Source of the DNA: Gemmatimonadota bacterium
GTDB lineage: Bacteria > Latescibacterota > UBA2968
DNA: 64,000 bases
Assembly: GCA_002727195.1 (NCBI GenBank)
Contig: PBWH01000030.1
Coordinates: forward strand, 68,112 to 132,111
Direction: 5' to 3'
The translations under genes were made by a program, and so were the position numbers. This document shows positions 1 through 64,000 of the stretch, piece after piece; positions within the stretch are counted from its first letter, which is position 1, and each line of letters starts with the position of its first letter. Under the pieces are notes generated by a model. That model searched no databases, was not told the DNA's origin, and saw nothing but the letters and a program-made list of their open reading frames with translations.

Positions 1-599
1 GCCAGCGCGGCGAGTTTCAGGGCCGTTGGTCCCGCAATCACGGGAATGGCAAGCATAAAGGAAAAGGCCGCTGCTTCACCGGCATCGATCCGGCACCACA
101 TACCGACGGCAATGGTCATTCCGGACCTGGAGATTCCTGGGAGGATGGCCGCTGCCTGGGCGATCCCCATTGCGATACCGCCACCGAAAGAATCGGCCAT
201 TCGCTCGCCCACTAGGTTCCGGGTACTGAACAACACGAGCCCTGTCACTGCGAGAAGCAGGGAAACCGTCCACGGGCTCGCGAAAATGCCACCGATCGAG
301 TCCTCAAGCGTGAAACCAACGATGGCGGCTGGAACCGAGCCGATCGCGAGCAGACCGACCATTTTGAGATCGGCGGGGTTATTCTGAAAGAACCCGACGA
401 TCAAAGCCCATATACGTCTGCGCAGGACGGTGATGACGGCGAGCAATGTTCCGAAGTGAACGATAACCTCGAAGGTCACATCCCCTGTTTCGATTCCCAG
501 AAGAGCTTGTCCCAGAGCAAGATGCCCTGAACTGCTCACCGGAAGAAACTCAGTCAATCCCTGGATGATCCCCAACAACGCCGCTTCAAGGTGTGTCAT
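1..599 (-). CDS. uppP: Undecaprenyl-diphosphatase UppP (BacA), cut by left edge
   Basis: Integral membrane enzyme that dephosphorylates undecaprenyl diphosphate to recycle the lipid carrier for peptidoglycan and other surface polymers. The reading frame runs 199 codons from ATG at 599 to the window edge, so the C-terminal quarter is missing. Both family signatures are visible: GIIQGLTEFLPVSSSGH at residues 10-26, containing the catalytic Glu17, and PGISRSGMT at residues 154-162, containing the catalytic Arg. The rest is a run of hydrophobic segments as expected. No strong Shine-Dalgarno is seen. Identification rests on the two diagnostic motifs and is secure. Confidence 0.95.
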   Translation of the reverse strand, partial: MTHLEAALLGIIQGLTEFLPVSSSGHLALGQALLGIETGDVTFEVIVHFGTLLAVITVLRRRIWALIVGFFQNNPADLKMVGLLAIGSVPAAIVGFTLEDSIGGIFASPWTVSLLLAVTGLVLFSTRNLVGERMADSFGGGIAMGIAQAAAILPGISRSGMTIAVGMWCRIDAGEAAAFSFMLAIPVIAGPTALKLAAL

Positions 600-1441
600 T
601 TTGGTCGTCCCGTAAGAACTGAGCAAACACATAGAGGGCGACGACGGACGTATCTGCTCGTGAACCACGGTATCACGCGCTCATCTATGCAGGCAAGAAC
701 GTAAGCTTGCCAGTCACGTCGGTCAAACTGACAATCGAACTGGAGTGAAGCGTTGGGTCCGCGGTTAACAGCCCGTCGGGCGCCTTTGAGCTACCCTATA
801 TGTTCGTTTAACGGGCCAGAAGGTCGCCGAATGGCGAAGGGTGCCGTCATATGGCGGCAATCCGGGAGGACAAATGGTCCGAGGCCTGATATCTGTGCAC
901 ATCTGCTAGGCTGGCACATCGCTTGTCCTGGAACAGGAATTCGTCGGGTCGACAGGAGAGACCACTATTAACATTCCTGTAACTTTTGCGCTGGTCAGCA
1001 TCTCTGCTGCGCTGTAGACGAAGTGGTTGATTGACCGCTGTGTCTGGCTGTGCCCCCACGAGCCTGGCCAAGTGAAAACCCGGGCATTATCCTTGCGTGT
1101 CTTAAGGAGCCGGGCATATAGCGGTATTCTTCCCCAGCGGATTTTAGCGCTAGATCGAATGAAAGTCAGCAAAGACACGGAGTATGTCCGGTTACGCACG
1201 GACGTCGCGGAGAAGCTTGCCCCCGGGCAGGAGCAGGCGCGCAAAGTCGTCAAACGAATACGCGTCCAGGACGAACGTGCTGGCCTCTCCCAGTGTAATC
1301 TCGACGTCAGATTCTACAACGAAAGAAAAAAGGAGGTGCGTTCGAGGCTTTCTCGATAAATTGAGCTCCTTCTTAGGAGTACTGGGCGACTACGGGGCCC
1401 CTTCTCCGAAGTCCGTCGACCACCCAAGCACGAGAGATCGA
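600..1441. other. Intergenic region upstream of metA; no confident gene
   Basis: 842 bases between the divergent uppP and metA genes. The only plausible coding stretch is a plus-strand frame from ATG 1159 to 1359 (66 codons, basic, ending in RSRLSR). It has reasonable codon choice but no ribosome binding site and no recognised family. Overlapping frames on both strands look like noise. I looked for SAM-I and SAM-II riboswitch cores, which often precede met genes, and did not find their conserved sequence blocks. Confidence 0.5.
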
Positions 1442-2473
1442 GTGCCTCTAGTCGAGCACACATCACTGCCTGCCTTCGAGAGACTCCGCCAGCGCGGCGA
1501 GAAGGTCCTCTCCCTGGACCAGGCGATGGTCCAGGACATCCGCGAGCTGCACGTGGGGCTGCTGAATATGATGCCCGATGCGGCCCTGGTTGCGACAGAG
1601 ATCCAGTTCATGCGTCTCGTTGGTAGCTGCAACCAGATCGCCCAGTTCTTTGTGCATCCGTTCACGGTCGAAGGGCTACCCCGAAGCGAGGAAACCCAGG
1701 ACTACATCGACAGCTACTACAAGACCTTCGAGAACATCAAGAAAGACGGTCTGGATGCGCTGATCATCACGGGCGCAAACGTCACGAACCCCTCGCTCGA
1801 CCAGGAGCCGTTCTGGGAGCCACTGGCAGACGTGATCGGATGGGCGCAGGGAAACGTGACCTCCGTCCTGTGTTCCTGCCTCGCCACACACGCGTTGGTC
1901 AAGCAGCTCTACCACATCGACCGCGAGAAGCGGTCGTCCAAGCTATGGGGCGTGTTCCCCCATCGGGTCGTGAGCAAAGAGCATCCGCTTCTTCGCGACA
2001 TCAACACGCGGTTCGATGTCCCCCACTCACGATACAACGCGCTCCACCGCGCCCCCCTGGAACGAGCGGGACTCACGATCCTGATCGAGAGCGACGTGGC
2101 CGGTGTGCATATGGCCGTCGGCCCGGATCAGTATAGCTTGGTCTATTTTCAAGGGCATCCGGAGTACGACACCGTCAGTCTGCTCAAGGAATACAAGCGT
2201 GAGGTAGACCGATATATCGACGGCGAGCGGGAAGACTATCCGCCCTCCCCCGAAAACTACTTCGATGACGATGCAGCCAGTATCGCCGACCAATACCGCG
2301 AGGCCGTGCTGAGCGCGATGCAAGACGGCGAAGAGGCTCCGGCCTTTCCCGAGCCGCACATCGAACACCTGCTAGATAACACCTGGCGGGATACCGCCAA
2401 ATCGATTTTCAATAACTGGTTGGGCCTTGTCTATGAAAGGGCCGACTACGAGAGAGCCACTCTGGCGGAATAG
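1442..2473 (+). CDS. metA: Homoserine O-acyltransferase, MetA/MetAS family (alphaproteobacterial-type)
   Basis: Acylates homoserine with acetyl- or succinyl-CoA, the first committed step to methionine. GTG at 1442 was chosen because it gives the family N-terminus (MPLVEHTSLPAF) and the usual length (343 aa); the open frame continues 86 codons upstream without family similarity. Cys146 in VLCSCLATHAL is the expected nucleophile, and GHPEYD at 238-243 supplies the catalytic His and Glu. The acyl-CoA specificity segment reads TGANVT instead of the TGAPLG or TGAPxE found in enterobacterial or Bacillus enzymes, as in alphaproteobacterial MetAS. metY lies 34 bases downstream, which suggests O-acetylhomoserine is the product, but the residue pattern alone does not settle acetyl versus succinyl. 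Confidence 0.92.
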   Translation: MPLVEHTSLPAFERLRQRGEKVLSLDQAMVQDIRELHVGLLNMMPDAALVATEIQFMRLVGSCNQIAQFFVHPFTVEGLPRSEETQDYIDSYYKTFENIKKDGLDALIITGANVTNPSLDQEPFWEPLADVIGWAQGNVTSVLCSCLATHALVKQLYHIDREKRSSKLWGVFPHRVVSKEHPLLRDINTRFDVPHSRYNALHRAPLERAGLTILIESDVAGVHMAVGPDQYSLVYFQGHPEYDTVSLLKEYKREVDRYIDGEREDYPPSPENYFDDDAASIADQYREAVLSAMQDGEEAPAFPEPHIEHLLDNTWRDTAKSIFNNWLGLVYERADYERATLAE

Positions 2474-2507
2474 CCGCCAGAACCGGCATTACCACAAGGA
2501 GAATTGT

Positions 2508-3782
2508 TTGAAGCCGGAAACCATAGCTATACACGCGGGTTACGAGACAGACCCCACCACGAAGGCCGTGGCAGTACCGATCTATCAGACCGTTGCTTAC
2601 GAGTTCGACAACGCCCAGCACGGCGCCGATCTGTTCAACCTGGCCGTTCCGGGCAACATCTACACCCGCATTATGAACCCCACCTCCGACGTCCTGGAGA
2701 AGCGGGTTGCCGAACTGGAGGGTGGTATCGCCGCACTCGCCGTGAGTTCGGGCAGCGCGGCTGTGAATTATTCGATCCAGACGATTGCCGAAGCGGGCAA
2801 CAACATCGTGACGGTCCCTCAGCTCTACGGAGGCACCTATACCCTGTTTGCCCATATGTTCCCTAAGCAGGGCATCGAGGTCCGGTTCGCCGAGGGGGAT
2901 TCGGCAGACGATCTCGAGAAGCTGATCGACGACAAGACGGCAGCTGTCTACTGTGAGTCAATCGGGAACCCGGCAGGTAACATCGTGGATCTCGAGTCCA
3001 TCTGCGCGATGGCCGACAAGAAGGGCGTGCCCGTGATCGTCGACAACACCGTCGCCCCGTTGCTGATCCGGCCGATCGATTACGGCGCCGCGATCGTCGT
3101 CCACTCCCTTACCAAGTATATGGGCGGACACGGCAACTCCCTCGGCGGCGTGATCGTCGATTCGGGCAAGTTCCCTTGGGCGGAGCACGCCGATCGCTTC
3201 CCGATGCTGACCCAGCCGGAACCCGCCTATCACGGTGTCGTCTACACTGAGGCGCTCGGACCGGCGGCCTACATCGGTCGCGCACGTACGGTGCCCCTGC
3301 GGAACACGGGATCGGCACTCAGTCCATTCAACACCTTCCTGATCCTCCAAGGCATCGAGACGCTCTCGCTGCGGATGGAACGCCACTGCGACAACGCCGC
3401 GACCGTCGCCAGGCACCTGAAGGCACACGACGCCGTGGAGTGGGTCCAGTATGCGGGACTCGAGGACTCGCCCTACTACGATCTGGCGCAGAAGTACACG
3501 AATGGTCGCCCATCTGCGCTCCTTTCGTTCGGCGTAAAGGGTGGTTTCGAAACAGCAGTGAAGTTCTACGACGCGCTCGGAATGTTCAAGCGGCTCGTCA
3601 ACATTGGGGACGCCAAGTCCCTCGCCGCCCATCCGGCGTCGACAACGCATCGGCAGCTGACGGAAGAGGAACAGCAGAAGGCCGGCGTCACCCCGGATAT
3701 GGTCAGGCTCTGCATCGGTATCGAGCACATTGACGATATCCTTACCGACCTGGATCAAGCGCTGGCCGCCGCAACGGCTTAG
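2508..3782 (+). CDS. metY: O-acetylhomoserine sulfhydrylase (MetY)
   Basis: PLP enzyme of the Cys/Met metabolism family that makes homocysteine from O-acetylhomoserine and sulfide. The TTG start at 2508 is supported by AAGGAG at 2496-2501, six bases away, and by the family N-terminus KPETIAIHAGY; the open frame extends 27 codons further upstream into metA. The protein is 424 aa, the family norm. The PLP lysine is Lys203 in HSLTKYMGGHG. YTRIMNPT and ALAVSSGSAA are the usual phosphate- and ring-binding segments. It forms a two-gene operon with metA and is followed by a strong terminator, so direct sulfhydrylation is the probable route to methionine here. Confidence 0.95.
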   Translation: MKPETIAIHAGYETDPTTKAVAVPIYQTVAYEFDNAQHGADLFNLAVPGNIYTRIMNPTSDVLEKRVAELEGGIAALAVSSGSAAVNYSIQTIAEAGNNIVTVPQLYGGTYTLFAHMFPKQGIEVRFAEGDSADDLEKLIDDKTAAVYCESIGNPAGNIVDLESICAMADKKGVPVIVDNTVAPLLIRPIDYGAAIVVHSLTKYMGGHGNSLGGVIVDSGKFPWAEHADRFPMLTQPEPAYHGVVYTEALGPAAYIGRARTVPLRNTGSALSPFNTFLILQGIETLSLRMERHCDNAATVARHLKAHDAVEWVQYAGLEDSPYYDLAQKYTNGRPSALLSFGVKGGFETAVKFYDALGMFKRLVNIGDAKSLAAHPASTTHRQLTEEEQQKAGVTPDMVRLCIGIEHIDDILTDLDQALAAATA

Positions 3783-3807
3783 CACTTACGGCAAGCAACG
3801 CATACGC

Positions 3808-3867
3808 ACCGTTCACCCCGAGTGCCCGAAGCCGTAAACGGCGGAGCGTGTATCGACGGATCGGTCG
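3808..3867 (+). repeat. Dispersed intergenic REP-like element, copy 1
   Basis: An imperfect palindromic element starting ACCGTTCACCCCGAGTGCCC and ending TATCGACGGATCGGTC. The same unit, with a slightly longer central hairpin, recurs at 37204-37267 after another gene. It resembles the widespread intergenic family with the CACCCxGAGyxxxCG...GTATCGAxGGGTG layout. It lies between the metY stop and its terminator. Confidence 0.6.
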
Positions 3868-3897
3868 TGTTGTCGTGCGGTCTGACGAAAACAGAAA

Positions 3898-3950
3898 GGG
3901 CGCATAGATTCCGCGGTTCACACCGCAAGTCTATGCGCCCGTTTTACTTT
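3898..3950 (+). terminator. Rho-independent terminator of metA-metY
   Basis: An 11-bp perfect stem (GGGCGCATAGA at 3898-3908 with TCTATGCGCCC at 3930-3940) with a small inner hairpin (GCGG/CCGC) is followed by GTTTTACTTT. Confidence 0.85.
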
Positions 3951-3994
3951 AGGCACTGAGGCCTTCACCGTCGCTCACGTATTCGAGTCAAGCT

Positions 3995-4060
3995 GACCTG
4001 CCCCCCTGGATTGTCCCCATTCCTGGAGTTAGGATATGGGACAATCCAGGGGGGCGGGTC
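3995..4060. repeat. Large inverted repeat (25-26 bp arms)
   Basis: The arms at 3995-4020 and 4036-4060 are complementary over about 25 bases, with one bulged base and one G/T difference, around a 15-base loop. The arms are rich in C or G runs and carry no flanking T-tract typical of a terminator. It could be a folded small RNA, a MITE-like element or the joined ends of a lost insertion sequence. No transposase is nearby. Confidence 0.6.
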
Positions 4061-4213
4061 ATTAGCGAGGTAGTGTGTTTGCATACACCCGCCTCGCAGT
4101 CCAGGCAGGCACGGCCCACCCCTCACCTGGTCTGCTATTAGCCCTGCCACTCGGAATCCAGAAGAACCGAATCGACCGGACCGCCCGCCATTAGACGGGC
4201 ATTAGACATAAAG

Positions 4214-4268
4214 AAACAGGGACCCACACCTCGCTGGTGCAAGTCCCTGTTTTATATGGTCGGGGCGA
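4214..4268 (-). other. tRNA-Pro 3' tail plus terminator without a tRNA body
   Basis: Read on the minus strand, TCGCCCCGACCATATA (4253-4268) is identical to the 3' acceptor end, CCA and trailing bases of the tRNA-Pro(GGG) gene at 11532-11547. It is followed by a perfect 10-bp hairpin (4214-4223 with 4243-4252) and T-rich sequence, as after a real tRNA. No cloverleaf can be drawn upstream, so only the tail remains. Confidence 0.55.
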
Positions 4269-4416
4269 GCAGTCTACACAAAGAGGTTCGCAGATACACC
4301 GTTAAGTGCCATGCCGGTGCCAGAAAAGACGGCCCATCCCTGGGCCCTTCTCGAATCAAGTGAAAACGCGGCCGGATGGAATCCGGCTTTAGCCATACCG
4401 GTCCACCGGAGACTTT

Positions 4417-4482
4417 ATGAATCAACTTAACATTGCCGTCGTCGGCCTACGGTTTGGCACCTGGATGAACGGTTTTGCATAG
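4417..4482 (+). pseudogene. Vestigial N-terminus of a Gfo/Idh/MocA oxidoreductase
   Basis: After CCGGAGACTTT, an ATG opens a 21-codon frame, MNQLNIAVVGLRFGTW and five more residues, then stops with TAG. The IAVVGLxFG pattern is the Rossmann beta-alpha start of Gfo/Idh/MocA proteins, several of which lie in this window. No continuation of the domain is visible in the other frames before 4731. I read it as the surviving 5' end of a deleted gene; a real micropeptide is less likely. Confidence 0.45.
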
Positions 4483-4730
4483 TCGTATCCATATAGGGAA
4501 GTGCGTTTGCCTTCCCTGGGCCGCCCTCAGATCACGTACGTGAAGCTGAGTGGATAGGAAGAATAAACGGTGTTCTCACGTAGCCTGGCAGGGAATCGAG
4601 GTCAGGTTTGGGGCGAACTGGGTACCACACAGCTCGCTAGGCTATCGACCACCCGCACCGGTGGTCATCAAGTCGTCCGTAGCAACCGCATCCTAACTCT
4701 GGGTGTGGACACATCGATGGGGGCAGGTCA

Positions 4731-6563
4731 ATGACGCAGATGACAGACGAAGAGCTTCAGGTATTGAGCGACGGTTTCGAGGACCGCGTCGCGGAGATGC
4801 TCGAGGGCGAGCGGGGAAAGGCGTTCGAAGCCCCTCCTGTATGGCACGACCGGTGGGGCCCCGGCTCCCACTTCTCCAGAGCACTGAGCATGGCAACGAC
4901 CCGCTTTGCCATGATCTCCTTTCTCCTGAACGACCAAGTGGAGGCGGCCAACAGGGCCCTGCAGGAGTTGTGTGCTTTCTACATGCGTGAGCGTGTTACG
5001 ATGTACAACCGCGACAGCTTCTACTGGGCGCACGAGCTGTACACCAGGATCTACCTGTTCTTCAACACGACCAGCCCATCGAGGGCAGCGAGGCTGACAG
5101 CCGAAACCGAAAAAGCCCTCCTGGAAATGATGTGGACGTGGTGCAGATCGGAATCTGTCATCGCCGACGCCGAACTGATGCGGGAAAGGGAGACGTGGTA
5201 CTTCCAGTCGTCCGAAAACCACGTCGCTCAGAAGACGGCGACGGCCTGGGAGTTCTCACAGATCCTGAAAGCCCATCCCGAATACGCCGACCGTCGCTAC
5301 GATGATGGCCACACGGCATCCGAACACTGGTCCGCATGGACGCAATATCACAAAGACTTCTGCCTCGAACGTGCAAGGCGCGGACTCTTCTTTGAAGTCG
5401 CGTCGCCCAGTTACTGCATCCGGACCCTCGTCGGGATCTACAACATGGTGGATCTGTCTGAGGACGAGGAGTTGAGATCACTGGCCGGCAAGCTGCTCGA
5501 CCTCTGGTGGGCCTCGTGGTCAGAGGATCAGATCGACGGTGTGCGCGGTGGCGGCAAGGCGCGTGTTCGGGGCTGGAAGGCACTCTCGGGAGGCGAGCAG
5601 GCAAGCAGCTTCACGTGGTACTACTACGGGCGGGGCACTCCCGTGGCTTCGACCTCTGCCTGCGTGACAGTAGTGACAAGCGACTATCGTCTACCGTCGA
5701 TCGTCATGGATCTGGCGATGGATGTCGAAGGTCGGGGCGTCTACGAGGTCAAGCAGCGACGGATGGGGCTTGCGGTCGGCCCGCACAACCGACCGCCTGA
5801 CTCCTGGTTCCGGACGGACTACGGGGGAATCCTTCGCTACCTCTACTGCACACCAGACTTCATCCTGGGAACGAACATGCGGGAAGCACGCCCACAGCCA
5901 GACTGGCATCTCGGCGCCTCTCAGAGTATCTGGCACGGCGCGATCTTCAGGGGCCACCCCAATGCCCTGATCGTGCCCAAGTGTAATCACGAGACTGGAG
6001 ATACGCTCAACGAACAGTGGTCGGTCCAGCGTAGGGGCACGCTGATCGTGCAGAAACTGAAGACGCACGTTCGCGCGGGTAAAATGATGGTATGGTTTTC
6101 ATCCGAAGGTATCTCAGAACCGATCGAGGAGGACGGCTGGGTATTCGCTGAGACCATCGGCGCCTATGCGGCGGTGCGTCCCGTGACGGGTCCGCACAGT
6201 TGGCAAGACGCCCCCGGTTCCAACTACACAGGCCGGTTCCTCGTATGCGAAGACGAGTGGTCTCCGGTGATCGTTGAGATCGCGCGCAAAGTCGCCTACG
6301 AGAACGCAAAGGCTTTTCGAAACGCGATTAAGTCACTGAGTTTCACGACGGACGGGGACGAACTAAGCTACTCCGGATTGTCCGGCGATACGTTCTGCTT
6401 CGACGGAAACCAGAATCGCGTGCCTGAGATCGACGGAACGCCGGTTAACTACGCGCCTCAGAAAGTCTTCGACAGCCCCTTTGTCTCGTCCGACTGGTGC
6501 AGCGGAATCGTTACCGTGCGGAAAGGACGCCGGGAGCACGTTCTGGACTTCAACCAGTGCTGA
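4731..6563 (+). CDS. Unrecognised 610-aa protein, possibly toroid-fold polysaccharide lyase-like
   Basis: I cannot assign this gene firmly. The first 300 residues or so are helix-rich, with many Trp, Tyr and His residues and a SSENHVAQKTATAWEF segment. That resembles the SENH-type helices in the alpha/alpha toroid of heparinase and alginate lyase relatives. The C-terminal half looks beta-rich (GTLIVQKLKTHV, MMVWFSSEG, REHVLDF), as in the sandwich domain of those enzymes. There is no signal peptide or membrane segment. ATG 4731 follows a purine-rich GGGGGCAGG; ATG 4740 is an alternative. It stands alone, with gene remnants upstream and 500 bases of non-coding DNA downstream. Codon use and length make it a convincing gene. 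Confidence 0.8.
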   Translation: MTQMTDEELQVLSDGFEDRVAEMLEGERGKAFEAPPVWHDRWGPGSHFSRALSMATTRFAMISFLLNDQVEAANRALQELCAFYMRERVTMYNRDSFYWAHELYTRIYLFFNTTSPSRAARLTAETEKALLEMMWTWCRSESVIADAELMRERETWYFQSSENHVAQKTATAWEFSQILKAHPEYADRRYDDGHTASEHWSAWTQYHKDFCLERARRGLFFEVASPSYCIRTLVGIYNMVDLSEDEELRSLAGKLLDLWWASWSEDQIDGVRGGGKARVRGWKALSGGEQASSFTWYYYGRGTPVASTSACVTVVTSDYRLPSIVMDLAMDVEGRGVYEVKQRRMGLAVGPHNRPPDSWFRTDYGGILRYLYCTPDFILGTNMREARPQPDWHLGASQSIWHGAIFRGHPNALIVPKCNHETGDTLNEQWSVQRRGTLIVQKLKTHVRAGKMMVWFSSEGISEPIEEDGWVFAETIGAYAAVRPVTGPHSWQDAPGSNYTGRFLVCEDEWSPVIVEIARKVAYENAKAFRNAIKSLSFTTDGDELSYSGLSGDTFCFDGNQNRVPEIDGTPVNYAPQKVFDSPFVSSDWCSGIVTVRKGRREHVLDFNQC

Positions 6564-7064
6564 ACAGGACAGGGCAGATAGACCGGGCTCTCTGAAGCAG
6601 TCCTGCCCCAACTCTCTCCATCTCGCCATATCGCATCTGAGATAGATGGTCTACCCAAGATCTCCGTACGACTCGAAGACGACATGCCTAGGGTTCATCT
6701 GACGTGGGAGACAGAAGCCCTGCCTGTGAGTCGGGACCAAGTGTTGGACAGTCCCAACCTTGTCGAATGGATACCTCTATATCAGAGATGAGACAGCCAT
6801 CATATGTCTCGATGTAGAGGGAGCATGAGCATTTGCACGATGCGGAGGTCTCCTTTGGCTAAGCAACAGAGCGTATTTGCCCTCCCTGGCAAACACGCTG
6901 GCACCGGCACTGACACTTAACTGCGTGGGCGCGTCCACTCACACCCAACCCCGTCACCCAAACCGGCTGACGCCGGCTTCGCGCTCACTTGATCGTTAGC
7001 TGCCACTCCCAAGGGAAGAGTCATTCAGGCAAGCAGATATTCTGATACCCATGGAGGAAGACAG
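6564..7064. other. Intergenic region with no gene seen
   Basis: No frame with a start, ribosome site and protein-like composition was found. The region contains a short hairpin near 6865-6893 (GCGT-TTGCC with GGCAA-ACGC) that has no T-tract. Confidence 0.5.
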
Positions 7065-7292
7065 ATGCTAATTCCACTGCTGATCTGGGCCCTAATCGTG
7101 AGTTCTGCTTTGATCGCGTTCGGCATGGGCGCGCACGCTCTCCTAGGTGGGCCCTTGCGTGAGATGCTACGGGAACGTTCACGGTCTGTGCTGCTCTTCC
7201 TCTCGTCGATGTCACTTCTTGCCGTCCCGTTTCTTGAGCAGATCGGGCTTCTGGAGTTCTCTTTAAGTCGCGTAGGCCAGCAGGAGGAATAA
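7065..7292 (+). CDS. Small two-TM membrane protein
   Basis: A 75-residue protein with two hydrophobic segments (about residues 3-25 and 41-61) separated by a basic loop (LREMLRERSRS). ATG 7065 is preceded by a strong GGAGG eleven bases upstream, which is the main reason to believe it is translated. No family is recognised. Its last 30 bases overlap, tail to tail, a possible minus-strand gene ending at 7263. Confidence 0.55.
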   Translation: MLIPLLIWALIVSSALIAFGMGAHALLGGPLREMLRERSRSVLLFLSSMSLLAVPFLEQIGLLEFSLSRVGQQEE

Positions 7293-7631
7293 CTGGGGGA
7301 AAGACACGCTAGCCGGCAAGGCCGCGGCCATAGCATCCTCAATACGCCTCGCTTCTCGGACAGCATCAGGCCCGTGGGATTCCTGGAAACCTGCGCTCAC
7401 TTTCTGGTAACAATCCCTCCACCTTTCGACTGAACTTAGCCAGGGAATCCCAATGGTCTCGTTGATCTCGGTCAGCTGACCCAGAGTCAGGCTACTGATG
7501 CCATTGCTCGCCAATATGTGGCGACCGAATACCCGAGGTTCGGTTGACCTGATTTGGTCTTTCATCCAGGACAACGATGTCTCCCTGAAGCCGTCTGATT
7601 GTCGGTTCCGATACGGATACCACATAGCCAT
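7263..7631 (-). CDS. Possible hypothetical protein (122 aa)
   Basis: An open frame of 122 codons with balanced composition, including TLGQLTEINETIGIPWL and a hydrophobic tail FPQLFLLLAYAT. It has no clear ribosome binding site at either ATG (7631 or 7625) and no recognised family. Its codon choice is less GC-biased than the neighbours, consistent with either an acquired gene or chance. Confidence 0.35.
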   Translation of the reverse strand: MAMWYPYRNRQSDGFRETSLSWMKDQIRSTEPRVFGRHILASNGISSLTLGQLTEINETIGIPWLSSVERWRDCYQKVSAGFQESHGPDAVREARRIEDAMAAALPASVSFPQLFLLLAYAT

Positions 7632-7690
7632 TCCATACGTTTGACGTGGACTGCAGGCTGGTGCTCTGTTAGCACCGGGTTAGCGACCAC

Positions 7691-7746
7691 AAAAAATGGG
7701 CACAGATCGTGACGGCAAGCAATTACCGTAACTTTCTGTGCCCATT
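7691..7746 (-). terminator. Terminator of tRNA-Pro(CGG)
   Basis: Minus-strand stem of AATGGGCACAG (7736-7746) with CTGTGCCCATT (7695-7705), an inner ACGG/CCGT hairpin and a T6 tract at 7691-7696. Confidence 0.85.
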
Positions 7747-7758
7747 GGGCTTAGAAAT

Positions 7759-7835
7759 TGGTCGGGGCGATAGGATTTGAACCTACGGCCTCCTGCTCCC
7801 GAAGCAGGCGCTCTACCGGGCTGAGCCACGCCCCG
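7759..7835 (-). tRNA. tRNA-Pro(CGG)
   Basis: A 77-nt gene with CCA encoded (7759-7761). The acceptor is CGGGGCG/CGCCCCG with discriminator A, the anticodon stem CCTGC/GCAGG encloses TTCGGGA (anticodon CGG), and the T arm contains GGTTCAAATCC. A terminator lies directly downstream and a sigma-70-like promoter upstream. Confidence 0.97.
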
Positions 7836-7880
7836 ATACTGTCGCGATCCGGCGGATACCTCCCCCGAATCAGGCTGCTG

Positions 7881-7909
7881 AATATACCAATTTGGAATTT
7901 GAGCGGCAA
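7881..7909 (-). promoter_or_regulatory. Sigma-70-like promoter for tRNA-Pro(CGG)
   Basis: TTGCCG (7904-7909) and TATATT (7881-7886) on the minus strand are separated by exactly 17 bases. The predicted start lies about 40 bases before the mature tRNA. Confidence 0.6.
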
Positions 7910-8003
7910 GAAAAGCAGCGGAGCGCGCAGGGCTACGGGCAGAGAGCGGAGAAAGGCATTCTCAATTTTTCCCTCTGCTCTCAGTCCTATGCTCTTCGCC
8001 TGT

Positions 8004-8588
8004 TTATTGACTCACCAGCCGGATAGCAAGAAACCCACCGACGAGTATCACCACGAACGCAATCGACAGGATGTTGAAGTATTTGTCTATAAACGCCTTT
8101 ATACTCGGCCCGAACATCCGTATCAGTCCACCAACCAGGAGGAATCGACCGGCACGTCCCAGGATGGACGCCCCTACCAGAGTGGGGACACCGATATTGA
8201 ACACGCCGGCTGCGATCGTGAAGACCTTGTAGGGTATCGGCGTGAAGCCGGCGATCGCGATCGCGGCGAACGCGTTCTCCTGATACTTCTTACCGACTAG
8301 GTCGAACTTCTCCGTTACCCCATAGGCCTCGATGATCGGCTTCCCCGCACCTTCGAAGGCGTAGTAGCCAATGCCGTATCCAGCCACACCGCCGAGTACG
8401 GAGCCCGCCGTGCAGACGAGGGCATAGTAAATCGCCCGGCGAGGAGCCGAGATGGCCACTGCCATCAGCAGAACGTCGGGCGGAATCGGGAAGAAGGACG
8501 ACTCGGCGAAGGCGATCACAAAGAGGGCGGGAACCGCATAAGGGCTCTCCGACCATCCCATCACCCAATCATAGAGACGCCTGATCAT
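8004..8588 (-). CDS. YqaA/DedA-family (VTT domain) membrane protein
   Basis: A 194-residue polytopic protein of the SNARE-associated/VTT group, related to DedA proteins that act in membrane lipid homeostasis. The signature AESSFFPIPPDVLL near residue 30, a glycine-rich central segment (GGVAGYGIGYYAFEGAG) and GFTPIPYKVFTIAAG near residue 115 match YqaA-type members. The ATG at 8588 overlaps the stop of the upstream PilZ gene by four bases, implying translational coupling. The substrate is unknown. Confidence 0.85.
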   Translation of the reverse strand: MIRRLYDWVMGWSESPYAVPALFVIAFAESSFFPIPPDVLLMAVAISAPRRAIYYALVCTAGSVLGGVAGYGIGYYAFEGAGKPIIEAYGVTEKFDLVGKKYQENAFAAIAIAGFTPIPYKVFTIAAGVFNIGVPTLVGASILGRAGRFLLVGGLIRMFGPSIKAFIDKYFNILSIAFVVILVGGFLAIRLVSQ

Positions 8589-8980
8589 TCAACGTTTTCT
8601 GGAGTCACGCGTTTTACTTGAGACCGATCGATAAACGTTCGGAACCTCCGGAGCGACCGTCCCTTCAACTCGGAGAATTCCCAGCCACTCACGGCGCCCC
8701 CACCCGTCGGCGCAAAGGCCCACATCAGCCGGGCCTGCACATTTACCGGGGCGACCTCCGATTCGAGAAAAATCTCCATCGGAAGCTCGTCCCGATTCCC
8801 GAGAATGTCGGCGATACCGTATGCGTCGAACCGCAGGCGGATGCCCTGCTCGCTTACGTCCTCGGAAATGATCTCGAGATCGTCCCCCATGGCGCTGGTC
8901 GTCTTCACCTTCAGCGTCAACGGGTAGCGGGAGGCCGTTTGCCTGCGATTGAGGACCTTTCTGACCAGACGGTTGACCAA
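8585..8980 (-). CDS. PilZ-domain protein
   Basis: A 131-residue single-domain protein. The basic RRQTASR near residue 12 and EDVSEQG near residue 40 fit the PilZ pattern (Arg cluster plus D/NxSxxG) that binds cyclic di-GMP, although the Arg spacing is not the textbook RxxxR. The TTG start at 8980 is supported by GAGG seven bases upstream. It is coupled to the YqaA-like gene, so it may control or sense a membrane function. A PilZ protein that has lost nucleotide binding is possible. Confidence 0.7.
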   Translation of the reverse strand: MVNRLVRKVLNRRQTASRYPLTLKVKTTSAMGDDLEIISEDVSEQGIRLRFDAYGIADILGNRDELPMEIFLESEVAPVNVQARLMWAFAPTGGGAVSGWEFSELKGRSLRRFRTFIDRSQVKRVTPENVE

Positions 8981-9060
8981 GTCCGAACCTCAACTGCACG
9001 TGCAATAAAGGAAGGGACGCGGACCGCAGTGAGCCCGCGCCCCCAAAAAGATGGTGCCGA

Positions 9061-9951
9061 TCAGGTGCGCCCCGGGAACGTCAACTCAGCGACGCCCGAT
9101 TTATCCAGCTCACCTTTCCCGACCTCAATCATTTTACCAAACTGAGCCTTGGTCGCAACTGCCAGCGGGAGGTTCAGGCCGTGTTCGTTCGCCAATGACA
9201 GCGCGATGCCCGAGTCCTTGGCCGCGTGCGCGGACGAGAAATAACATTCGTGATCACGCGCTACCATGTCTTCACCATCGGTCTCCAGCACGCGTGAATT
9301 TGCGCCGGTCTGCGAGAAGACCTGCATCAGGATCTCGAGATCGAGCCCAAGCGCTGACCCCAAACCCAAGCCTTCGGCAAGGCCCGCCGTGTTGATGTTC
9401 ATCACCATGTTGACAAGTGCCTTGACCTGAGCCGCCTGCCCCGACGTACCAATATACTTCAGGTCCGTGCTCATCGAGTCCAGGATCGGCTTGACCTGGT
9501 CGAACACTGCCTGCTTACCGCCACACATCAGGTAGAGTGTTCCTTCGCGCGCCTGGGTGATGCTGCTGGCCATGCATCCTTCAAGGCTGCTCGCCCCGAC
9601 CTTCTCGCAGGCTGTCTCGACATCGACGTGCACCTGAGGCGTGATCGTTGCGCAGTTGATGAACACACGGCCACTCGCCCCATCGAGGAGCGAGTCACCT
9701 GAGTCGCCGAAGATCGCGTGCATAGCGGCATCGTCTGTCACCACGGTGATCACGACGTCCGCTCCGACTGTCACGCCGGCCAGCGTATCCGACGCCTCGC
9801 ATCCGAGCTCACTGGCCAGGGATGAGGCGAGATCGCCTGCGACATCGTAGACGACCGAAACGGTGAATCCGTCGTCCTTCAAGTGACGGGCGATATTGCT
9901 GCCCATCCGACCGACGCCTACGACGCCGATCCTGGTATCTTCCTTTGCCAT
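9061..9951 (-). CDS. NAD-dependent beta-hydroxyacid dehydrogenase (3-HIBDH/6PGDH-like)
   Basis: A 296-residue member of the 3-hydroxyisobutyrate dehydrogenase family, which oxidises short beta-hydroxyacids such as hydroxyisobutyrate or tartronate semialdehyde derivatives. The N-terminal dinucleotide-binding motif is GVVGVGRMGSNIA at about residues 7-19. The catalytic-lysine region is VKALVNMVMNIN (family pattern KlxxNxxxxxx). ATG 9951 is preferred over GTG 9969 because AAGGA lies five bases before it. The upstream DUF5069 gene is 59 bases away on the same strand, so the two are probably co-transcribed. The substrate is not determined. Confidence 0.88.
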   Translation of the reverse strand: MAKEDTRIGVVGVGRMGSNIARHLKDDGFTVSVVYDVAGDLASSLASELGCEASDTLAGVTVGADVVITVVTDDAAMHAIFGDSGDSLLDGASGRVFINCATITPQVHVDVETACEKVGASSLEGCMASSITQAREGTLYLMCGGKQAVFDQVKPILDSMSTDLKYIGTSGQAAQVKALVNMVMNINTAGLAEGLGLGSALGLDLEILMQVFSQTGANSRVLETDGEDMVARDHECYFSSAHAAKDSGIALSLANEHGLNLPLAVATKAQFGKMIEVGKGELDKSGVAELTFPGRT

Positions 9952-10010
9952 TGCTATCCTTTCCGTCACCTAACGGCACCACCGATGGGCCGCCCGACTC
10001 CTGGAGGCGT

Positions 10011-10445
10011 CTACTTGAGTGAAGCGTGAAACTCGGTCCAGTCCTCGATCTGGTTCAGGTGGACCGCGTCGAGAATGGTCCCGTCATCCTCGATACCGGC
10101 GGAACTGAGGATCGCCTGACGGGTGTCGTCGTCGTGATTGTAGCCACGGGCGGCGGCATTGAACTCGTCCACGGCAGCCTGATCAAGGCTCCCGCCCTTC
10201 TTGTCAAGAATCCACTTCTCGAACTCAGGGTATGTCGGCACGGTGTCGTGCAGATACTTGAGCGTCTCGTCCTGGTCCAACTCTAGAGCGCTAAGAACCA
10301 TCGCGTCGAAACCCGCTCCACACTCAGGATACTCAGCGTGGAGGTTACCCGTAGCACTCAGAACGACTTTCTGCCAGAACCGTGGCAGGTGGAGCACGCC
10401 GAGGGGACCGGCGACACCAGAACTGATCAGGGGGACTGTTGCCAT
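10011..10445 (-). CDS. DUF5069-like protein, paralog A
   Basis: A 144-residue soluble protein with the LPRxWxK element (HLPRFWQKVVLS) near residue 20, a YPECGAGFD segment, then TVPTYPEFEKWI near residue 70, which fits the DUF5069 family. Its function is unknown. A clear paralog lies at 25170-25616. ATG 10445 has GAGAGG six bases upstream. It precedes a beta-hydroxyacid dehydrogenase gene; the other copy follows a sugar isomerase and epimerase, so both sit in carbon catabolism contexts. Confidence 0.75.
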   Translation of the reverse strand: MATVPLISSGVAGPLGVLHLPRFWQKVVLSATGNLHAEYPECGAGFDAMVLSALELDQDETLKYLHDTVPTYPEFEKWILDKKGGSLDQAAVDEFNAAARGYNHDDDTRQAILSSAGIEDDGTILDAVHLNQIEDWTEFHASLK

Positions 10446-10552
10446 AGCAACCTCTCTTTGTGAAACGGTTGAATTAAGTCAAAAACCGCGCCCAATCTGC
10501 CCTTCGGGGCCCCAAATGTCAAGGACCGGACACCTGCTTTATGCCTGCGGGG

Positions 10553-10581
10553 TTGTTCTGGGGATTCGGCTGCCGTACACT
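10553..10581 (+). promoter_or_regulatory. Possible promoter of the small lipoprotein gene
   Basis: TTGTTC (10553-10558) and TACACT (10576-10581) are separated by 17 bases and lie 37 bases before the ATG. The match to consensus is moderate. Confidence 0.4.
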
Positions 10582-10617
10582 TGAAGCTACTCAACGAAAT
10601 GAGGCGATGGAGGCAGG

Positions 10618-10857
10618 ATGAAGCGTGGTATATGGATCGTGTTGATGATCAGCCTGGTGGCCTGTGGTGACAACGTTGTTGGAACTGAGGATTCGCTGAT
10701 CGGGTCCTGGCGTGCAAATCAAGGAACGGAAACCGTCACATGGACCTTCCAGAACTGGGGTACCCTGCGAATCGTGAAAGATTCCGAGACCGACGAGGTC
10801 TCGTTCTTCAGCACGCGATTCACGGTTGTGACAACAACACGCAGTCCCAGGGGATAG
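10618..10857 (+). CDS. Small lipoprotein
   Basis: A 79-residue protein with a lipoprotein signal peptide: basic start MKRG, hydrophobic core, lipobox LVAC with Cys16. The mature part begins GDNVVGTEDSLIGSWR and has TVTWTFQNWGTLRI, a lipocalin-like strand pattern (IGxW followed by paired strands). Only one or two strands fit before the stop, so the gene may be truncated relative to longer relatives. GGAGG lies five bases before ATG 10618. Confidence 0.6.
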   Translation: MKRGIWIVLMISLVACGDNVVGTEDSLIGSWRANQGTETVTWTFQNWGTLRIVKDSETDEVSFFSTRFTVVTTTRSPRG

Positions 10858-11468
10858 GAGCAGACCCTCTTGGACGCATCGCCTGAAGGCGATGCACAGT
10901 TGTTCCATTGGCGGACAATTATGGAGCCAGGGATAGCGTAGAAGTATCGTTTGAAGAGTGTGGTCAGGTTCAAGCTAAGAGACCCACTCACATCCTGACA
11001 TGCAAGCGAACGGTGGCAGCGCTACCCAGCTCGCTCTCGCGAACTTGGTTATATATAACTAGCTTGTTGCTGAGAGCAATCAATCAAGACTTCATCCAGA
11101 TGGAGAAGGCCGTATGGCACTCGATCGATTCGGCGGACCTGTTGTCACACTCTTCCTCAGTAGCATCTGGCTCACGGGTGTGGTTCCCGGGCCCACTAGT
11201 GCTCAGACCGGGATCGGCGAAATCGCGCACTCCAAGGCCTCTTGGTTCGCAGTTTCGCCCTCGCTATCTGCCCCTTTGAGAGCCTTTCCGATCTTCCACC
11301 GCGTGACATCATCAGTTTTCCGGTTCCTGTCGCCACCGGATCTAGAAATGATGTAGAAGTCTTGTAACGAGAAATATAGTGCACGCGCGTGCAGGTGTCT
11401 ACCTGTATAGCCCTGATTGCCTAATGCGAAAATGCCGCACTTCCTTAGATGAGGCTTAGATTTTTCAC
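10858..11468. other. Gene-poor stretch, nothing supported
   Basis: About 610 bases with only short overlapping frames lacking ribosome sites. The low-complexity TATATATAACTAG near 11049 and several stops in every frame argue against coding. Confidence 0.5.
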
Positions 11469-11523
11469 AAAAAACGGGCAGAAGGTCGAACGAGAATAGA
11501 CTCTCGTAAATCCCTCTGCCCGT
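11469..11523 (-). terminator. Terminator of tRNA-Pro(GGG)
   Basis: Minus-strand stem of ACGGGCAGA (11515-11523) with TCTGCCCGT (11474-11482), an inner ACGAGAG/CTCTCGT-type hairpin and a T6 tract at 11469-11474. Confidence 0.85.
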
Positions 11524-11535
11524 ATTGCTTGTATA

Positions 11536-11612
<77 letters not shown>

Positions 11613-11841
11613 ACCTGTATACTCATATGCTCGGAACCGCATAAAATCAGCATTTCCATCGACTTGAAAGTTACCCCTTTGCACCGGACCCGTCAAGAAT
11701 CGAGTGTCAAAACCCGACAGTCGGTTCCATTCGAGAAAAAAGAAAAGCCGACGAAACCGAAGGCCGCCGGCCACACGCTACCTGTTGTCTCGCCTAGAAG
11801 TGCACCATCGTCCTGTTCTCTGTCACCACGACAGGTTCAGG

Positions 11842-12090
11842 TTAGTCCGAAAGCGTCAGGCGAAGCCTGATGTCGTCGATCATTTCCTTGGCGAAAGGGA
11901 CCTGCTGGAGGGCCATCTCTTCGGCACGCTGCGTACCTTACTCGGCCTCGCGGACTTCCTTCAGCCGACGACGGGCATTCTGGAGGTCGAGCTTGACCTT
12001 GTTGATCCATCGATGCAGCTTCCGCGACCCATCAGCCGTGTAGTACTTCGAGAAAAGGACAATAATCGCCCCGATAATCACCCAGAACAT
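11842..12090 (-). pseudogene. One-TM coiled-coil protein, paralog 2, interrupted by an in-frame TAA
   Basis: From ATG 12090 the frame encodes 50 residues: a TM segment (MFWVIIGAIIVLFSKYYT) and a charged helix ending KEVREAE, then TAA at 11938-11940. The same frame continues for 31 more codons to a second TAA at 11842. This continuation aligns without gaps to the upstream paralog (KEMIDDIRLRLT here, KETIEDLEIRLT there). The stop falls at an alignment column where the paralog has Glu, so a single GAA or GAG to TAA change explains it. Either a recent nonsense mutation shortened the protein to 50 aa, or the stop is read through. The 50-residue product may still be made. Confidence 0.7.
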
Positions 12091-12100
12091 CGCAGAACTC

Positions 12101-12409
12101 TTAGAAAGGTCGTGCCGATGGCGCTCCATCGGAGACCAACACCTGATCTTCCCGCTCTTCGTTCGCAGTGGTCAGTCGGATCTCCAGATCCTCGATGGTC
12201 TCTTTGATTCTTCGGACGCGCTCTTCAAACACGTCCTCTTCTTCACGCGCCTTCTCGGTATCGTTCTGGGCGTCGGACAACTTGCCCTTGACCTGCGTGA
12301 GGTCTTCCTTCACCCGCTGGAGCCGGCGCTCCAATTTCCGCATTTCCACCGCGGTATAATACTTCGCGATGAAAACGCCAAGCAGGCTGAACAGTAGCCA
12401 GTAAAGCAT
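12101..12409 (-). CDS. One-TM coiled-coil protein, paralog 1
   Basis: A 102-residue protein: N-terminal TM helix (MLYWLLFSLLGVFIAKYYT), then a long highly charged heptad-like helix with ERRLQRVKEDL and EERVRRIKETIEDL. ATG 12409 is preferred over GTG 12418 because AGGTGG lies five bases before it and the paralog starts at the same alignment position. The paralog follows after a 10-base gap. Both lie at the 3' end of the Mla/permease gene run, suggesting an envelope role; the function is unknown. Confidence 0.75.
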   Translation of the reverse strand: MLYWLLFSLLGVFIAKYYTAVEMRKLERRLQRVKEDLTQVKGKLSDAQNDTEKAREEEDVFEERVRRIKETIEDLEIRLTTANEEREDQVLVSDGAPSARPF

Positions 12410-12540
12410 CGAGTCCACCTGTGGGGAGAGTGACGGAGGTCGTTCTTGGACGTAATTACGGCTTCTGCCGGTCTATCGGCAGCGACTCAAACAATAGGTC
12501 AAGCGCCATGACAAGTCAATATGCGCTCCGTAAGTCATTG

Positions 12541-13782
12541 TTATTCTGGACTTTCTGCCGAATTGTAGAGCCTGGAGCCATAGAGACGCTGGGTCAGGAT
12601 ATTCACGAGGATGTTGATCACAGCCGCGGCCGGAATCGCGACCAGCATACCCACCACACCCCAGAGATGGGCGGCAACAACCAGCGCGAACATCACCCAT
12701 ACCGGGTGAAGACCGACTCGCTCCCCCACGACGCGTGGCGATAGAAAATTGCCCTCGATCCCTTGCGCAACGACAAACACCCCGAGTACCTTCAGGACCT
12801 GGATCCCGCTTCCCGCGTCCATCAGAGCCACAGCCATCGAAACACCGAGCGAGATGGTCAGGCCGATGTAAGGAATCAGGTTGAACGCGCCGGCCATCAG
12901 CCCCAGCACAACGGCATACCGGATGCCGGAGATCGACAAGCCTGTGGCGGTGAGGACGGCGATAAAAGTCGAGACGATCAGCTGACCACGAATATACTGG
13001 CCGAGGACGGTGTCAATCCGTTCGACGAGGTCGACAACCCGGGCGCGCTGGCCGGTCGGTATGGCTTCCGTGACCAACTGCCGAATCCGGTCGTAATCCT
13101 TCAGGACGTAGAAGGTGACGAAGGGGATCATCAAGAGATTCAGGATCGCCGCGATCCCGGAGGTCAGGCCCCTGAGAGCAGATGTTGTTTGATCAGCGAA
13201 CAACTTCCCCACCTCGGGCAACCGGTCGACAAAGCGCTGCTGGATCTCGTTGGCATAGCCCGAGTAAGCGTCATACTGCGCCAGCCAGTCGGTCAGCCGG
13301 AGGTAGACGTCCCGGAAGTAGGAAGCATAGGTGGGCAGCGAAAGGACTAGGTCTCTAACCTCACGGATGACCCGGGGGATCAGGGCGTAGGAGACCAGTG
13401 TGATCAGGCCCAGGAGTGACAGGACGAGCAGGCCGATGGCGACGGTCCGGGGCATATGGCGAGAGAGCACCCCGACCAGCGGCGCCAGCAGATAGGCGAG
13501 GACAAAGGAAACAACGAATGGCCACAGCAGGCCGGCAACGCCGTGAAAAACGTAGACGGAAAAGAGGAAGAGCGAGACTAACCCCACGCCGAGCTCAAGC
13601 GTGCTGCCCCGCCTGGACATCACGATCAGGAGCGCAAGTCCGCACCCGACGACGAGCGGCGTCAGGTCATCGACCAGCAGGTAGAGGAAAACGCCCAGCA
13701 ACCCCAACAGAGCCACCTTGTAGAATGGCCTGTCCGGGTGGTCGCTCTGTGAACGACCCGCTTGGACATTCGGCGTGCTCAC
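12541..13782 (-). CDS. AI-2E/PerM-family permease
   Basis: A 413-residue polytopic protein of the AI-2E transporter (PerM/YdiK) family, putative exporters of small molecules or ions. Family features are the paired N-terminal TM segments, a long central soluble region with LPEVGKLFADQ, and the C-terminal segments LIPYIGLTISLGVSMAVAL and EGNFLSPRVVGERVGLHP, which is highly diagnostic. GTG 13782 lies four bases after the stop of the FG-GAP gene and gives a normal N-terminus; the open frame continues upstream inside that gene. It is part of a tightly spaced minus-strand operon. The substrate is unknown. Confidence 0.88.
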   Translation of the reverse strand: MSTPNVQAGRSQSDHPDRPFYKVALLGLLGVFLYLLVDDLTPLVVGCGLALLIVMSRRGSTLELGVGLVSLFLFSVYVFHGVAGLLWPFVVSFVLAYLLAPLVGVLSRHMPRTVAIGLLVLSLLGLITLVSYALIPRVIREVRDLVLSLPTYASYFRDVYLRLTDWLAQYDAYSGYANEIQQRFVDRLPEVGKLFADQTTSALRGLTSGIAAILNLLMIPFVTFYVLKDYDRIRQLVTEAIPTGQRARVVDLVERIDTVLGQYIRGQLIVSTFIAVLTATGLSISGIRYAVVLGLMAGAFNLIPYIGLTISLGVSMAVALMDAGSGIQVLKVLGVFVVAQGIEGNFLSPRVVGERVGLHPVWVMFALVVAAHLWGVVGMLVAIPAAAVINILVNILTQRLYGSRLYNSAESPE

Positions 13783-13786
13783 GTCC

Positions 13787-14671
13787 CTACCGCTCAGAGC
13801 TGAGGAAGTTCTCTGCCTGGAGGTCGACGTCGAACACACGGATCGACCGCCTGGGTCGTGTGACCGAACGATATTCCCCGATCAGTTCCGGAATGTCGTC
13901 CCCATCGAGGTCGGCGTAGCCGATGGTCTGCCCGAAGCCGTCCTGCCACTGCCACTCGACACGCTGAAAGGCAGCATCGACGACGAAGCCAGTGTTGAGC
14001 GCGATTTCTAGGATGCCGTCGTCGTCTAGATCGGCCACGACAATGCTCTGGGCGCTCAGGCCCTGCTCTGTGCTCCACTCCATGAAGAGGTTGAGGCAAT
14101 CGTAGACGTAGAGCCGCGCGATCTGCGACTCACGATCTGCTTCGAGCTCTCCCGGCGCTGCACCACGGAAGGACGGCTGAAAACTCGCCACATCGGCCAC
14201 ACTCTCGGCGGTGAACACCATCTCCAGCTGTGCATCATCGTCGACGTTCTCCACGACCATGCTGGAGATCGTCTTGAACTCGTCATCTGTGCTGCGCCAG
14301 AGTTCCTGGTAGTCATCTGCGCGGAAGATAATGATCTCACCCAGCTCCGTGTAGGCCACGATCTCGACCTTCTCGTCGTCGTTGACATCCCGCACGAAAA
14401 CTTCGGCGATCGGGCCACGCAGCTTGGGGCTTACCCATTCTTCCTGGAACCGCCCGTTCTTGTGACGAACGGAGTGGACCAGTCCGAGACGGTCGCCATA
14501 AACGATGCGCACATCTCGGGCCTCCTCGTCGTGGATGAGACGAACGGCGTGCATCTCATGCACAAATCCGCCGATATCAATCTCTCCGTGGTTCTGGAGC
14601 AGATACCAATCCAGATCGCCAGCGAAGGCGCTACCGGACAGGAACAGGGAAGCCGCAAGAAAGATGCGCAT
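13787..14671 (-). CDS. Secreted FG-GAP/VCBS beta-propeller protein
   Basis: A 294-residue exported protein with a signal peptide (MRIFLAASLFLSGSAFA, cleavage after AFA). It contains four Asp-rich repeats, RDVNDDEKVEIV, ENVDDDAQLEMV, ADLDDDGILEIA and ADLDGDDIPELI, the calcium-binding loops of FG-GAP/VCBS propeller blades. Such proteins bind ligands or partner proteins outside the cytoplasm. It lies between mlaD (13-base gap) and the AI-2E permease (4-base gap), an unusual companion for an Mla system. A structural or substrate-handling role at the envelope is inference. Confidence 0.8.
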   Translation of the reverse strand: MRIFLAASLFLSGSAFAGDLDWYLLQNHGEIDIGGFVHEMHAVRLIHDEEARDVRIVYGDRLGLVHSVRHKNGRFQEEWVSPKLRGPIAEVFVRDVNDDEKVEIVAYTELGEIIIFRADDYQELWRSTDDEFKTISSMVVENVDDDAQLEMVFTAESVADVASFQPSFRGAAPGELEADRESQIARLYVYDCLNLFMEWSTEQGLSAQSIVVADLDDDGILEIALNTGFVVDAAFQRVEWQWQDGFGQTIGYADLDGDDIPELIGEYRSVTRPRRSIRVFDVDLQAENFLSSER

Positions 14672-14684
14672 ACGTGCCCTTCGG

Positions 14685-15596
14685 TTAGAACAGCGTGAGC
14701 TTGAAGTTCAGGAATCGGCCCGGATCCCGCTTGATCGCCTCGATCAGGCTATCAGCGTTCGCGATCGACCGGGTCATGCCGTCGTAGGCCGACGGATCGT
14801 TGACGAGCCTGCCGAGGGTGCCGTCACCCTCGTTGATCTTGGTGGTGATGGCTTCGAGATTGACCATCGCCGTTTCCAACGAAGCTGTCGCTTTCTCGAC
14901 GTTTTCCGAAGCTCTCGCAAGCCCGGCAGCTGCCTCGTCCAGGTTCGCCACCGACCGCTCGATCCTGGCCTTGTTTGATGCCATCAGACTGCTGGCATCA
15001 CGGGTTGCGGTGGAGAGATTGTCGATCGAGGCCGCGAGTTTCAACTTGTTCGACAACATCAGCTCCCTGAGCACCGTCGTCGTGGTGTCGACGCTTCGAA
15101 GGCTGTTGGTCATGCGGGAGATGTTCTCGGGTGCCGTCATGCTGTCGATCACCACCTTGATACTGTGCGCCATTTCGGCGGCATCGTTTGTCATGTCCTC
15201 TATGCCCAGCTCGGTGGATCCGATGACCATGTCACCGTCCCTGAAGCTCTCCTCCGAACTGCCCAGCCGAACTTCTAGGATCCGCTCACCAAGCATCCCG
15301 ACACTCCGCAGGATGATCTGGCTGTCCTTCGGAATATCTCTCAGGTAGCGGAATCCGATCAGGACGAGGGGTCGCCCCTTGTCCATCTCGATCTCGAGGA
15401 CCTTTCCGACCCGGACGCCGCGGAGCGCGACCTCGTTCCCCTTCTTCAACCCCATGACAGACTCGAACGAGGCGTAAATCTTGTATCCCCCGGCCGGTCC
15501 CCAGTAGTTCTCGGACAGCCAGGTTGCGCCGGCTACAAGCACCGAGATGCCAATAAAAACAATGGCTCCGAGTATGATTTCCTTTTCACGCTTCAT
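14685..15596 (-). CDS. mlaD: MlaD-like MCE-domain lipid transport protein
   Basis: A 303-residue periplasmic, membrane-anchored substrate-binding protein of an Mla-type lipid transporter. One TM helix (GAIVFIGISVLVAGATW, from about residue 10) is followed by a single MCE domain with GLKKGNEVALRGVRVGKV. A long helical tail rich in Ala, Ser and Asn ends in the NEGDGTLGRLVNDPSAY segment typical of MlaD/Ttg2C relatives. ATG 15596 (MKREKEII) overlaps the end of mlaF by 11 bases; the longer frame lies inside mlaF. It is longer than E. coli MlaD because of the helical tail, as in many non-enteric homologs. Confidence 0.92.
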   Translation of the reverse strand: MKREKEIILGAIVFIGISVLVAGATWLSENYWGPAGGYKIYASFESVMGLKKGNEVALRGVRVGKVLEIEMDKGRPLVLIGFRYLRDIPKDSQIILRSVGMLGERILEVRLGSSEESFRDGDMVIGSTELGIEDMTNDAAEMAHSIKVVIDSMTAPENISRMTNSLRSVDTTTTVLRELMLSNKLKLAASIDNLSTATRDASSLMASNKARIERSVANLDEAAAGLARASENVEKATASLETAMVNLEAITTKINEGDGTLGRLVNDPSAYDGMTRSIANADSLIEAIKRDPGRFLNFKLTLF

Positions 15597-16350
15597 CTTC
15601 CGTCCCCAACTCTCCGTCCACGAATTTCTGGAAGGTCGGGCTGACTTCGACCTCCTCACAGGCACCAGATGCGGCAACGACGCCACGATCGATCAAAGCG
15701 ATTTTGTCCGAGATCCGCCGGGTAAGCGGGATATCGTGTGTCACTACGATCGACGTGATATCAAGGTGATCCTGCAGCTTGAGGATCAGTTCGCCCACGA
15801 CGTTCGACGTCCTCGGGTCCAACCCGGTCGTGGGTTCGTCATAGATAATGAAGTCGGGCTCCAATGCAATGGCGCGCGCCAGCGCGACGCGCTTCCGCAT
15901 ACCGCCTGACAGGTCGACGGGCATTGTCTGTTCTGACCCGGACATGTCAACCTCTTCGAGACAGACGGCAACCCGATCGCTGATTCGGTCCTCAGAAAAC
16001 TTGGTATGCATCCTCAGCCCGAAAGCCACGTTCTCATACACACTCATCGAATCGAACAGCGCTGCAGACTGGAAGAGCACACCGATGCGCTTCCGAAGCT
16101 CCAGCAGGTCGTCGCCCTTGATGCGGGCCATGTCATTGCCGACCACGGTCACCTGCCCCATGTCAGCCTTGAGAATCCCGATGATGTGCTTGAGCGTTAC
16201 GCTTTTTCCGCACCCACTAGGTCCGAGGATCGTCGTGACACGTTTCCACGGGATGTCGAATGTCAGGCCGTTCAGGACCTGCTTCTCCTCAAACTGCTTG
16301 TAGACCCCGTCGAAGGAGATCGCTGTTTCGCCTGCCTGCGCCATCCTCAC
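15586..16350 (-). CDS. mlaF: MlaF-like ABC ATPase
   Basis: A 254-residue ATPase of the MCE/Mla lipid transporter. Walker A GPSGCGKS is at about residues 43-50, the signature is LSGGMRKRVALARAI and Walker B is FIIYDEPTTGLDP. The SGGMRKR variant is characteristic of the MlaF/Ttg2A branch. It lies between mlaE (32-base gap) and mlaD (11-base overlap). GTG 16350 is taken as the start; ATG 16344 is possible but sits directly against the purine-rich GGTGAGG. Confidence 0.93.
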   Translation of the reverse strand: MRMAQAGETAISFDGVYKQFEEKQVLNGLTFDIPWKRVTTILGPSGCGKSVTLKHIIGILKADMGQVTVVGNDMARIKGDDLLELRKRIGVLFQSAALFDSMSVYENVAFGLRMHTKFSEDRISDRVAVCLEEVDMSGSEQTMPVDLSGGMRKRVALARAIALEPDFIIYDEPTTGLDPRTSNVVGELILKLQDHLDITSIVVTHDIPLTRRISDKIALIDRGVVAASGACEEVEVSPTFQKFVDGELGTEDEA

Positions 16351-16382
16351 CGAATTTCTTTGCTGCGTCGCATCGATCCCGC

Positions 16383-17156
16383 CTAGGTCAACATCGTATG
16401 GGTGAGGAAGTAGTCGAGGATCAGGATCAGGGCGGACGAGATCACGCAGGCTGCTGTCGCCGCTCGCCCCACACCCTGCGCGCCACCTTCGGCTGAAAGC
16501 CCTACAAAGCTGCCGACGAACGCAATGGATCCCCCATAGACCACGGATTTAGTCATTCCGACGACCACGTCGTAAGGCATGAAGTCGAGCTTCATCCCTT
16601 TCACGAAGTTATAGACGCTGATGTCCATCTTCAGGATCGACATCACGAATCCGGCGCTGATCGAAAGCAGGCAGGAGTAGGACACCAGCACCGGAATCAT
16701 GATTACACCGGCCACGAAGCGCGGCATCATCAGGTAGCCGACCGGATCCACAGCCATCGACGTGAGCGCGTCCACCTGCTCGGAGACCTTCATGGTGCCG
16801 ACCTCCGAGGCGATTCCGGCACCGACCCTTCCAGCCAGGACCAGGCCCATCAGGATGGGCGCCAATTCGAGAACGACGGATCGGACCACGATACTGCCGA
16901 CCATATAGTTCGGTACATAAACCTCCATCTGGTAGGCCATCTGGATTGAGACGGCCATACCACTGAAAGCGGAGACCAGGCACACAAGTGGGAAGGACCC
17001 GACACCGATCGTGTAGCACTGATCGATGATCTGTTTGCGGTAGAAGTAGACATACCGCAATTGGCCAACCGTCCGAGCAAAGTAGATGCTCATCTCGTAA
17101 GTCTGAGATAGAAACCGAACGAGCTTGGCTCCGATAACTCCAAAGAAGCGCTGCAA
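16383..17156 (-). CDS. mlaE: MlaE-like permease
   Basis: A 257-residue inner-membrane permease of the MlaE/YrbE family. Its signatures include LAPILMGLVLAGRVGAGIAS and EVGTMKVSEQVDALTSMAVD, the conserved core, plus five or so TM segments. The TTG start at 17156 has GAGG five bases upstream. It is first in the mlaE-mlaF-mlaD set. Together with MlaF and MlaD it should move phospholipids between inner and outer membranes; no mlaA, mlaB or mlaC gene is in the window. Confidence 0.93.
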   Translation of the reverse strand: MQRFFGVIGAKLVRFLSQTYEMSIYFARTVGQLRYVYFYRKQIIDQCYTIGVGSFPLVCLVSAFSGMAVSIQMAYQMEVYVPNYMVGSIVVRSVVLELAPILMGLVLAGRVGAGIASEVGTMKVSEQVDALTSMAVDPVGYLMMPRFVAGVIMIPVLVSYSCLLSISAGFVMSILKMDISVYNFVKGMKLDFMPYDVVVGMTKSVVYGGSIAFVGSFVGLSAEGGAQGVGRAATAACVISSALILILDYFLTHTMLT

Positions 17157-17211
17157 TCAGACCTCGGTAAGGGTATGTCGTCTTCTGGCAGGGGTCGGTG
17201 AAGACAAAGGA

Positions 17212-18120
17212 TCAGGTTTTCTTGATGGTGGAATCTAGGTCGAGTTCGGCGTTCAACTCCCCCCCGAGCAGAAGGAGCAAGGCAGTGAGGTAGATCCAGA
17301 GCTGGAAGACGATCATCACTCCGAGCGTGCCGGTCACCCGATTATAGTAACTGAAATTGGCAACATAGGTTCCGAATGCCTGCGACAGGAAGAACCACAG
17401 GATGGTGAACGAGACAGCTCCTGGCAGAACCGCATAGAATCGGGGGCGACAGTTCGGCGCGATCCGGTAGACGATCGACGCCATCAGGATGACGCCAATA
17501 AAGCCGGCCGGCATCTTCAGGAGGGAGACACCCCACGGCACGAAATCCTCCAGCCCCAAGCGGACCAGTAACTGGGTTTCGATCCAGGTACCCATGATCA
17601 GAAGATTGAAGGATACGACGAGTCCAAACCCCACCCAGAACATCAACCCGAGAGACAGCAGGCGGCGATACCAGAAGGACCGGGATTCGGCAATATCATA
17701 GGCGCGATTGAGCGCCTTGATCGTGGCGTTGATCGCGCTGGATGCTGCCCAGATGGCGCCTAGGAAGCCGATCGTCAGCAACGGCTGGGAGCTCGTCTCT
17801 ACGAGTGCGCGCACGTTGGACTCGACCATCTCCCGTACTTGATCGTGCAGAAAGACGCCGACCATCTGGAGAGAGTTCGAGACCGCTTCAGGAGATACGT
17901 CGAGCAGACCGGCCAGCGTCGCGGCGAACAGTGCCGCGGGGAAGATCGAGAAGGAAAAGTCGAACGCCATCTCGCCCGCCACCTCGGTGCAGTCGTGCTT
18001 GATGGCACGCAGACAGACACCCCTCAGAATCTGCGTGGGCCGACGACGCCAGGCGGGTTTGGGCCGAGTCTCGGGCTCGACACACACAGTCGGGCGCTCA
18101 CTGACCTCAGGTGCCCCCAT
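17212..18120 (-). CDS. YihY/BrkB-family membrane protein
   Basis: A 302-residue polytopic inner-membrane protein of the YihY/virulence factor BrkB family, function unresolved. Family features are the AGEMAFDFSFSIFPAALFA segment near residue 45, a LGAIWAASSAINATIKALN segment, and the C-terminal YNRVTGTLGVMIVFQLWIYL. ATG 18120 is preferred over the GTG at 18183 because GGAG lies six bases upstream. It is 55 bases before mlaE on the same strand and may head the envelope operon. Confidence 0.88.
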   Translation of the reverse strand: MGAPEVSERPTVCVEPETRPKPAWRRRPTQILRGVCLRAIKHDCTEVAGEMAFDFSFSIFPAALFAATLAGLLDVSPEAVSNSLQMVGVFLHDQVREMVESNVRALVETSSQPLLTIGFLGAIWAASSAINATIKALNRAYDIAESRSFWYRRLLSLGLMFWVGFGLVVSFNLLIMGTWIETQLLVRLGLEDFVPWGVSLLKMPAGFIGVILMASIVYRIAPNCRPRFYAVLPGAVSFTILWFFLSQAFGTYVANFSYYNRVTGTLGVMIVFQLWIYLTALLLLLGGELNAELDLDSTIKKT

Positions 18121-18285
18121 TACCTGCTCCAGATACGGACGAATGTGCTGGCGCTCCGGGACTCGAATTCTGCCCGGCCTCACCTCTTAATCTACCACCT
18201 CGGAACTTGCGTAATCTAAGTATTTACAATACTTGAATCAACGGGAAAGCCCCGAAACGGCTGGCTGGAAAGGGCCGCCACGAAC

Positions 18286-18321
18286 AGAAAAGGGCAAGCA
18301 TCCGGTGTGGATGCTCGCCCT
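18286..18321 (-). terminator. Terminator of the sigma factor gene
   Basis: Minus-strand 13-bp stem (18309-18321 with 18291-18303, one G-U pair) with a 5-base loop, followed by TTTCTG. Confidence 0.75.
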
Positions 18322-18350
18322 CAATTTCCTGTCGGTCAGGATTCCGGCCT

Positions 18351-19223
18351 TTACAGGAGATCGTGCCAGTTCTCGCCGGGAATCCGTTGCTTCAGGTGTC
18401 GCTTGAGTTTGCCCAAGGCACGGTTTCGAATCTGCCGGACACGCTCCCGAGTCACCCCTAGGTTGCCCCCGATTTCGCCGAGCGTTCGCCGGTCGTTCCC
18501 GTCGAGGCCAAAGTAGGCGCGAATCACCTCTCCCTCTCTCGGATCGAGACAACTCGTCAGCGACTCCTTTACAAGGTTCGAGCGGTTGAGATCGTCGACG
18601 AGCACATCAGGCTCAGGTCCGTCGGTCTTGAGCACCTGCAGGAGATTCAGTTCACCGGATGGCTCGATCGGAGACTCCAGAGACAGGTCGGCCCGTACGC
18701 AGCGTAGGGCGCGCTCGGCCCGCTTCCGGCTGATTTTCATGTCCAACGCCACCTCTTCGAGCGTCGGGACGCGGCCCAGTTCCTGCGTCATTTGGCCCCA
18801 TCGCCTGGCAAGGCGGTCCATATCCTCTTGACGGTTAGCCGGCATGGTGACCGTGGAGGTCTTCTTGAGCGCATTCAGGATCGCCTGACGGATCCACCAG
18901 ACCGCATAGCTGATGAACTTGAAGCCCCGCTTCTCGTCAAACCGCTTAAGCGCTTCGATCAGCCCTACGTTACCTTCAGCGATCAGGTCGGAAAGCGGCA
19001 CCCCGCGCCCCTGATATTCAAGCGCGACGCTCACGACAAACCGAAGGTTGGACGTCAGGATGGACTCGACAGCCTTAGAGTCCCCCTTCCGGGCACGCTG
19101 AAGCGTCTCCACCTCCTGCTGACGGGTCATTGGAGGGTAATTCCTGAGTTCCTTCAGGTATCGCTGAACGGACGCTTCGTTGTCGAATCGTCTGCGATCG
19201 CTATCTCCGCGGTCGTGCTTCAA
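18351..19223 (-). CDS. RpoD-like sigma-70 factor (group 2 type)
   Basis: A 290-residue sigma factor that lacks region 1.1. Region 1.2 begins near VQRYLKELRNYPP. Region 2 contains GNVGLIEALKRFDEKRGFKF and SYAVWWIRQAI. Region 4 contains a helix-turn-helix with GVTRERVRQIRNRAL. The TTG at 19223 was chosen because AGGAGG lies seven bases before it; the open frame runs ten codons further upstream. A perfect -35 TTGACA (19283-19288, minus strand) lies upstream, but the -10 at 17-base spacing (TCTTAG) is poor. It could be the primary or a stress sigma; the short N-terminus favours group 2. Confidence 0.92.
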   Translation of the reverse strand: MKHDRGDSDRRRFDNEASVQRYLKELRNYPPMTRQQEVETLQRARKGDSKAVESILTSNLRFVVSVALEYQGRGVPLSDLIAEGNVGLIEALKRFDEKRGFKFISYAVWWIRQAILNALKKTSTVTMPANRQEDMDRLARRWGQMTQELGRVPTLEEVALDMKISRKRAERALRCVRADLSLESPIEPSGELNLLQVLKTDGPEPDVLVDDLNRSNLVKESLTSCLDPREGEVIRAYFGLDGNDRRTLGEIGGNLGVTRERVRQIRNRALGKLKRHLKQRIPGENWHDLL

Positions 19224-19575
19224 CAGCCGTCCTCCTGTTTGTCGTGGGTGCACTTCACGCTAAGAGTGAAACGCACGAGGGTTGTCAAGGTTCCTTGCCC
19301 ACGATTACGAGTGCCCGAGCCTGCTTAAACCCCTCTTAGACAACATGTTAGGGCTATCTTTTTTAGAAACATGCGACCCAGAATACTCCCCGGACCTCAA
19401 CCCTTGTATCGGCAGAGTTCCTTGTTAAATCTAGCGATGAGTTGCGCTATTTGTGACCAGGCTCCACCCGAAAGATACCCCAGAACGCTTGAAATCCGTC
19501 AGTGGCGTACATAGCAGAAGCCCTCCGGGATGATTCCCGAAGGGCCTCTGCCGTAGTCGTCCAACCTACGGAAAC
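19224..19575. other. Intergenic region before the sigma gene, with a strong hairpin
   Basis: The region holds the sigma upstream sequences. On the far side is a long perfect hairpin (19514-19530 with 19535-19551) just downstream of tRNA-Arg on the minus strand. It lacks a strong T-tract but probably ends the hup-tRNA transcript. Confidence 0.55.
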
Positions 19576-19652
19576 TGGTGGGACATACAGGATTCGAACC
19601 TGTGACCTCTCGCTCCGGAGGCGAGTACTCTATCCAGCTGAGCTAATGTCCC
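19576..19652 (-). tRNA. tRNA-Arg(CCG)
   Basis: A 77-nt gene with encoded CCA (19576-19578). The acceptor is GGGACAT/ATGTCCC with discriminator A. The anticodon stem CTCGC/GCGAG encloses CTCCGGA (anticodon CCG), and the T arm contains GGTTCGAATCC. It starts 20 bases after the mS38-like gene, so it is probably processed from the HU operon transcript. Confidence 0.97.
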
Positions 19653-19671
19653 CAAAGCCGTCGTTCACAGA

Positions 19672-19767
19672 CTACCGTACCTTCTTCTTGTGACGGTCTC
19701 TTCTCCGTCTCTTCTTGCGCTTGTGCGTAGCGATCTTCTGTCTCTTGCGCTTTCGTCCGCTTGGCAA
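19672..19767 (-). CDS. Tiny basic AURKAIP1/COX24-type protein (mS38-like)
   Basis: A 31-residue, almost entirely basic protein starting MPSGRKRKRQKIATHKRKK and ending in HKKKVR. This matches the COX24/AURKAIP1 C-terminal family, known in mitochondria as small-subunit ribosomal protein mS38 and found as stand-alone micro-ORFs in Bacteroidota and relatives. A ribosome-associated role is therefore likely. The TTG start at 19767 has GGAG seven bases upstream. It lies 15 bases after the HU gene and 20 before tRNA-Arg, forming a compact operon. Confidence 0.82.
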   Translation of the reverse strand: MPSGRKRKRQKIATHKRKKRRRRDRHKKKVR

Positions 19768-19782
19768 ATCGCGACTCCTTAT

Positions 19783-20085
19783 CTAGGTCTCTGAAGGCTG
19801 GTCCTGCTGACCGCCCTCGACTGCCGTTCTGAGTTCCTGTGATGGCTTGAACACAGGGACGGGGCGCTCCGGTATACGAACCACGTCCCCTGTTTTGGGA
19901 TTACGCCCGGTTCTCGATGCACGTTCGACAACCTTGAACGTGCCGAAACCGCGAATCTGGATATGATCTCCTGCTTTGAGAGCGTCGACGACCGAGGCAA
20001 GGAAGCCTTCCAGAACCGTTGCCGTGTCCGTCTTTGTCAGTCCCGTTGCATCGGCGATCCGATTGACAATGTCCGCCTTGGTCAC
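19783..20085 (-). CDS. hup: HU/IHF-family DNA-binding protein
   Basis: A 100-residue nucleoid protein. The fold-defining segments are present: MTKADIVNRIADATGLTK at the N-terminus, then IQIRGFGTFKVVERASRTGR and NPKTGDVVRIPER in the DNA-binding arm, with FKPSQELR near the end. A short acidic and Gln-rich tail extends past the usual 90-94 residues. The GTG start at 20085 has GAGAGGG upstream. A strong promoter precedes it. HU versus IHF-alpha cannot be decided from the sequence. Confidence 0.93.
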   Translation of the reverse strand: MTKADIVNRIADATGLTKTDTATVLEGFLASVVDALKAGDHIQIRGFGTFKVVERASRTGRNPKTGDVVRIPERPVPVFKPSQELRTAVEGGQQDQPSET

Positions 20086-20157
20086 TATCCCTCTCTCTAT
20101 CCGCCGCTCAAAGACATCCGGCTGCCCGAATGCGTAGGCAGGCCGGACAAGTGAAGA

Positions 20158-20186
20158 AATCTATAACAATCCCACGATGTTGTCAA
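20158..20186 (-). promoter_or_regulatory. Sigma-70 promoter of the hup operon
   Basis: Perfect -35 TTGACA (20181-20186) and -10 TAGATT (20158-20163) on the minus strand, separated by 17 bases and about 70 bases before the GTG. Confidence 0.7.
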
Positions 20187-20197
20187 CCAAACGGCCC

Positions 20198-22015
20198 CTA
20201 CTCGGCCGCTTCGGGCGGGCTGTCGGATAGATATTGAAGCTCGTGCAGCCGACGATAGATCCCTTCCCCCTGCATCAACTCCTCGTGACTGCCAACCTCA
20301 CGGACTTCGCCCTTGTGGAGGACGATGATTCGGTCAGAGTTCCGGATGGTCGAAAGCCTGTGGGCGATGACGATCGATGTCCGATCCGCCATCAACCGTT
20401 CAACAGCCTCCTGGATCCATTGTTCGGTCTCGGTGTCAATGCTGGACGTGGCTTCATCCAGGATCAGAATGTCCGGTTTGTGAGCCAGCGCTCGGGCAAA
20501 AGAGATAAGCTGGCGTTGCCCCGCCGAGAAGGTCGATCCCCGTTCAGTGACCTCGTGCTGGTAGGTGTCCGGGAGCGTCCCGATGAACAGGCTCGCGTTC
20601 ACATCTGTTGCCGCCCGATGGAGATCAGCGTCCGTAATCTCCGTGTCTCCCAGCCGGATGTTACGCTCGATGTCGCCCGAGAACAGGAACACGTCCTGCT
20701 GGACGATCCCGACCTTCCGCCGAAGATCCTCGAGGTCCCACTCATCGATGTCTCGTCCATCGACCCGAATCGTTCCTTTCTGAATCTGATAGAAGCCGTT
20801 CAACAGACTGATGATCGTCGTCTTGCCCGACCCGGTAGCGCCCACAATTGCGATCCGCTCTCCCGGTTCGATCCGGAACGACACGTCCCTCAGGATCCAG
20901 TCTGTCTGGCCCGATTCCGACGCCGGGTCCTGGTAAGCGAACCAGACGTGGTCGAACTCGATCGCCCCATTGCTCCCCTCCTGCCTATGTTCGCCGCCAA
21001 CCGGCTCCGGCTCTGTATCCAGCAACTCAAAGATCCGTTCAGACGAGGCCATCGCCGCCTGCAGGATCGCGTAGCGCTCCGAGATCTCAAGGATCGGCCG
21101 AAAGAAGCGCGGGATATACTGGAGCATCGCCACGAGCACACCCCACTGAATCGCGGACCCCATCACCTGCTCCCCGCCATACCAGATCGCGATCGCGATG
21201 GCCGCCGCGCTGAACGCCTCCATCAAGGGGAAATACAGGGAAAAGTAGAGTCCCGATTCCAGGTTTGCATCAAGATAGCGGCCGTTGATCTCGGCAAACC
21301 GACCGCGGTTGCGACGTTCGCGATTGAACAGCTGCACGACCTCCATACCAGAGATGTTCTCCTGGAGGTAGGCATTCAGACGGGCCAGCCTGGCGCGCGC
21401 CAACCGAAAGGCCCGGAGCATGCGTCCCTGAAACCAGAAGGTCGCCAGGAACATCAGCGGCAAAACCAGACACACCACCGCCGCTAGCTCTGCATTCATC
21501 GAGGACATGAAGGCAACGATGGCGATCAGCGTAAACACATCACTGAAGACCACGACGATGCCGTCGGTGAACAGCTCGTTCAGCGCATCCACATCGTTAG
21601 TATTCCTCGTCATCAACCGTCCGATCGGAGTCCGGTCGAAGTAGCTGAGCGGGAGTCGCTGGAGGTGTGAAAAGATGTGTCGGCGGACGTCGAACATCGC
21701 CCATTGGCCTGTCATCTGCGTGATGTAGTTCTGTAGATAGTTGGCCGAGAACTGTATCACGAGCAATCCGGCGAAGATCAGTACCAGCCGGTGAAGGCCG
21801 GCATAATCACCGACCAGAATGTGATCGTCCACGGCGATCTGGGTGAGGAACGGCCCGGCCTGACGCGTCACAGACGTGATGAGGATGAGCACAAACGCGA
21901 CAGCCACCCACTGCTTATACGGCTTGAGATATGTGAGCAACCGTATCATCAGGCGTGCATCGAACGGTCGTTCCTGGACCTCCTCCTCGTGGATGTCGAC
22001 GTAGTCGTCTGCCAT
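20198..22015 (-). CDS. ABC exporter half (MsbA-like), canonical ATPase site
   Basis: A 605-residue fusion of a six-TM type IV exporter domain (about residues 30-320) and an ATPase domain. Walker A is VGATGSGKTT, the signature FSAGQRQLISFARAL and Walker B ILILDEATSSIDTE with the catalytic Glu; H-loop IAHRLSTI. The signature Ser-Ala-Gly is a slight variant of LSGGQ. ATG 22015 lies three bases after the stop of the partner gene at 22019, so the two halves are co-translated. The pair should form a heterodimeric exporter for drugs, lipids or peptides. Confidence 0.92.
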   Translation of the reverse strand: MADDYVDIHEEEVQERPFDARLMIRLLTYLKPYKQWVAVAFVLILITSVTRQAGPFLTQIAVDDHILVGDYAGLHRLVLIFAGLLVIQFSANYLQNYITQMTGQWAMFDVRRHIFSHLQRLPLSYFDRTPIGRLMTRNTNDVDALNELFTDGIVVVFSDVFTLIAIVAFMSSMNAELAAVVCLVLPLMFLATFWFQGRMLRAFRLARARLARLNAYLQENISGMEVVQLFNRERRNRGRFAEINGRYLDANLESGLYFSLYFPLMEAFSAAAIAIAIWYGGEQVMGSAIQWGVLVAMLQYIPRFFRPILEISERYAILQAAMASSERIFELLDTEPEPVGGEHRQEGSNGAIEFDHVWFAYQDPASESGQTDWILRDVSFRIEPGERIAIVGATGSGKTTIISLLNGFYQIQKGTIRVDGRDIDEWDLEDLRRKVGIVQQDVFLFSGDIERNIRLGDTEITDADLHRAATDVNASLFIGTLPDTYQHEVTERGSTFSAGQRQLISFARALAHKPDILILDEATSSIDTETEQWIQEAVERLMADRTSIVIAHRLSTIRNSDRIIVLHKGEVREVGSHEELMQGEGIYRRLHELQYLSDSPPEAAE

Positions 22016-22018
22016 CGA

Positions 22019-23785
22019 TCAGATCTCGTTCAGTTCCTGGCGGAGCTGCTGGCGCGTATACATATCCGCGTAGATCCCGCCCGCTTCGACGAGGTCGCCG
22101 TGGGCCCCCTGTTCTGCGATCCGTCCATCCTCGATCACCACAATCTGGTCAGCGTGCTGAACTGTGGAGATGCGGTGCGAAATCAGGATGGTTGTCCGTT
22201 CGGACATCACTTCGCGCAGCCGGGAGAGGATCTCTTCCTCGGTGCTGGTGTCGACACTGGACATCGCGTCATCAAGGATGAGGATGGTCGGTTTGCGTAT
22301 GATGGCGCGTGCGAGCGCGGACCGCTGTTTCTGGCCACCGGAGAGTGTCACCCCGCGTTCTCCGGCAACCGTCTCGTAGCCTTGCGGGAAATCCGGAAGA
22401 TCCTGACTCAGACGCGATACGTCCGATGCCCACTCGACCAGGTCGGTCCCTTCCTCCACGCCCAGACCGATGTTCTCCCGCAAGGTGTCGGAGAACAGGA
22501 AACTGTCTTGCGGGACGAACCCGATCATCTCCCTGAGCGAATCCTTGGACCAGAGCGACACCGGTATGCCGTCGATCCGCACTTCGCCGGATTGGGGCTC
22601 GATCATCCGAGGGATGAGCCGTCCAAAAGTCGTCTTACCCGACCCAACCCGCCCCACGATCGCTAGGGTGCTGCCGGCGGGGATCAAGAGAGACAGGTTG
22701 TCCAGAACTGTCTCCCCGTCGTAGGCGATCGTCACCTGGTCGAACACGATCTCCCCGGCCGACCGCTCTGGTTGATCCACGGTTTCGGCATCCTGGATGT
22801 CCGGTATCTGATCCAGGACCTCGTTGATCCGAACCATCGAGGCGAGTCCGCGCTGGTATCGCTCCACCATCCAGCCGAGAAGGATCATCGGGAAGATCAG
22901 TTTGGTCAGATAGGCATTGAAGGCGACGAATTCGCCGAGGGTGATCCGCCCGGAGATGACCGATTCGCCGCCCAGCCAGAGGACAATCACAAGGGAGCAT
23001 CCACCGACGACGAACGCGAGGGGCCTGACGGCACTCTGGAGCAGAATGAGCTTCTTGTTCTTTTCCAGATAAGCTTCGTTCAGCTCGCCGAACGCATCGA
23101 TCTCGTGTTCACGCTGGACGTAGGCTTTGACGACACGCATGCCAGAGAGATTCTCCTGAACGCGCGCGCTGATCTTGGAGAAGTGATCCTGCACGTCGCG
23201 GAATCCGTCGTAGATGCCCGCCGCCGCTCGATTCATGACGAGCGCCAGAACGGGGAGCGGAACGAGGGCCCACAGGGAGAGCTGCCAGTCGATTGTGCTC
23301 ATGACCACCAGTCCCATGCTCACTGCGAGGAAAGCGTCGAAGAGCATGCGGATCCCGAATCCGAGGAACATTCGAACGGAGTTCAAGTCGTTCGTCGCTC
23401 GCGCCATCAGATCGCCCGTCGGCGTACGGTGGAAGTACGCGAGGGAAAGTTTCACAAGATGCCCGAAATAGGCTTCTCTGATGTCGTACTCGATGTAGCG
23501 GCTGACGCTGTTGAAGTACCAGCGCATCCCCATCGACAGCGCCATCGTGACCAGAGCCAGCCCGACGATTAAAAGGCCGTAGGACCAGACGTCAGAACCG
23601 AACCAGGCCTCGTGCGAATAGGGTGTCCCGTCTACCTCTGCCTTTACGGCATCGACGGCGACCTTGAGCACATAAGGGATGGCCGTCGCTGTTGCCTGCG
23701 AAAACGTCAGAAGAACCAGACCGGCCACGATTCGGCCATTGTACTTCCGGACAAACGGCCAGAATGGTGCGACAGGGTTTCTCAT
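22019..23785 (-). CDS. ABC exporter half, degenerate ATPase site
   Basis: A 588-residue exporter half with TM domain followed by an ATPase domain. Walker A is VGRVGSGKTTFG and the signature LSGGQKQRSALARAI. Walker B reads ILILDDAMSSVD, with Asp where the catalytic Glu should be. That substitution is the hallmark of the degenerate site in heterodimeric exporters (TM287/288 and BmrCD type), which supports pairing with the next gene. The ATG lies four bases after the alkyltransferase-like gene. Confidence 0.92.
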   Translation of the reverse strand: MRNPVAPFWPFVRKYNGRIVAGLVLLTFSQATATAIPYVLKVAVDAVKAEVDGTPYSHEAWFGSDVWSYGLLIVGLALVTMALSMGMRWYFNSVSRYIEYDIREAYFGHLVKLSLAYFHRTPTGDLMARATNDLNSVRMFLGFGIRMLFDAFLAVSMGLVVMSTIDWQLSLWALVPLPVLALVMNRAAAGIYDGFRDVQDHFSKISARVQENLSGMRVVKAYVQREHEIDAFGELNEAYLEKNKKLILLQSAVRPLAFVVGGCSLVIVLWLGGESVISGRITLGEFVAFNAYLTKLIFPMILLGWMVERYQRGLASMVRINEVLDQIPDIQDAETVDQPERSAGEIVFDQVTIAYDGETVLDNLSLLIPAGSTLAIVGRVGSGKTTFGRLIPRMIEPQSGEVRIDGIPVSLWSKDSLREMIGFVPQDSFLFSDTLRENIGLGVEEGTDLVEWASDVSRLSQDLPDFPQGYETVAGERGVTLSGGQKQRSALARAIIRKPTILILDDAMSSVDTSTEEEILSRLREVMSERTTILISHRISTVQHADQIVVIEDGRIAEQGAHGDLVEAGGIYADMYTRQQLRQELNEI

Positions 23786-23789
23786 GCGC

Positions 23790-24101
23790 TCAATCTCTCA
23801 TCCATCCGAACACCTCCACGTCCACACATTCTCCTTCGAATTCGATACCGTCGGACTCGAGCAAATCTCTCTGGCGATCTTGCCCCCCGTGATCGGACAC
23901 GCGCCCCTGGCTGTTGATGACACGAAACCACGGGACCTCCCGTTCGGCAGGTACGGACCGCAAAGCCTGAGCCACCTGTCGCGGCCCGGTTCCCACGATC
24001 TCGGCGATCTGTCCGTAAGTGGCAACACAGCCCTCGGGGATCGACTCGATGGTGACCAGGACCTGCTCGAACAACTCACTGGGATGCCGGGTTTCGCTCA
24101 A
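23790..24101 (-). CDS. Alkyltransferase-like (ATL/MGMT-family) protein
   Basis: A 103-residue protein with the MGMT DNA-binding fold: CVATYGQIAEIVG near residue 25, then GPRQVAQALRSVP. The active-site PCHRV of true methyltransferases is PWFRVI here, with Trp replacing the acceptor Cys, so it cannot dealkylate DNA itself. ATL proteins bind O6-alkylguanine and hand it to nucleotide excision repair. The TTG start at 24101 is supported by GGAG seven bases upstream; the gene overlaps the end of the aminopeptidase by 26 bases. Confidence 0.85.
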   Translation of the reverse strand: MSETRHPSELFEQVLVTIESIPEGCVATYGQIAEIVGTGPRQVAQALRSVPAEREVPWFRVINSQGRVSDHGGQDRQRDLLESDGIEFEGECVDVEVFGWMRD

Positions 24102-25122
24102 GCCACGACTCCAGATACGCTTCAGGATCAGACTGCCCTTCACACTCGCCAAACACCTTGATCGCCTCAAGGAGGCCACCCGCTCGCTCCAGAACCCGAT
24201 CAAACAGGTCGGTTTCCCTGTGATACGTGCGGAACAGCGCCAACGTGGCGTTGTTCACCGTCCACCGATCCGAATCGCTGTATCCCTCAGTTTGCCAGGC
24301 GAGGGACGCGGCCTCCGATCTCAGGCGATCGATGGCTTCGGCCTTGCGGGCAAGGGTCTGATCGACGGGAATTTCTTGCGTATACAGCGTGTCGAGCTCC
24401 GCCGCCAGACTTCGCATCAAGCCACGATACTGCGCTTGATCCGACCTCCGTGCCTCGAGAGCGTCCAATGAATCGCGTCCGTTCTCGAACACCTCGACCG
24501 CCCATTGTCGCGCCCCGGCGCGGCCGACGAACGTGGCCAGGCTTTCGTTGAAATCAGCGTCACCTTCGATCCAAACGGTCGCGTGCATCAACTCGTGAAT
24601 GACCAGGTCGGCCAGGTCGATTGCCGGATACCGTAGCATCGAGGTGAGGAGCGGGTCCCGGAACCAGCCGAGGGTGCTGTATGCGCTCACCCCTCTGAGA
24701 TACACGTCAAACCCGCGACCGCTGAACAGATCTCGTTCGGCCTCAGCGCGTTCTCGATCAAAAAAACCCCGATAGGGTGCGCTCCCTATGACGGGGTATG
24801 ACCAGCGATGCGGTTCGAGCCGATCCTTAGGTGCGGCCGCCAGAGCCCAGACGACGGGTCCGTCTCCGATATCGGTGTACGTCGTGTAGTTGTTTGATCC
24901 TTCCAGGCCGAGCGAGCCGATGGCGTAGGTTTTGATTTGCTCCGCCAGTCGCAGGCGCTCTCGAACGAACGGATCCGCCTCATCGTCAGCAATCACCTCG
25001 CTCACAGGGACCTGGTTCCAGATCAGATGCCACTGTCCCCCACCGAGGTGCACGTAATAGCCGAAGTCGATCCCGAAGAGACCGACCAGGAGCGTGAGAG
25101 CTCCCGTCAGCTGCGGCCACAC
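24076..25122 (-). CDS. Putative zinc aminopeptidase (PF10023-like)
   Basis: A 348-residue protein with an N-terminal signal or anchor (LTGALTLLVGLFGI). The metalloprotease core is VIHELMHATVWIEGDADFNE at about residues 175-194, containing HExxH and the downstream NE ligand segment of the putative aminopeptidase family. The rest is helical. GTG 25122 has GAGG seven bases upstream. It is 47 bases after the DUF5069 paralog and overlaps the ATL gene. The natural substrate is unknown. Confidence 0.85.
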   Translation of the reverse strand: MWPQLTGALTLLVGLFGIDFGYYVHLGGGQWHLIWNQVPVSEVIADDEADPFVRERLRLAEQIKTYAIGSLGLEGSNNYTTYTDIGDGPVVWALAAAPKDRLEPHRWSYPVIGSAPYRGFFDRERAEAERDLFSGRGFDVYLRGVSAYSTLGWFRDPLLTSMLRYPAIDLADLVIHELMHATVWIEGDADFNESLATFVGRAGARQWAVEVFENGRDSLDALEARRSDQAQYRGLMRSLAAELDTLYTQEIPVDQTLARKAEAIDRLRSEAASLAWQTEGYSDSDRWTVNNATLALFRTYHRETDLFDRVLERAGGLLEAIKVFGECEGQSDPEAYLESWLERNPASQ

Positions 25123-25169
25123 CTCACGACCTCACTCGAGCCGATCGGTGACTGGCGACCGTGACCGAC

Positions 25170-25616
25170 TCAGTCCCCACAAAGCGCCCGATGGAATCCC
25201 GCCCAGTCGTCGAGGTCGTTGATGTCCGCCCCGGCGTGAATATCCTCGTCGGCCGAAAGGCCCACACCTTGGAGCAATTCGGTGCGTCTCGGGTCAGGCA
25301 TCGGGAAGCCCAGGATCTGCTCATTGACCGACGCAATCGCCTCTGGCGTGAGGCGACCGGCGTCCGCCTGTGCGCGGACCCAACCTTCGAAGGCAAGATA
25401 CGTCGGTTGGTCGGACGAGATGTACTCGGCAGCATCCTTCAGATCGATGCCGAGCGCATCGAGCACGAAGCCGTCGAACCCGCCCTCGCCAGAGCGGTAG
25501 CCGTCGGCAAGTTGATCGCGAGACGCCAGGAGCATCTTTTGCCAGACTCTGGGGAGGTGAACGAGTCCAAGCGGACCTGAGCACCGTGTGCTGATCAAAG
25601 GAACAATCTTAACCAT
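25170..25616 (-). CDS. DUF5069-like protein, paralog B
   Basis: A 148-residue protein clearly related to the gene at 10011-10445. Both begin with VPLIS, then PLGxxHLPRxWQK, then a GGFD or GAGFD element, PTYxxFExW and a C-terminal DDWAGFHRAL or EDWTEFHASL. ATG 25616 (MVKIVPLIS) is chosen because GGAGAG lies just upstream; the open frame extends nine codons further into the SIS gene. It follows an epimerase and a SIS isomerase on the same strand with short gaps. Confidence 0.75.
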   Translation of the reverse strand: MVKIVPLISTRCSGPLGLVHLPRVWQKMLLASRDQLADGYRSGEGGFDGFVLDALGIDLKDAAEYISSDQPTYLAFEGWVRAQADAGRLTPEAIASVNEQILGFPMPDPRRTELLQGVGLSADEDIHAGADINDLDDWAGFHRALCGD

Positions 25617-25635
25617 TGGCTCTCCAGGTGATGGG

Positions 25636-26193
25636 TTACTCATGCTCCATATACCAGTAACAGATCACGTGCTGCAAAATGAGATGGAGGTCCTCGACAC
25701 GTCCCATATGGTCCGAATCGATCACGATGGCCTCTTCAGCCAGATCCTTCAGTTTCCCACCCCCAAAACCGGTCAGGCCGACGGTCCGACACCCCACCGA
25801 GTTGGCGTAGACGACCGCCCGGAGCACGTTCTCAGAGTTTCCACTTCCGCTGATTGCCAGGAGCACGTCCCCCGGTTCCGCGAAGTTCTTCAGCTGTTCG
25901 ACATAGACATCATCATAGCTGAGGTCGTTACTCAGGGCCGTCATCCACTCCACGTTGTCGGTCAGCGGGACCGTCTTGAATCGTTTCTTGCGGCCGACGG
26001 ACGCCCCTTTGCCCATGTCGTTCACAAAGTGGGACGCCGTGCTCGCCGAGCCGCCATTCCCGATCGCGTAGATCCTTTTCCTCGCGTCCCTGGCCTCACC
26101 GAACAGCCGAATGATCCGGCTGACAGCCGCGAGATCCAGCGCCTTCAGCAGGCGTACATTGTCATCGACATATTGCTTCACAAAATCTTCCAC
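25636..26193 (-). CDS. SIS-domain phosphosugar isomerase (GmhA-like)
   Basis: A 185-residue protein with one SIS domain. YAIGNGGSASTASHFVNDM near residue 42 and LAISGSGNSENVLRAV near residue 110 are the two phosphosugar-binding loops. The arrangement resembles D-sedoheptulose-7-phosphate isomerase (GmhA) and related catabolic isomerases. The GTG start at 26193 has AGGAGG five bases upstream, and the ribosome site overlaps the stop of the epimerase. Its place between an epimerase and DUF5069 suggests sugar catabolism rather than heptose synthesis, but this is inference. Confidence 0.85.
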   Translation of the reverse strand: MEDFVKQYVDDNVRLLKALDLAAVSRIIRLFGEARDARKRIYAIGNGGSASTASHFVNDMGKGASVGRKKRFKTVPLTDNVEWMTALSNDLSYDDVYVEQLKNFAEPGDVLLAISGSGNSENVLRAVVYANSVGCRTVGLTGFGGGKLKDLAEEAIVIDSDHMGRVEDLHLILQHVICYWYMEHE

Positions 26194-26202
26194 ACGCTCC
26201 TC

Positions 26203-27057
26203 CTACAGTCCCGCTGCTTGCCAGGCGTTGTCCAGCCCCGCGTGCGTTTCCGCGACCGCATCACGGGCAGGCAATTCGCGCACCCGCTGACTGAACGGCT
26301 CCGGCGTCACCGGGCCATCGTATCCGATGTCTTTGAGGACGCTCAAGAAGGCCACGAGATCGATCACACCGGTCTCTGACGGCAGCGCGCGTACGTTGTC
26401 CACCTGATCAGCGATACCCACTCCAGCAGGGGCATCGTTCACGTGAACGTAGACGATGTCGTCGTTGGTCAGTGACCTGAGATCCGATTCCGTGCCCAGT
26501 CCCGTATACCAGTGCCACGCGTCCAGCAGAAGACCCACGTTGCCCGTACCGACGGCTTCCGTAAGGGCCAGCATCCCTGCCTGCGTGTAGATAAACCCGT
26601 ACTGTTTCCCGTCTCGAAGCGTGCGTGGACCGATATGTTCGAGCCCCAGCCGACACCCGTGTTCCCCCAAAACCTCAGCGACCGGACGAAGCCGCTCGAC
26701 GTGGAAACGGAAGTTCTCCCTGAATCGAAGGTCATCCGATGCCGGTGGAACCCATTGGGAAACTCGCGTCGCTCCGACCGCTGCGGCTGACGCAGCAAGT
26801 CGAGGGAGGGCGTCCATTCCTTCCTTGAAGTCTGCTTCTGAACCGTTCCAGGCGAATCCGAGCCCCCACACCCCGATCCGCAGGCCGTGGTTGCCGAACA
26901 GATCCTTCACGTGGTCGGCCCCTTGCGCATCAACGAGATCGCTGATGGCCCGCATATTCACGTCGAGCCCCTGGAATCCGCCATCCCGGGCGTAGGCCAA
27001 CCCTTCCTCAAGATCAGCCTTCACCCCGATCGCGCCTGGCGCGAGACACTTAAACAT
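26203..27057 (-). CDS. Xylose-isomerase-like sugar epimerase/isomerase
   Basis: A 284-residue TIM barrel of the AP-endonuclease-2-like sugar phosphate isomerase/epimerase family. Metal-ligand segments are visible: LGLEHIGP near residue 140, LLLDAWHWY near 178, YVHVNDAPAG near 205 and VTPEPFSQ near 255. The ATG at 27057 is preceded by AGGAGGGG. It heads a run with the SIS isomerase and DUF5069. The substrate is probably a keto sugar but is not determinable here. Confidence 0.85.
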   Translation of the reverse strand: MFKCLAPGAIGVKADLEEGLAYARDGGFQGLDVNMRAISDLVDAQGADHVKDLFGNHGLRIGVWGLGFAWNGSEADFKEGMDALPRLAASAAAVGATRVSQWVPPASDDLRFRENFRFHVERLRPVAEVLGEHGCRLGLEHIGPRTLRDGKQYGFIYTQAGMLALTEAVGTGNVGLLLDAWHWYTGLGTESDLRSLTNDDIVYVHVNDAPAGVGIADQVDNVRALPSETGVIDLVAFLSVLKDIGYDGPVTPEPFSQRVRELPARDAVAETHAGLDNAWQAAGL

Positions 27058-27111
27058 CCCAACCCCTCCTTTTCCGGGTCACCCTTAATTCGTCGATACT
27101 CCCGATCGGTG

Positions 27112-27138
27112 GCAGGAAAGAACCAGCACAGGTGCTGG
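27112..27138 (-). terminator. Weak terminator-like hairpin
   Basis: CCAGCAC/GTGCTGG (27123-27138) with a two-base apex and TTCTTTC after it on the minus strand, between the enolase-family gene and the epimerase. Confidence 0.4.
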
Positions 27139-27263
27139 CCCTCGGTTAACTCAAATGGTTCCGGGGGCCGATTGCAAGAACGATGGGTTTCTCGCTTTTG
27201 AAGCCCGGTCAGATTTAGAGCCCTGACGAGAATGGAAATCCGCTACAAGCACGTCTCTCTCTT

Positions 27264-27292
27264 CTTCGTGTCCTCTGCGCTCTCTGCGTTCC
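27264..27292. repeat. Degenerate short tandem repeat, copy 1
   Basis: TTCGTGTCCTCTGCGCTCTC followed by TGCGTTCC is a run of 8-9 base units related to the one at 29693-29722. It sits just downstream of the enolase-family gene. Confidence 0.4.
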
Positions 27293-27315
27293 AGCTTTTG
27301 ACTTTATCTTTCGGC

Positions 27316-28419
27316 TCACGATAGATTCAGTTCAACTCTATGTGCTTCGACCAACTCCGGGTTTAGTTCGAACCCGAGGCCAGGTCTTTCCGAAAGTGTC
27401 ACATGACCGTTTTCGATCACCTCGGCCGGCCCTGTCAGCTCGGCCCGCCACGGTATCTCGCCCCATCCGTGCTCCAGAATGATCGAAGACGGGCAGGAAG
27501 CCATGACGTGGAGATGCGACGCAAGCGTGATCGGACCGAACGGGCCGTGAGGCGCCGTGGAGATGCCCCACGATGCCGCGGCGTCAGCGACAGTCTTGAG
27601 CTCCGAGATCCCGCCGGTTACGGTCTGGTCAGGCATGATGATATCCATCGTCCGGTGCTCGAACACTTCGGTCCAGTCTTCCCGGAACATCCGCTGTTCG
27701 CCACCTGCCGTCGTGATGCCGCACTTCGCCTTGACCTCGAGGCAGTTCTCCAGGTTCGACTCCGGTGTTGGCTGTTCGAACCAGTAGAGGTTCAGCGGTC
27801 GCAGCGCATCGGCGATTTCCAGGGATCCGTTTACCGTGAAGTGATTGTGGCAATCGACCAGCAGGTCATTGCCCGGGCCTATGGCCTCACGCACGGCCTC
27901 CATGCACGCGATCCCGTCTGCTGCGTCCGCTGCCCGGTCCACATCTCGCGGGAGATGGTCGAAGGGGGCGAGTTTCACGGCGCTGAATCCCTGTTCGACA
28001 GCTGCCGCCGCGTTCCTTGCGAATCCCTCCGGCGTTCGGTCAGTCGTGGCACGATTGATGTTCGCGTAGAGCCGGATGGGTTTCGCGTTCGAGCCCCCGA
28101 GAAGCCTGAAGACTGGTGTGTTCAGGTGCTTACCCAGGATATCCCAGAGCGCGGGCTCGATACCCGAAATGGCAAATCCGTCTGCCTTGGTCTTCGCCTG
28201 TGCGTGGAGGTCGTGGTAAATCGACTCGATCTCTCGAGGATCCCGACCGACCAGGGACTTCAGCATCGCGTCAGCGGACTTGAGCTGGTCGCCGTAGTTC
28301 TTCCCGCTGCGCATCTCCCCGATCCCCGAGATGCCGGCGTCCGTTTCCACGATAATGAAAACCCAGTCTCCGCGGTGGTTGACGTGTACGGCGTCGAATC
28401 GATGTCCCGTGATCTTCAT
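27316..28419 (-). CDS. Enolase-superfamily (mandelate racemase-type) dehydratase
   Basis: A 367-residue protein with the N-terminal capping domain (GIGEMRSGKNYG) and a barrel carrying three acidic metal ligands: LLVDCHNHF, YWFEQPTPE and TTAGGEQ. The catalytic His candidate is in STAPHGPFGP. The base segment is SAVKLAPFDH, with a single Lys rather than KxK. This fits sugar-acid dehydratases of the mandelate racemase subgroup. The reaction is probably dehydration of an aldonic or uronic acid. The ribosome site is weak. The glycosyltransferase gene ends 65 bases upstream. Confidence 0.88.
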   Translation of the reverse strand: MKITGHRFDAVHVNHRGDWVFIIVETDAGISGIGEMRSGKNYGDQLKSADAMLKSLVGRDPREIESIYHDLHAQAKTKADGFAISGIEPALWDILGKHLNTPVFRLLGGSNAKPIRLYANINRATTDRTPEGFARNAAAAVEQGFSAVKLAPFDHLPRDVDRAADAADGIACMEAVREAIGPGNDLLVDCHNHFTVNGSLEIADALRPLNLYWFEQPTPESNLENCLEVKAKCGITTAGGEQRMFREDWTEVFEHRTMDIIMPDQTVTGGISELKTVADAAASWGISTAPHGPFGPITLASHLHVMASCPSSIILEHGWGEIPWRAELTGPAEVIENGHVTLSERPGLGFELNPELVEAHRVELNLS

Positions 28420-28484
28420 GCTGTGGATCTGCCTGAGTGTGCGTGAGGTGTGGAGGCGGAATATAGACTGCTGTCAGTTGCCGA

Positions 28485-29555
28485 TCAACATTCGCCCCGG
28501 TAAATCCGGGCAGTAGACGCCGCAATCGACGCCCAATCCAGAGATTCAGCCTTCGCGCGAGCGGCCTTGGCCATCTCGTCGACGTCCAGGTCTCTGATTT
28601 CCACCAGCGCTTGCGCCAGACCCTCCGCGGCGGCCGCGTCGTATCGAACCCCCACATTATCGGTCACCAGTTCCGGGAGGCACCCGAGATTCGGCACGAC
28701 CACAGGGAGGCCAAAGCCAAGTGCCTGGATCGTGGAACCAGACGTCATCACTTGAGAGAACGGAAACACCCCGACATCCGCTGCGTTGAGGAACGTCTGG
28801 AATGCCGATTCAGGGAAGTATTCCGACGTATGCGCGATGACCCGGTCGTGCATCCCGGACTGCTCGACGATCTCCTCGCCATACTTCGGGTTGAAGGAGT
28901 TGCGCATCGCGAGAAGCAACTTCGTTTTGGGTGCGTCGACCGCCGCAAACGCTTCGATCAAATGCTCGATACCCTTGTAGGTGCGCGCATTCCCGAAATA
29001 CAGATAGACAAAATCTTCGGCCTCGATACCCAGTTCCTGGCGTGCATCGGCTCTGGACACTTCGTTCGGGAAGGCTTCGATGAAGTTCCCGTGCGGGAGA
29101 ATGGTGATATCGTGGTTCCGGTAGAATAGCTCGGAGGCCTTTCGCCTCCCGAACTCGCAGTGCGCAATGACGTGATCGGCCAGGCGACTGACGAGAAGCC
29201 TCGCGAGATGGTCGACATCGGGAAACGGTCGCTCGTGCGGATACAGGTTGTGCAGCGTCCACACAACCCGATAGCCGAGCTTCTTCGCGTAGGCAAGGTT
29301 TTCGGCGAACTGACCATACAGCCGAACCGTCGTCTCGAGGGTATCATGACGGTAGAAGAAGTGCAGCCAGTGGAAGTGCAGGACACCGATTCGAGCCCGG
29401 TTGTCTTCCAGCCAAGATTTCGTGAACGCGTAATCGCCCAGTTCCAGGTGAATATCGTCCTTGGCCAGTTCGGCGGCCAGCAGGCCCGCATAGGGGTTGC
29501 ATCGGTGCTGCAGGGTCAGCCCACCCACGGGCTCCCAATAGAATGCGACGTTCAC
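28485..29555 (-). CDS. Group 1 (GT4-like) glycosyltransferase
   Basis: A 356-residue GT-B enzyme. The N-terminus NVAFYWEPVGGLTLQ, the C-terminal nucleotide-sugar domain with YLYFGNARTYKGIEHLIEAF, and SGSTIQALGFGLPVVVPN mark the family. The GTG at 29555 has AGAGG six bases upstream. The open frame extends 168 codons further, but that part is non-coding intergenic repeat and antisense of the permease. It transfers a sugar to an unknown acceptor, and it is odd among catabolic genes. Confidence 0.85.
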   Translation of the reverse strand: MNVAFYWEPVGGLTLQHRCNPYAGLLAAELAKDDIHLELGDYAFTKSWLEDNRARIGVLHFHWLHFFYRHDTLETTVRLYGQFAENLAYAKKLGYRVVWTLHNLYPHERPFPDVDHLARLLVSRLADHVIAHCEFGRRKASELFYRNHDITILPHGNFIEAFPNEVSRADARQELGIEAEDFVYLYFGNARTYKGIEHLIEAFAAVDAPKTKLLLAMRNSFNPKYGEEIVEQSGMHDRVIAHTSEYFPESAFQTFLNAADVGVFPFSQVMTSGSTIQALGFGLPVVVPNLGCLPELVTDNVGVRYDAAAAEGLAQALVEIRDLDVDEMAKAARAKAESLDWASIAASTARIYRGEC

Positions 29556-29692
29556 GCTTTTCCTCTCAATTGACGATGATGTCGAAACCGGTTTGCGCTC
29601 TGATCTGGTTGCCAGTTGTGTCAATCGTCCGCTGCATCTCACCCTCGGTACAGCACCGGTAATCCCCGCCACAATAGACGTGGTTTTGCCTT

Positions 29693-29722
29693 CTTGGTGT
29701 CCTTTGGTGCCCTTGGTGGTCC
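29693..29722. repeat. Degenerate short tandem repeat, copy 2
   Basis: CTTGGTGTCCTTTGGTGCCC followed by TTGGTGGTCC, three imperfect units of TTGGTG(t/c)CC. Such units are common in intergenic DNA of uncultured bacteria. It lies directly downstream of the OPT-like permease. Confidence 0.5.
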
Positions 29723-29731
29723 ACGCAATCT

Positions 29732-31687
29732 CTAGTCTGAAAACGGTATGCTGTGCCCATTGCCATGGAACCAGATCATGTCCACGATAAACGATATCCC
29801 CGCACCAACGAAGTGCCCCAGAATGAGGCCGATAAAGAACGGACCTGCCTGCCGGTATCCCCTCACCCCACCAATACGGAGGATCACACTCTTGACCGCC
29901 CAGGCGAGGAAGATCGGGAAAACGACCCGGTTGACTGGATAGACAGGCCCGGCAGCAAAGCCGATCGGGTGCAGGGGCCACGCCGGGAACCGGTATCGGA
30001 GCGCCATCAGCCCGGCCGTGATCAACGCACCGGCTGACATGAACCCGAGCGGCCCCCACTTCGTTGGGAAGGGATCCTTCACCTTCTTCACAAGGTTGTC
30101 CCAGGGGTAGCGAGCAAGACCGCCGGTGAAGATGCCGCCGTAGTTTGCTGCCCCGTGGAGATAGCCCATGTAGATCGTATACGCAAACGAGGCCACGACG
30201 CCCACAGCCATGGCCGTCACGACACCGATGATCAATCTTCGCTGATGTCCCTTGACTGTGGTGAACAACTTCGAGGAGTGCGCAAGAGCCGGCATGATCG
30301 TGGTCTTTGTGTCACTGCACCAACTGTAGGACAGGGCGATGGATACCATCGTCTCGCGCGTCAGCAGGTCGGAACCCAGGATGAACATTGCGAAGGGCTG
30401 TGGCATGAGTGGTGCGCGGATCGAGATCAGGCCCGTCTCTGCGATGACCCGGGTAATCCCGAGATACATGATCAACGCGCCGACCAGGAACACCGCGGTG
30501 TAGACCACCTCCATCCCTGTACCAATGTGCCAGACAAACAGGTAGGTGGCGCAAACGACGAATCCAAAGAGTGCGGTCCGATATGAAACGATTTCATCGG
30601 AGTCATCCACACGTGCGTCGCGATGAACGGCCTTACGCCAAACGTCTTTGAGGTGGGTTCGCGCCATCCACAGACTGGCCGTGACCACAGTGGTAAAGGC
30701 CCCCATGGACTGGACGCCCATGACGAGCGGCCCCGTCGAGTACTCCTCGTCCCCCCCGATGTCCAACCCGACGCGATTATACATGCCGACTTCGATATTC
30801 GTCAGTAGGCTGAAGACCCAGAGACTGAACGAGATGTCGAGGTTGATGAAGTATCCGAACCCGATCACCATCCAGTAGATCGGGGTGCCGATCGACGGAA
30901 ACTCTGGCCCGAACTTGATGTCGTTGAATCGCCAGGGAATCGTCGGGAAGGTCGGATTGAAGTACGAGATGATGTTCCAGAGGATCACGAAGGAAGAGAT
31001 GCCGAATCCGAACCAGAACACCGGTCGGTTCATAATCGGCACGCGGAAGGGCCCACTCCCGGGTTCGGGCTCTTCCAGGATGGCCAGCGGCATCTCCATC
31101 AACGGGTAGTCGATGCGCTCGTTTTCCACCCACTGACGCCGCAACATCACCATCAGGAACAGACAACACCCGTAGAATGCCGCGATAACCGTCACCCACC
31201 AGAAGACGGGTGTTCCCCACGCCAGCCACGGGATCGACGATCCTGTCGGCAGCCCTTCAAAGAACCATTGCAAGGCGGTCCCCTCAGGCACGACCGCATA
31301 GCCGGGGAGCTCGGGTACAAAGAAGTCGCGCCATTGGTTCTCGGGAGAGGACAGGTAGTAGGGGGCCGCGAAGTTGGCGATCATCTTGCCGATGAAGTAA
31401 GTCGGCATCGTGGCCCCGATCAGGGACATCGTAAAGATGACCACCAGTTCACCCCGGCTCAGACGCAGAGGACGCGCCAGAAGGAGGGTGATCAGGACGA
31501 GCGGAAAAACCGCCGCCACAGAAAGATGGTTCTGGTCGAGGCGGGTGGTATGCAGGATGAACCGGGCGTAGGAACCGGCTACCGTCGCCATCACCGTAAG
31601 TACGGCCCCGATAGTGATGGACCAGAAGGTAATGGGAGACGGTGCAGGAGCGCTGTCAGAGGTCTCTACGGGATTCGGTTGGCTCAT
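29732..31687 (-). CDS. OPT-like multi-TM permease (DUF6785/DUF6784 type)
   Basis: A 651-residue polytopic protein with about 14 hydrophobic segments. It resembles the OPT-like DUF6785/DUF6784 proteins abundant in Planctomycetes and Latescibacteria. Recognisable parts are VENERIDYPLMEMPLAIL, YFINLDISFSLW, TRVIAETGLISIRAPLMPQ and the C-terminal GPFFIGLILGHFVGAG. ATG 31687 is used; it has no Shine-Dalgarno and lies only four bases after the T-tract of a hairpin. It probably imports an oligomeric substrate (peptide, metal complex or sugar acid) for this catabolic region. Confidence 0.75.
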   Translation of the reverse strand: MSQPNPVETSDSAPAPSPITFWSITIGAVLTVMATVAGSYARFILHTTRLDQNHLSVAAVFPLVLITLLLARPLRLSRGELVVIFTMSLIGATMPTYFIGKMIANFAAPYYLSSPENQWRDFFVPELPGYAVVPEGTALQWFFEGLPTGSSIPWLAWGTPVFWWVTVIAAFYGCCLFLMVMLRRQWVENERIDYPLMEMPLAILEEPEPGSGPFRVPIMNRPVFWFGFGISSFVILWNIISYFNPTFPTIPWRFNDIKFGPEFPSIGTPIYWMVIGFGYFINLDISFSLWVFSLLTNIEVGMYNRVGLDIGGDEEYSTGPLVMGVQSMGAFTTVVTASLWMARTHLKDVWRKAVHRDARVDDSDEIVSYRTALFGFVVCATYLFVWHIGTGMEVVYTAVFLVGALIMYLGITRVIAETGLISIRAPLMPQPFAMFILGSDLLTRETMVSIALSYSWCSDTKTTIMPALAHSSKLFTTVKGHQRRLIIGVVTAMAVGVVASFAYTIYMGYLHGAANYGGIFTGGLARYPWDNLVKKVKDPFPTKWGPLGFMSAGALITAGLMALRYRFPAWPLHPIGFAAGPVYPVNRVVFPIFLAWAVKSVILRIGGVRGYRQAGPFFIGLILGHFVGAGISFIVDMIWFHGNGHSIPFSD

Positions 31688-31691
31688 TGAC

Positions 31692-31727
31692 AAAAAAGTA
31701 GGGATGCCGACGTATCGGCACCCCTAC
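31692..31727 (-). terminator. Terminator or attenuator directly against the permease start
   Basis: A 13-bp stem (31715-31727 with 31698-31710, one G-U pair) with a CGTA-type tetraloop is followed by T6 at 31692-31697. The permease ATG begins at 31687, so transcription ending here would leave no room for a separate promoter. The TTG at 31693-31691 even overlaps the tract. Confidence 0.8.
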
Positions 31728-31750
31728 TCGAGCTGTTTGGTCGGCGATCT

Positions 31751-31966
31751 TCAGCCGTAAAGATAATATGCAGGTCGATCGTGGCGTGCGAACCGGACGG
31801 ATTCATCCACCTGCTCGATCCGGTCCCCTCTGAACTTCTCGATACCCCGGAAACGTTTGGTTCCCCACTGGCCGGAAACTACGAAATAGATCACCGCGCC
31901 AAGGGCCACTACGACTATCGCGACGATAATCGTCCCGATCTTTTGTCTCTTGTCCTCTTTCGGCAT
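31751..31966 (-). CDS. Small single-TM protein
   Basis: A 71-residue protein: basic N-terminus MPKEDKRQK, one TM helix (IGTIIVAIVVVALGAVIYFV), then a charged tail with RGIEKFRGDRIEQVDE. No family is recognised. ATG 31966 gives the most natural protein; AGGAG lies 13 bases upstream, farther than usual. It is between the heparinase and the permease on the same strand and is followed by a terminator. Confidence 0.6.
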   Translation of the reverse strand: MPKEDKRQKIGTIIVAIVVVALGAVIYFVVSGQWGTKRFRGIEKFRGDRIEQVDESVRFARHDRPAYYLYG

Positions 31967-32060
31967 AACGAACCGCAGGCTCCTTTTCGGTCGTGAACCG
32001 CCCGAACAAACCGAGACTACTCTCCCCAAAATAGGAAGAATCCGCCGTAATCTCAACAGT

Positions 32061-33830
32061 TTATTCGATCACGAACCTCAGCGTGCAAGATCTCGAGGGC
32101 GAAGCCGGCGTAAAGGTTATCCGTTGGATCACCTGGTTGGACCTCCCCTCCTTCGACGCTTCCGTCAGCGCCTTGACCGCGAAACGACCTTTCTCTGGCG
32201 TCGACAGCCTGAGTCCCCTGGCTTTGGGACCGATCTGGACGGCTCTCCCGCCCCGCTCGATCGATACCAGCTCGAAAGTGATAAAGGCCTCCTCCAGCGC
32301 CTTGGGCGACCGATCGAACGTGAATTCATCAGTCAATTCCAACCGGTGTTTCGCGGCGTCGAGAGTGAAGGTTCGGGTCAGGTTTCGGACGGTCCCCTTG
32401 GGGTAGGCGCCGGTCATGTCCACGACAGCAGATTTCACGTCGTCCTGATTCAGGCCTGATACCGTCAACGTTCCCTTGTACTTGGCGCCCGTCTCCTGGA
32501 GCGTTCCGTTGATCACCGGAACCGAGTGGCCCTGCGAGTTGCAGAAGATGATGTCATACCGGTCGGGTCCGAATGTCTTTCGGTTGTAGACCGGCCCGCC
32601 CGGGTCTGTCAACCAGAGGGTGTCGCCCCGATGGAGGATAAAACTCCCGATATCGTTGTGGTTGTGCGGTACACCGTTGTGTCCGGCGATCGCCATGAGG
32701 GTGAGTGACTTTCGCCCCGGATTCGACCGCAGCTTGACCTGACCCAGTCCGGGAAGATGATAGTCCGTGGGGTCGGGCTGACCAGATTGCTTCTGCCCTC
32801 CGTAAGTGGCCAACTCGTGATGCCCACCGAGTTTTAGTGTGCGATCCTCGTGGGCCTCGCACAGGTCGAACAGCTCGGGCATCTCCTTGTGATCGTTGAT
32901 GATCATCGCCGCCCGAACGGGAATGTAACCGTGGCTCGAGTCCGCAAACGTCGACCGCAGATGGTCCTTGATGTGGGCGGCCAGCGGATAACGACAGATA
33001 TCGTCGATCCGGTCGCCCTGGAACAGGTCGATCGCCCCATTGGTCTTCAGGTAGAGCGCCTCAGCGACATAGAGGTAGTGGCCGAACCCGTAGCCCCAGT
33101 ACCCCGGCCCCTCCTCGCACCCCCCGTCGGACGCGAAGCCGTCCAGCGCGTAAGTCAGGTTCTGGATCGCTGCGTGGGTCAGGCGGGCGAGTTGAGCGGG
33201 ATCCTCCACTTGATACAGGGCGGCGCGAATGATCTCGCCGTTACAGACGTGGTTCCAGTTCATCCTGACCGTTTCCCAGCCATCCAGATGCTGATACTCC
33301 GAGAACACCTGGAAAGTCCGCCGGTCGATCTCGGCCGAAACCCGGTTCACCACTTCCTGCTCCAGCCGATCCCCAACGATGTGGAGAATCTCGGCGAGTG
33401 TGGCGGTCAGCGAAGCGGACCCCAGGTCGATGTGTCGACCTTCGTGTGCGGCCATGACCCATGTCCACTGGTCGCAATACGCCCAAAGCAGATCCTGCAG
33501 ATAATCCACGTCGGCCTTGGGGTGCCCCAGCCAGAGCGCGAGATAGGCTCTGCCCAGTTCACGTCGCCGACACCCATTCGCCTCCTGTGGGACCTGCCGA
33601 TCACCGATCCGCTGGTAGTTCCGGTATTGTGAGCGCTTAATGGCCGGGATCGGTTGTGACGGGTCCAGGTTCTCACTCAGGTCGTCCCACTGACCATTCT
33701 TCTTCGCGAGCCGACGGGCTCGCGTGATGGCCTTCTTGTCCAGTAGATACGGAGCTGGCGACCGACGACGGTTCTTATGGTAGATCGATGCCAGTTCCAG
33801 CATCGTCACATTTCTGAGCAGCATGTCCAC
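32061..33830 (-). CDS. Heparinase II/III-family polysaccharide lyase
   Basis: A 589-residue protein with an alpha/alpha toroid followed by a beta-sandwich domain. Typical segments are WNHVCNGEIIRAAL near residue 200, DGGCEEGPGYWGYGFGHYL near 240, and the heparinase core GHNGVPHNHNDIGSF with DTLWLTDPG around residues 385-410. The family cleaves uronic-acid-containing polysaccharides by beta-elimination. No signal peptide is visible, so it may act on imported oligosaccharides in the cytoplasm. GTG 33830 has GGAGAG upstream. Its unsaturated uronate products would suit the dehydrogenases and dehydratases nearby. Confidence 0.85.
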   Translation of the reverse strand: MDMLLRNVTMLELASIYHKNRRRSPAPYLLDKKAITRARRLAKKNGQWDDLSENLDPSQPIPAIKRSQYRNYQRIGDRQVPQEANGCRRRELGRAYLALWLGHPKADVDYLQDLLWAYCDQWTWVMAAHEGRHIDLGSASLTATLAEILHIVGDRLEQEVVNRVSAEIDRRTFQVFSEYQHLDGWETVRMNWNHVCNGEIIRAALYQVEDPAQLARLTHAAIQNLTYALDGFASDGGCEEGPGYWGYGFGHYLYVAEALYLKTNGAIDLFQGDRIDDICRYPLAAHIKDHLRSTFADSSHGYIPVRAAMIINDHKEMPELFDLCEAHEDRTLKLGGHHELATYGGQKQSGQPDPTDYHLPGLGQVKLRSNPGRKSLTLMAIAGHNGVPHNHNDIGSFILHRGDTLWLTDPGGPVYNRKTFGPDRYDIIFCNSQGHSVPVINGTLQETGAKYKGTLTVSGLNQDDVKSAVVDMTGAYPKGTVRNLTRTFTLDAAKHRLELTDEFTFDRSPKALEEAFITFELVSIERGGRAVQIGPKARGLRLSTPEKGRFAVKALTEASKEGRSNQVIQRITFTPASPSRSCTLRFVIE

Positions 33831-33858
33831 AGCAGTCTCTCCTCCGCACCCTTCCTGT

Positions 33859-34803
33859 TCAATACCCTTTTCGCTTGTCGATTTCGCTCAACAGGGGTTC
33901 CCCTTTACGGAACCGCTCGATGTTCGCCGTGATCAGGTCGAGCAGCCGGTCGTCCCGATTAGGTGAGCCGCCAGCCGTATGGGGCGTGATCACCACGTTG
34001 GGCAGTGACCAGAGTTCGTGGTCCTCCGGTAAGGGTTCCTGAGGGGTCACATCCAGACCGGCCCCGACGATCTTCCCTCCCTTGAGCGCGGCCAGCAGAG
34101 CCCCTTCGTCTACGATGCGTCCTCGGGTCACGTTGATCAGGAGCGCGTGATCCTGCATCGCATCAAAGGCACGATCGTCGAACAGACCATCCGTATCGGG
34201 CGTCAAGGGTGCACAGACCGCAACGATATCGGATTGGCCAAGCATCTCGTGGAACCGGTCCATCTTCCAACACGACTCGACACAGGCCGGGACGTCGACA
34301 TCCTCCGGGTCCACGGCAATGATTCGCGTTCCGAAAGCCGCCATCCGGGTCGCGAGATCCAGCCCGGTTCCCCCCAGCCCCACGATACCCATCGTTCGGT
34401 CGATCAGTTCCCACGAGGCTTTGCGGATCGACATGCGGTTGTCCCACCGGGTCTCCCGAACGGATTGGGCGATCCCCCGTGTCAGGCTGAGGAGCAGCGC
34501 GATGGCGTGTTCGGACAGATGGACACCAACGGTCCCTTTCGCACTCGTCAGCCGGATGTCGCTTTCGACGAACTCCTTGAACAGGATCCCGTCCACACCC
34601 GCTCCCCAGGACTGCACCCATCGCAACCGCTCAGCTCTGCGATAGAGGTCTAGGTTGAGCCCGCCAATCAGGATATCGGCATCCGGAATGAGCTCCAGGG
34701 CCTCTTCACTCGATGCGGCGACCGTGACCTCGACATCTTCACCGGCACCGCGAAGTTGCTCGAGGTGCCGATCTGCCAGTTCTATGGTGACCAGGATATT
34801 CAT
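33859..34803 (-). CDS. D-2-hydroxyacid dehydrogenase
   Basis: A 314-residue NAD(P)-dependent dehydrogenase. The nucleotide-binding motif GIVGLGGTGLDLATR lies near residue 140, the catalytic Arg in NVTRGRIVDE, the Glu in PQEPLPEDHEL and the His in ITPHTAGG. The family interconverts D-2-hydroxyacids and 2-ketoacids. It sits 28 bases before the heparinase and 7 bases after the SDR gene, so all three are co-transcribed. Substrate unknown. Confidence 0.92.
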   Translation of the reverse strand: MNILVTIELADRHLEQLRGAGEDVEVTVAASSEEALELIPDADILIGGLNLDLYRRAERLRWVQSWGAGVDGILFKEFVESDIRLTSAKGTVGVHLSEHAIALLLSLTRGIAQSVRETRWDNRMSIRKASWELIDRTMGIVGLGGTGLDLATRMAAFGTRIIAVDPEDVDVPACVESCWKMDRFHEMLGQSDIVAVCAPLTPDTDGLFDDRAFDAMQDHALLINVTRGRIVDEGALLAALKGGKIVGAGLDVTPQEPLPEDHELWSLPNVVITPHTAGGSPNRDDRLLDLITANIERFRKGEPLLSEIDKRKGY

Positions 34804-34810
34804 GACGACC

Positions 34811-35521
34811 TCACATCAACGGGGTGCGCACATTGACCTGAACGGTATGAGCCTGCTTAGGCTGCCGCAAAAGGAACAGGATCGCCTCGGCGATGTCTTC
34901 GGCTTGCGTCAGGTGTTCGAGCACGTCGTCCGGGTGGTTGTCTCGTCGCATTTTCGTGTCCGTGGGCCCCGGGCAGACGACCGACGCCTTCACACCGTGC
35001 GGCTTGCCCTCGACGTCTGTCACTTCGGTGAAACCGGCGACACCGAACTTGGATGCGCAGTACGCGCCTCCTCTGGGGTGGCCTCGTACCCCGGAAATCG
35101 ACGACACGTTCACGATATGGCCCGATCCCCGGTCGCACATGTGCTGGAAAACCGCCTGCGTACAGACGAATGTGCCTGTCAGGTTCACCTGGAGGTTGGC
35201 CTGCCAGTCCTCCATCCGGATCTGGGGGATCGGATTGTGGATGGCGACGCCGGCATTGTTCACCAGGATGTCCACTTTGCCGAAGCGTTCGATGGCCTCG
35301 GACACAATGACGGAGATTTGATCCGGCTCGACCACATCCGCCGCCCTCGCCAGACAGGTCCCGCCGGCCTCCTCGATCTCACGCGCGACTGAGGAAATCT
35401 CGTCCTCGCTGCGCGCGACCACCACAACCTGCGCCCCCGCTTCGGCGAGCTGAATCGCAGTGCACCGGCCGATCCCGCGGCCCCCACCCGTCACGATGGC
35501 ACACGCTCCGTTCAGTTCCAT
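34811..35521 (-). CDS. Short-chain dehydrogenase/reductase
   Basis: A 236-residue classical SDR. It has the cofactor motif TGGGRGIG at residues 11-18, NNAG near 88, the catalytic Ser in NVSSISG, and YCASK with catalytic Tyr and Lys near 153. ATG 35521 has GGAGG four bases upstream. Immediately before that ribosome site lies the terminator of the PhyH gene, so expression may depend on read-through. Probably oxidises or reduces a sugar or sugar-acid hydroxyl. Confidence 0.92.
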   Translation of the reverse strand: MELNGACAIVTGGGRGIGRCTAIQLAEAGAQVVVVARSEDEISSVAREIEEAGGTCLARAADVVEPDQISVIVSEAIERFGKVDILVNNAGVAIHNPIPQIRMEDWQANLQVNLTGTFVCTQAVFQHMCDRGSGHIVNVSSISGVRGHPRGGAYCASKFGVAGFTEVTDVEGKPHGVKASVVCPGPTDTKMRRDNHPDDVLEHLTQAEDIAEAILFLLRQPKQAHTVQVNVRTPLM

Positions 35522-35530
35522 GCAGCCTCC

Positions 35531-35567
35531 AAATGAAGAAGGCAGGGCTCGTGGTGAAGCCCTGCCT
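35531..35567 (-). terminator. Terminator after the PhyH gene, abutting the SDR ribosome site
   Basis: A 9-bp perfect stem GGCAGGGCT/AGCCCTGCC (35558-35566 with 35541-35549), followed on the minus strand by TTCTTCATTT. The next base begins GGAGG of the SDR gene. Confidence 0.7.
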
Positions 35568-35587
35568 CGTTCGGTACCTCTGTCCGG

Positions 35588-36481
35588 CTACGCCGGAACC
35601 TGTTCTCGCTTCTCGATCGTCGTCAGCCGCTTTCTTCGGTGGAGCGCGACCTCGGAGCCCACGCCATCCGAAGCCTCTCCGGTCTCCCGGTCGAGGAATA
35701 GCGGGAATTCGCTGGCCGGTGGCTTCGTCCGAGCATACCCACCGTCATATGATCGCATGATGATGCGCTGCTCGCGGTTCAGCGTGGCCAGCCAGTTGGG
35801 ATCCGACTTGTATCGATCTGCTTCGCAGACCCAGGATGGACAGTAGGCCAGGAAGATGTTCTTCCGAACGACATCGGAGTGGTTGGGCTCGACCCGGTGC
35901 CACGTGTTACAGTGCATCAGGGTCATCGTGCCCTTTGGCACCTTCAGGATCAGTTCTCCCGGTACGCTGTCGTGGGTGTCATAGTGGTCGAAATACTGCT
36001 GCCGATGGCTGCCTGGCATACAGACGAAGTTGCCCATCTCTGCTTCGGGCAGATCCGTCAGCCAATACGAGACCTTGATTTGCATCGGCATCTCAGGGGC
36101 AAAAACACCGTAAGGAACGGCTCTGGCACCGTCAGGATGCCACATGTTGTGGCTCCCGTCGCGTGGACGCATAAAGATCTGTGAGATGTGCAGCTTGAGC
36201 AGTTCCCCGTAGACATCGTGCATGTAGCCGACGTGCCGGTCGTGGTCGATCAGCTCGGCAAACTCGGGATAGCGCTCTACGATGTTGTTCGGCCCGAAGT
36301 GCTTGCTGGGATCATACTTGGGGTCGTTCGCCGCGGCGCGGTCGATCATCTCGACGTATCGGTCGACCTCGTCGTCTGACAGGGCATTCTCGATGACCAG
36401 GAACCCGTCTTCCATGAACTGATCCCACTGTTCCTCAGAAAAACCGGGTGGGGCAAGACGGTAGGTTTCGGTGTCGCTCAT
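35588..36481 (-). CDS. Phytanoyl-CoA dioxygenase (PhyH)-family oxygenase
   Basis: A 297-residue Fe(II)/2-oxoglutarate-dependent dioxygenase. The iron ligands are WHPDG (HxD) near residue 114 and the distal His in NTWHRVEPN near 197; Arg for 2-oxoglutarate follows. The N-terminus FMEDGFLVIENALSDDEVD is the usual PhyH opening. The substrate class is wide (hydroxylation of small molecules or lipids). ATG 36481 has GGAGG five bases upstream, and a TTGAAC-16-TATCAT promoter-like pair (36496-36523) lies close before it. Confidence 0.9.
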   Translation of the reverse strand: MSDTETYRLAPPGFSEEQWDQFMEDGFLVIENALSDDEVDRYVEMIDRAAANDPKYDPSKHFGPNNIVERYPEFAELIDHDRHVGYMHDVYGELLKLHISQIFMRPRDGSHNMWHPDGARAVPYGVFAPEMPMQIKVSYWLTDLPEAEMGNFVCMPGSHRQQYFDHYDTHDSVPGELILKVPKGTMTLMHCNTWHRVEPNHSDVVRKNIFLAYCPSWVCEADRYKSDPNWLATLNREQRIIMRSYDGGYARTKPPASEFPLFLDRETGEASDGVGSEVALHRRKRLTTIEKREQVPA

Positions 36482-36570
36482 GTGTCCTCCGGTGGATGAT
36501 AACAGAGACTACCTATGGTTCAACGATCTTGCCTCTGAAGTCAAGCAAAACAGGCGGCAGGTCTATGCCG

Positions 36571-36611
36571 AAACAACAAGAAAGCCCCAACAGTGCCGGA
36601 CCGTCGGGGCT
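36571..36611 (-). terminator. Terminator of yajQ
   Basis: Minus-strand stem of AGCCCCGAC (36603-36611) with GTTGGGGCT (36583-36591, one G-U pair), then TTCTTGTTGTTT. Confidence 0.75.
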
Positions 36612-36634
36612 GACCTGAATCTCCCACGGATGTG

Positions 36635-37126
36635 TCAGTCCCTCATGTTCACAAATTGCAGCGGCACCCCGTAGTCTCCCGATTTCAGGAGCGAGATCAC
36701 CGACTGAAGGTCATCCCGCTTCTTCCCCGAGACGCGGAGCTCGTCTCCCTGGATGGAGACCTGCACCTTGAGCTTGGAGTCTTTCACGTCTTTGACGATG
36801 CGCTTCCCGATGTCCTGCTCGATCCCTTCCTGAATCAGGACTTCCCTCCGCAGGGTCTTTCCGCCGGCTGCCTCGACATCCTTGAAGTCCAAACAAGCCA
36901 CGTCCACTTTCCGCCTGGTTGCGTGGTTGATCAGGATGTCACGGACGGCTTCCATCTTCATTTCGTCCTCGGTCCGGACAAGGACACGGTTCGTCTTGCT
37001 GTCCCATTCCACTTCCGTGTTCGACCCACGGAAATCGTAGCGCTGCAGGATCTCCTTGCTGGCATTGTTAACCGTGTTCGCGATCTCTTGCATATCGACT
37101 TTGTTCACGACGTCGAACGAAGGCAT
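36635..37126 (-). CDS. yajQ: YajQ-family nucleotide-binding protein
   Basis: A 163-residue YajQ/UPF0234 protein. The N-terminus MPSFDVVNKVDMQEIANTVN, FRGSNTEVE near residue 32 and KTLRREVLIQEGIEQDIGK near residue 90 are nearly diagnostic; length is exactly typical. Some homologs bind cyclic di-GMP and act as regulators; others have proposed RNA-related roles. It is transcribed alone, with its own terminator. Together with the PilZ protein it hints at cyclic di-GMP signalling in this organism. Confidence 0.95.
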   Translation of the reverse strand: MPSFDVVNKVDMQEIANTVNNASKEILQRYDFRGSNTEVEWDSKTNRVLVRTEDEMKMEAVRDILINHATRRKVDVACLDFKDVEAAGGKTLRREVLIQEGIEQDIGKRIVKDVKDSKLKVQVSIQGDELRVSGKKRDDLQSVISLLKSGDYGVPLQFVNMRD

Positions 37127-37203
37127 TTCTTACTCCCCTTGCGTCAGTTCAGGCTCTTTTAGTTGCCGCCCCGGAAGTTCGCTTACTAATGGCGCGCGTG
37201 TAC

Positions 37204-37267
37204 ACTGTTCACCCCGAGTGCCCGGAGCCGCGTCCTGACGCGGTGGAGGGTGTATCGAGGGACGGTC
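37204..37267 (+). repeat. Dispersed intergenic REP-like element, copy 2
   Basis: Begins ACTGTTCACCCCGAGTGCCC and ends TATCGAGGGACGGTC, matching the element at 3808-3867 base for base over most of both arms, with a longer inner hairpin (CCGCGTCCTGACGCGG). Located between yajQ and the hydrolase gene. Confidence 0.6.
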
Positions 37268-37317
37268 ATAGACCCCACAAATAGGTAGACGAACCTCTGG
37301 GACACGATTCTAGAGGT

Positions 37318-38466
37318 TCAGGTCTTCAGCCAGCGGTCGAACCAGTCGAATGCATCGGTCTGCATCTCCAGGTCGAACTTGTGCGGGCCGGGATAGAAGG
37401 TACAGGAATATCGATCGGCCGCGTCGGCTTTCTCGTAGATCTCCCGCAACATCCTGTCGGCTCGCTCCATCTCGGGCAGGGTGAAAAGCTGATCCTCACG
37501 GTCATTCAGGACCATCGTGGGGAGCGGGACTCGGAGCCCGAGGATCTCGCAGTAGTCCAGGTCTTTCGGCAACAGAGGAACGTAAATCATCCAGGTGTGG
37601 GTGTGACACTTGTTGAACAGGTAGTCACGCCACGTCGTACACATGCCAACGCAGACCGCACATTTGATTCGATCGTCCATCCCGCCCAGGAAGGTCGTCC
37701 GTAGGCCGCCACCGGACAGACCGCCACATCCCAAATTCTCATCATCCACATCAGGCCGGGCTGCAAGCACGTCGAGTGCGCGCTGATCCTCTTCAAGGAA
37801 TACGCCTGGCCACGTGGTCCCACCACAGAACAGGGATTTCGCCACGATGGACTCGTGATCGGCCGCCCAGCGGTTGTAGGCGTGGATGTTCTCTTCGTCT
37901 TCCGGATTCTCATCGCTCAGTCCATCCCGGATCCGCTCGGAGACATCAGCCAGCCGGACCCGCCGGCTCGCAAACGGAAACGTATCGTGGACGAGAACAG
38001 CATACCCCTGCTTGGCCAGTTCATTCGCCCACGCGACGCCACCGTAGTAGTGATCGTGGTGTGCCTCGATCAACGGGTGGGGCTCATCCGATGTCCGAGT
38101 GATCTTTCGTTTCCCGAAGTACTTCCTGCCACCATGACAATGCAGTCCCAGAACCGCTGGCAGGGGGCCGGACGCGCCCTCCGGCTTCAGGAAGATCGCT
38201 TCTGTCCTGGGCCCCATGGCCAGCTGCCACGACAGCTCCTCGATGTGAAGACCGTCGTATACGAACTGATTGTCCACCCTGACATCCGACGCGGGCCCCA
38301 ATTCGGGCTGCGACAGACAGGTCTTGAGCCGTCCACGAGCCTGGCCTCGCCACGCCTCTACGTCCTCGAACTCGGGCTGCAGGAACGACAGGCGGGCCGG
38401 CCCGTCGCCGATCAGTCCCGCAGCCCAAGGCCCATAGGCCCCCATCATGTTCTCTTGCACGGTCAC
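37318..38466 (-). CDS. Alpha/beta hydrolase (dienelactone hydrolase/acetyl xylan esterase-like)
   Basis: A 382-residue alpha/beta hydrolase. The oxyanion-hole region is LGLHCHGG, the nucleophile elbow is GGLSGGG (GxSxG), the acid is in LNDREDQLF, and the catalytic His in GPHKFD near the C-terminus. Related proteins deacetylate or cleave carbohydrate esters. GTG 38466 overlaps the stop of the upstream Gfo/Idh gene in GTGA, so the two are translationally coupled; the longer frame lies inside that gene. Confidence 0.8.
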   Translation of the reverse strand: MTVQENMMGAYGPWAAGLIGDGPARLSFLQPEFEDVEAWRGQARGRLKTCLSQPELGPASDVRVDNQFVYDGLHIEELSWQLAMGPRTEAIFLKPEGASGPLPAVLGLHCHGGRKYFGKRKITRTSDEPHPLIEAHHDHYYGGVAWANELAKQGYAVLVHDTFPFASRRVRLADVSERIRDGLSDENPEDEENIHAYNRWAADHESIVAKSLFCGGTTWPGVFLEEDQRALDVLAARPDVDDENLGCGGLSGGGLRTTFLGGMDDRIKCAVCVGMCTTWRDYLFNKCHTHTWMIYVPLLPKDLDYCEILGLRVPLPTMVLNDREDQLFTLPEMERADRMLREIYEKADAADRYSCTFYPGPHKFDLEMQTDAFDWFDRWLKT

Positions 38467-39464
38467 ACCGATCCCGTCTCCAGATAGGTCTTGAAATCGA
38501 CAACCACACCGTGTTCGGACGCGGCGCCGCACCCCTCGACCATGGCGACGGTCGTGAGATTATTGCGCCCGGAGAATTCTGGCTCAACGCCATCACTCAG
38601 GTATTTGTTCCATTCATTCATGATCACGGTCGTCGAGTCTGGACACTCGTCCAGCGGGATTTCTTCTTCTTCGTCCTTCTCTCGATGCTTCAGGGTCAGC
38701 TTTCCCCCGTCCAGCTCGAGTGTTCCCCCCTCAGTATCGATGCGGGTCATCTTGGCACCCTTGTGCGACTCGAAACAGCAGAGATACCCACACGTTGCGC
38801 CACCCTCGAACTCGATCCAGGCGTGAGCACCCGCGCCGGCCTTGTAAGGACTCCAGGAAGGGTTGAAGTCATGTGCCCACATGCGTTTCGGGGTATCTGC
38901 AAACATGAACCGCATCGTGTCGAAGTCGTGTATTCCGCGCTCCCAGAGGTAAGCGTGATCGTCTTCACCGGAATGATGGACGCCCTTCTTCCGCCAGCTC
39001 AGAGCCATGTGCATACCGAAACAGGGCTTCCCATAGACCTCGTCACGGATCAGCCGATTGAGCGTTACGGCACCTGCATTATACTTCGCGTTCTGCGACA
39101 CACAGATCGTAACGCCGTTCTTCTCTGCCTCCTCCACCAGCATCCTGGAGTCAGCCAGGGTCTTGGTGAAGGGCTTCTCTACCAGGACGTGTTTCCCGTC
39201 TCTAAGTGCCTCCAGGCAGTGTTCCGTATGCAGATCTGGAGGGGTGATGACAACGACGGCATCTGCTTCGACGTTGTTGAGCGCCTGGTCGAGTGTGCGA
39301 AAGCACGAGGACTCCGGGAGCCCCGTGACGCCCATCGCCGTTTCGAGATGGTCTTCTCGAATATCCACGAGCGCGACACTCTGGTAGTCGTCCCGATTCG
39401 GAACCATATTCACCGACCATTTCCCTCTGCCGCCAACGCCGATGTGGATGAGTCTGTGTGCCAT
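38463..39464 (-). CDS. Gfo/Idh/MocA-family oxidoreductase
   Basis: A 333-residue NAD(P)-dependent sugar oxidoreductase. The Rossmann start is LIHIGVGGRGKW, the catalytic EKP is in LVEKPFTKT near residue 95, and WERGIHDFDTMRFM near 180 provides the active-site HxxD-like segment. ATG 39464 is preceded by AGGAGG. It is coupled to the hydrolase downstream and divergent from an enolase-family gene. Likely oxidises a sugar or cyclitol. Confidence 0.9.
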   Translation of the reverse strand: MAHRLIHIGVGGRGKWSVNMVPNRDDYQSVALVDIREDHLETAMGVTGLPESSCFRTLDQALNNVEADAVVVITPPDLHTEHCLEALRDGKHVLVEKPFTKTLADSRMLVEEAEKNGVTICVSQNAKYNAGAVTLNRLIRDEVYGKPCFGMHMALSWRKKGVHHSGEDDHAYLWERGIHDFDTMRFMFADTPKRMWAHDFNPSWSPYKAGAGAHAWIEFEGGATCGYLCCFESHKGAKMTRIDTEGGTLELDGGKLTLKHREKDEEEEIPLDECPDSTTVIMNEWNKYLSDGVEPEFSGRNNLTTVAMVEGCGAASEHGVVVDFKTYLETGSV

Positions 39465-39547
39465 AGTGCCTCCTGATGTGTTGCGAGATAGGTCGAGCGC
39501 AAGAAAGCACGACCGTGACGGTGAGACAAGCGTCATCGGCCCTTGGC

Positions 39548-39576
39548 TTGACGCCGCGCCACGGTGGATGTAATCT
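39548..39576 (+). promoter_or_regulatory. Promoter for the enolase-family gene at 39603
   Basis: TTGACG (39548-39553) and TAATCT (39571-39576) with 17-base spacing and a TG directly before the -10, 26 bases before the ATG. Confidence 0.5.
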
Positions 39577-39602
39577 GCCGAGAATCACTCACGGAGGAAC
39601 GC

Positions 39603-40850
39603 ATGAAAATCGAAAACATCGCGTTTACGCACCTCGATATACCGTTCACAGCGCACGCGAACAAGCACCTGAAGTACTGGCTCCCCCATTGGCGGATCGT
39701 AGAACTATGCACCGTCACCCTGACGGGGGGCGTCAAGGGCTATGGCGAGACGATCCCCAACTACACGTGGTCCAAAGTGCCGGAAGACGTTTATGATCGC
39801 ACACTCGGGCGGCGCGCAGCAGAGATGATGTGGGAGGACTCGCTCGGGGCAGGCGTTCAGATGGCCCTCTTTGATGCAGTGGGCAAAGCACTCGGCGTTC
39901 CCGTCCACGCCCTCCTGGGTACGAAGATCCGGGACTGGTGCCCGATATCATGGTGGAACATGGACATGCCACCCGAGGGGTGGGAGGAAGAGTGTCGGCA
40001 GGCAGTCGCGGCCGGATACACGAGTGCCAAGCTGAAGGCACGGCCCTGGTTCGACCTGTCGGCAGCCGTAAAGGCGGTCCAGGATGCGGTCCCGTCTGGT
40101 TTCCACCTGGATTTGGACTACAACGGAACCCTGGCCAATGCAGCCAACGCGATCCCTCACCTGACGAAAATGGAAACATTCGAGGAGATCGCGATGATCG
40201 AGACCCCGATTCCCCAGAACGACGTCGCCGGAAACCGGCAAATCCGTGCCCGTACATCAAAGCCGATCGCGATGCACTATGGAAACCCACCGGCGATGAC
40301 CACCATGAAGGAAGACGTCGCCGATGGGTTCGTACTCTGTGCAGGAGCCACCCGACTGAGCAGGCATGCAGCCGTGTGCGACGAGGCCAATAAGCCGTTC
40401 TGGCTACAACTGGTCGGAACGGGCATCACGACTGCCTGGGCTGCACATCAGGGGGCGGTCCTCCCCCAGGCCAAGTGGCCGGCCATCACGTGCATGAACA
40501 TCTGGGAATCCCAGTTGCTCAAGGCCGATCATGAAATCCGCGGAGGCTTCTACCCGGTGCCGACGAGAGCGGGACTGGGCGTCACGATCGACCGGGACGC
40601 TGTCAAACGATACACCGTCGACTACGCGTGGGCAGACCCGCCGCGTCATCTGTATGAGTACCTCAGGCAGAGCGGTGAGCGGACACGATACACCTGCAGC
40701 AAGCAGGATCTCCATCACGTGTATCCGAAAGACGCTCAGCCGATTTCAGAACCTGGATCGACGCTGCGGGTTGTCGAGGATGATGAGTCGGAATCGTTTG
40801 CGTCGCTGTGGAAACAAGCTTCCAAGGACACTGCCAGAACGGGTACCTGA
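39603..40850 (+). CDS. Enolase-superfamily protein with atypical metal site
   Basis: A 415-residue mandelate racemase/muconate lactonizing-type protein. The capping domain has YGETIPNYTW; the barrel carries a KxK base motif (SAKLKARPW), a first ligand in HLDLDYNGT and a second in IAMIETPIPQND. Where the third acidic ligand normally stands (GGE), it has PIAMHYGNPP. Metal binding or chemistry may therefore differ from known members. The C-terminus is about 40 residues longer than usual. ATG 39603 has GGAGG five bases upstream. Convergent with the TPR gene. Confidence 0.85.
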   Translation: MKIENIAFTHLDIPFTAHANKHLKYWLPHWRIVELCTVTLTGGVKGYGETIPNYTWSKVPEDVYDRTLGRRAAEMMWEDSLGAGVQMALFDAVGKALGVPVHALLGTKIRDWCPISWWNMDMPPEGWEEECRQAVAAGYTSAKLKARPWFDLSAAVKAVQDAVPSGFHLDLDYNGTLANAANAIPHLTKMETFEEIAMIETPIPQNDVAGNRQIRARTSKPIAMHYGNPPAMTTMKEDVADGFVLCAGATRLSRHAAVCDEANKPFWLQLVGTGITTAWAAHQGAVLPQAKWPAITCMNIWESQLLKADHEIRGGFYPVPTRAGLGVTIDRDAVKRYTVDYAWADPPRHLYEYLRQSGERTRYTCSKQDLHHVYPKDAQPISEPGSTLRVVEDDESESFASLWKQASKDTARTGT

Positions 40851-40890
40851 GGCATAACTGGAAAGGAGCGCCGAGATGACTCTCCCTTTG

Positions 40891-41949
40891 TTATCGGCCA
40901 AGGGCTGCGCGCAGCTTCTGTGCTAGCACCTCGACCTGGTATCGCCGATCACCCTCCTCGGCACATAGCAGGTAAGCGTCATATGCATCGAGAGCCTCGG
41001 ACAACCGTCGATTCCCAATCAGGGCCGTCGCGAGGTATAGATAGCCGTCGACGAAGCCCACATCAAGCTCGATCGCGCGACGATACGACGCGATGGCTTC
41101 ATCGTGGCGCCCCAGTGAATCATACGCAACAGCGAGGTTGTAGTGCAGGGCAGCATCGTCCGGAGCCTCTGCCAGGACCTCTCCGTACAACCTCGCAGCC
41201 TCCGAAAATTCTCCTGAAGCCGCATAGACGTCGGCCAACTTTCTGACCACTTGTGGCGATGCCCCCACGCTGCGGTCGATCGCAATCAAGTAAGCCTCAC
41301 GGGAATCCAGAAAGTCTCCACGCGACTGATACGCATTGCCCAGGTCGGACCAGGGCTCTGGGCGCGTCGAATCGGCGGCTGCCGCAGCACGAAGATGAGA
41401 AATAAGACGCTCGAGATCGCCCGTGGATTTGTAGTGGCTGGCCAGCGCAATGTGGGCGTGATACGGCATTCCGGTGACCGCCTCACGATACGCGTCCAGC
41501 GAATCCTCGATCTGCCCGAGGGTGCAGTAGACGCGACCGAGCGAGATCCAGGCTGACCAGAGATCGGGATCCTGGTCCACAGCTTGCCTCAAGCTCGCTG
41601 CTGCGTCGGCCGGACGACCGACAGCGGCCTCTGCCAGCCCGAGATTGGCGTAAGCCTCGGGACACTCGGGTTTCAGGTCGATCGCCCGGCGCAAGGCAAT
41701 CACGGCTCCCCGGTAGAACCCGGTCTTGATGAAGCTGGCACCCAACCCAAAGTGGGCTTCGGTGTAGTTCGGCCAATCCTGTACCGCCAGCTGATACTCT
41801 TCTACCGCATCCTGATACTGCTCCTGGGCGTAGAAGCCCACCGCCTTGTCATAGTGAGCGATTGCCTGGCCACGATCAGAGCTCGGAGTCGGCGCCGTCA
41901 CGCACGAGAGGAAGAGCAGGCAGATCGCCGGAGTAAAATGGCGTTTCAC
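40891..41949 (-). CDS. TPR-repeat lipoprotein
   Basis: A 352-residue exported lipoprotein: signal VKRHFTPAICLLFLSC with lipobox LSC, then about nine tetratricopeptide repeats (YANLGLAEAAVGRPADAAAS, LHYNLAVAYDSLGRHDEAI and similar). TPR proteins scaffold protein complexes, so an envelope assembly role is likely. GTG 41949 gives the natural signal peptide; the open frame extends 13 codons upstream. No operon partner; the next gene is on the same strand beyond a terminator. Confidence 0.85.
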   Translation of the reverse strand: MKRHFTPAICLLFLSCVTAPTPSSDRGQAIAHYDKAVGFYAQEQYQDAVEEYQLAVQDWPNYTEAHFGLGASFIKTGFYRGAVIALRRAIDLKPECPEAYANLGLAEAAVGRPADAAASLRQAVDQDPDLWSAWISLGRVYCTLGQIEDSLDAYREAVTGMPYHAHIALASHYKSTGDLERLISHLRAAAAADSTRPEPWSDLGNAYQSRGDFLDSREAYLIAIDRSVGASPQVVRKLADVYAASGEFSEAARLYGEVLAEAPDDAALHYNLAVAYDSLGRHDEAIASYRRAIELDVGFVDGYLYLATALIGNRRLSEALDAYDAYLLCAEEGDRRYQVEVLAQKLRAALGR

Positions 41950-42035
41950 TGAATCGTCCGTTGTTGAGTGAGTCCTGTGGTCCTGCAAGAGTCGCGGAAA
42001 ACAGTCTAACCGTCAATGGGGGCCGGATGAGAGCG

Positions 42036-42080
42036 CATAAACGCAAAGAGGCGAGCCACCCATTGGATAGACTCGCCTCT
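42036..42080 (-). terminator. Terminator of the DUF1854/ABC operon
   Basis: Minus-strand stem AGAGGCGAG/CTCGCCTCT (42072-42080 with 42047-42055), followed by TTTGCGTTTAT. Confidence 0.75.
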
Positions 42081-42100
42081 TGACCCGTTCTGGAGCCAGA

Positions 42101-42682
42101 TCAGAGTACTGTATCGATCAAGGACCGACTTCGCTTGTCCAGGCGTGTCAGGTCGCTGAACTCGAATCGATTTCCATCGACGTCGAGGATAAACAACCTC
42201 GTATCACCGAGCCATTGGGCGTTCTCGGCCACATTCTTGGCCACGAACTCTCGTCGACCCCGGTCTGTTTCGACATCCCAATACGAGACGCCATACTCGT
42301 TCCGCAGGTTGACGATCTCTGACACATATGCCGTCAGATACCGCGTATCCAACTCCTCCCTGACGATCGCATGATTCTCCTCCCGAAGTTCCGCCAGGCC
42401 CTTGACCATACAGATCGCTTCATCCTTCACGTCCAGGAAGCAGATATAGCGATCCGGCTCTGATAGCGGCGCGGCACGCACGACCTTCACCCGCGTATAT
42501 GACCGATCACCCTCGATGGTCATCCGTAAACGCCACGCGGGTTCTCGAAACAGTCGGATGGCACCGGCCTCTACTGTTTCAGGATGGATCGTCTCAATCG
42601 GTGAAGGCTTCCAATCGAACTTCTTGGCCTGCACCTTCTCGACTTCTTCTTCAACTTCCGGCTCCATAACCACGGCTTCCAT
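42101..42682 (-). CDS. DUF1854 protein
   Basis: A 193-residue soluble protein. Matching family features are the RLFREPAWRLRMTIEGDRSY opening, VVRAAPLSEPDRYICFLD, CMVKGLAELREENHAIVREE near residue 100 and DVETDRGRREFVAKNVAEN near 145. DUF1854 proteins occur next to a dedicated ABC exporter, for example in cyanophycin-associated clusters. Here it follows two such exporters on the same strand. An extra acidic N-terminus (MEPEVEEEVEKV) precedes the domain. ATG 42682 has GAGG six bases upstream. Probably an accessory subunit or regulator of the transporters. Confidence 0.82.
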   Translation of the reverse strand: MEAVVMEPEVEEEVEKVQAKKFDWKPSPIETIHPETVEAGAIRLFREPAWRLRMTIEGDRSYTRVKVVRAAPLSEPDRYICFLDVKDEAICMVKGLAELREENHAIVREELDTRYLTAYVSEIVNLRNEYGVSYWDVETDRGRREFVAKNVAENAQWLGDTRLFILDVDGNRFEFSDLTRLDKRSRSLIDTVL

Positions 42683-42746
42683 TGTTCGCCTCGGATTTCC
42701 TTTCTAATTCTCGTATTCGTTCGCGGTCAGGACAAGCATGAATCGA

Positions 42747-44966
42747 TTATCCGTCCGCGCCCACTCCCATCACTGCAGTAGTCTCCTGCTGGGTCTTGAC
42801 CAGGCGATGGAAGATGCCCTGCCGTTCCATCAACTCCTCGTGGGTCCCCACTTCCGCAACCCGTCCTTCGTCTACCACCACCAGCCGGCTCGCACTGCGA
42901 AGGGTAGACAGACGGTGCGCGATTGCGAACGTCGTCCGTCCCTCGACAAGCCGGCTGATGGCCAGCTGAATCTTTCGCTCTGTTGGGGTATCCAGCGATG
43001 AGGTCGCCTCGTCCAGTATCAGGATTCGGGGATCGTGCAGAATCGCGCGCGCGATGGACATCCGCTGCTTTTCCCCTCCTGACAGGCGGTTACCCCGCTC
43101 ACCGACTCGCATGTCATAGCCATCGGGCTTCTTCACGATGAATTCGTGGGCTTCCGCTGCCAGAGCCGCCCGAACCACTTCGTCCATCGTCGCGTCCTGT
43201 TTCCCATACGCAATGTTCTCAGCAATCGTTCCGTCGAAAAGGAACGGCTCCTGGTGCACCATGCCGATTTGGGAACGCAGGTCGCGGAGACTCACGTCCC
43301 GCATATCGTGTCCGTCGACGAGCACGGCTCCCCGATCCGGGTCGTAGAACCGGCAGATCAGGTTGATCAGCGTTGACTTACCGCCTCCCGATTTCCCGAC
43401 CAGACCAATCATCTCCCCCGGGGCTACGTCGAATTCTATTCCCTTCAGAACCGGTTTACCCGGGTCGTAGCCGAAGTAGGCATCCTTGAACGTGATTCGC
43501 CCCTCGATGCGGGGCATCGAGATAGCATCCGGGTTGTCAAACGGCTCCGGCTCGTGGTCGATCACTTCGAAGATTCGCTTGGCACCCGCGAAGGCCCGCA
43601 TCATGAAATTGTAGAAATCACCGAACCACCGGAGCGGCTGATACATCATCCACATATAACTGACGAACAGCATCAGCTGGCCGAGCGTAAGCCGCTCCTC
43701 AAGCACCTGCAGTCCGCCAAAGTACCAGATCAGAAAGCCGCCACAGGTCATCAGGAAGTTCGTCACCGTGAAGAACACGAACCAGTTGCGTTCGCCGATA
43801 ACCGAAACATCACGGACAGCGATGTTATGCTCGTCGAAGCGCTCCCCTTCACGATTCTCCTGAGCGAAGGCCTTGACCACCCGAATCCCGTTGATGGATT
43901 CGTTCAGCTGAGAATACAGCCGAGACCATTGCGCCCCCCACCGGTTCCAGAACTTCATCATCCGGGTCCAGATCCGGCTGCCCGCATACACGATCGGCGG
44001 AATCGGGATACAGATCAGCAGCGCGAGCTCCCAGCTCGTGAAGAACAGCACGCCCAGGATCCCGAAGAACGTCAAACCGTTCGACAGGATAAACGGCATG
44101 TCGAACACCATGTAGACTTCCAGCCGGTCGCTGTCGTTGGTCATCCGCGACACGAGGGAGCCAATTCGTCGTCGGTCGTAGAAGCGCAGGGGCAGGATCT
44201 GGAACTGTCGATACAAATCCTGCCTGAGGTCCGCGATCGCCAGGAAGCCCAGTCTTCGGCTGAAGAAGCGGGTGCCGATGTCGCCGGCCCACATCGTGAT
44301 CCGTACGGTGGCCAGGGCCCCCACGAACCAGGTGAGCTTCTCTACCCCGGACCGAGGCGTCAGCACATCATCGATGATATACTGCGTGATCTTGGGGGGA
44401 ACGAGGCTGAGCACGGTGGCCAGGATCGTGAAAGCAGCGGTCACACCGGCCTGAAAGGGATACTTGAGCATGTATCCGACGATCCGCTGGAAGGTATCCC
44501 ACTTCCTCATACAGACGGCGCAGACTCCGTTCTTCTCAGGGAGAAGACGTCCACACGAACCGCATCGCGTTTCGTCGACTTCCTTCGGGAGAGACAGCGC
44601 CTCTCCCCGCGCCATCGCCTTCACGCTTTCGGCTATTTCTGCGAATTTCGGCCGGAGCGACTGCGAAAACCCGATCCGGACCGGCGGACCTTCGCGATTC
44701 TCGAACTCCACGACACCACCGCCGACGAGGTCATCTACGCGCACGTCTAGCAGCTCGGAAATCGCTGCCTGCTGCGTGCCGTTCGTCGCGTCTTCCGGGA
44801 CGACCAGTACGTGATCATTCGTAACCACGAGCCACTCGGAGCCGTAGGTCTTCGTCCCGCTCAAGTCGCCTTCGACCCGCACGACGACATCGCGGGTGTC
44901 TACGCTCGCCTCTTCGATCTTGCGATCGATTTCAGGGGGAGCTGTTTCCATGTAGGGCGATGACAT
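42747..44966 (-). CDS. ABC exporter with N-terminal PH-like and zinc-ribbon domains (B)
   Basis: A 739-residue protein. Residues 1-125 form a small beta-rich domain (YGSEWLVVTNDHVLVVPEDA) like a bacterial PH fold. A zinc ribbon follows with Cys135, Cys138, Cys149 and Cys152 (CGSCG...CAVC), then a type IV exporter TM domain and an ATPase with VGKSGGGKSTL, LSGGEKQRMSIARAI and ILILDEATSSLD. Both ATPase motifs are canonical. Its ATG overlaps the last base of the upstream exporter's stop codon (TAATG). It pairs with that exporter and DUF1854. The substrate is unknown. Confidence 0.9.
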   Translation of the reverse strand: MSSPYMETAPPEIDRKIEEASVDTRDVVVRVEGDLSGTKTYGSEWLVVTNDHVLVVPEDATNGTQQAAISELLDVRVDDLVGGGVVEFENREGPPVRIGFSQSLRPKFAEIAESVKAMARGEALSLPKEVDETRCGSCGRLLPEKNGVCAVCMRKWDTFQRIVGYMLKYPFQAGVTAAFTILATVLSLVPPKITQYIIDDVLTPRSGVEKLTWFVGALATVRITMWAGDIGTRFFSRRLGFLAIADLRQDLYRQFQILPLRFYDRRRIGSLVSRMTNDSDRLEVYMVFDMPFILSNGLTFFGILGVLFFTSWELALLICIPIPPIVYAGSRIWTRMMKFWNRWGAQWSRLYSQLNESINGIRVVKAFAQENREGERFDEHNIAVRDVSVIGERNWFVFFTVTNFLMTCGGFLIWYFGGLQVLEERLTLGQLMLFVSYMWMMYQPLRWFGDFYNFMMRAFAGAKRIFEVIDHEPEPFDNPDAISMPRIEGRITFKDAYFGYDPGKPVLKGIEFDVAPGEMIGLVGKSGGGKSTLINLICRFYDPDRGAVLVDGHDMRDVSLRDLRSQIGMVHQEPFLFDGTIAENIAYGKQDATMDEVVRAALAAEAHEFIVKKPDGYDMRVGERGNRLSGGEKQRMSIARAILHDPRILILDEATSSLDTPTERKIQLAISRLVEGRTTFAIAHRLSTLRSASRLVVVDEGRVAEVGTHEELMERQGIFHRLVKTQQETTAVMGVGADG

Positions 44967-47260
44967 TACTCTCTCACTACCATGATTTCGGCGACTTCCT
45001 GCTGGAGTTTCACGAGGTTCGCGAAGGTGCCGTTCTTGTCCATGAGCTCTTCGTGTGTCCCCATCTCCACGATCCGACCTGCGTCCATGACAACGAGCCG
45101 GTGCGCGTTTCTCAGAGTCGACAGGCGGTGCGCGATAGCAACCGTCGTGCGCCCGACGACGAGGTTCCCGATCGCATCCTGGATCCGTTTCTCCGTCTTG
45201 ACGTCGACAGAAGAGGTCGCCTCGTCGAGGATCAGGATCTTCGGGTTGTGTAGAATCGCGCGAGCCAGCGATACGCGCTGGCGTTCGCCTCCGGAGAGCG
45301 TGGCCCCGCGTTCGCCGATCACGGTGTCGTAGCCATCGGGTTTGCCCACGATGAATTCGTGCGCATTCGCGGCAATGGAGGCTTCCATAATCTCCTCAAA
45401 GGAGGCACCCGGTCGGCCATATCCGATGTTGTCCTGGATCGTTCCACTAAACAGGAATGGCTCCTGGAGCACGATACCGATCTGGCTTCGGAGGTCTTCG
45501 AGCTTGATGTCGTTGATGTCGACGCCATCGATCTCGATCCGTCCACGGTCGACCTCGTAGAACCGACAGATCAGGTTTGCCGTCGTCGTCTTCCCGACCC
45601 CGCTCTTCCCGACCAATCCGATCATCTCCCCCGGCTTGATATCCAGGTCGATTTCGTGAAGAACTGGTTTGCTCTTGTCATAGCCGAAGGTCACGTTCTT
45701 GAAGGTCACGCGGCCATCGATCTGAGGCATTGGCTGTGCGTCCGGGTCTTCATATGCCTCTGGTGGTGTGTCGATGATTTCGAAGATGCGCTCGGCACCG
45801 GCGAAGGCGCGGGTCATCCAGCTGTTCACCATGCCAAACCACTCGAGCGGGCCGTAGAGCAACCACATATAGCTGTAGAATGCGAGCAGTTTCCCCAGTG
45901 TCAGCTCGCCGTCCAGTACCTCCCGCCCGCCGAAATACCACACGATCATCACCCCGACCCCGGTCAGCAGGCTCATCGTCGCGAAGAAGATTCCGCGAAG
46001 CACCTCTGCCCGGATCCCGATCCGCGTGAAGTCCTTGTTCCGGTTCTCGAAAACCGAGATCTCACGAGGCTCCTGGGCAAACGCCTTCACGACCCGGATA
46101 CCCGTCAGTGCCTCATTCACTCTGGCCATCAGGTTGGACCACGACTGGAACCACTTCGTGAAGTAGAGACGCATCTTCTTCCAGTAGATCGCCCCCCACA
46201 GAATGATGACGGGAACGGGCACCAGGATGTAGAGCGTCAGTTTCCAACTCATAGAGAACAGGGCAATTAGGATACCGAAGATCATCAAGCTGTTGATGAT
46301 CAGATACGGCAGCCCGTCGACGAGGAAGTCCTGCAGGCGTCCCGTATCACTCGTGACGCGAGACATGACCTGGCCGACCTGCCGCTTGTCGTAGAACTGG
46401 AGCGATAGCAACTCGAGTCGCCTGTAAAGCTGGCTGCGGATATCTGCCGTCACGCGAGCGCTCAGCCACGTGACGGTCCACCCGTGCAGCCACTCGGCGC
46501 CCCAGGTCAACAGGCGCAACCCGACCAAGGCCATCACGAAGACCCCCAGCAGCGATGCACGGTCATCGAGCAGCGCCGGCTGCTCGGCTACCGGGACAAA
46601 GACCTCATCGACCATCCACTGAGTGACCTTGGGGGGAATCAGCTCGGCCACGGTCGTCGCCACCGACGCAATCGCCAGGAAGATGGCGTGCCGCTTGTAA
46701 GGCACCATGTAGTTCGCGATCCGACCCAGCGTTGCAAACCGGCTGATACAGTTGGGGCAGATCCCGTTCCGTTCGGGCAGCTGCTTCCCGCAGGTCGAGC
46801 AGTGCGTCCGATCGAGCGTCTCCTTCAGGTAGAGGTCTTCCCCTTTCCTTAGCTGCTCGATCCCCCGTGTGACTTCTGAGAACTTCTCTGCCAGCGTCTT
46901 CGAATACGGGATCGAGACAATCGGCTCGTCCTTACGCTCGATCTCGAGCGATGCGCCGCCAACATACGGCTCGGTGCGAGCGCGCTGGACGTTCTCGATC
47001 GGGATCTCGAGGGTGTGCGAGGGCTGCCAGTCCGTGATGTGCATCTGGCCCTGCGGCGTGACCTCGACGGGAGCATCCGAAGGGGTCTTGCCGTTCGTAT
47101 GCACAAGGACCCGTTCGTTCGTCACCACGACCCACTGGGTGCCGTAGTGGCCGTCCGGGCTCAGATCGGAGGCGACTCGGATCAGTTCACGCTCACCATC
47201 CCTCAACTCGGGCGAAATTTTGCCGAGGAGGGCGTCGTTTGTGTTTTCAATCAGGTTCAC
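44966..47260 (-). CDS. ABC exporter with N-terminal PH-like and zinc-ribbon domains (A)
   Basis: A protein of about 764 residues with the same layout as the next gene: beta-rich N-terminal domain (YGTQWVVVTNERVLVH), zinc ribbon CSTCGKQLPERNGICPNC, exporter TM domain, then VGKSGVGKTTTANLI, LSGGERQRVSLARAI and ILILDEATSSVD. GTG 47260 is chosen by alignment with the paralog, but no good ribosome site marks it; the frame is open to 47401, so the start is uncertain. Two canonical ATPase sites mean either homodimers or a symmetric heterodimer. Confidence 0.85.
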   Translation of the reverse strand: MNLIENTNDALLGKISPELRDGERELIRVASDLSPDGHYGTQWVVVTNERVLVHTNGKTPSDAPVEVTPQGQMHITDWQPSHTLEIPIENVQRARTEPYVGGASLEIERKDEPIVSIPYSKTLAEKFSEVTRGIEQLRKGEDLYLKETLDRTHCSTCGKQLPERNGICPNCISRFATLGRIANYMVPYKRHAIFLAIASVATTVAELIPPKVTQWMVDEVFVPVAEQPALLDDRASLLGVFVMALVGLRLLTWGAEWLHGWTVTWLSARVTADIRSQLYRRLELLSLQFYDKRQVGQVMSRVTSDTGRLQDFLVDGLPYLIINSLMIFGILIALFSMSWKLTLYILVPVPVIILWGAIYWKKMRLYFTKWFQSWSNLMARVNEALTGIRVVKAFAQEPREISVFENRNKDFTRIGIRAEVLRGIFFATMSLLTGVGVMIVWYFGGREVLDGELTLGKLLAFYSYMWLLYGPLEWFGMVNSWMTRAFAGAERIFEIIDTPPEAYEDPDAQPMPQIDGRVTFKNVTFGYDKSKPVLHEIDLDIKPGEMIGLVGKSGVGKTTTANLICRFYEVDRGRIEIDGVDINDIKLEDLRSQIGIVLQEPFLFSGTIQDNIGYGRPGASFEEIMEASIAANAHEFIVGKPDGYDTVIGERGATLSGGERQRVSLARAILHNPKILILDEATSSVDVKTEKRIQDAIGNLVVGRTTVAIAHRLSTLRNAHRLVVMDAGRIVEMGTHEELMDKNGTFANLVKLQQEVAEIMVVRE

Positions 47261-47436
47261 GGTTGTTGCCAGGTCAGTGATTGGAGGGCCCTGTGTTGCC
47301 CGGGTTCTCACGTGCGAGAGTACCGGTCGATAGGGAGTCAGTGAAGGAGGAGTTTCGGAAGATCCCGGGAAAATGCGTCGGATCACCGGAAAATTGACCA
47401 ATAGGATGCGCTCAGACCGAAGTCAATGCCTTTCCC

Positions 47437-48081
47437 TCACACCAGTACAACTGTAGCCCAAAGACTGGGGTCATAAGCAACGGGAAGCGGTTCGTCAGCG
47501 GTCCAGAATTGGCGGCCGAGCTTTCGATCCCGAATCAGGTAGGTGAATCCGAACCGGTTGTTGTCGTCGGGTTCGAATCCAGTCAGAATATCGGCCGGGA
47601 GGAAGGCTGACAGACGGTAGCCTTTCTTGGACATACGTGAGGCCACCGTGATACTCTGCGGTTCACAGGGCTTGTTCTGTGCACGTGCTCTCCGGATTCG
47701 GACCTGGCCGGCAGCAGGCCCGTCGGATGGGCCCCCGGTCGGCAGGAAATAGAAATGGTGACAGAACCGGCTGGCGCGATGGGCTTCCCGGACATCCCGC
47801 GTATCCAACCAGATCTGGATGCCATCCCCCTTCAGCGGCCGCTTCGTCTGGACCTCGAGTGCTGGCGTGCCCTTTACGTCAACCCCGAGGTAGATGCCCT
47901 CCTCACTCCACCCCAGGTAGACGTCCGCGTAGGGATCCTTACCATCGATGGCCATCAGGTCCGGAAGACGGTTCGCCTGATCCCATCCCAAGAGGGTTCC
48001 CTTCAGGAAGCGCGTGTCGGCCACGTGTGGAGTCGCCTGCTCGAACGAGAAGAACGACCGCACTGGAATGTTCAGGTTCAT
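47437..48081 (-). CDS. CBM9-like carbohydrate-binding protein
   Basis: A 214-residue beta-rich protein resembling family 9 carbohydrate-binding modules and related DOMON-like domains. Examples are DVYLGWSEEGIYLGVDVKG near residue 53, GDGIQIWLDTRDVR near 85, and the terminal YDPSLWATVVLV. No signal peptide is seen. It may bind sugars or act as an accessory to the surrounding metabolism. It lies between the methyltransferase and the exporter operon, same strand. The ribosome site before ATG 48081 is weak. Confidence 0.7.
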   Translation of the reverse strand: MNLNIPVRSFFSFEQATPHVADTRFLKGTLLGWDQANRLPDLMAIDGKDPYADVYLGWSEEGIYLGVDVKGTPALEVQTKRPLKGDGIQIWLDTRDVREAHRASRFCHHFYFLPTGGPSDGPAAGQVRIRRARAQNKPCEPQSITVASRMSKKGYRLSAFLPADILTGFEPDDNNRFGFTYLIRDRKLGRQFWTADEPLPVAYDPSLWATVVLV

Positions 48082-48117
48082 GTCGACTCGGTATCCATCT
48101 CGATGTTGCCGCCGCCG

Positions 48118-49173
48118 CTATTCCTTGTTCAGCCTGAAGAGATACTCGGTCACGCTATCCGCTTTGTAGTTTCGATTCGCTCCATCGGCATCAGCCCGGA
48201 AGCGAGGATAGCGCTTCGTCTTCACGTCGACTTTTCCGTAAGAACCGAGCACACCCAGGATCTCACGACGACTCATCAACCCCTCGCTGTTGTAGCTCAG
48301 GAACACATAACGCGCACGTGCTCGACCGACCATCGTGTTCAGCGCGCCAAGCGCCTTTACTTTGACGCAAAAATCGGAGCGCTGTTCGTCGTAAGGACGA
48401 AGGCCGGTGACACCCGACAGGCGAGGTCGATCGTAGGCTGCGATCGTCTCGAGTACGTGGTAGTTGGTACAATACTGGCGCTGGTTGTACGGCGGGTCCA
48501 TGTAGAGGATGTCACACGGGATCCGGCTCACAAGCTCCGAACCGTTCCGGTGATGGACGGGATGCCGGCCGGTGCCAGCCGAGACCGGAACGGGATTCAG
48601 GACAAAATCCTTCCGAGCTGTCGATTTCAAGCGCTTTAGATAGGCCGCATACACGGACGCCGTATTGGCCACGCGATCCATCGCGACGATCAGGCTCGCC
48701 ATCAGGTAGTAGTATTCTCCCTCCGTCAGCACGCCTTCATCCCGCCACGCTTCCAGCTGGGTGCGGATCCCGTCACATCTCTGTCCGTTGCGATCGCTGA
48801 AGTAGAACCGCTTGGGCGTCGACGATCCACCCGGGCAGTAGTTCTTGAAGATAAACCCCCTGCGACTTCGGATCGCGTTGACCGCTTCCAGTACTTCCGC
48901 TGGCCCTCGTCTTGCCGACCCGAGACCCATCACCTCCCTGAGCCGCGTAAATGCCGGAGGACGATTCAACCCGACGAACGCCCGGTTCAGACAGTAGGCG
49001 TAGTACTGGATGTCATTCGCGGTAACCGTGTATCCGAGTCGCTTGAAGTGCCACCCGACCGTACCGGTTCCGGCGAACACGTCGAACAACCGGGTAGCAT
49101 TTCGATCGACAAAGGAGGTGATCCCGTCTTCGAGGAATTCCAGGAGGGAGTATTTGCGGCCGATGTAATTCAA
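48118..49173 (-). CDS. D12-class DNA adenine methyltransferase
   Basis: A 351-residue N6-adenine methyltransferase. The N-terminus MNYIGRKYSLLEFL is the family opening and fixes TTG 49173 as the start. The SAM-binding motif is LFDVFAGTGTVGWHF near residue 30, and the catalytic motif DPPYNQRQY near 226. It lies four bases after the uvrA stop, so it is co-transcribed with it. No restriction endonuclease gene is next to it, which makes it an orphan methylase or one with a regulatory or repair-linked role. Confidence 0.88.
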   Translation of the reverse strand: MNYIGRKYSLLEFLEDGITSFVDRNATRLFDVFAGTGTVGWHFKRLGYTVTANDIQYYAYCLNRAFVGLNRPPAFTRLREVMGLGSARRGPAEVLEAVNAIRSRRGFIFKNYCPGGSSTPKRFYFSDRNGQRCDGIRTQLEAWRDEGVLTEGEYYYLMASLIVAMDRVANTASVYAAYLKRLKSTARKDFVLNPVPVSAGTGRHPVHHRNGSELVSRIPCDILYMDPPYNQRQYCTNYHVLETIAAYDRPRLSGVTGLRPYDEQRSDFCVKVKALGALNTMVGRARARYVFLSYNSEGLMSRREILGVLGSYGKVDVKTKRYPRFRADADGANRNYKADSVTEYLFRLNKE

Positions 49174-49177
49174 ATGA

Positions 49178-52100
49178 TCAAGCCACCAGGATCTCTTTGA
49201 GGAAGCGGCCTGTGTGCGAGCTCTCGACAGTGGCAACTTGCTCGGGTGGGCCCTCCGCGACGATCTGTCCCCCGTCGTCGCCCCCCTCCGGGCCGAGATC
49301 GATCACCCAGTCAGCGGTCTTGATCACATCCAGATTGTGCTCGATGATCACCACCGTGTTCCCCCCGTCCACGAGTCGATTCAGAACCTCAAGCAGCTTC
49401 TGGATATCGGCGAAATGGAGACCGGTCGTCGGCTCGTCGAGCAGGTAGATCGTCCGCCCTGTACTCGGTCTCGCCAATTCACGGGCGAGCTTGACGCGCT
49501 GAGCCTCCCCTCCAGACAGGGTCGAAGACGCTTGCCCCATTTTCATATACCCGAGACCGACATCCACGAGTGTCTGCAGCGTACGCTTCACGGCCCTGAA
49601 GGTGTCGAAGATCCCGACCGCGTCCTGGATGGTTGCGTCAAGCACGTCCGCGATCGAATAGCCCCGGTACTTGACGTTCAGGATATCGCGGATGTATCGC
49701 TTCCCGTCGCAGACGTCGCAGATTACCCAAACATCGGGCAGGAAGTGCATCTCGATGCATTTCAGCCCGATCCCATCACAGGCGTCACAGCGGCCGCGCC
49801 GGTTGTTGAAGCTGAAGTGGCCGGGCTTGAAGCCCCGGACCTGAGCCTCCGGAAGCTGTGAGTAGAACTTACGGATATGGTCGAACACCTTCACATATGT
49901 GCACGGATTGCTGCGTGGCGAGAACCCGATCGGCGTCTGGTCGACCCGGATGACCTTGTCCACGTGTTTCAGCCCGCGCACTTCATCATGTTCACCCCAC
50001 GCCCAATGTACCCGGTTCACGTTTGTGGCCAGCGCACCATAAAGGACGTCATTAACGAGCGAGCTCTTCCCGGAGCCGGATACGCCGGTTACACAGACCA
50101 GCTTCCCCAGCGGAAAGGACACGGCGATGTTTTTGAGGTTGTTGTGTCGTGCTCCGACCACCTCGATCTGGCTTCCGTTTCCGTCGCGGCGCTTCGGAAC
50201 GTCAATCTCCAGCTCCCCCTTCAGGTATCGCGCCGTTAGCGATCCTTTCCGAACAGGCAGTTTCCTTGGACGCCCGGTGGCCACCAGTTGTCCTCCCTCC
50301 GTCCCTGCGCCCGGCCCGAAGTCGACCACGTGATCTGCAGCCTCGAGCGTATCGCGGTCGTGTTCGACGACGACCAGCGTGTTGCCGAGGTCACGAAGCT
50401 GTTTGAGTGCCGTCAGGAGTCTGCGGTTGTCGCGCTGATGCAGTCCGATCGTCGGCTCATCGAGCACGTAAAGTACGCCCGTGAGCCCGGACCCGATCTG
50501 GCTAGCAAGACGAATCCGCTGCGCTTCGCCACCGGAAAGGGTTGGGGCCCGGCGCGAAAGCGAGATGTATCCGAGCCCCACCTCGTCCAGGAACTTCAGG
50601 CGGGCCTGGATCTCCTTAAGGATGTCCCCGGCGGCCTCCAGCTCTCTACCCTCGAGCAGAATCGACTCGAACCATTGCCGTACTTCGCGGATCGGATCGT
50701 CGGCCAGATCCGGGAGCGTTTTCCCGAGAAGCTGGGCTGCCGAGCCCACGTCTGCAAGCCGGGTTCCCCGACAACTCGGACAGGGGACGTCCTGGACAAA
50801 CTCCCCCATCGCTCTGCGGAAACGAGGAGAGAGCCGAACCAGCGATTCAACCGTCGGGAACAGGCCACGATACTTGAACCGTTGACCGCCTTCGCCCTGG
50901 AGCCACTGGTTCCCCAGCCCGTAGAGCAAAACCTCCAGAGCCGCATCCGAGAGTTCGCTGACTGGTGTTCGCAGCTCGAACCCAGCTTCACGACTGACGG
51001 CAGACATCAGCTGAAGAAGAGGCCCCTCGAGCGGCCCCCAGGGAGCGACCGCACAATCCAGGAGCGACTTCGTCGCGTCGGGAATCAGTGTGTTCTGGCC
51101 CATGCCCCTCTGAGTACCGAGCCCTTCACACGTCTGGCACCAACCTTCGTAACTGTTGAACGAAAGTCGCTGGGGCGTGAGCGCGTCGAAACTTTTCCCG
51201 CACGATGGACATGACAGGTGTTGGCTGAATCGCGTCTCTTCTTCCGTGTCAGCATCCACCACGATCACGAGACCGCCCGAGAGATCCAGAGCTTTCTCCA
51301 CTGACTCGGCGATCCGCTTCCGGCTATCGGCTCGCACCATCACACGGTCGACGACGATGTCCAACCGGTGGGACTGCCGATAGTCGATCTCCACCGGTTT
51401 TGCAAGTTCGAACACTTCCCCGTCGATACGTCCGCGAAGATATCCCGTACGGCGGGCGCGTGAGATCAGCGTGCCGTAGTCTTCTCCCCGATCGGGCTCC
51501 AGAGGGGCCAAAATCATCGCCCGCTGTTCTCCAGGATTTGACAGGATGCGGTCGACGATCTGTTTGGACGACTGTGCACAAGCCTTTGCGCCGTTGCAGG
51601 CCCGGTTCGAGCAATGCACGTTGCCCAGAAGGCCGTATAGCGCGCGGAGATAATCATACACCTCCGTTACCGTGCCGACAGTCGACCGCGGGTTCTTGCT
51701 GGCAGCCTTCTGCCCGATCGAGATTGCCGGGGACAGCCCGACAACCCGGTCGACCTTGGGCTTTGGCATCTGTCCGAGAAACTGTCGTGCGTAGGCCGAT
51801 AGCGACTCGACATACCGACGCTGCCCTTCGGCGAAGATCGTATCCAGAGCCAGGGAGGACTTGCCGGATCCGGACACCCCGGAGATGACCGTCATCTTGT
51901 CGCGGGGGATCGTGACGTCGACATTCCGCAGGTTGTTTTCGCGCGCGCCAAATACGTCGATGGATTTAAAACAGTCGGCGCGTTTCGATCGTCCATTAGG
52001 TTTGTCGTTGGCGAGCTCGGGCGTCTCCATCTCGAGGATCCGCTTGAGTGCCGATCCCGTGTGCGATGCGGGCTCATCCGCAACCGTCTCGGGGGTGCCC

Positions 52101-54841
52101 TGAGCCACGATGGAGCCACCACCCGCTCCCCCTTCAGGCCCCAGATCCACGATCCAATCGGCGGTCTTGATCACGTCAATATTGTGTTCGATCACGACCA
52201 CGGTGTTACCCAGCTCAACGAGCGTCTCGAGCACGTTCAGAAGGTTTTGCACATCTGCAAAGTGGAGACCGGTGGTGGGTTCGTCGAGGATATACAGGGT
52301 TTGGCCCGTGTTCGCGCGGCACAGCTCTTTCGCTAGCTTGATCCGCTGTGCTTCTCCGCCTGACAGGGTGGGAGCCGGTTGACCGAGCTTGACGTAGCCC
52401 ATGCCAACATCGACCAAGACGCTCAGGACACGGTAGATCGGCTTGATGCCCCGGAACAGGCCTGCGGCCTCTTCCACTTCCATCTCGAGAACGTCCGCGA
52501 TGGATTTCCCCTTGAATGTGACGTCAAGCGTTTCCCGCCGGAACCGTCTGCCCTCACAAATCGGGCACGTCACCCACACGTCAGCCAGGAAGTCCATCTC
52601 GACGAGGTTCGCCCCGTTCCCCTGGCAGACCTCGCATCGGCCTCCTTTTACGTTGAAGCTGAATCGACCGGGTTTGTAGCCCCTGACGCGCGACTCGGGG
52701 AGCTCCGCGTAAAGAGCACGAATCGGGCTGAACGCGCCAGTATAGGTGGCTGGGTTACTCCTGGGAGTCCGCCCGATCGGCTGTTGATCGATCTCGATCA
52801 CCTTGTCGAGCTTTTCCACCCCGTCGATCCGTCGATACGCGCCCGGGTTGGTCTCCGCGCGGTTCAGATCACGCGCGAGGGCCTGATACAGGATATCCGT
52901 GATCAGTGAGCTCTTCCCCGACCCTGACACGCCCGTCACACACGACAGAATGCCCAGCGGGATCTTCGCGGTCACATTCTTCAAGTTGTTGTGCCGGGCG
53001 CCCCGGATGGTCAACCACTCCGCCGGCTTCCTACGCTCCTCCGGAACCTGGATTGCTCGGCGGCCACTCAGGTAGGCTCCCGTTACCGACTTCCTCGCGC
53101 GCGCGATCTGTCGCCACGACCCTTCCGCGACCAAGTGCCCGCCCAGGTGCCCGGGCCCGGGTCCAAAGTCGACGACGCGATCCGCTCGTCGCATCGTATC
53201 CTCGTCGTGTTCGACCACCAGGACGCGGTTCCCCGCATCCCTCAGACGACAGAGTGCGTCGAGCAGGCGGTTGTTGTCGCGATGGTGGAGCCCGATCGAA
53301 GGTTCATCCAGGACGTAGGTCACACCGACGAGGCCGCTGCCGATCTGGCTGGCCAGACGAATCCGCTGAGATTCGCCCCCGGAAAGGGTCGGTGCGGTAC
53401 GTTCGAGCGACAGGTAGTTCAGCCCGACGTCCAACAGGAAGCTCAGCCGCCCGCGAATCTCCTTGAGGACGTCTTCCGCGATCGTCTGGTTAGATTCGGA
53501 TAATACCAGATGCTCGAAGAACGTGTGGGCATCCTCGATCGTCATGGCGGTCACATCGGGTAACGATGTTCCTGCGATAAGGACGGATCTCGCTTCGTCC
53601 CTCAGACGCGAACCCTCACACGAGTTACAAGGCCCCTCGAGCATGTAGGCGCTAAGCTTACGACGGACACTCGCACTCCCCGACTCGGCATACTTCTGCT
53701 CAAGCGGCGGCAGGATCCCGTCGAACCGGCCACGATGTCGATAGACGGACCCGTTCCTGCGTTTCCAGGCCAGTTCGATCCGCCCCTTAACACCCCGGAG
53801 CAGCTCTCGCTTACCTCGCGTGGGAATCTTCTCCCAAGGGGTATCCAGGTCGCACTTATGTCGCCGGAGTACACCTTCGTAATAGTGCATCTTCCACCGA
53901 TTACGGGGTAGCCCAAGCGGTGCGATCGCCCCTTCAGACACGGACTTGGCCGGATCGGGAATGGCCACGCCCTCATCCATCCGGATGTGAGTTCCGATTC
54001 CGCGACAGGTTGGGCACATGCCCTGGGGACTATTGAATGAGAAGAGCTGAGGCGTCGGGGGGGTGGCACTCAGGCCGCAGGCAGTACAGGAGAAGCTGGC
54101 GCTGATGAGGATGTCATCTTCGCCCTCGGGCGACACGAGGAGTGTGCCCTCGGCAAGCCGCAATGCCGCGTCGACGGACTCTCCGATCCGGGCGCGCGAG
54201 TCCGGCTTGACTATCAGGCGATCGATCACGACCTCGATGTCGTGACGGATATGGCGCTCCAGGCTCGGTGTGTCAGTCAGGAGGACGGTCTGTCCGTCGA
54301 CCCGGGCACGGATATAGCCCTGCCGCTGAAGATCTTCGAACAGGTCCTGATACTCGCCCTTCCGCGCCTGGACCACGGGGGCGAGGATCGAGAAGCGAGT
54401 GCCTTCATCCATCCCGAGAATGCGATCGACGATCCCGTCCCGGGCCTGAGAGCCGATCGGTGCTCCGCACGAGACGCAATGCGGTTCCCCCACCCGCGCG
54501 AACAGAACGCGCAGGTAGTCGTAGATCTCGGTCATCGTTCCAACGGTCGATCGCGGGTTCCGTCCAGCGGTCTTCTGCTCGATCGAGACCGTCGGAGACA
54601 GCCCGTTGATGCTGTCGACGTCCGGTTTTTCAAGCTGGCCGAGGAACTGCCTAGCGTAGGCCGAGAGCGACTCGACGTATCGACGCTGCCCCTCTGCATA
54701 GATCGTATCGAATGCCATCGAGGACTTGCCGGATCCCGACACTCCCGTAAAGCAGACGAGTTCCCCCTCTGGCAGCTTGAGGTCCACGTCACACAGGTTG
54801 TGTGCGCGGGCACCCTTTACCACGATGTTTCTAGATTCCAT
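49178..54841 (-). CDS. uvrA: Double-length UvrA (tandem fused excinuclease ABC subunit A)
   Basis: A 1887-residue protein made of two complete UvrA copies joined near residue 950, giving four ATPase modules. Copy 1 opens VKGARAHNLCDVDLKLPEGE with Walker A VSGSGKSS, LSGGESQRIRLASQIGSGL and a second module with LSGGEAQRIKLAKEL. Copy 2 opens DVFGARENNLRNVDVTI and repeats all motifs. Cys-rich zinc modules are present in both copies (CTACG...CPTC and CPSCG...CQTC). UvrA finds DNA damage in nucleotide excision repair and normally acts as a dimer, so the fusion resembles a covalent dimer. Similar fused UvrAs are known in some phyla. A strong promoter with a palindrome lies upstream. Confidence 0.96.
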   Translation of the reverse strand: MESRNIVVKGARAHNLCDVDLKLPEGELVCFTGVSGSGKSSMAFDTIYAEGQRRYVESLSAYARQFLGQLEKPDVDSINGLSPTVSIEQKTAGRNPRSTVGTMTEIYDYLRVLFARVGEPHCVSCGAPIGSQARDGIVDRILGMDEGTRFSILAPVVQARKGEYQDLFEDLQRQGYIRARVDGQTVLLTDTPSLERHIRHDIEVVIDRLIVKPDSRARIGESVDAALRLAEGTLLVSPEGEDDILISASFSCTACGLSATPPTPQLFSFNSPQGMCPTCRGIGTHIRMDEGVAIPDPAKSVSEGAIAPLGLPRNRWKMHYYEGVLRRHKCDLDTPWEKIPTRGKRELLRGVKGRIELAWKRRNGSVYRHRGRFDGILPPLEQKYAESGSASVRRKLSAYMLEGPCNSCEGSRLRDEARSVLIAGTSLPDVTAMTIEDAHTFFEHLVLSESNQTIAEDVLKEIRGRLSFLLDVGLNYLSLERTAPTLSGGESQRIRLASQIGSGLVGVTYVLDEPSIGLHHRDNNRLLDALCRLRDAGNRVLVVEHDEDTMRRADRVVDFGPGPGHLGGHLVAEGSWRQIARARKSVTGAYLSGRRAIQVPEERRKPAEWLTIRGARHNNLKNVTAKIPLGILSCVTGVSGSGKSSLITDILYQALARDLNRAETNPGAYRRIDGVEKLDKVIEIDQQPIGRTPRSNPATYTGAFSPIRALYAELPESRVRGYKPGRFSFNVKGGRCEVCQGNGANLVEMDFLADVWVTCPICEGRRFRRETLDVTFKGKSIADVLEMEVEEAAGLFRGIKPIYRVLSVLVDVGMGYVKLGQPAPTLSGGEAQRIKLAKELCRANTGQTLYILDEPTTGLHFADVQNLLNVLETLVELGNTVVVIEHNIDVIKTADWIVDLGPEGGAGGGSIVAQGTPETVADEPASHTGSALKRILEMETPELANDKPNGRSKRADCFKSIDVFGARENNLRNVDVTIPRDKMTVISGVSGSGKSSLALDTIFAEGQRRYVESLSAYARQFLGQMPKPKVDRVVGLSPAISIGQKAASKNPRSTVGTVTEVYDYLRALYGLLGNVHCSNRACNGAKACAQSSKQIVDRILSNPGEQRAMILAPLEPDRGEDYGTLISRARRTGYLRGRIDGEVFELAKPVEIDYRQSHRLDIVVDRVMVRADSRKRIAESVEKALDLSGGLVIVVDADTEEETRFSQHLSCPSCGKSFDALTPQRLSFNSYEGWCQTCEGLGTQRGMGQNTLIPDATKSLLDCAVAPWGPLEGPLLQLMSAVSREAGFELRTPVSELSDAALEVLLYGLGNQWLQGEGGQRFKYRGLFPTVESLVRLSPRFRRAMGEFVQDVPCPSCRGTRLADVGSAAQLLGKTLPDLADDPIREVRQWFESILLEGRELEAAGDILKEIQARLKFLDEVGLGYISLSRRAPTLSGGEAQRIRLASQIGSGLTGVLYVLDEPTIGLHQRDNRRLLTALKQLRDLGNTLVVVEHDRDTLEAADHVVDFGPGAGTEGGQLVATGRPRKLPVRKGSLTARYLKGELEIDVPKRRDGNGSQIEVVGARHNNLKNIAVSFPLGKLVCVTGVSGSGKSSLVNDVLYGALATNVNRVHWAWGEHDEVRGLKHVDKVIRVDQTPIGFSPRSNPCTYVKVFDHIRKFYSQLPEAQVRGFKPGHFSFNNRRGRCDACDGIGLKCIEMHFLPDVWVICDVCDGKRYIRDILNVKYRGYSIADVLDATIQDAVGIFDTFRAVKRTLQTLVDVGLGYMKMGQASSTLSGGEAQRVKLARELARPSTGRTIYLLDEPTTGLHFADIQKLLEVLNRLVDGGNTVVIIEHNLDVIKTADWVIDLGPEGGDDGGQIVAEGPPEQVATVESSHTGRFLKEILVA

Positions 54842-54900
54842 CCAGTTGGCGTTTTCGTGTACGGCTAAAAGGTGCGGGAAAGATCTTGGTGGGAGAACGT

Positions 54901-54932
54901 TGGAGTATACTCCAGACGCCGAGCTCTTTCAA
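54901..54932 (-). promoter_or_regulatory. uvrA promoter with a 14-bp palindromic operator
   Basis: On the minus strand, TTGAAA (54927-54932) and TATACT (54904-54909) are separated by 17 bases, 60 bases before the uvrA ATG. The perfect palindrome TGGAGTATACTCCA (54901-54914) covers the -10 element. This position is typical of a repressor site, and LexA-type SOS control is an obvious candidate, but this motif is not a LexA box I know. Confidence 0.6.
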
Positions 54933-55047
54933 GGCCCTCGACACGCCGCGAAAACGAACAAAATGCGAGATTATGTCCTTCAAGTGCCTTGTCGGGGCCG
55001 AACGTTCACCTTAGCTTGGTCGGTCGCGTAACAACAACTTAGGTGCT

Positions 55048-56088
55048 ATGGCTCCTTCTACCGACACACGAACCGTCATCGTCTTAGACGATGACGAGAA
55101 CATCGTCGATCTCCTCGTCGACATCCTCGAGTCCGCCGACTATCGGGCGATCGGATGCAAGATGTGGACGGAGGCGATGGACGCGATCAGTCGCAAGAAC
55201 CCTGACCTCGTCCTGCTCGACCTGAAGATGCCGACGATTGACGGCCCGTCGATGCTCGAGTTCATAAGAGGCAAAGGGCTTGATGTCCCTGTCATCGTTG
55301 TTTCGGGTTTCGTGACGGACCAGGTATCGGAGGACCTGTCGAAGCTCGGTGTCAGTGCTTTCGTCAGTAAGCCCTTCAGGTCCGCCGAGATCCTGAAGGA
55401 GGTCAATGCCGTCCTGGACGAACTGCCCTCGGCTACACCGAAGTCGACGGATGCCCTCTACGACATTACGACCCCGGTGGCGGACCGCACCCAGCCAGCG
55501 GGATCGGCAGAAGGATCGAACGAGGTGCTCGCTGCCCTTCAAAAGCTGGGTGGAGACGGGAGTCCGGAGCCAGCCGATCAGGAAGAGGCCCCAGCGCCGG
55601 TCGCAGGCGAGCTCAACGAAGTCCTCGCGGCCCTGCAAAGAAACGAGACGGGCGCTCCCCCACCGGCAGAGCCGCCCGCAGCTTCTGCGCCGCCTCTCTC
55701 GGCAACACCTTCACCGACCAGACCCAAGCCATTGCCTCCCCCGGCAGAAGCCGAGGGCTTCTCAAACGATCTGCGGGGGGAGCCGACCAATGGGCGCCCC
55801 CGCGAAGACACCCCTGACGATGGCGGACACTCCATATCCGTGATCGGCCACAGACAGCATCATCGCCACCCCCCGAGACCCAGGCGGCGGTTCACCAAGC
55901 GTAACTTCTTCACGTTCGGCGCGATGTTCGTGATCTGTGTCGTCGTGGCCGGTTTCATGGCAACGATGAAGTGGTATGCCTCCCAGATCGACGTAGACGA
56001 AATCGAGGTAAATACGGAGAAGGCCATCACCAAGCAAACCACGCAAGAGATCCTTAAGCAACTCAATGACAAGAAGATTTGGCCCTGA
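55048..56088 (+). CDS. Membrane-anchored response-regulator (REC) protein
   Basis: A 346-residue protein of unusual layout. Residues 8-125 are a REC domain with acidic pocket Asp14-Asp16, phosphoacceptor Asp58 (LLDLKMP), Ser86 and Lys108 (VSKPF). A long Pro- and Ala-rich linker contains a repeated short helix NEVLAALQ (158-165 and 190-197), then a His/Arg-rich stretch (GHRQHHRHPPRPRRR), one TM helix at about 287-307 and a charged tail of about 40 residues that would lie outside. There is no DNA-binding or enzymatic output domain. The ATG follows TTAGGTGCT. Divergent from uvrA and ended by a strong terminator. Confidence 0.85.
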   Translation: MAPSTDTRTVIVLDDDENIVDLLVDILESADYRAIGCKMWTEAMDAISRKNPDLVLLDLKMPTIDGPSMLEFIRGKGLDVPVIVVSGFVTDQVSEDLSKLGVSAFVSKPFRSAEILKEVNAVLDELPSATPKSTDALYDITTPVADRTQPAGSAEGSNEVLAALQKLGGDGSPEPADQEEAPAPVAGELNEVLAALQRNETGAPPPAEPPAASAPPLSATPSPTRPKPLPPPAEAEGFSNDLRGEPTNGRPREDTPDDGGHSISVIGHRQHHRHPPRPRRRFTKRNFFTFGAMFVICVVVAGFMATMKWYASQIDVDEIEVNTEKAITKQTTQEILKQLNDKKIWP

Positions 56089-56110
56089 AAGCTGGCAGAC
56101 AGACTAATTG

Positions 56111-56140
56111 AGGGGAGCGATGTGATGTCGCTCCCCTTTT
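56111..56140 (+). terminator. Terminator of the REC gene
   Basis: Perfect 10-bp stem AGGGGAGCGA/TCGCTCCCCT (56111-56120 with 56128-56137) and a T-tract ending at 56140. Confidence 0.9.
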
Positions 56141-56235
56141 CTGTGCCTATTGGCCAAGGTAGCTTGACAAACGCATGGACCCGGAATATTGTAGCCAGCC
56201 TTACGATGAACACACCTCGATAGGAGTCAAATCAG

Positions 56236-57033
56236 ATGCAACTGGGATGCAGTACCATTCTATACGGCGGCCAGGACCTCACGCTCGCCCTCGACAGGAT
56301 CTCTGAGGCCGGATACCAGGCGGTTGAGGTCTGTGCTATACAAAACATGGCACCACACCTAACGTTGGATGAGGATTCGGCCTACTACGAGGGGATCAAG
56401 TCAGCCGTAGCCGAACGAGGCCTAGAGATCGACTCCGTCGGCGGGAGCGGCAACCTCGGGGACCGAGACCGCTTCCTCCAGGTCCTCGATGCGACCGCAG
56501 CCATTGGCGCACCATTCGTAACCACCGGTCCGGGCGGCCAGACTGACGACGAGGAGTCATTCGGGACCGTTGTTGATAACATCAACGATTTGGCAAAAGA
56601 GGCGGCATCAAGGGGCGTCAAGCTGAGCATCAAGCCCCACGTCAAGAACGCGGTCTATAATACGGAGACGGCTTACCGGTTCATGCAGGAGGTCGACCTT
56701 GAGTGGGTCGGCCTCAACTACGACCCGACCCACATCTGGCGGACCCCGCAGGAAGAGATCCCCGAGGAGACAATGGATAAGCTTCTCGAGTATATGATTT
56801 CCGTTCGGATCCGGGACGTGAAGACACGGGAGTTGAACATTTGTCCCGTCGCGCAGCAGGTGGCCGGCGAGGGGGACCTAAACCTTCCGGCGATCGTCGC
56901 CAAACTGAACACGGCGCCCAGAGTGAAGTATGGGGTCCTAGAGATCGTGGGGACAAAAGAGATGCCTGTCGAAGAGATCGACGACGTGGTCAAGCGGTCC
57001 TTTGAGGGCTTCAGTGCTCTCCTTAACGTATAG
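56236..57033 (+). CDS. Xylose-isomerase-like sugar epimerase/isomerase
   Basis: A 265-residue TIM barrel. The opening MQLGCSTILYGGQDLTLALD, a Glu in YQAVEVCAIQNM, His in IKPHVKN, YDPTHIW near residue 158 and the terminal VLEIVGTKEMP place it among sugar phosphate isomerases/epimerases. ATG 56236 has AGGAG nine bases upstream. It leads the catabolic operon that continues with three Gfo/Idh/MocA genes; the first follows 14 bases later. Confidence 0.85.
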   Translation: MQLGCSTILYGGQDLTLALDRISEAGYQAVEVCAIQNMAPHLTLDEDSAYYEGIKSAVAERGLEIDSVGGSGNLGDRDRFLQVLDATAAIGAPFVTTGPGGQTDDEESFGTVVDNINDLAKEAASRGVKLSIKPHVKNAVYNTETAYRFMQEVDLEWVGLNYDPTHIWRTPQEEIPEETMDKLLEYMISVRIRDVKTRELNICPVAQQVAGEGDLNLPAIVAKLNTAPRVKYGVLEIVGTKEMPVEEIDDVVKRSFEGFSALLNV

Positions 57034-57047
57034 ATACGGAGCTAACC

Positions 57048-58070
57048 ATGGGGCTCAATGTGGCCGTCGTCGGACTGGGCGGCATCGGAAACAGACACGC
57101 AAGCATCTATCACGGGCACGAGTCGTGTGACGTGGTCGCCGTATGCGATCTGATCGAGGAGAGGGCGGACAAGGCTGCCGACGCCTATGAGGCGAAGACC
57201 TTTTACTCCGTCCAGGACATGCTCGACAGCGGCCTGCAGATCGACGCCGCAAGCGTTGCCAGTGCAGGCACCGAGAATGGCGGCGATCACTATAAGCCGA
57301 CTATCGAACTCCTCAACGCCGGGATCCCCGTCCTGGGAGAGAAACCGATCTCTAACAACCTCGACGAGGCGCACGCGATGGTCGCCCTGGCCAAAGAGAA
57401 GGGGCTGCGATACGGGATCGACCTGAACCACCGGTTTACACCGGCGGCTGCGCGCGCAAAGGAGTGGGTCGAGTCCGGCCGGCTCGGTGAGATCAACATC
57501 ATTAACATGACGATGTGGATCAACAACCCGAACGAAACGTCCGAACACTTCCACATGCGTGCGCTCCATCCCCATTCGATCGACGTCATGCGTTACTTCT
57601 GCGGTGATATTGTCAAAGTGAACGCCTTCTTCAAGCGCGGGATCGACAAGGACGGGAATCGTCGGCACTGCTGGTCGAACGCGCAGGTCGGCATGCTCTT
57701 CGAGAACGGGATCGTCGGCAACCTCACCGGAAGCTACGATGCCACAGGACCTGGTGGATCATACGGACTCGAACGGCTGGAGGTCGTCGGATCTGATGCA
57801 CGGTTCATCCTGGACGACGCGTGCGAGCACCTCCATTTCCATCCCAGACGCTCACGCGAGACCGAGACCTACGACTACATCGACGGCATGATGGCCTTTG
57901 GGGAGACATTCGAGAGCCGGATCGGAAGATGGATCGAGCAGAATTTAGAGGACGTCGCGCCGGACGCCATCGAAGGGTCAGGTGAAGAAGCTCTAAAGGC
58001 CCAGATGGTGATCGAAGCCGCGATCGAATCGTGGGAGAAAGGCGAAGTCGTCGACGTGCCGACGGTGTAA
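57048..58070 (+). CDS. Gfo/Idh/MocA oxidoreductase, tandem copy 1
   Basis: A 340-residue protein with the Rossmann motif VVGLGGIGNRHASIY, EKP in LGEKPISNNL near residue 100, YGIDLNHRFTPAA near 124 and HPHSIDVMRYFCGD near 170. The next gene shares nearly all these segments, so the two are a tandem duplicate. ATG 57048 has CGGAG six bases upstream. It probably oxidises a sugar or inositol-like compound. Confidence 0.9.
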   Translation: MGLNVAVVGLGGIGNRHASIYHGHESCDVVAVCDLIEERADKAADAYEAKTFYSVQDMLDSGLQIDAASVASAGTENGGDHYKPTIELLNAGIPVLGEKPISNNLDEAHAMVALAKEKGLRYGIDLNHRFTPAAARAKEWVESGRLGEINIINMTMWINNPNETSEHFHMRALHPHSIDVMRYFCGDIVKVNAFFKRGIDKDGNRRHCWSNAQVGMLFENGIVGNLTGSYDATGPGGSYGLERLEVVGSDARFILDDACEHLHFHPRRSRETETYDYIDGMMAFGETFESRIGRWIEQNLEDVAPDAIEGSGEEALKAQMVIEAAIESWEKGEVVDVPTV

Positions 58071-58073
58071 TCC

Positions 58074-59069
58074 ATGCAGCGAGTATGCGTCATTGGACTG
58101 GGGCCAATCGGGAATCGCCACTCGGACTGCTATGCAGCTGACAAGTTGGCCGACCTTGTGGCGGTCTGCGATCGAGATGAAACCAGGGCGAACGCCGCGA
58201 GCGAGCGGCTCGGTGTGCCCGCCTTCTACGATGTCCAGACAATGCTCAAAGAGCTGTCACCCGACATCTGCAGCGTCGCGACCGGCGGTTACGAGTATGG
58301 CAGCGACCATTACGAGCCCACCATGCAGGCCCTCGAGGCCGGTTGCCACGTTCTATGCGAGAAACCAATCAGCAATGAGATTCCGCACGCAGAGGAAATG
58401 GTCGCAAGGGCTAGGGAGAAGAACCTCTGCTTCGGAATCGACCTGAATCACCGCTTCACCCCCGCTGCACGGCTCGCCCGCAAATGGCTGGATGAAGGTC
58501 GCCTTGGCCACCTGCTCTTCGTCAACATGAGCATGTGGATCATGAACCCGAACGAGTCGTCACCCTACTTCCAGCTCAAAGCCCTCCACCCGCACACCGT
58601 CGACGTGATGCGATACTTCTGCGGCGATGTCGAAGCAGTGCAGTGTTTTGCGACGAAGGCGCCAGGACGTAAAATCTGGTCCACCGCGCAGTTCAACTTG
58701 CGATTTAAGAATGGCGTCGTCGGTTCACTGACGGGCAGCTACGACATCGAACGTGGCCACCCCATGGAACGGTGTGAAGTCGCCGGAACCGGCGGCCGTT
58801 TCGTCCTCGATGATATGTGGCGTGAGCTAACGCTCTACCCTGCCGGGGACATGGAGAAGACGGTCTACACCAACCCCGCATTTGGCGGTGGATACCGCGA
58901 CTTCACCGACACCTTTATCGACCGGTTGAGAACCTTCGTTCGCCAGGTGGATGAAGGGGGTGCCCCCGAGGACATCGACGGCTCCGGCGCAGAAGGCCTG
59001 GCAGCGCAGAAGGTTCTGGCCGCCGCAATCGAATCCCTCGAGAATGAAACAATTGTCCATCTCGACTGA
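58074..59069 (+). CDS. Gfo/Idh/MocA oxidoreductase, tandem copy 2
   Basis: A 331-residue paralog of the preceding gene: VIGLGPIGNRHSDCY, CEKPISNEIPHAE, FGIDLNHRFTPAA, HPHTVDVMRYFCGD and VVGSLTGSYDIERG. It starts three bases after the previous stop with no ribosome site of its own, so it is translationally coupled. The C-terminal half has diverged more, including loss of a short stretch after FVLDD, which suggests a different substrate or a heteromeric complex. Confidence 0.9.
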   Translation: MQRVCVIGLGPIGNRHSDCYAADKLADLVAVCDRDETRANAASERLGVPAFYDVQTMLKELSPDICSVATGGYEYGSDHYEPTMQALEAGCHVLCEKPISNEIPHAEEMVARAREKNLCFGIDLNHRFTPAARLARKWLDEGRLGHLLFVNMSMWIMNPNESSPYFQLKALHPHTVDVMRYFCGDVEAVQCFATKAPGRKIWSTAQFNLRFKNGVVGSLTGSYDIERGHPMERCEVAGTGGRFVLDDMWRELTLYPAGDMEKTVYTNPAFGGGYRDFTDTFIDRLRTFVRQVDEGGAPEDIDGSGAEGLAAQKVLAAAIESLENETIVHLD

Positions 59070-59090
59070 CATTTACCTACCGGATTAACC

Positions 59091-60143
59091 GTGCCCCCCC
59101 TCCGCATTGCTACGCTTTCCCACGCTCACGGCCACATCAACACCTACTGCAACACGATCCGCGACTTTGATGACGCCGAACTGGTCGCTGTGTGGGACGA
59201 TGAGCCCGAGCGAGGCCAGAAGGCGTCGAGTGACTTCGGAGTCGAGTACCGGCAAGATGCCGGCGCAATAGTGTCTGACGATTCGATCGACGCCGTCATG
59301 ATTGGCTGCGAAACGAACCGCCACGCTGAGTTCGTCGCCTTGGCAGCGGAAGCCGGGAAGGACATCCTCCTCCAGAAACCGATGGCAACCACGCTCGCTG
59401 ATTGCGACAGGATCATCGATATCGTTGCCCGAACAGGCATCAAGTTCAGCGTCGCTTTCCAGATGCGATATGATCCGGTCAACCAGAGGATCAAGGAACT
59501 GGTCGAAGAAGGCGTCGTCGGCAACATCGCTGTCGTACGCAGGCGACACTGTATCCCTGTCCTCCTGAACCCCTCCTTCTTCGAAGGCCTGTCGAAGTGG
59601 CACGTCGACGCCGAAGCCAACGTCGGCATGTTCTTCGACGACGCAACACACGCCGCGGACTGGTTCCTGTGGACGTTCGGTATGCCGGTGTCCGTTACGG
59701 CAGAGATCGATAACGTCGTCACGAACGTCGCACCAGATGACAATGGCGTCGCGATCTACCGGTTCGAGTCAGGGATGATGGGTACTCTCTTCAACGGATC
59801 GACCACTGTGGCAGGTGTGAACACGACTGAAATCTACGGCGACGAGGGGACGATATTGCAGGATTATGGCGATGCGCCGTCCACATCAGCCCCTCGACTG
59901 GAAGGCGCCAAGCCTCTGAGGTATATCCGAAAGGGCGACGACGCGTGGACGGAAATCGACCTGCCGATTCCTGCGTCACAAGGCGAGCGGATCGCTGCAG
60001 TACCCCGCCCCTGGGTCAATTACTTGAAGGGTGAGACTAACACGCACGTGTCCTCAGTAGAAGGTCGTAGGTCTGTGGAAATGGTGTTGGGGGCGTACGA
60101 GGCTACGAAAGAGGGAAGGCGCGTAAAGTTTCCCATCTCGTAA
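59091..60143 (+). CDS. Gfo/Idh/MocA oxidoreductase, divergent third copy
   Basis: A 350-residue member of the same superfamily but from another branch. The Rossmann opening is LRIATLSHAHGHINTY instead of GLGxIG, EKP is replaced by LQKPMATT near residue 97, and KWHVDAEANVGMFFDDATHA holds the active-site region. The GTG start at 59091 has only a weak upstream GGA. It lies 21 bases after copy 2. The LQKP variant keeps the catalytic Lys. Confidence 0.88.
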   Translation: MPPLRIATLSHAHGHINTYCNTIRDFDDAELVAVWDDEPERGQKASSDFGVEYRQDAGAIVSDDSIDAVMIGCETNRHAEFVALAAEAGKDILLQKPMATTLADCDRIIDIVARTGIKFSVAFQMRYDPVNQRIKELVEEGVVGNIAVVRRRHCIPVLLNPSFFEGLSKWHVDAEANVGMFFDDATHAADWFLWTFGMPVSVTAEIDNVVTNVAPDDNGVAIYRFESGMMGTLFNGSTTVAGVNTTEIYGDEGTILQDYGDAPSTSAPRLEGAKPLRYIRKGDDAWTEIDLPIPASQGERIAAVPRPWVNYLKGETNTHVSSVEGRRSVEMVLGAYEATKEGRRVKFPIS

Positions 60144-60229
60144 AGACGCAGGAAAGGGGCTTGAGGCAGTCAACGGCGGCCCTTGAACGAACTGATCTGC
60201 TTCGACAACACGAAGAGGTGGTCTAGGAG

Positions 60230-60523
60230 TCAATTAGCATTCTCTGTTGTAACCAAGCTCCTCAGGGCGAACACGATGATCACGTTCGCATTCTCGAAGA
60301 CGGATCTTCGATCGGAGTTCAGGAAACGGCGGAACTCAGGGTAGGAATCTGACCCGGCGCCCTCCGCGATGTTGTTCAAGACGCTGAGTCCAGCTACCCC
60401 GAAATTGCTCGGCGAACCGATAGAGCTTTCGCTGCTCCAATGCGTCAGCAATATCGCCTAGTTTGTTCGCCAATACCATCTCGCCAGAGACTGAGATCTG
60501 AACTGCTTTTTCACTTCACCCAT
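60230..60523 (-). pseudogene. Broken four-helix-bundle protein gene
   Basis: Remnants of the family of intervening-sequence/four-helix-bundle proteins in three frames. ATG 60523 starts GEVKKQFRSQSLAR; a frameshift leads to DIADALEQRKLYRFAEQFRG; a second leads to LSVLNNIAEGAGSDSYPEF and NSDRRSVFENAN, ending at 60230. Joined, they give one normal-length family member, so two frameshifts have destroyed the gene. Confidence 0.75.
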
Positions 60524-60700
60524 AGCCTTGCACTTTCCTTTCAATCGCGTTAGTGTCGAATTCAGGGCTAAGTGCACATCAGGTGGCATTTCCGGCCAGA
60601 CTGCACTTTTGCCCCATCAACAGTTGTGCTACGACTATGCCAATCAACTGCGCTTCTTCTGCGCCCCACTCGCCTCTATGGCGCTTCTCCGTGAGCTCAC

Positions 60701-61843
60701 ATGAAGATCACAAACATCGAAACCCTCTGCCTCTCCCGTCCCCACGAGCCTGAACGCCAATGGATCACGGCTAAATACCGCACAATCAAGGCGGACTGTG
60801 CCATCGTCATCATCGAAACGGATGGCAACCTCCGCGGAATCGGTGAAGCCTGCGCGTATGGCGATCCTCCCAAGATCAAGGAGCGAGTCGCAGGACTTGC
60901 CAAGAACCTGATAGGCAAAGACCCGGCTGATCCTTCGATCGTTCCGCGCCCAGAAGGCAAAGATCGCGCACCTGACATCGCCATCGCCGGAATCGACTGC
61001 GCACTCTGGGATCTGCGCGGAAAGATCGAGAATAAGCGCGTCGCCGAACTGCTGACAGACAACCCACTCGACAAGGTGCGCGTCTACGCTTCCAGCGGCT
61101 GCATGTATGACTGGGATGAAGATCCCAAACAGGTCGTGCACGAAGCGATCGGATATGCCGACGAGGGATGGACAGCGATGAAGATGCGGATCGGCACGGA
61201 CTGGGAATGGTCTGGCGTCACCGCCGACCGGTTTATCGAACTGGCTGGTCAGGTGACAGACGCAGTCATCGATCGCATGCAGATGATGCTCGACGGGAAC
61301 TGTCGACTGTCAGAGGAAGACTCGCTGAAGATCGCGAAGGCCCTGGACGAGATGGGCTGGACGTGGTTCGAGGAACCGATGAAAAGGGACCCGAATGCCT
61401 ACGCACGCCTCAACGCGGCTGTCGACATGCCGATCACCGGCGGAGAGCCCTTCACCAGGATCGAGCAATTCGAGCCCTACTTCGAGAAGAACGCTTTCGC
61501 CATCGCGCAACCCGATGCAGGCGTCTGCGGGATCACCGAGTGCTTCCTAATCGCAGAACGCGCTCACGAACTCGGCGTCGATCTCTGTCCGCACTCCTGG
61601 CATAACGGGCTGATGGCCATGGCAAACGGACACCTCGTTGCCGCGTTACCCAATCCACGCGTACTCGAAGTCTGCCGGATCCAAGGGCCGCTCCAGTGGG
61701 GCATCCTGAAAGCGAAGCCCGCCATCGAGGATGGTTATCTCATCTTCCCGGACGCCCCGGGACTAGGTGTCGAGATTCCCGATGACCTGGAAGAACGCTT
61801 TCCCTTCATCGAGGGGCACTACGGCATCACGGTCAGTCGCTAG
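60701..61843 (+). CDS. Enolase-superfamily (mandelate racemase-type) dehydratase
   Basis: A 380-residue protein with a complete set of expected active-site residues. The base segment is AMKMRIG; the three metal ligands lie in MMLDGNC, TWFEEPMK and ITGGEPF; the general acid His is in CPHSWHNG. The capping domain has GIGEACAYGDP. The pattern fits sugar-acid dehydratases such as fuconate or galactarate types, but specificity cannot be read. It comes after the Gfo/Idh operon with a 560-base gap that holds a pseudogene. Its last codons overlap a transporter fragment on the other strand. Confidence 0.88.
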   Translation: MKITNIETLCLSRPHEPERQWITAKYRTIKADCAIVIIETDGNLRGIGEACAYGDPPKIKERVAGLAKNLIGKDPADPSIVPRPEGKDRAPDIAIAGIDCALWDLRGKIENKRVAELLTDNPLDKVRVYASSGCMYDWDEDPKQVVHEAIGYADEGWTAMKMRIGTDWEWSGVTADRFIELAGQVTDAVIDRMQMMLDGNCRLSEEDSLKIAKALDEMGWTWFEEPMKRDPNAYARLNAAVDMPITGGEPFTRIEQFEPYFEKNAFAIAQPDAGVCGITECFLIAERAHELGVDLCPHSWHNGLMAMANGHLVAALPNPRVLEVCRIQGPLQWGILKAKPAIEDGYLIFPDAPGLGVEIPDDLEERFPFIEGHYGITVSR

Positions 61844-61959
61844 AAGCTGAGCCCTTCCAGGTCGAGCACCCGGAAAAACTCTCGTCCCAGCAGCGCGCTG
61901 ATCGCTGCCCAGATCGCTGCGGGCACATACTCGACTGCGAATAGTCCGATAAACAGGGG
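61840..61959 (-). pseudogene. C-terminal fragment of an OPT-like permease
   Basis: A 39-codon frame PLFIGLFAVEYVPAAIWAAI and so on, ending LEGLSF and TAG. It resembles the C-terminus of the DUF6785-type permease at 29732 (FFIGLILGHFVGAGISFIVD). It is preceded immediately by an in-frame TAA and has no start, so the 5' nine tenths are missing. Confidence 0.5.
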
Positions 61960-62000
61960 TTAGCAGCCGCTTGTACCCCTAACCTCCCGAGTAATTCAAC

Positions 62001-62291
62001 TGGACCACCGAAGGTCTCGAGATTGCGAATGCGGCCGTCTACGGCAGCGTTGAGACCATTCGATACCCACTGGAGATCTACCAGGACTGGTTCAAGCAAC
62101 TTTTCACGTTCATCATCATCCTTGCCTGCCTGAACTACTATTTTCTCCTGGCCGTGCTTGGCCACATACCCCCGTAAGGTGGTGCATACGTGTTTTCGTA
62201 GATGTCGCCGGCTGTCAGCCTGCTCATGCTCTACGCCGGGCTGGGAGTCTGGCGATTTGGCGTCCGACACTACACGTCCACCGGCAGTTGA
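62001..62291 (+). pseudogene. C-terminal fragment of an ABC-2 family permease with two internal stops
   Basis: The frame from 62001 reads GLEIANAAVYGSVETIRYPL, then a hydrophobic stretch, TAA at 62175, TAG at 62199, then LGVWRFGVRHYTSTGS and the natural TGA at 62289. Order, spacing and the WRFGVRHYxSTGS ending are those of the ABC-2 transporter permease family. The 5' part is absent (in-frame TAA at 61992). Confidence 0.75.
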
Positions 62292-62365
62292 TCCGGGCAC
62301 GTCTTGCGCAGTCACCCCCGTCGAAGTACCATCCACCTCAGTCACACGAACACTGGAGGAGTTGC

Positions 62366-63262
62366 TTGCGCATACTATCGATTGGTGGAAGTGGATTCGT
62401 CAGCGGAACGCTCGTAAAACGGGCACTCGAGCAGGGTCACCACGTTCAGGTCGTCACACGCGGGCAGCGCCCCCTTAAGGAAGGGGTTCAGGGGATAACG
62501 GCAGACCGAAAAGATCGTGGAGGCTTCGAGGAGGCGATTCGTCAGCAAGAGGGATACTGGGACCTCGTCGTCGACTGCATCGGGTATGATCCGGATGATG
62601 CCACACAGGATGTCACCTGCTTCAAAGATCGAGCCAAACAGATCGTGTTTATCTCGACGGACTTCGTGTTCGACCCCGCTCACCGTGTCTTTCCACAGCC
62701 TGAGGAGACCGAACACTACGCGACTGAAGGCTATGGTGCAAAGAAGCGGGCCTGCGAGCAGGTGCTGGCGTCAGCGGATCTTGGGGACACGCACTGGACC
62801 GTTGTGCGTCCCTGCCACATCTATGGCCCTAGCTCCAAGCTCGGCTGCTTGCCCCACCACGGCCGTGATGACGAGATCATCAACAGAATCCGTGGTGGCA
62901 AGACGCTGCGTTTAGTGGGAGGCGGATACTTTCTTCAGCAGCCGATTCTGGCCCGTGACCTGTGCGATCTGATCCTAAGTTGCGCAGGGAACACCGAGAC
63001 TTACGAACGGATATTCTGTGCGGCGGGTCCCGACATCATCGAGTCACGGACATACTACGACGAGATCGCTCGGTGTCTCGGGGTGAACCCATCTCCGATC
63101 GAAGAAGTCGATGTTCAGGCCCACCTGAGCGAGCATCCGGGAGCAGCCCCGTTCACGTGTCACCGCGTCTACAGCCTAGATCGCCTTGCGGCCTCCGGCG
63201 CCAAAGCACCGTCGACCTCGTTCTCTGTCGGCATCCAAGAGCACGTCGAAAGCATGATCTGA
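62366..63262 (+). CDS. NAD-dependent epimerase/dehydratase-like protein
   Basis: A 298-residue extended SDR. The cofactor loop is LSIGGSGFVSG at residues 4-14, VVDCIGYDPDD near 75 and a VVRPCHIYGP segment near 150; the Tyr-x3-Lys is in YGAKKRAC near 129. TTG 62366 has GGAGGA five bases upstream, while the longer frame is pseudogene sequence. Related proteins act as nucleotide-sugar epimerases. It is followed after three bases by a membrane glycosyltransferase-like gene. Confidence 0.88.
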   Translation: MRILSIGGSGFVSGTLVKRALEQGHHVQVVTRGQRPLKEGVQGITADRKDRGGFEEAIRQQEGYWDLVVDCIGYDPDDATQDVTCFKDRAKQIVFISTDFVFDPAHRVFPQPEETEHYATEGYGAKKRACEQVLASADLGDTHWTVVRPCHIYGPSSKLGCLPHHGRDDEIINRIRGGKTLRLVGGGYFLQQPILARDLCDLILSCAGNTETYERIFCAAGPDIIESRTYYDEIARCLGVNPSPIEEVDVQAHLSEHPGAAPFTCHRVYSLDRLAASGAKAPSTSFSVGIQEHVESMI

Positions 63263-63265
63263 ACG

Positions 63266-64000
63266 ATGCGCCGCTCGGTCCCCTTCTACGCGGCCGCCTC
63301 GCTTCCCCCGCTGCTCGTCTACGGCCTGACACGCGCCACGACGTGGGCTCTCGACTCACTATACACGATCGACAGTGCCGAGATGGTCCTGGCAGCGGTG
63401 ACCCTGGGGATCGACCATCCGCCCGGACATCCGCTCTATCTTCTCCTCGCTCACTGTTTCTCGCTGCTCCCGTTCAGCGTGCCCGATGAGGGTGTCATTC
63501 TCTGCTCTTCGGTCGCCGCGGCAGCTGCATCCGGCCTGCTTGCATCGGCGGTCCGGACGCGAACAGGAAACGACCTGGCAGCACTTTCCTGTGGGTGGGC
63601 GTTCGCCTTCACCCTCGTCATCTGGTTCCACGCCACGATCGCCGAGGTCTACGCCGTTCAGTTGGCCTGCGTCGCCGGGTTCTACGCCGCGATCGCCCAC
63701 TGGGTCAGCGATCGCCATCCCGCAGCCCTCATTCTCTCCTGGTTCGCCCTGGGCCTGACGGCATCAGCCAACGTGCTGCTCTCCGCGTTGCTGGCTCCCG
63801 TCGCTCTCTATGTGGTCTGGCGATCCAGGATCCACTCGCCCAGACAGTTGGCAAACCTGCTCGCGTCCTTTTCGGTCGGCGCATCTGCGTTGCTCTACAT
63901 TCCCATTCGCCTGAACGGAGACGGCTTCATCTCGGATTTCGTCTTCCTGAGCGGCCACGAACCAGGGTCATTGCGCTGGGCGATCTGGTATTTCTCCGCC
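63266..64000 (+). CDS. DUF2723-family membrane protein (GT117-like), cut by right edge
   Basis: The first 245 residues of a polytopic protein; the stop lies outside the window. The motif DSAEMVLAAVTLGIDHPPGH near residues 36-55 with PLYLLLAH after it is the hallmark of DUF2723 proteins, now linked to protein O-mannosylation and GT-C glycosyltransferases. Alternating hydrophobic helices follow (FAFTLVIWFHATIAEVYAVQ). It is transcribed right after the epimerase, three bases apart, which suggests a sugar supply and transfer pair. Confidence 0.85.
   Translation, partial: MRRSVPFYAAASLPPLLVYGLTRATTWALDSLYTIDSAEMVLAAVTLGIDHPPGHPLYLLLAHCFSLLPFSVPDEGVILCSSVAAAAASGLLASAVRTRTGNDLAALSCGWAFAFTLVIWFHATIAEVYAVQLACVAGFYAAIAHWVSDRHPAALILSWFALGLTASANVLLSALLAPVALYVVWRSRIHSPRQLANLLASFSVGASALLYIPIRLNGDGFISDFVFLSGHEPGSLRWAIWYFSA

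Follow-up and report, generated by a model that had tools for sequence, protein, structure and literature searches.

Probable loss by nonsense mutation of one of two tandem genes for small membrane-anchored coiled-coil proteins beside an Mla operon in Latescibacteria

Introduction

Why does a gene carry an in-frame stop codon in the middle of a sequence that remains recognisably homologous to its intact neighbour? The case arises in a 64,000-nucleotide stretch of the genome of an uncultured member of the Latescibacteria (G000, contig G000:C8), hereafter called the window, in which two small paralogous genes, p1 and p2, lie in tandem downstream of a set of Mla genes. An earlier sequence-only reading attributed the stop in p2 to a single recent nonsense change, a sequencing error or stop-codon read-through. 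Comparison with related genomes allows these possibilities to be weighed against one another.

Results

All features of the locus lie on the minus strand of the window. The genes for MlaE (17156-16383), an MlaF-like ATPase (16350-15586), MlaD (15686-14685) and an FG-GAP-like protein (14671-13787) run in the same direction as p1 and upstream of it, with a gene for an AI-2E family transporter (PF01594; 12541-13839) directly preceding the pair. The intact paralog p1 (12101-12418) encodes 105 amino acids from a GTG at 12418 or 102 from an ATG at 12409, the latter being the start that matches its ortholog (70-71% identity) in Latescibacteria bacterium UBA6620 (G001; DJHM01000054.1, G001:C52), which is of the same family as G000 but of another genus. 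Its stop codon is TAA, and the start of p2 follows 10 bases further on with no coding overlap, an arrangement that is much the same in UBA6620. The shortened reading frame of p2 comprises 50 codons and a TAA (11938-12090), its ATG at 12090 coinciding with the start of the UBA6620 ortholog, which gives no support to the longer version that the ORF finder begins at 12129. Translation of the minus strand over 12090-11836 gives MFWVIIGAIIVLFSKYYTADGSRKLHRWINKVKLDLQNARRRLKEVREAE, a first stop (TAA, 11940-11938), GTQRAEEMALQQVPFAKEMIDDIRLRLTLSD and a second stop.

Both proteins have one membrane helix, the KYYTA motif and a long charged helix, which in p1 is followed by a short acidic tail. The first TAA of p2 leaves the membrane helix, KYYTA and the beginning of the charged helix, which would be the whole of the product if one is made. 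In the family alignment the two paralogs align without a gap from KYYT to RLT, over 65 columns, and the TAA fills exactly one of these, where p1 has Glu; beyond it the alignment with p1 continues in frame, with 31 codons (11845-11937) that are still recognisable although untranslated in that frame. When p2 is read through its stop and used as a query within G000, p1 is matched at E = 1.4e-9, well above chance. The shared layout, the gapless alignment and the stop within it had been correctly described from the sequence alone.

The intact counterpart of p2 is found in UBA6620, where gene order is as in G000 from an HU-like gene, through MlaE, to a tRNA-Pro (GGG) gene, and both p1 and p2 are present. 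Here p2 has no internal stop and is open for 102 codons from the same start; it is 63% identical to p2 of G000 over 81 residues. Comparison with orthologs had been proposed as a check, and the UBA6620 gene reads through the positions of both stops, so that the stop is not shared and, among the genomes compared, is specific to the lineage of G000, the sole genome of its genus in the comparison, in which variation within populations is invisible. At the first TAA the UBA6620 codon is TTC (Phe). The Glu of the stop column is thus a feature of p1 that the nearest relative of p2 lacks, and a single change from Glu is not suggested. The second in-frame TAA (11842-11844), at which the sequence-only reading had let p2 end naturally, is also premature, since UBA6620 has GAA there and its frame runs 20 codons further. 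In G000 this second stop is followed by 15 codons, PEPVVVTENRTMVHF, and a TAG at 11796-11794; this segment (11794-11841) is probably a remnant of the C-terminal tail, the homology being suggestive in that it weakly resembles the tail of the family (P = 0.013 against shuffles). A GC-rich hairpin with a T run lies at approximately 11731-11775, in the same place as a perfect terminator hairpin in UBA6620. Its stability in G000 corresponds to z = -1.27, that of its counterpart to z = -3.33, and a consensus scan of structure did not report the hairpin. The locus is bounded downstream by the tRNA-Pro (GGG) gene (11536-11612), a boundary that is conserved.

Rates of replacement show signs that the segment of p2 after the stop is decaying and that the segment before it changes no faster than p1. 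Between G000 and UBA6620, pN in p2 rises from 0.17 ahead of the stop to 0.31 beyond it, against 0.19 and 0.16 for the matching parts of p1; before the stop, pS is 0.69 for p2 and 0.55 for p1. These contrasts rest on 31 codons and on uncorrected P values near 0.03 (Fisher's test, P = 0.028 for p2 before versus after the stop and P = 0.033 for p1 versus p2 after it), and the same comparisons on amino-acid differences give P = 0.037 and P = 0.078. On a fixed topology, the p2 branch leading to G000 measures 0.26 before the stop and 0.71 after it, and that leading to UBA6620 0.11 and 0.12; the upstream segment of p1 measures 0.28 on the G000 branch. Past the stop, Arg67, an Arg in all nine comparison members, has become Gln in p2 of G000, and two residues further a helix-breaking Pro stands in place of Arg. 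Ahead of the stop, too, p2 of G000 reads HRW for HRR, with Trp at an Arg that is invariant in the other members, and has Asp just past KYYTA at a position that is mostly hydrophobic elsewhere. When the loss of constraint is placed on the G000 branch it covers about half of that branch, with a 90% interval of 0.03 to 1.07.

A scan of genome contigs with a narrow alignment returned only UBA6620 and a genome deposited as 'Gemmatimonadetes bacterium' SP138 (G020; PAQK01000005.1, G020:C5), which belongs to the same order as G000. The p2 remnant of SP138 follows p1 and precedes what is left of the same tRNA-Pro gene, and 86 residues of it can be aligned only by allowing three frameshifts, with a frameshift-aware score of 147 against a maximum of 34 in 30 shuffles. 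Genes upstream on the contig read through, which makes general assembly noise unlikely there. The remnant shares with p2 of G000 its position after p1 and its branch of the tree, but differs in carrying frameshifts rather than nonsense codons and in the truncation of the tRNA-Pro gene that follows. The tRNA-Pro (GGG) of SP138 (L053, about 9858-9910) is cut short beside the frameshifted p2, and ARAGORN found no tRNA-Pro at that site. In the tree, the p2 copies of G000, UBA6620 and SP138 form a single branch (support 94/86), so the duplication predates them; the p2 branch length is 0.71 for G000 and 0.21 for UBA6620. Independent loss of p2 on at least two occasions, by nonsense mutation in G000 and by frameshifts in SP138, is the best reading of these data.

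The family itself is unrecognised, as had been noted from the sequence. No Pfam or NCBIfam model reaches its cut-off, the matches in that search being weak ones to scattered coiled-coil families that differ between members, and a search of solved structures gave no close match, only a weak one to a prefoldin coiled coil. PspB was considered as a candidate relative and rejected. It is a small inner-membrane coiled-coil protein of similar size to p1 and p2, likewise with one membrane helix followed by a charged helix, but it has no sequence relationship to them: hhalign gives PspB (PF06667) a probability of 2.8% over 19 membrane residues, and family members do not match the PF06667 profile while a control PspB sequence does. 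Matches to the family at E of 1e-6 or better occur in 14 of the 64 genomes of the phylum, all in one class, and close members in five genera of the order. These proteins, membrane-anchored and coiled-coil, thus make up a small family that has no name and that in this comparison occurs in a single class of Latescibacteria. A third paralog of G000, p3, is intact and lies outside the Mla locus (G000:C5:44701-44979; L049, about 8199-8471), with counterparts in UBA6620 (G001:C59) and SP138 (G020:C43). The p3 genes of G000 and UBA6620 have some common neighbours 2-7 kb downstream; no gene context shared among p3 and the family copies of two further genomes (G003 and G004) was found. AlphaFold predicts p1 to be one helix spanning residues 2-95 (mean pLDDT 80, pTM 0.35, from an 8-sequence alignment), a model that says little about partners. 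Membrane proteins generally follow the positive-inside rule, and the positive residues that come after the membrane helix point to a cytoplasmic location of the charged helix.

Discussion

We consider it very probable that p2 arose long ago by tandem duplication of a gene for a small membrane-anchored coiled-coil protein and was disabled by nonsense mutation in the lineage of G000. The intact protein, as represented by UBA6620, has about 102 residues, which form an N-terminal membrane helix, a turn at KYYTA, a long charged helix and finally a short acidic tail, and the charged helix would be expected to pair in the cytoplasm with its own copies or with p1. In G000 translation ends after 50 residues, the sequence past the stop being a fossil that appears to be losing conserved residues and has acquired a second stop. 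The loss may have been tolerated because p1 and p3 presumably cover the function. Pseudogenes derived from tandem duplicates are ordinary in bacteria, and p2 resembles them in its premature stops, its relaxed constraint past the stop and the intact paralog adjoining it, as well as in the intact homolog that a relative has at this locus. It differs from them in that its N-terminal part still looks constrained: the upstream part evolves like p1, yet includes the Trp and Asp changes. A literature search on Latescibacteria and pseudogenes found nothing relevant. Of the original proposal of a single recent nonsense change, the lineage-specific nonsense mutation is borne out by the open syntenic ortholog, whereas neither 'single' nor 'recent' is well borne out, given the two in-frame TAAs and the lost constraint after the first of them.

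The constraint on the upstream segment leaves room for a variant of this explanation, in which the 50-residue stub is still in use, perhaps by pairing with p1 as its short partner, and only the part past the stop is dead. The two readings share the nonsense truncation, and the confidence placed in one overlaps with that placed in the other. Before the stop p2 resembles p1 in both pN and pS, pN rises only beyond it, and the G000 branch shows the same pattern; the start codon and the close coupling to p1 are retained, and a fully dead gene with an old stop would not be expected to keep the upstream rate of p1. However, the stub has Trp at the invariant Arg and Asp after KYYTA, is without the second half and its conserved residues (Arg67, Ile75, Asp77, Arg81) and is seen in no second genome, and the upstream constraint may simply be older than the stop. 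We therefore regard a working stub as possible but doubtful. The more specific proposal, that the stub is a selected half coiled coil that pairs with p1 and modulates it, such that a nonsense mutation made a regulatory partner from a duplicate, is more speculative still and seems to us improbable.

The remaining readings leave the nonsense-disabled duplicate as the preferred account. Read-through or recoding of the stop, giving a full p2 of 81-82 residues, would agree with the homology that runs in frame across the TAA, but a site of this kind should have a stop conserved in orthologs and constraint on both sides, whereas the nearest ortholog has the sense codon TTC and conserved residues past the stop are being lost. 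Ribosomes would have to pass two TAAs in the ancestral frame, no stable RNA structure was found after the first (z = +1.1), and neighbouring genes use TAA as their normal terminator, all of which makes read-through exceedingly unlikely. A reassigned TAA was rejected on similar grounds: p1, MlaD and the sigma factor end in TAA exactly where UBA6620 has another stop, and the AI-2E gene ends in TAA close to the UBA6620 end point, so the standard code applies. A sequencing or assembly error might be entertained for a metagenome assembly of 38 contigs with 7% estimated contamination. Yet TTC to TAA takes two base differences and the second TAA takes more, no frameshift is seen, the neighbouring genes are intact, and an error at the first stop would leave the second TAA and the excess of replacements after the first unexplained; we judge this very unlikely. 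Little can be said for a split gene that restarts at the in-frame ATG eight codons past the stop (11916-11914) to make a separate 24-residue peptide, since this ATG is preceded by no suitably spaced Shine-Dalgarno sequence and the peptide would have no membrane helix and, compared with the ortholog, would itself be cut short at the second TAA. That reading, too, has next to no probability. The stop codon is thus best seen as ordinary gene decay, a real feature of an ordinary kind, which removes a false lead towards read-through or an alternative code.

In G000 an Mla-type operon does end with the pair, as first described, but the pair is an addition to it: relatives keep the operon without the pair. 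In two genomes of the comparison (G016 and G019) the AI-2E gene is followed directly by the tRNA-Pro gene, without p1 and p2; in genus g3 the FG-GAP gene is followed by the tRNA-Pro gene and the family is absent altogether; and other family members are located outside the Mla locus. A core Mla component would be constantly present in the operon, and the family is on this basis an accessory of the locus.

At the upstream end of the locus, a primary-type sigma-70 family gene (18351-19253, minus strand; 300 aa, regions 1.2 to 4) directly precedes a BrkB-like gene and mlaE, an order kept in UBA6620 and SP138. The FG-GAP-like gene (13787-14671 on the minus strand) that follows mlaD encodes a probably exported product, possibly a beta-propeller. 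Its homologs occur in 19 of the 21 genomes of the order and follow mlaD in all those inspected with enough flanking sequence (G000, G001, G005, G016, G019 and G020), G016 having two such genes in tandem. The FG-GAP-like protein may be a partner of this Mla system that has so far gone unrecognised.
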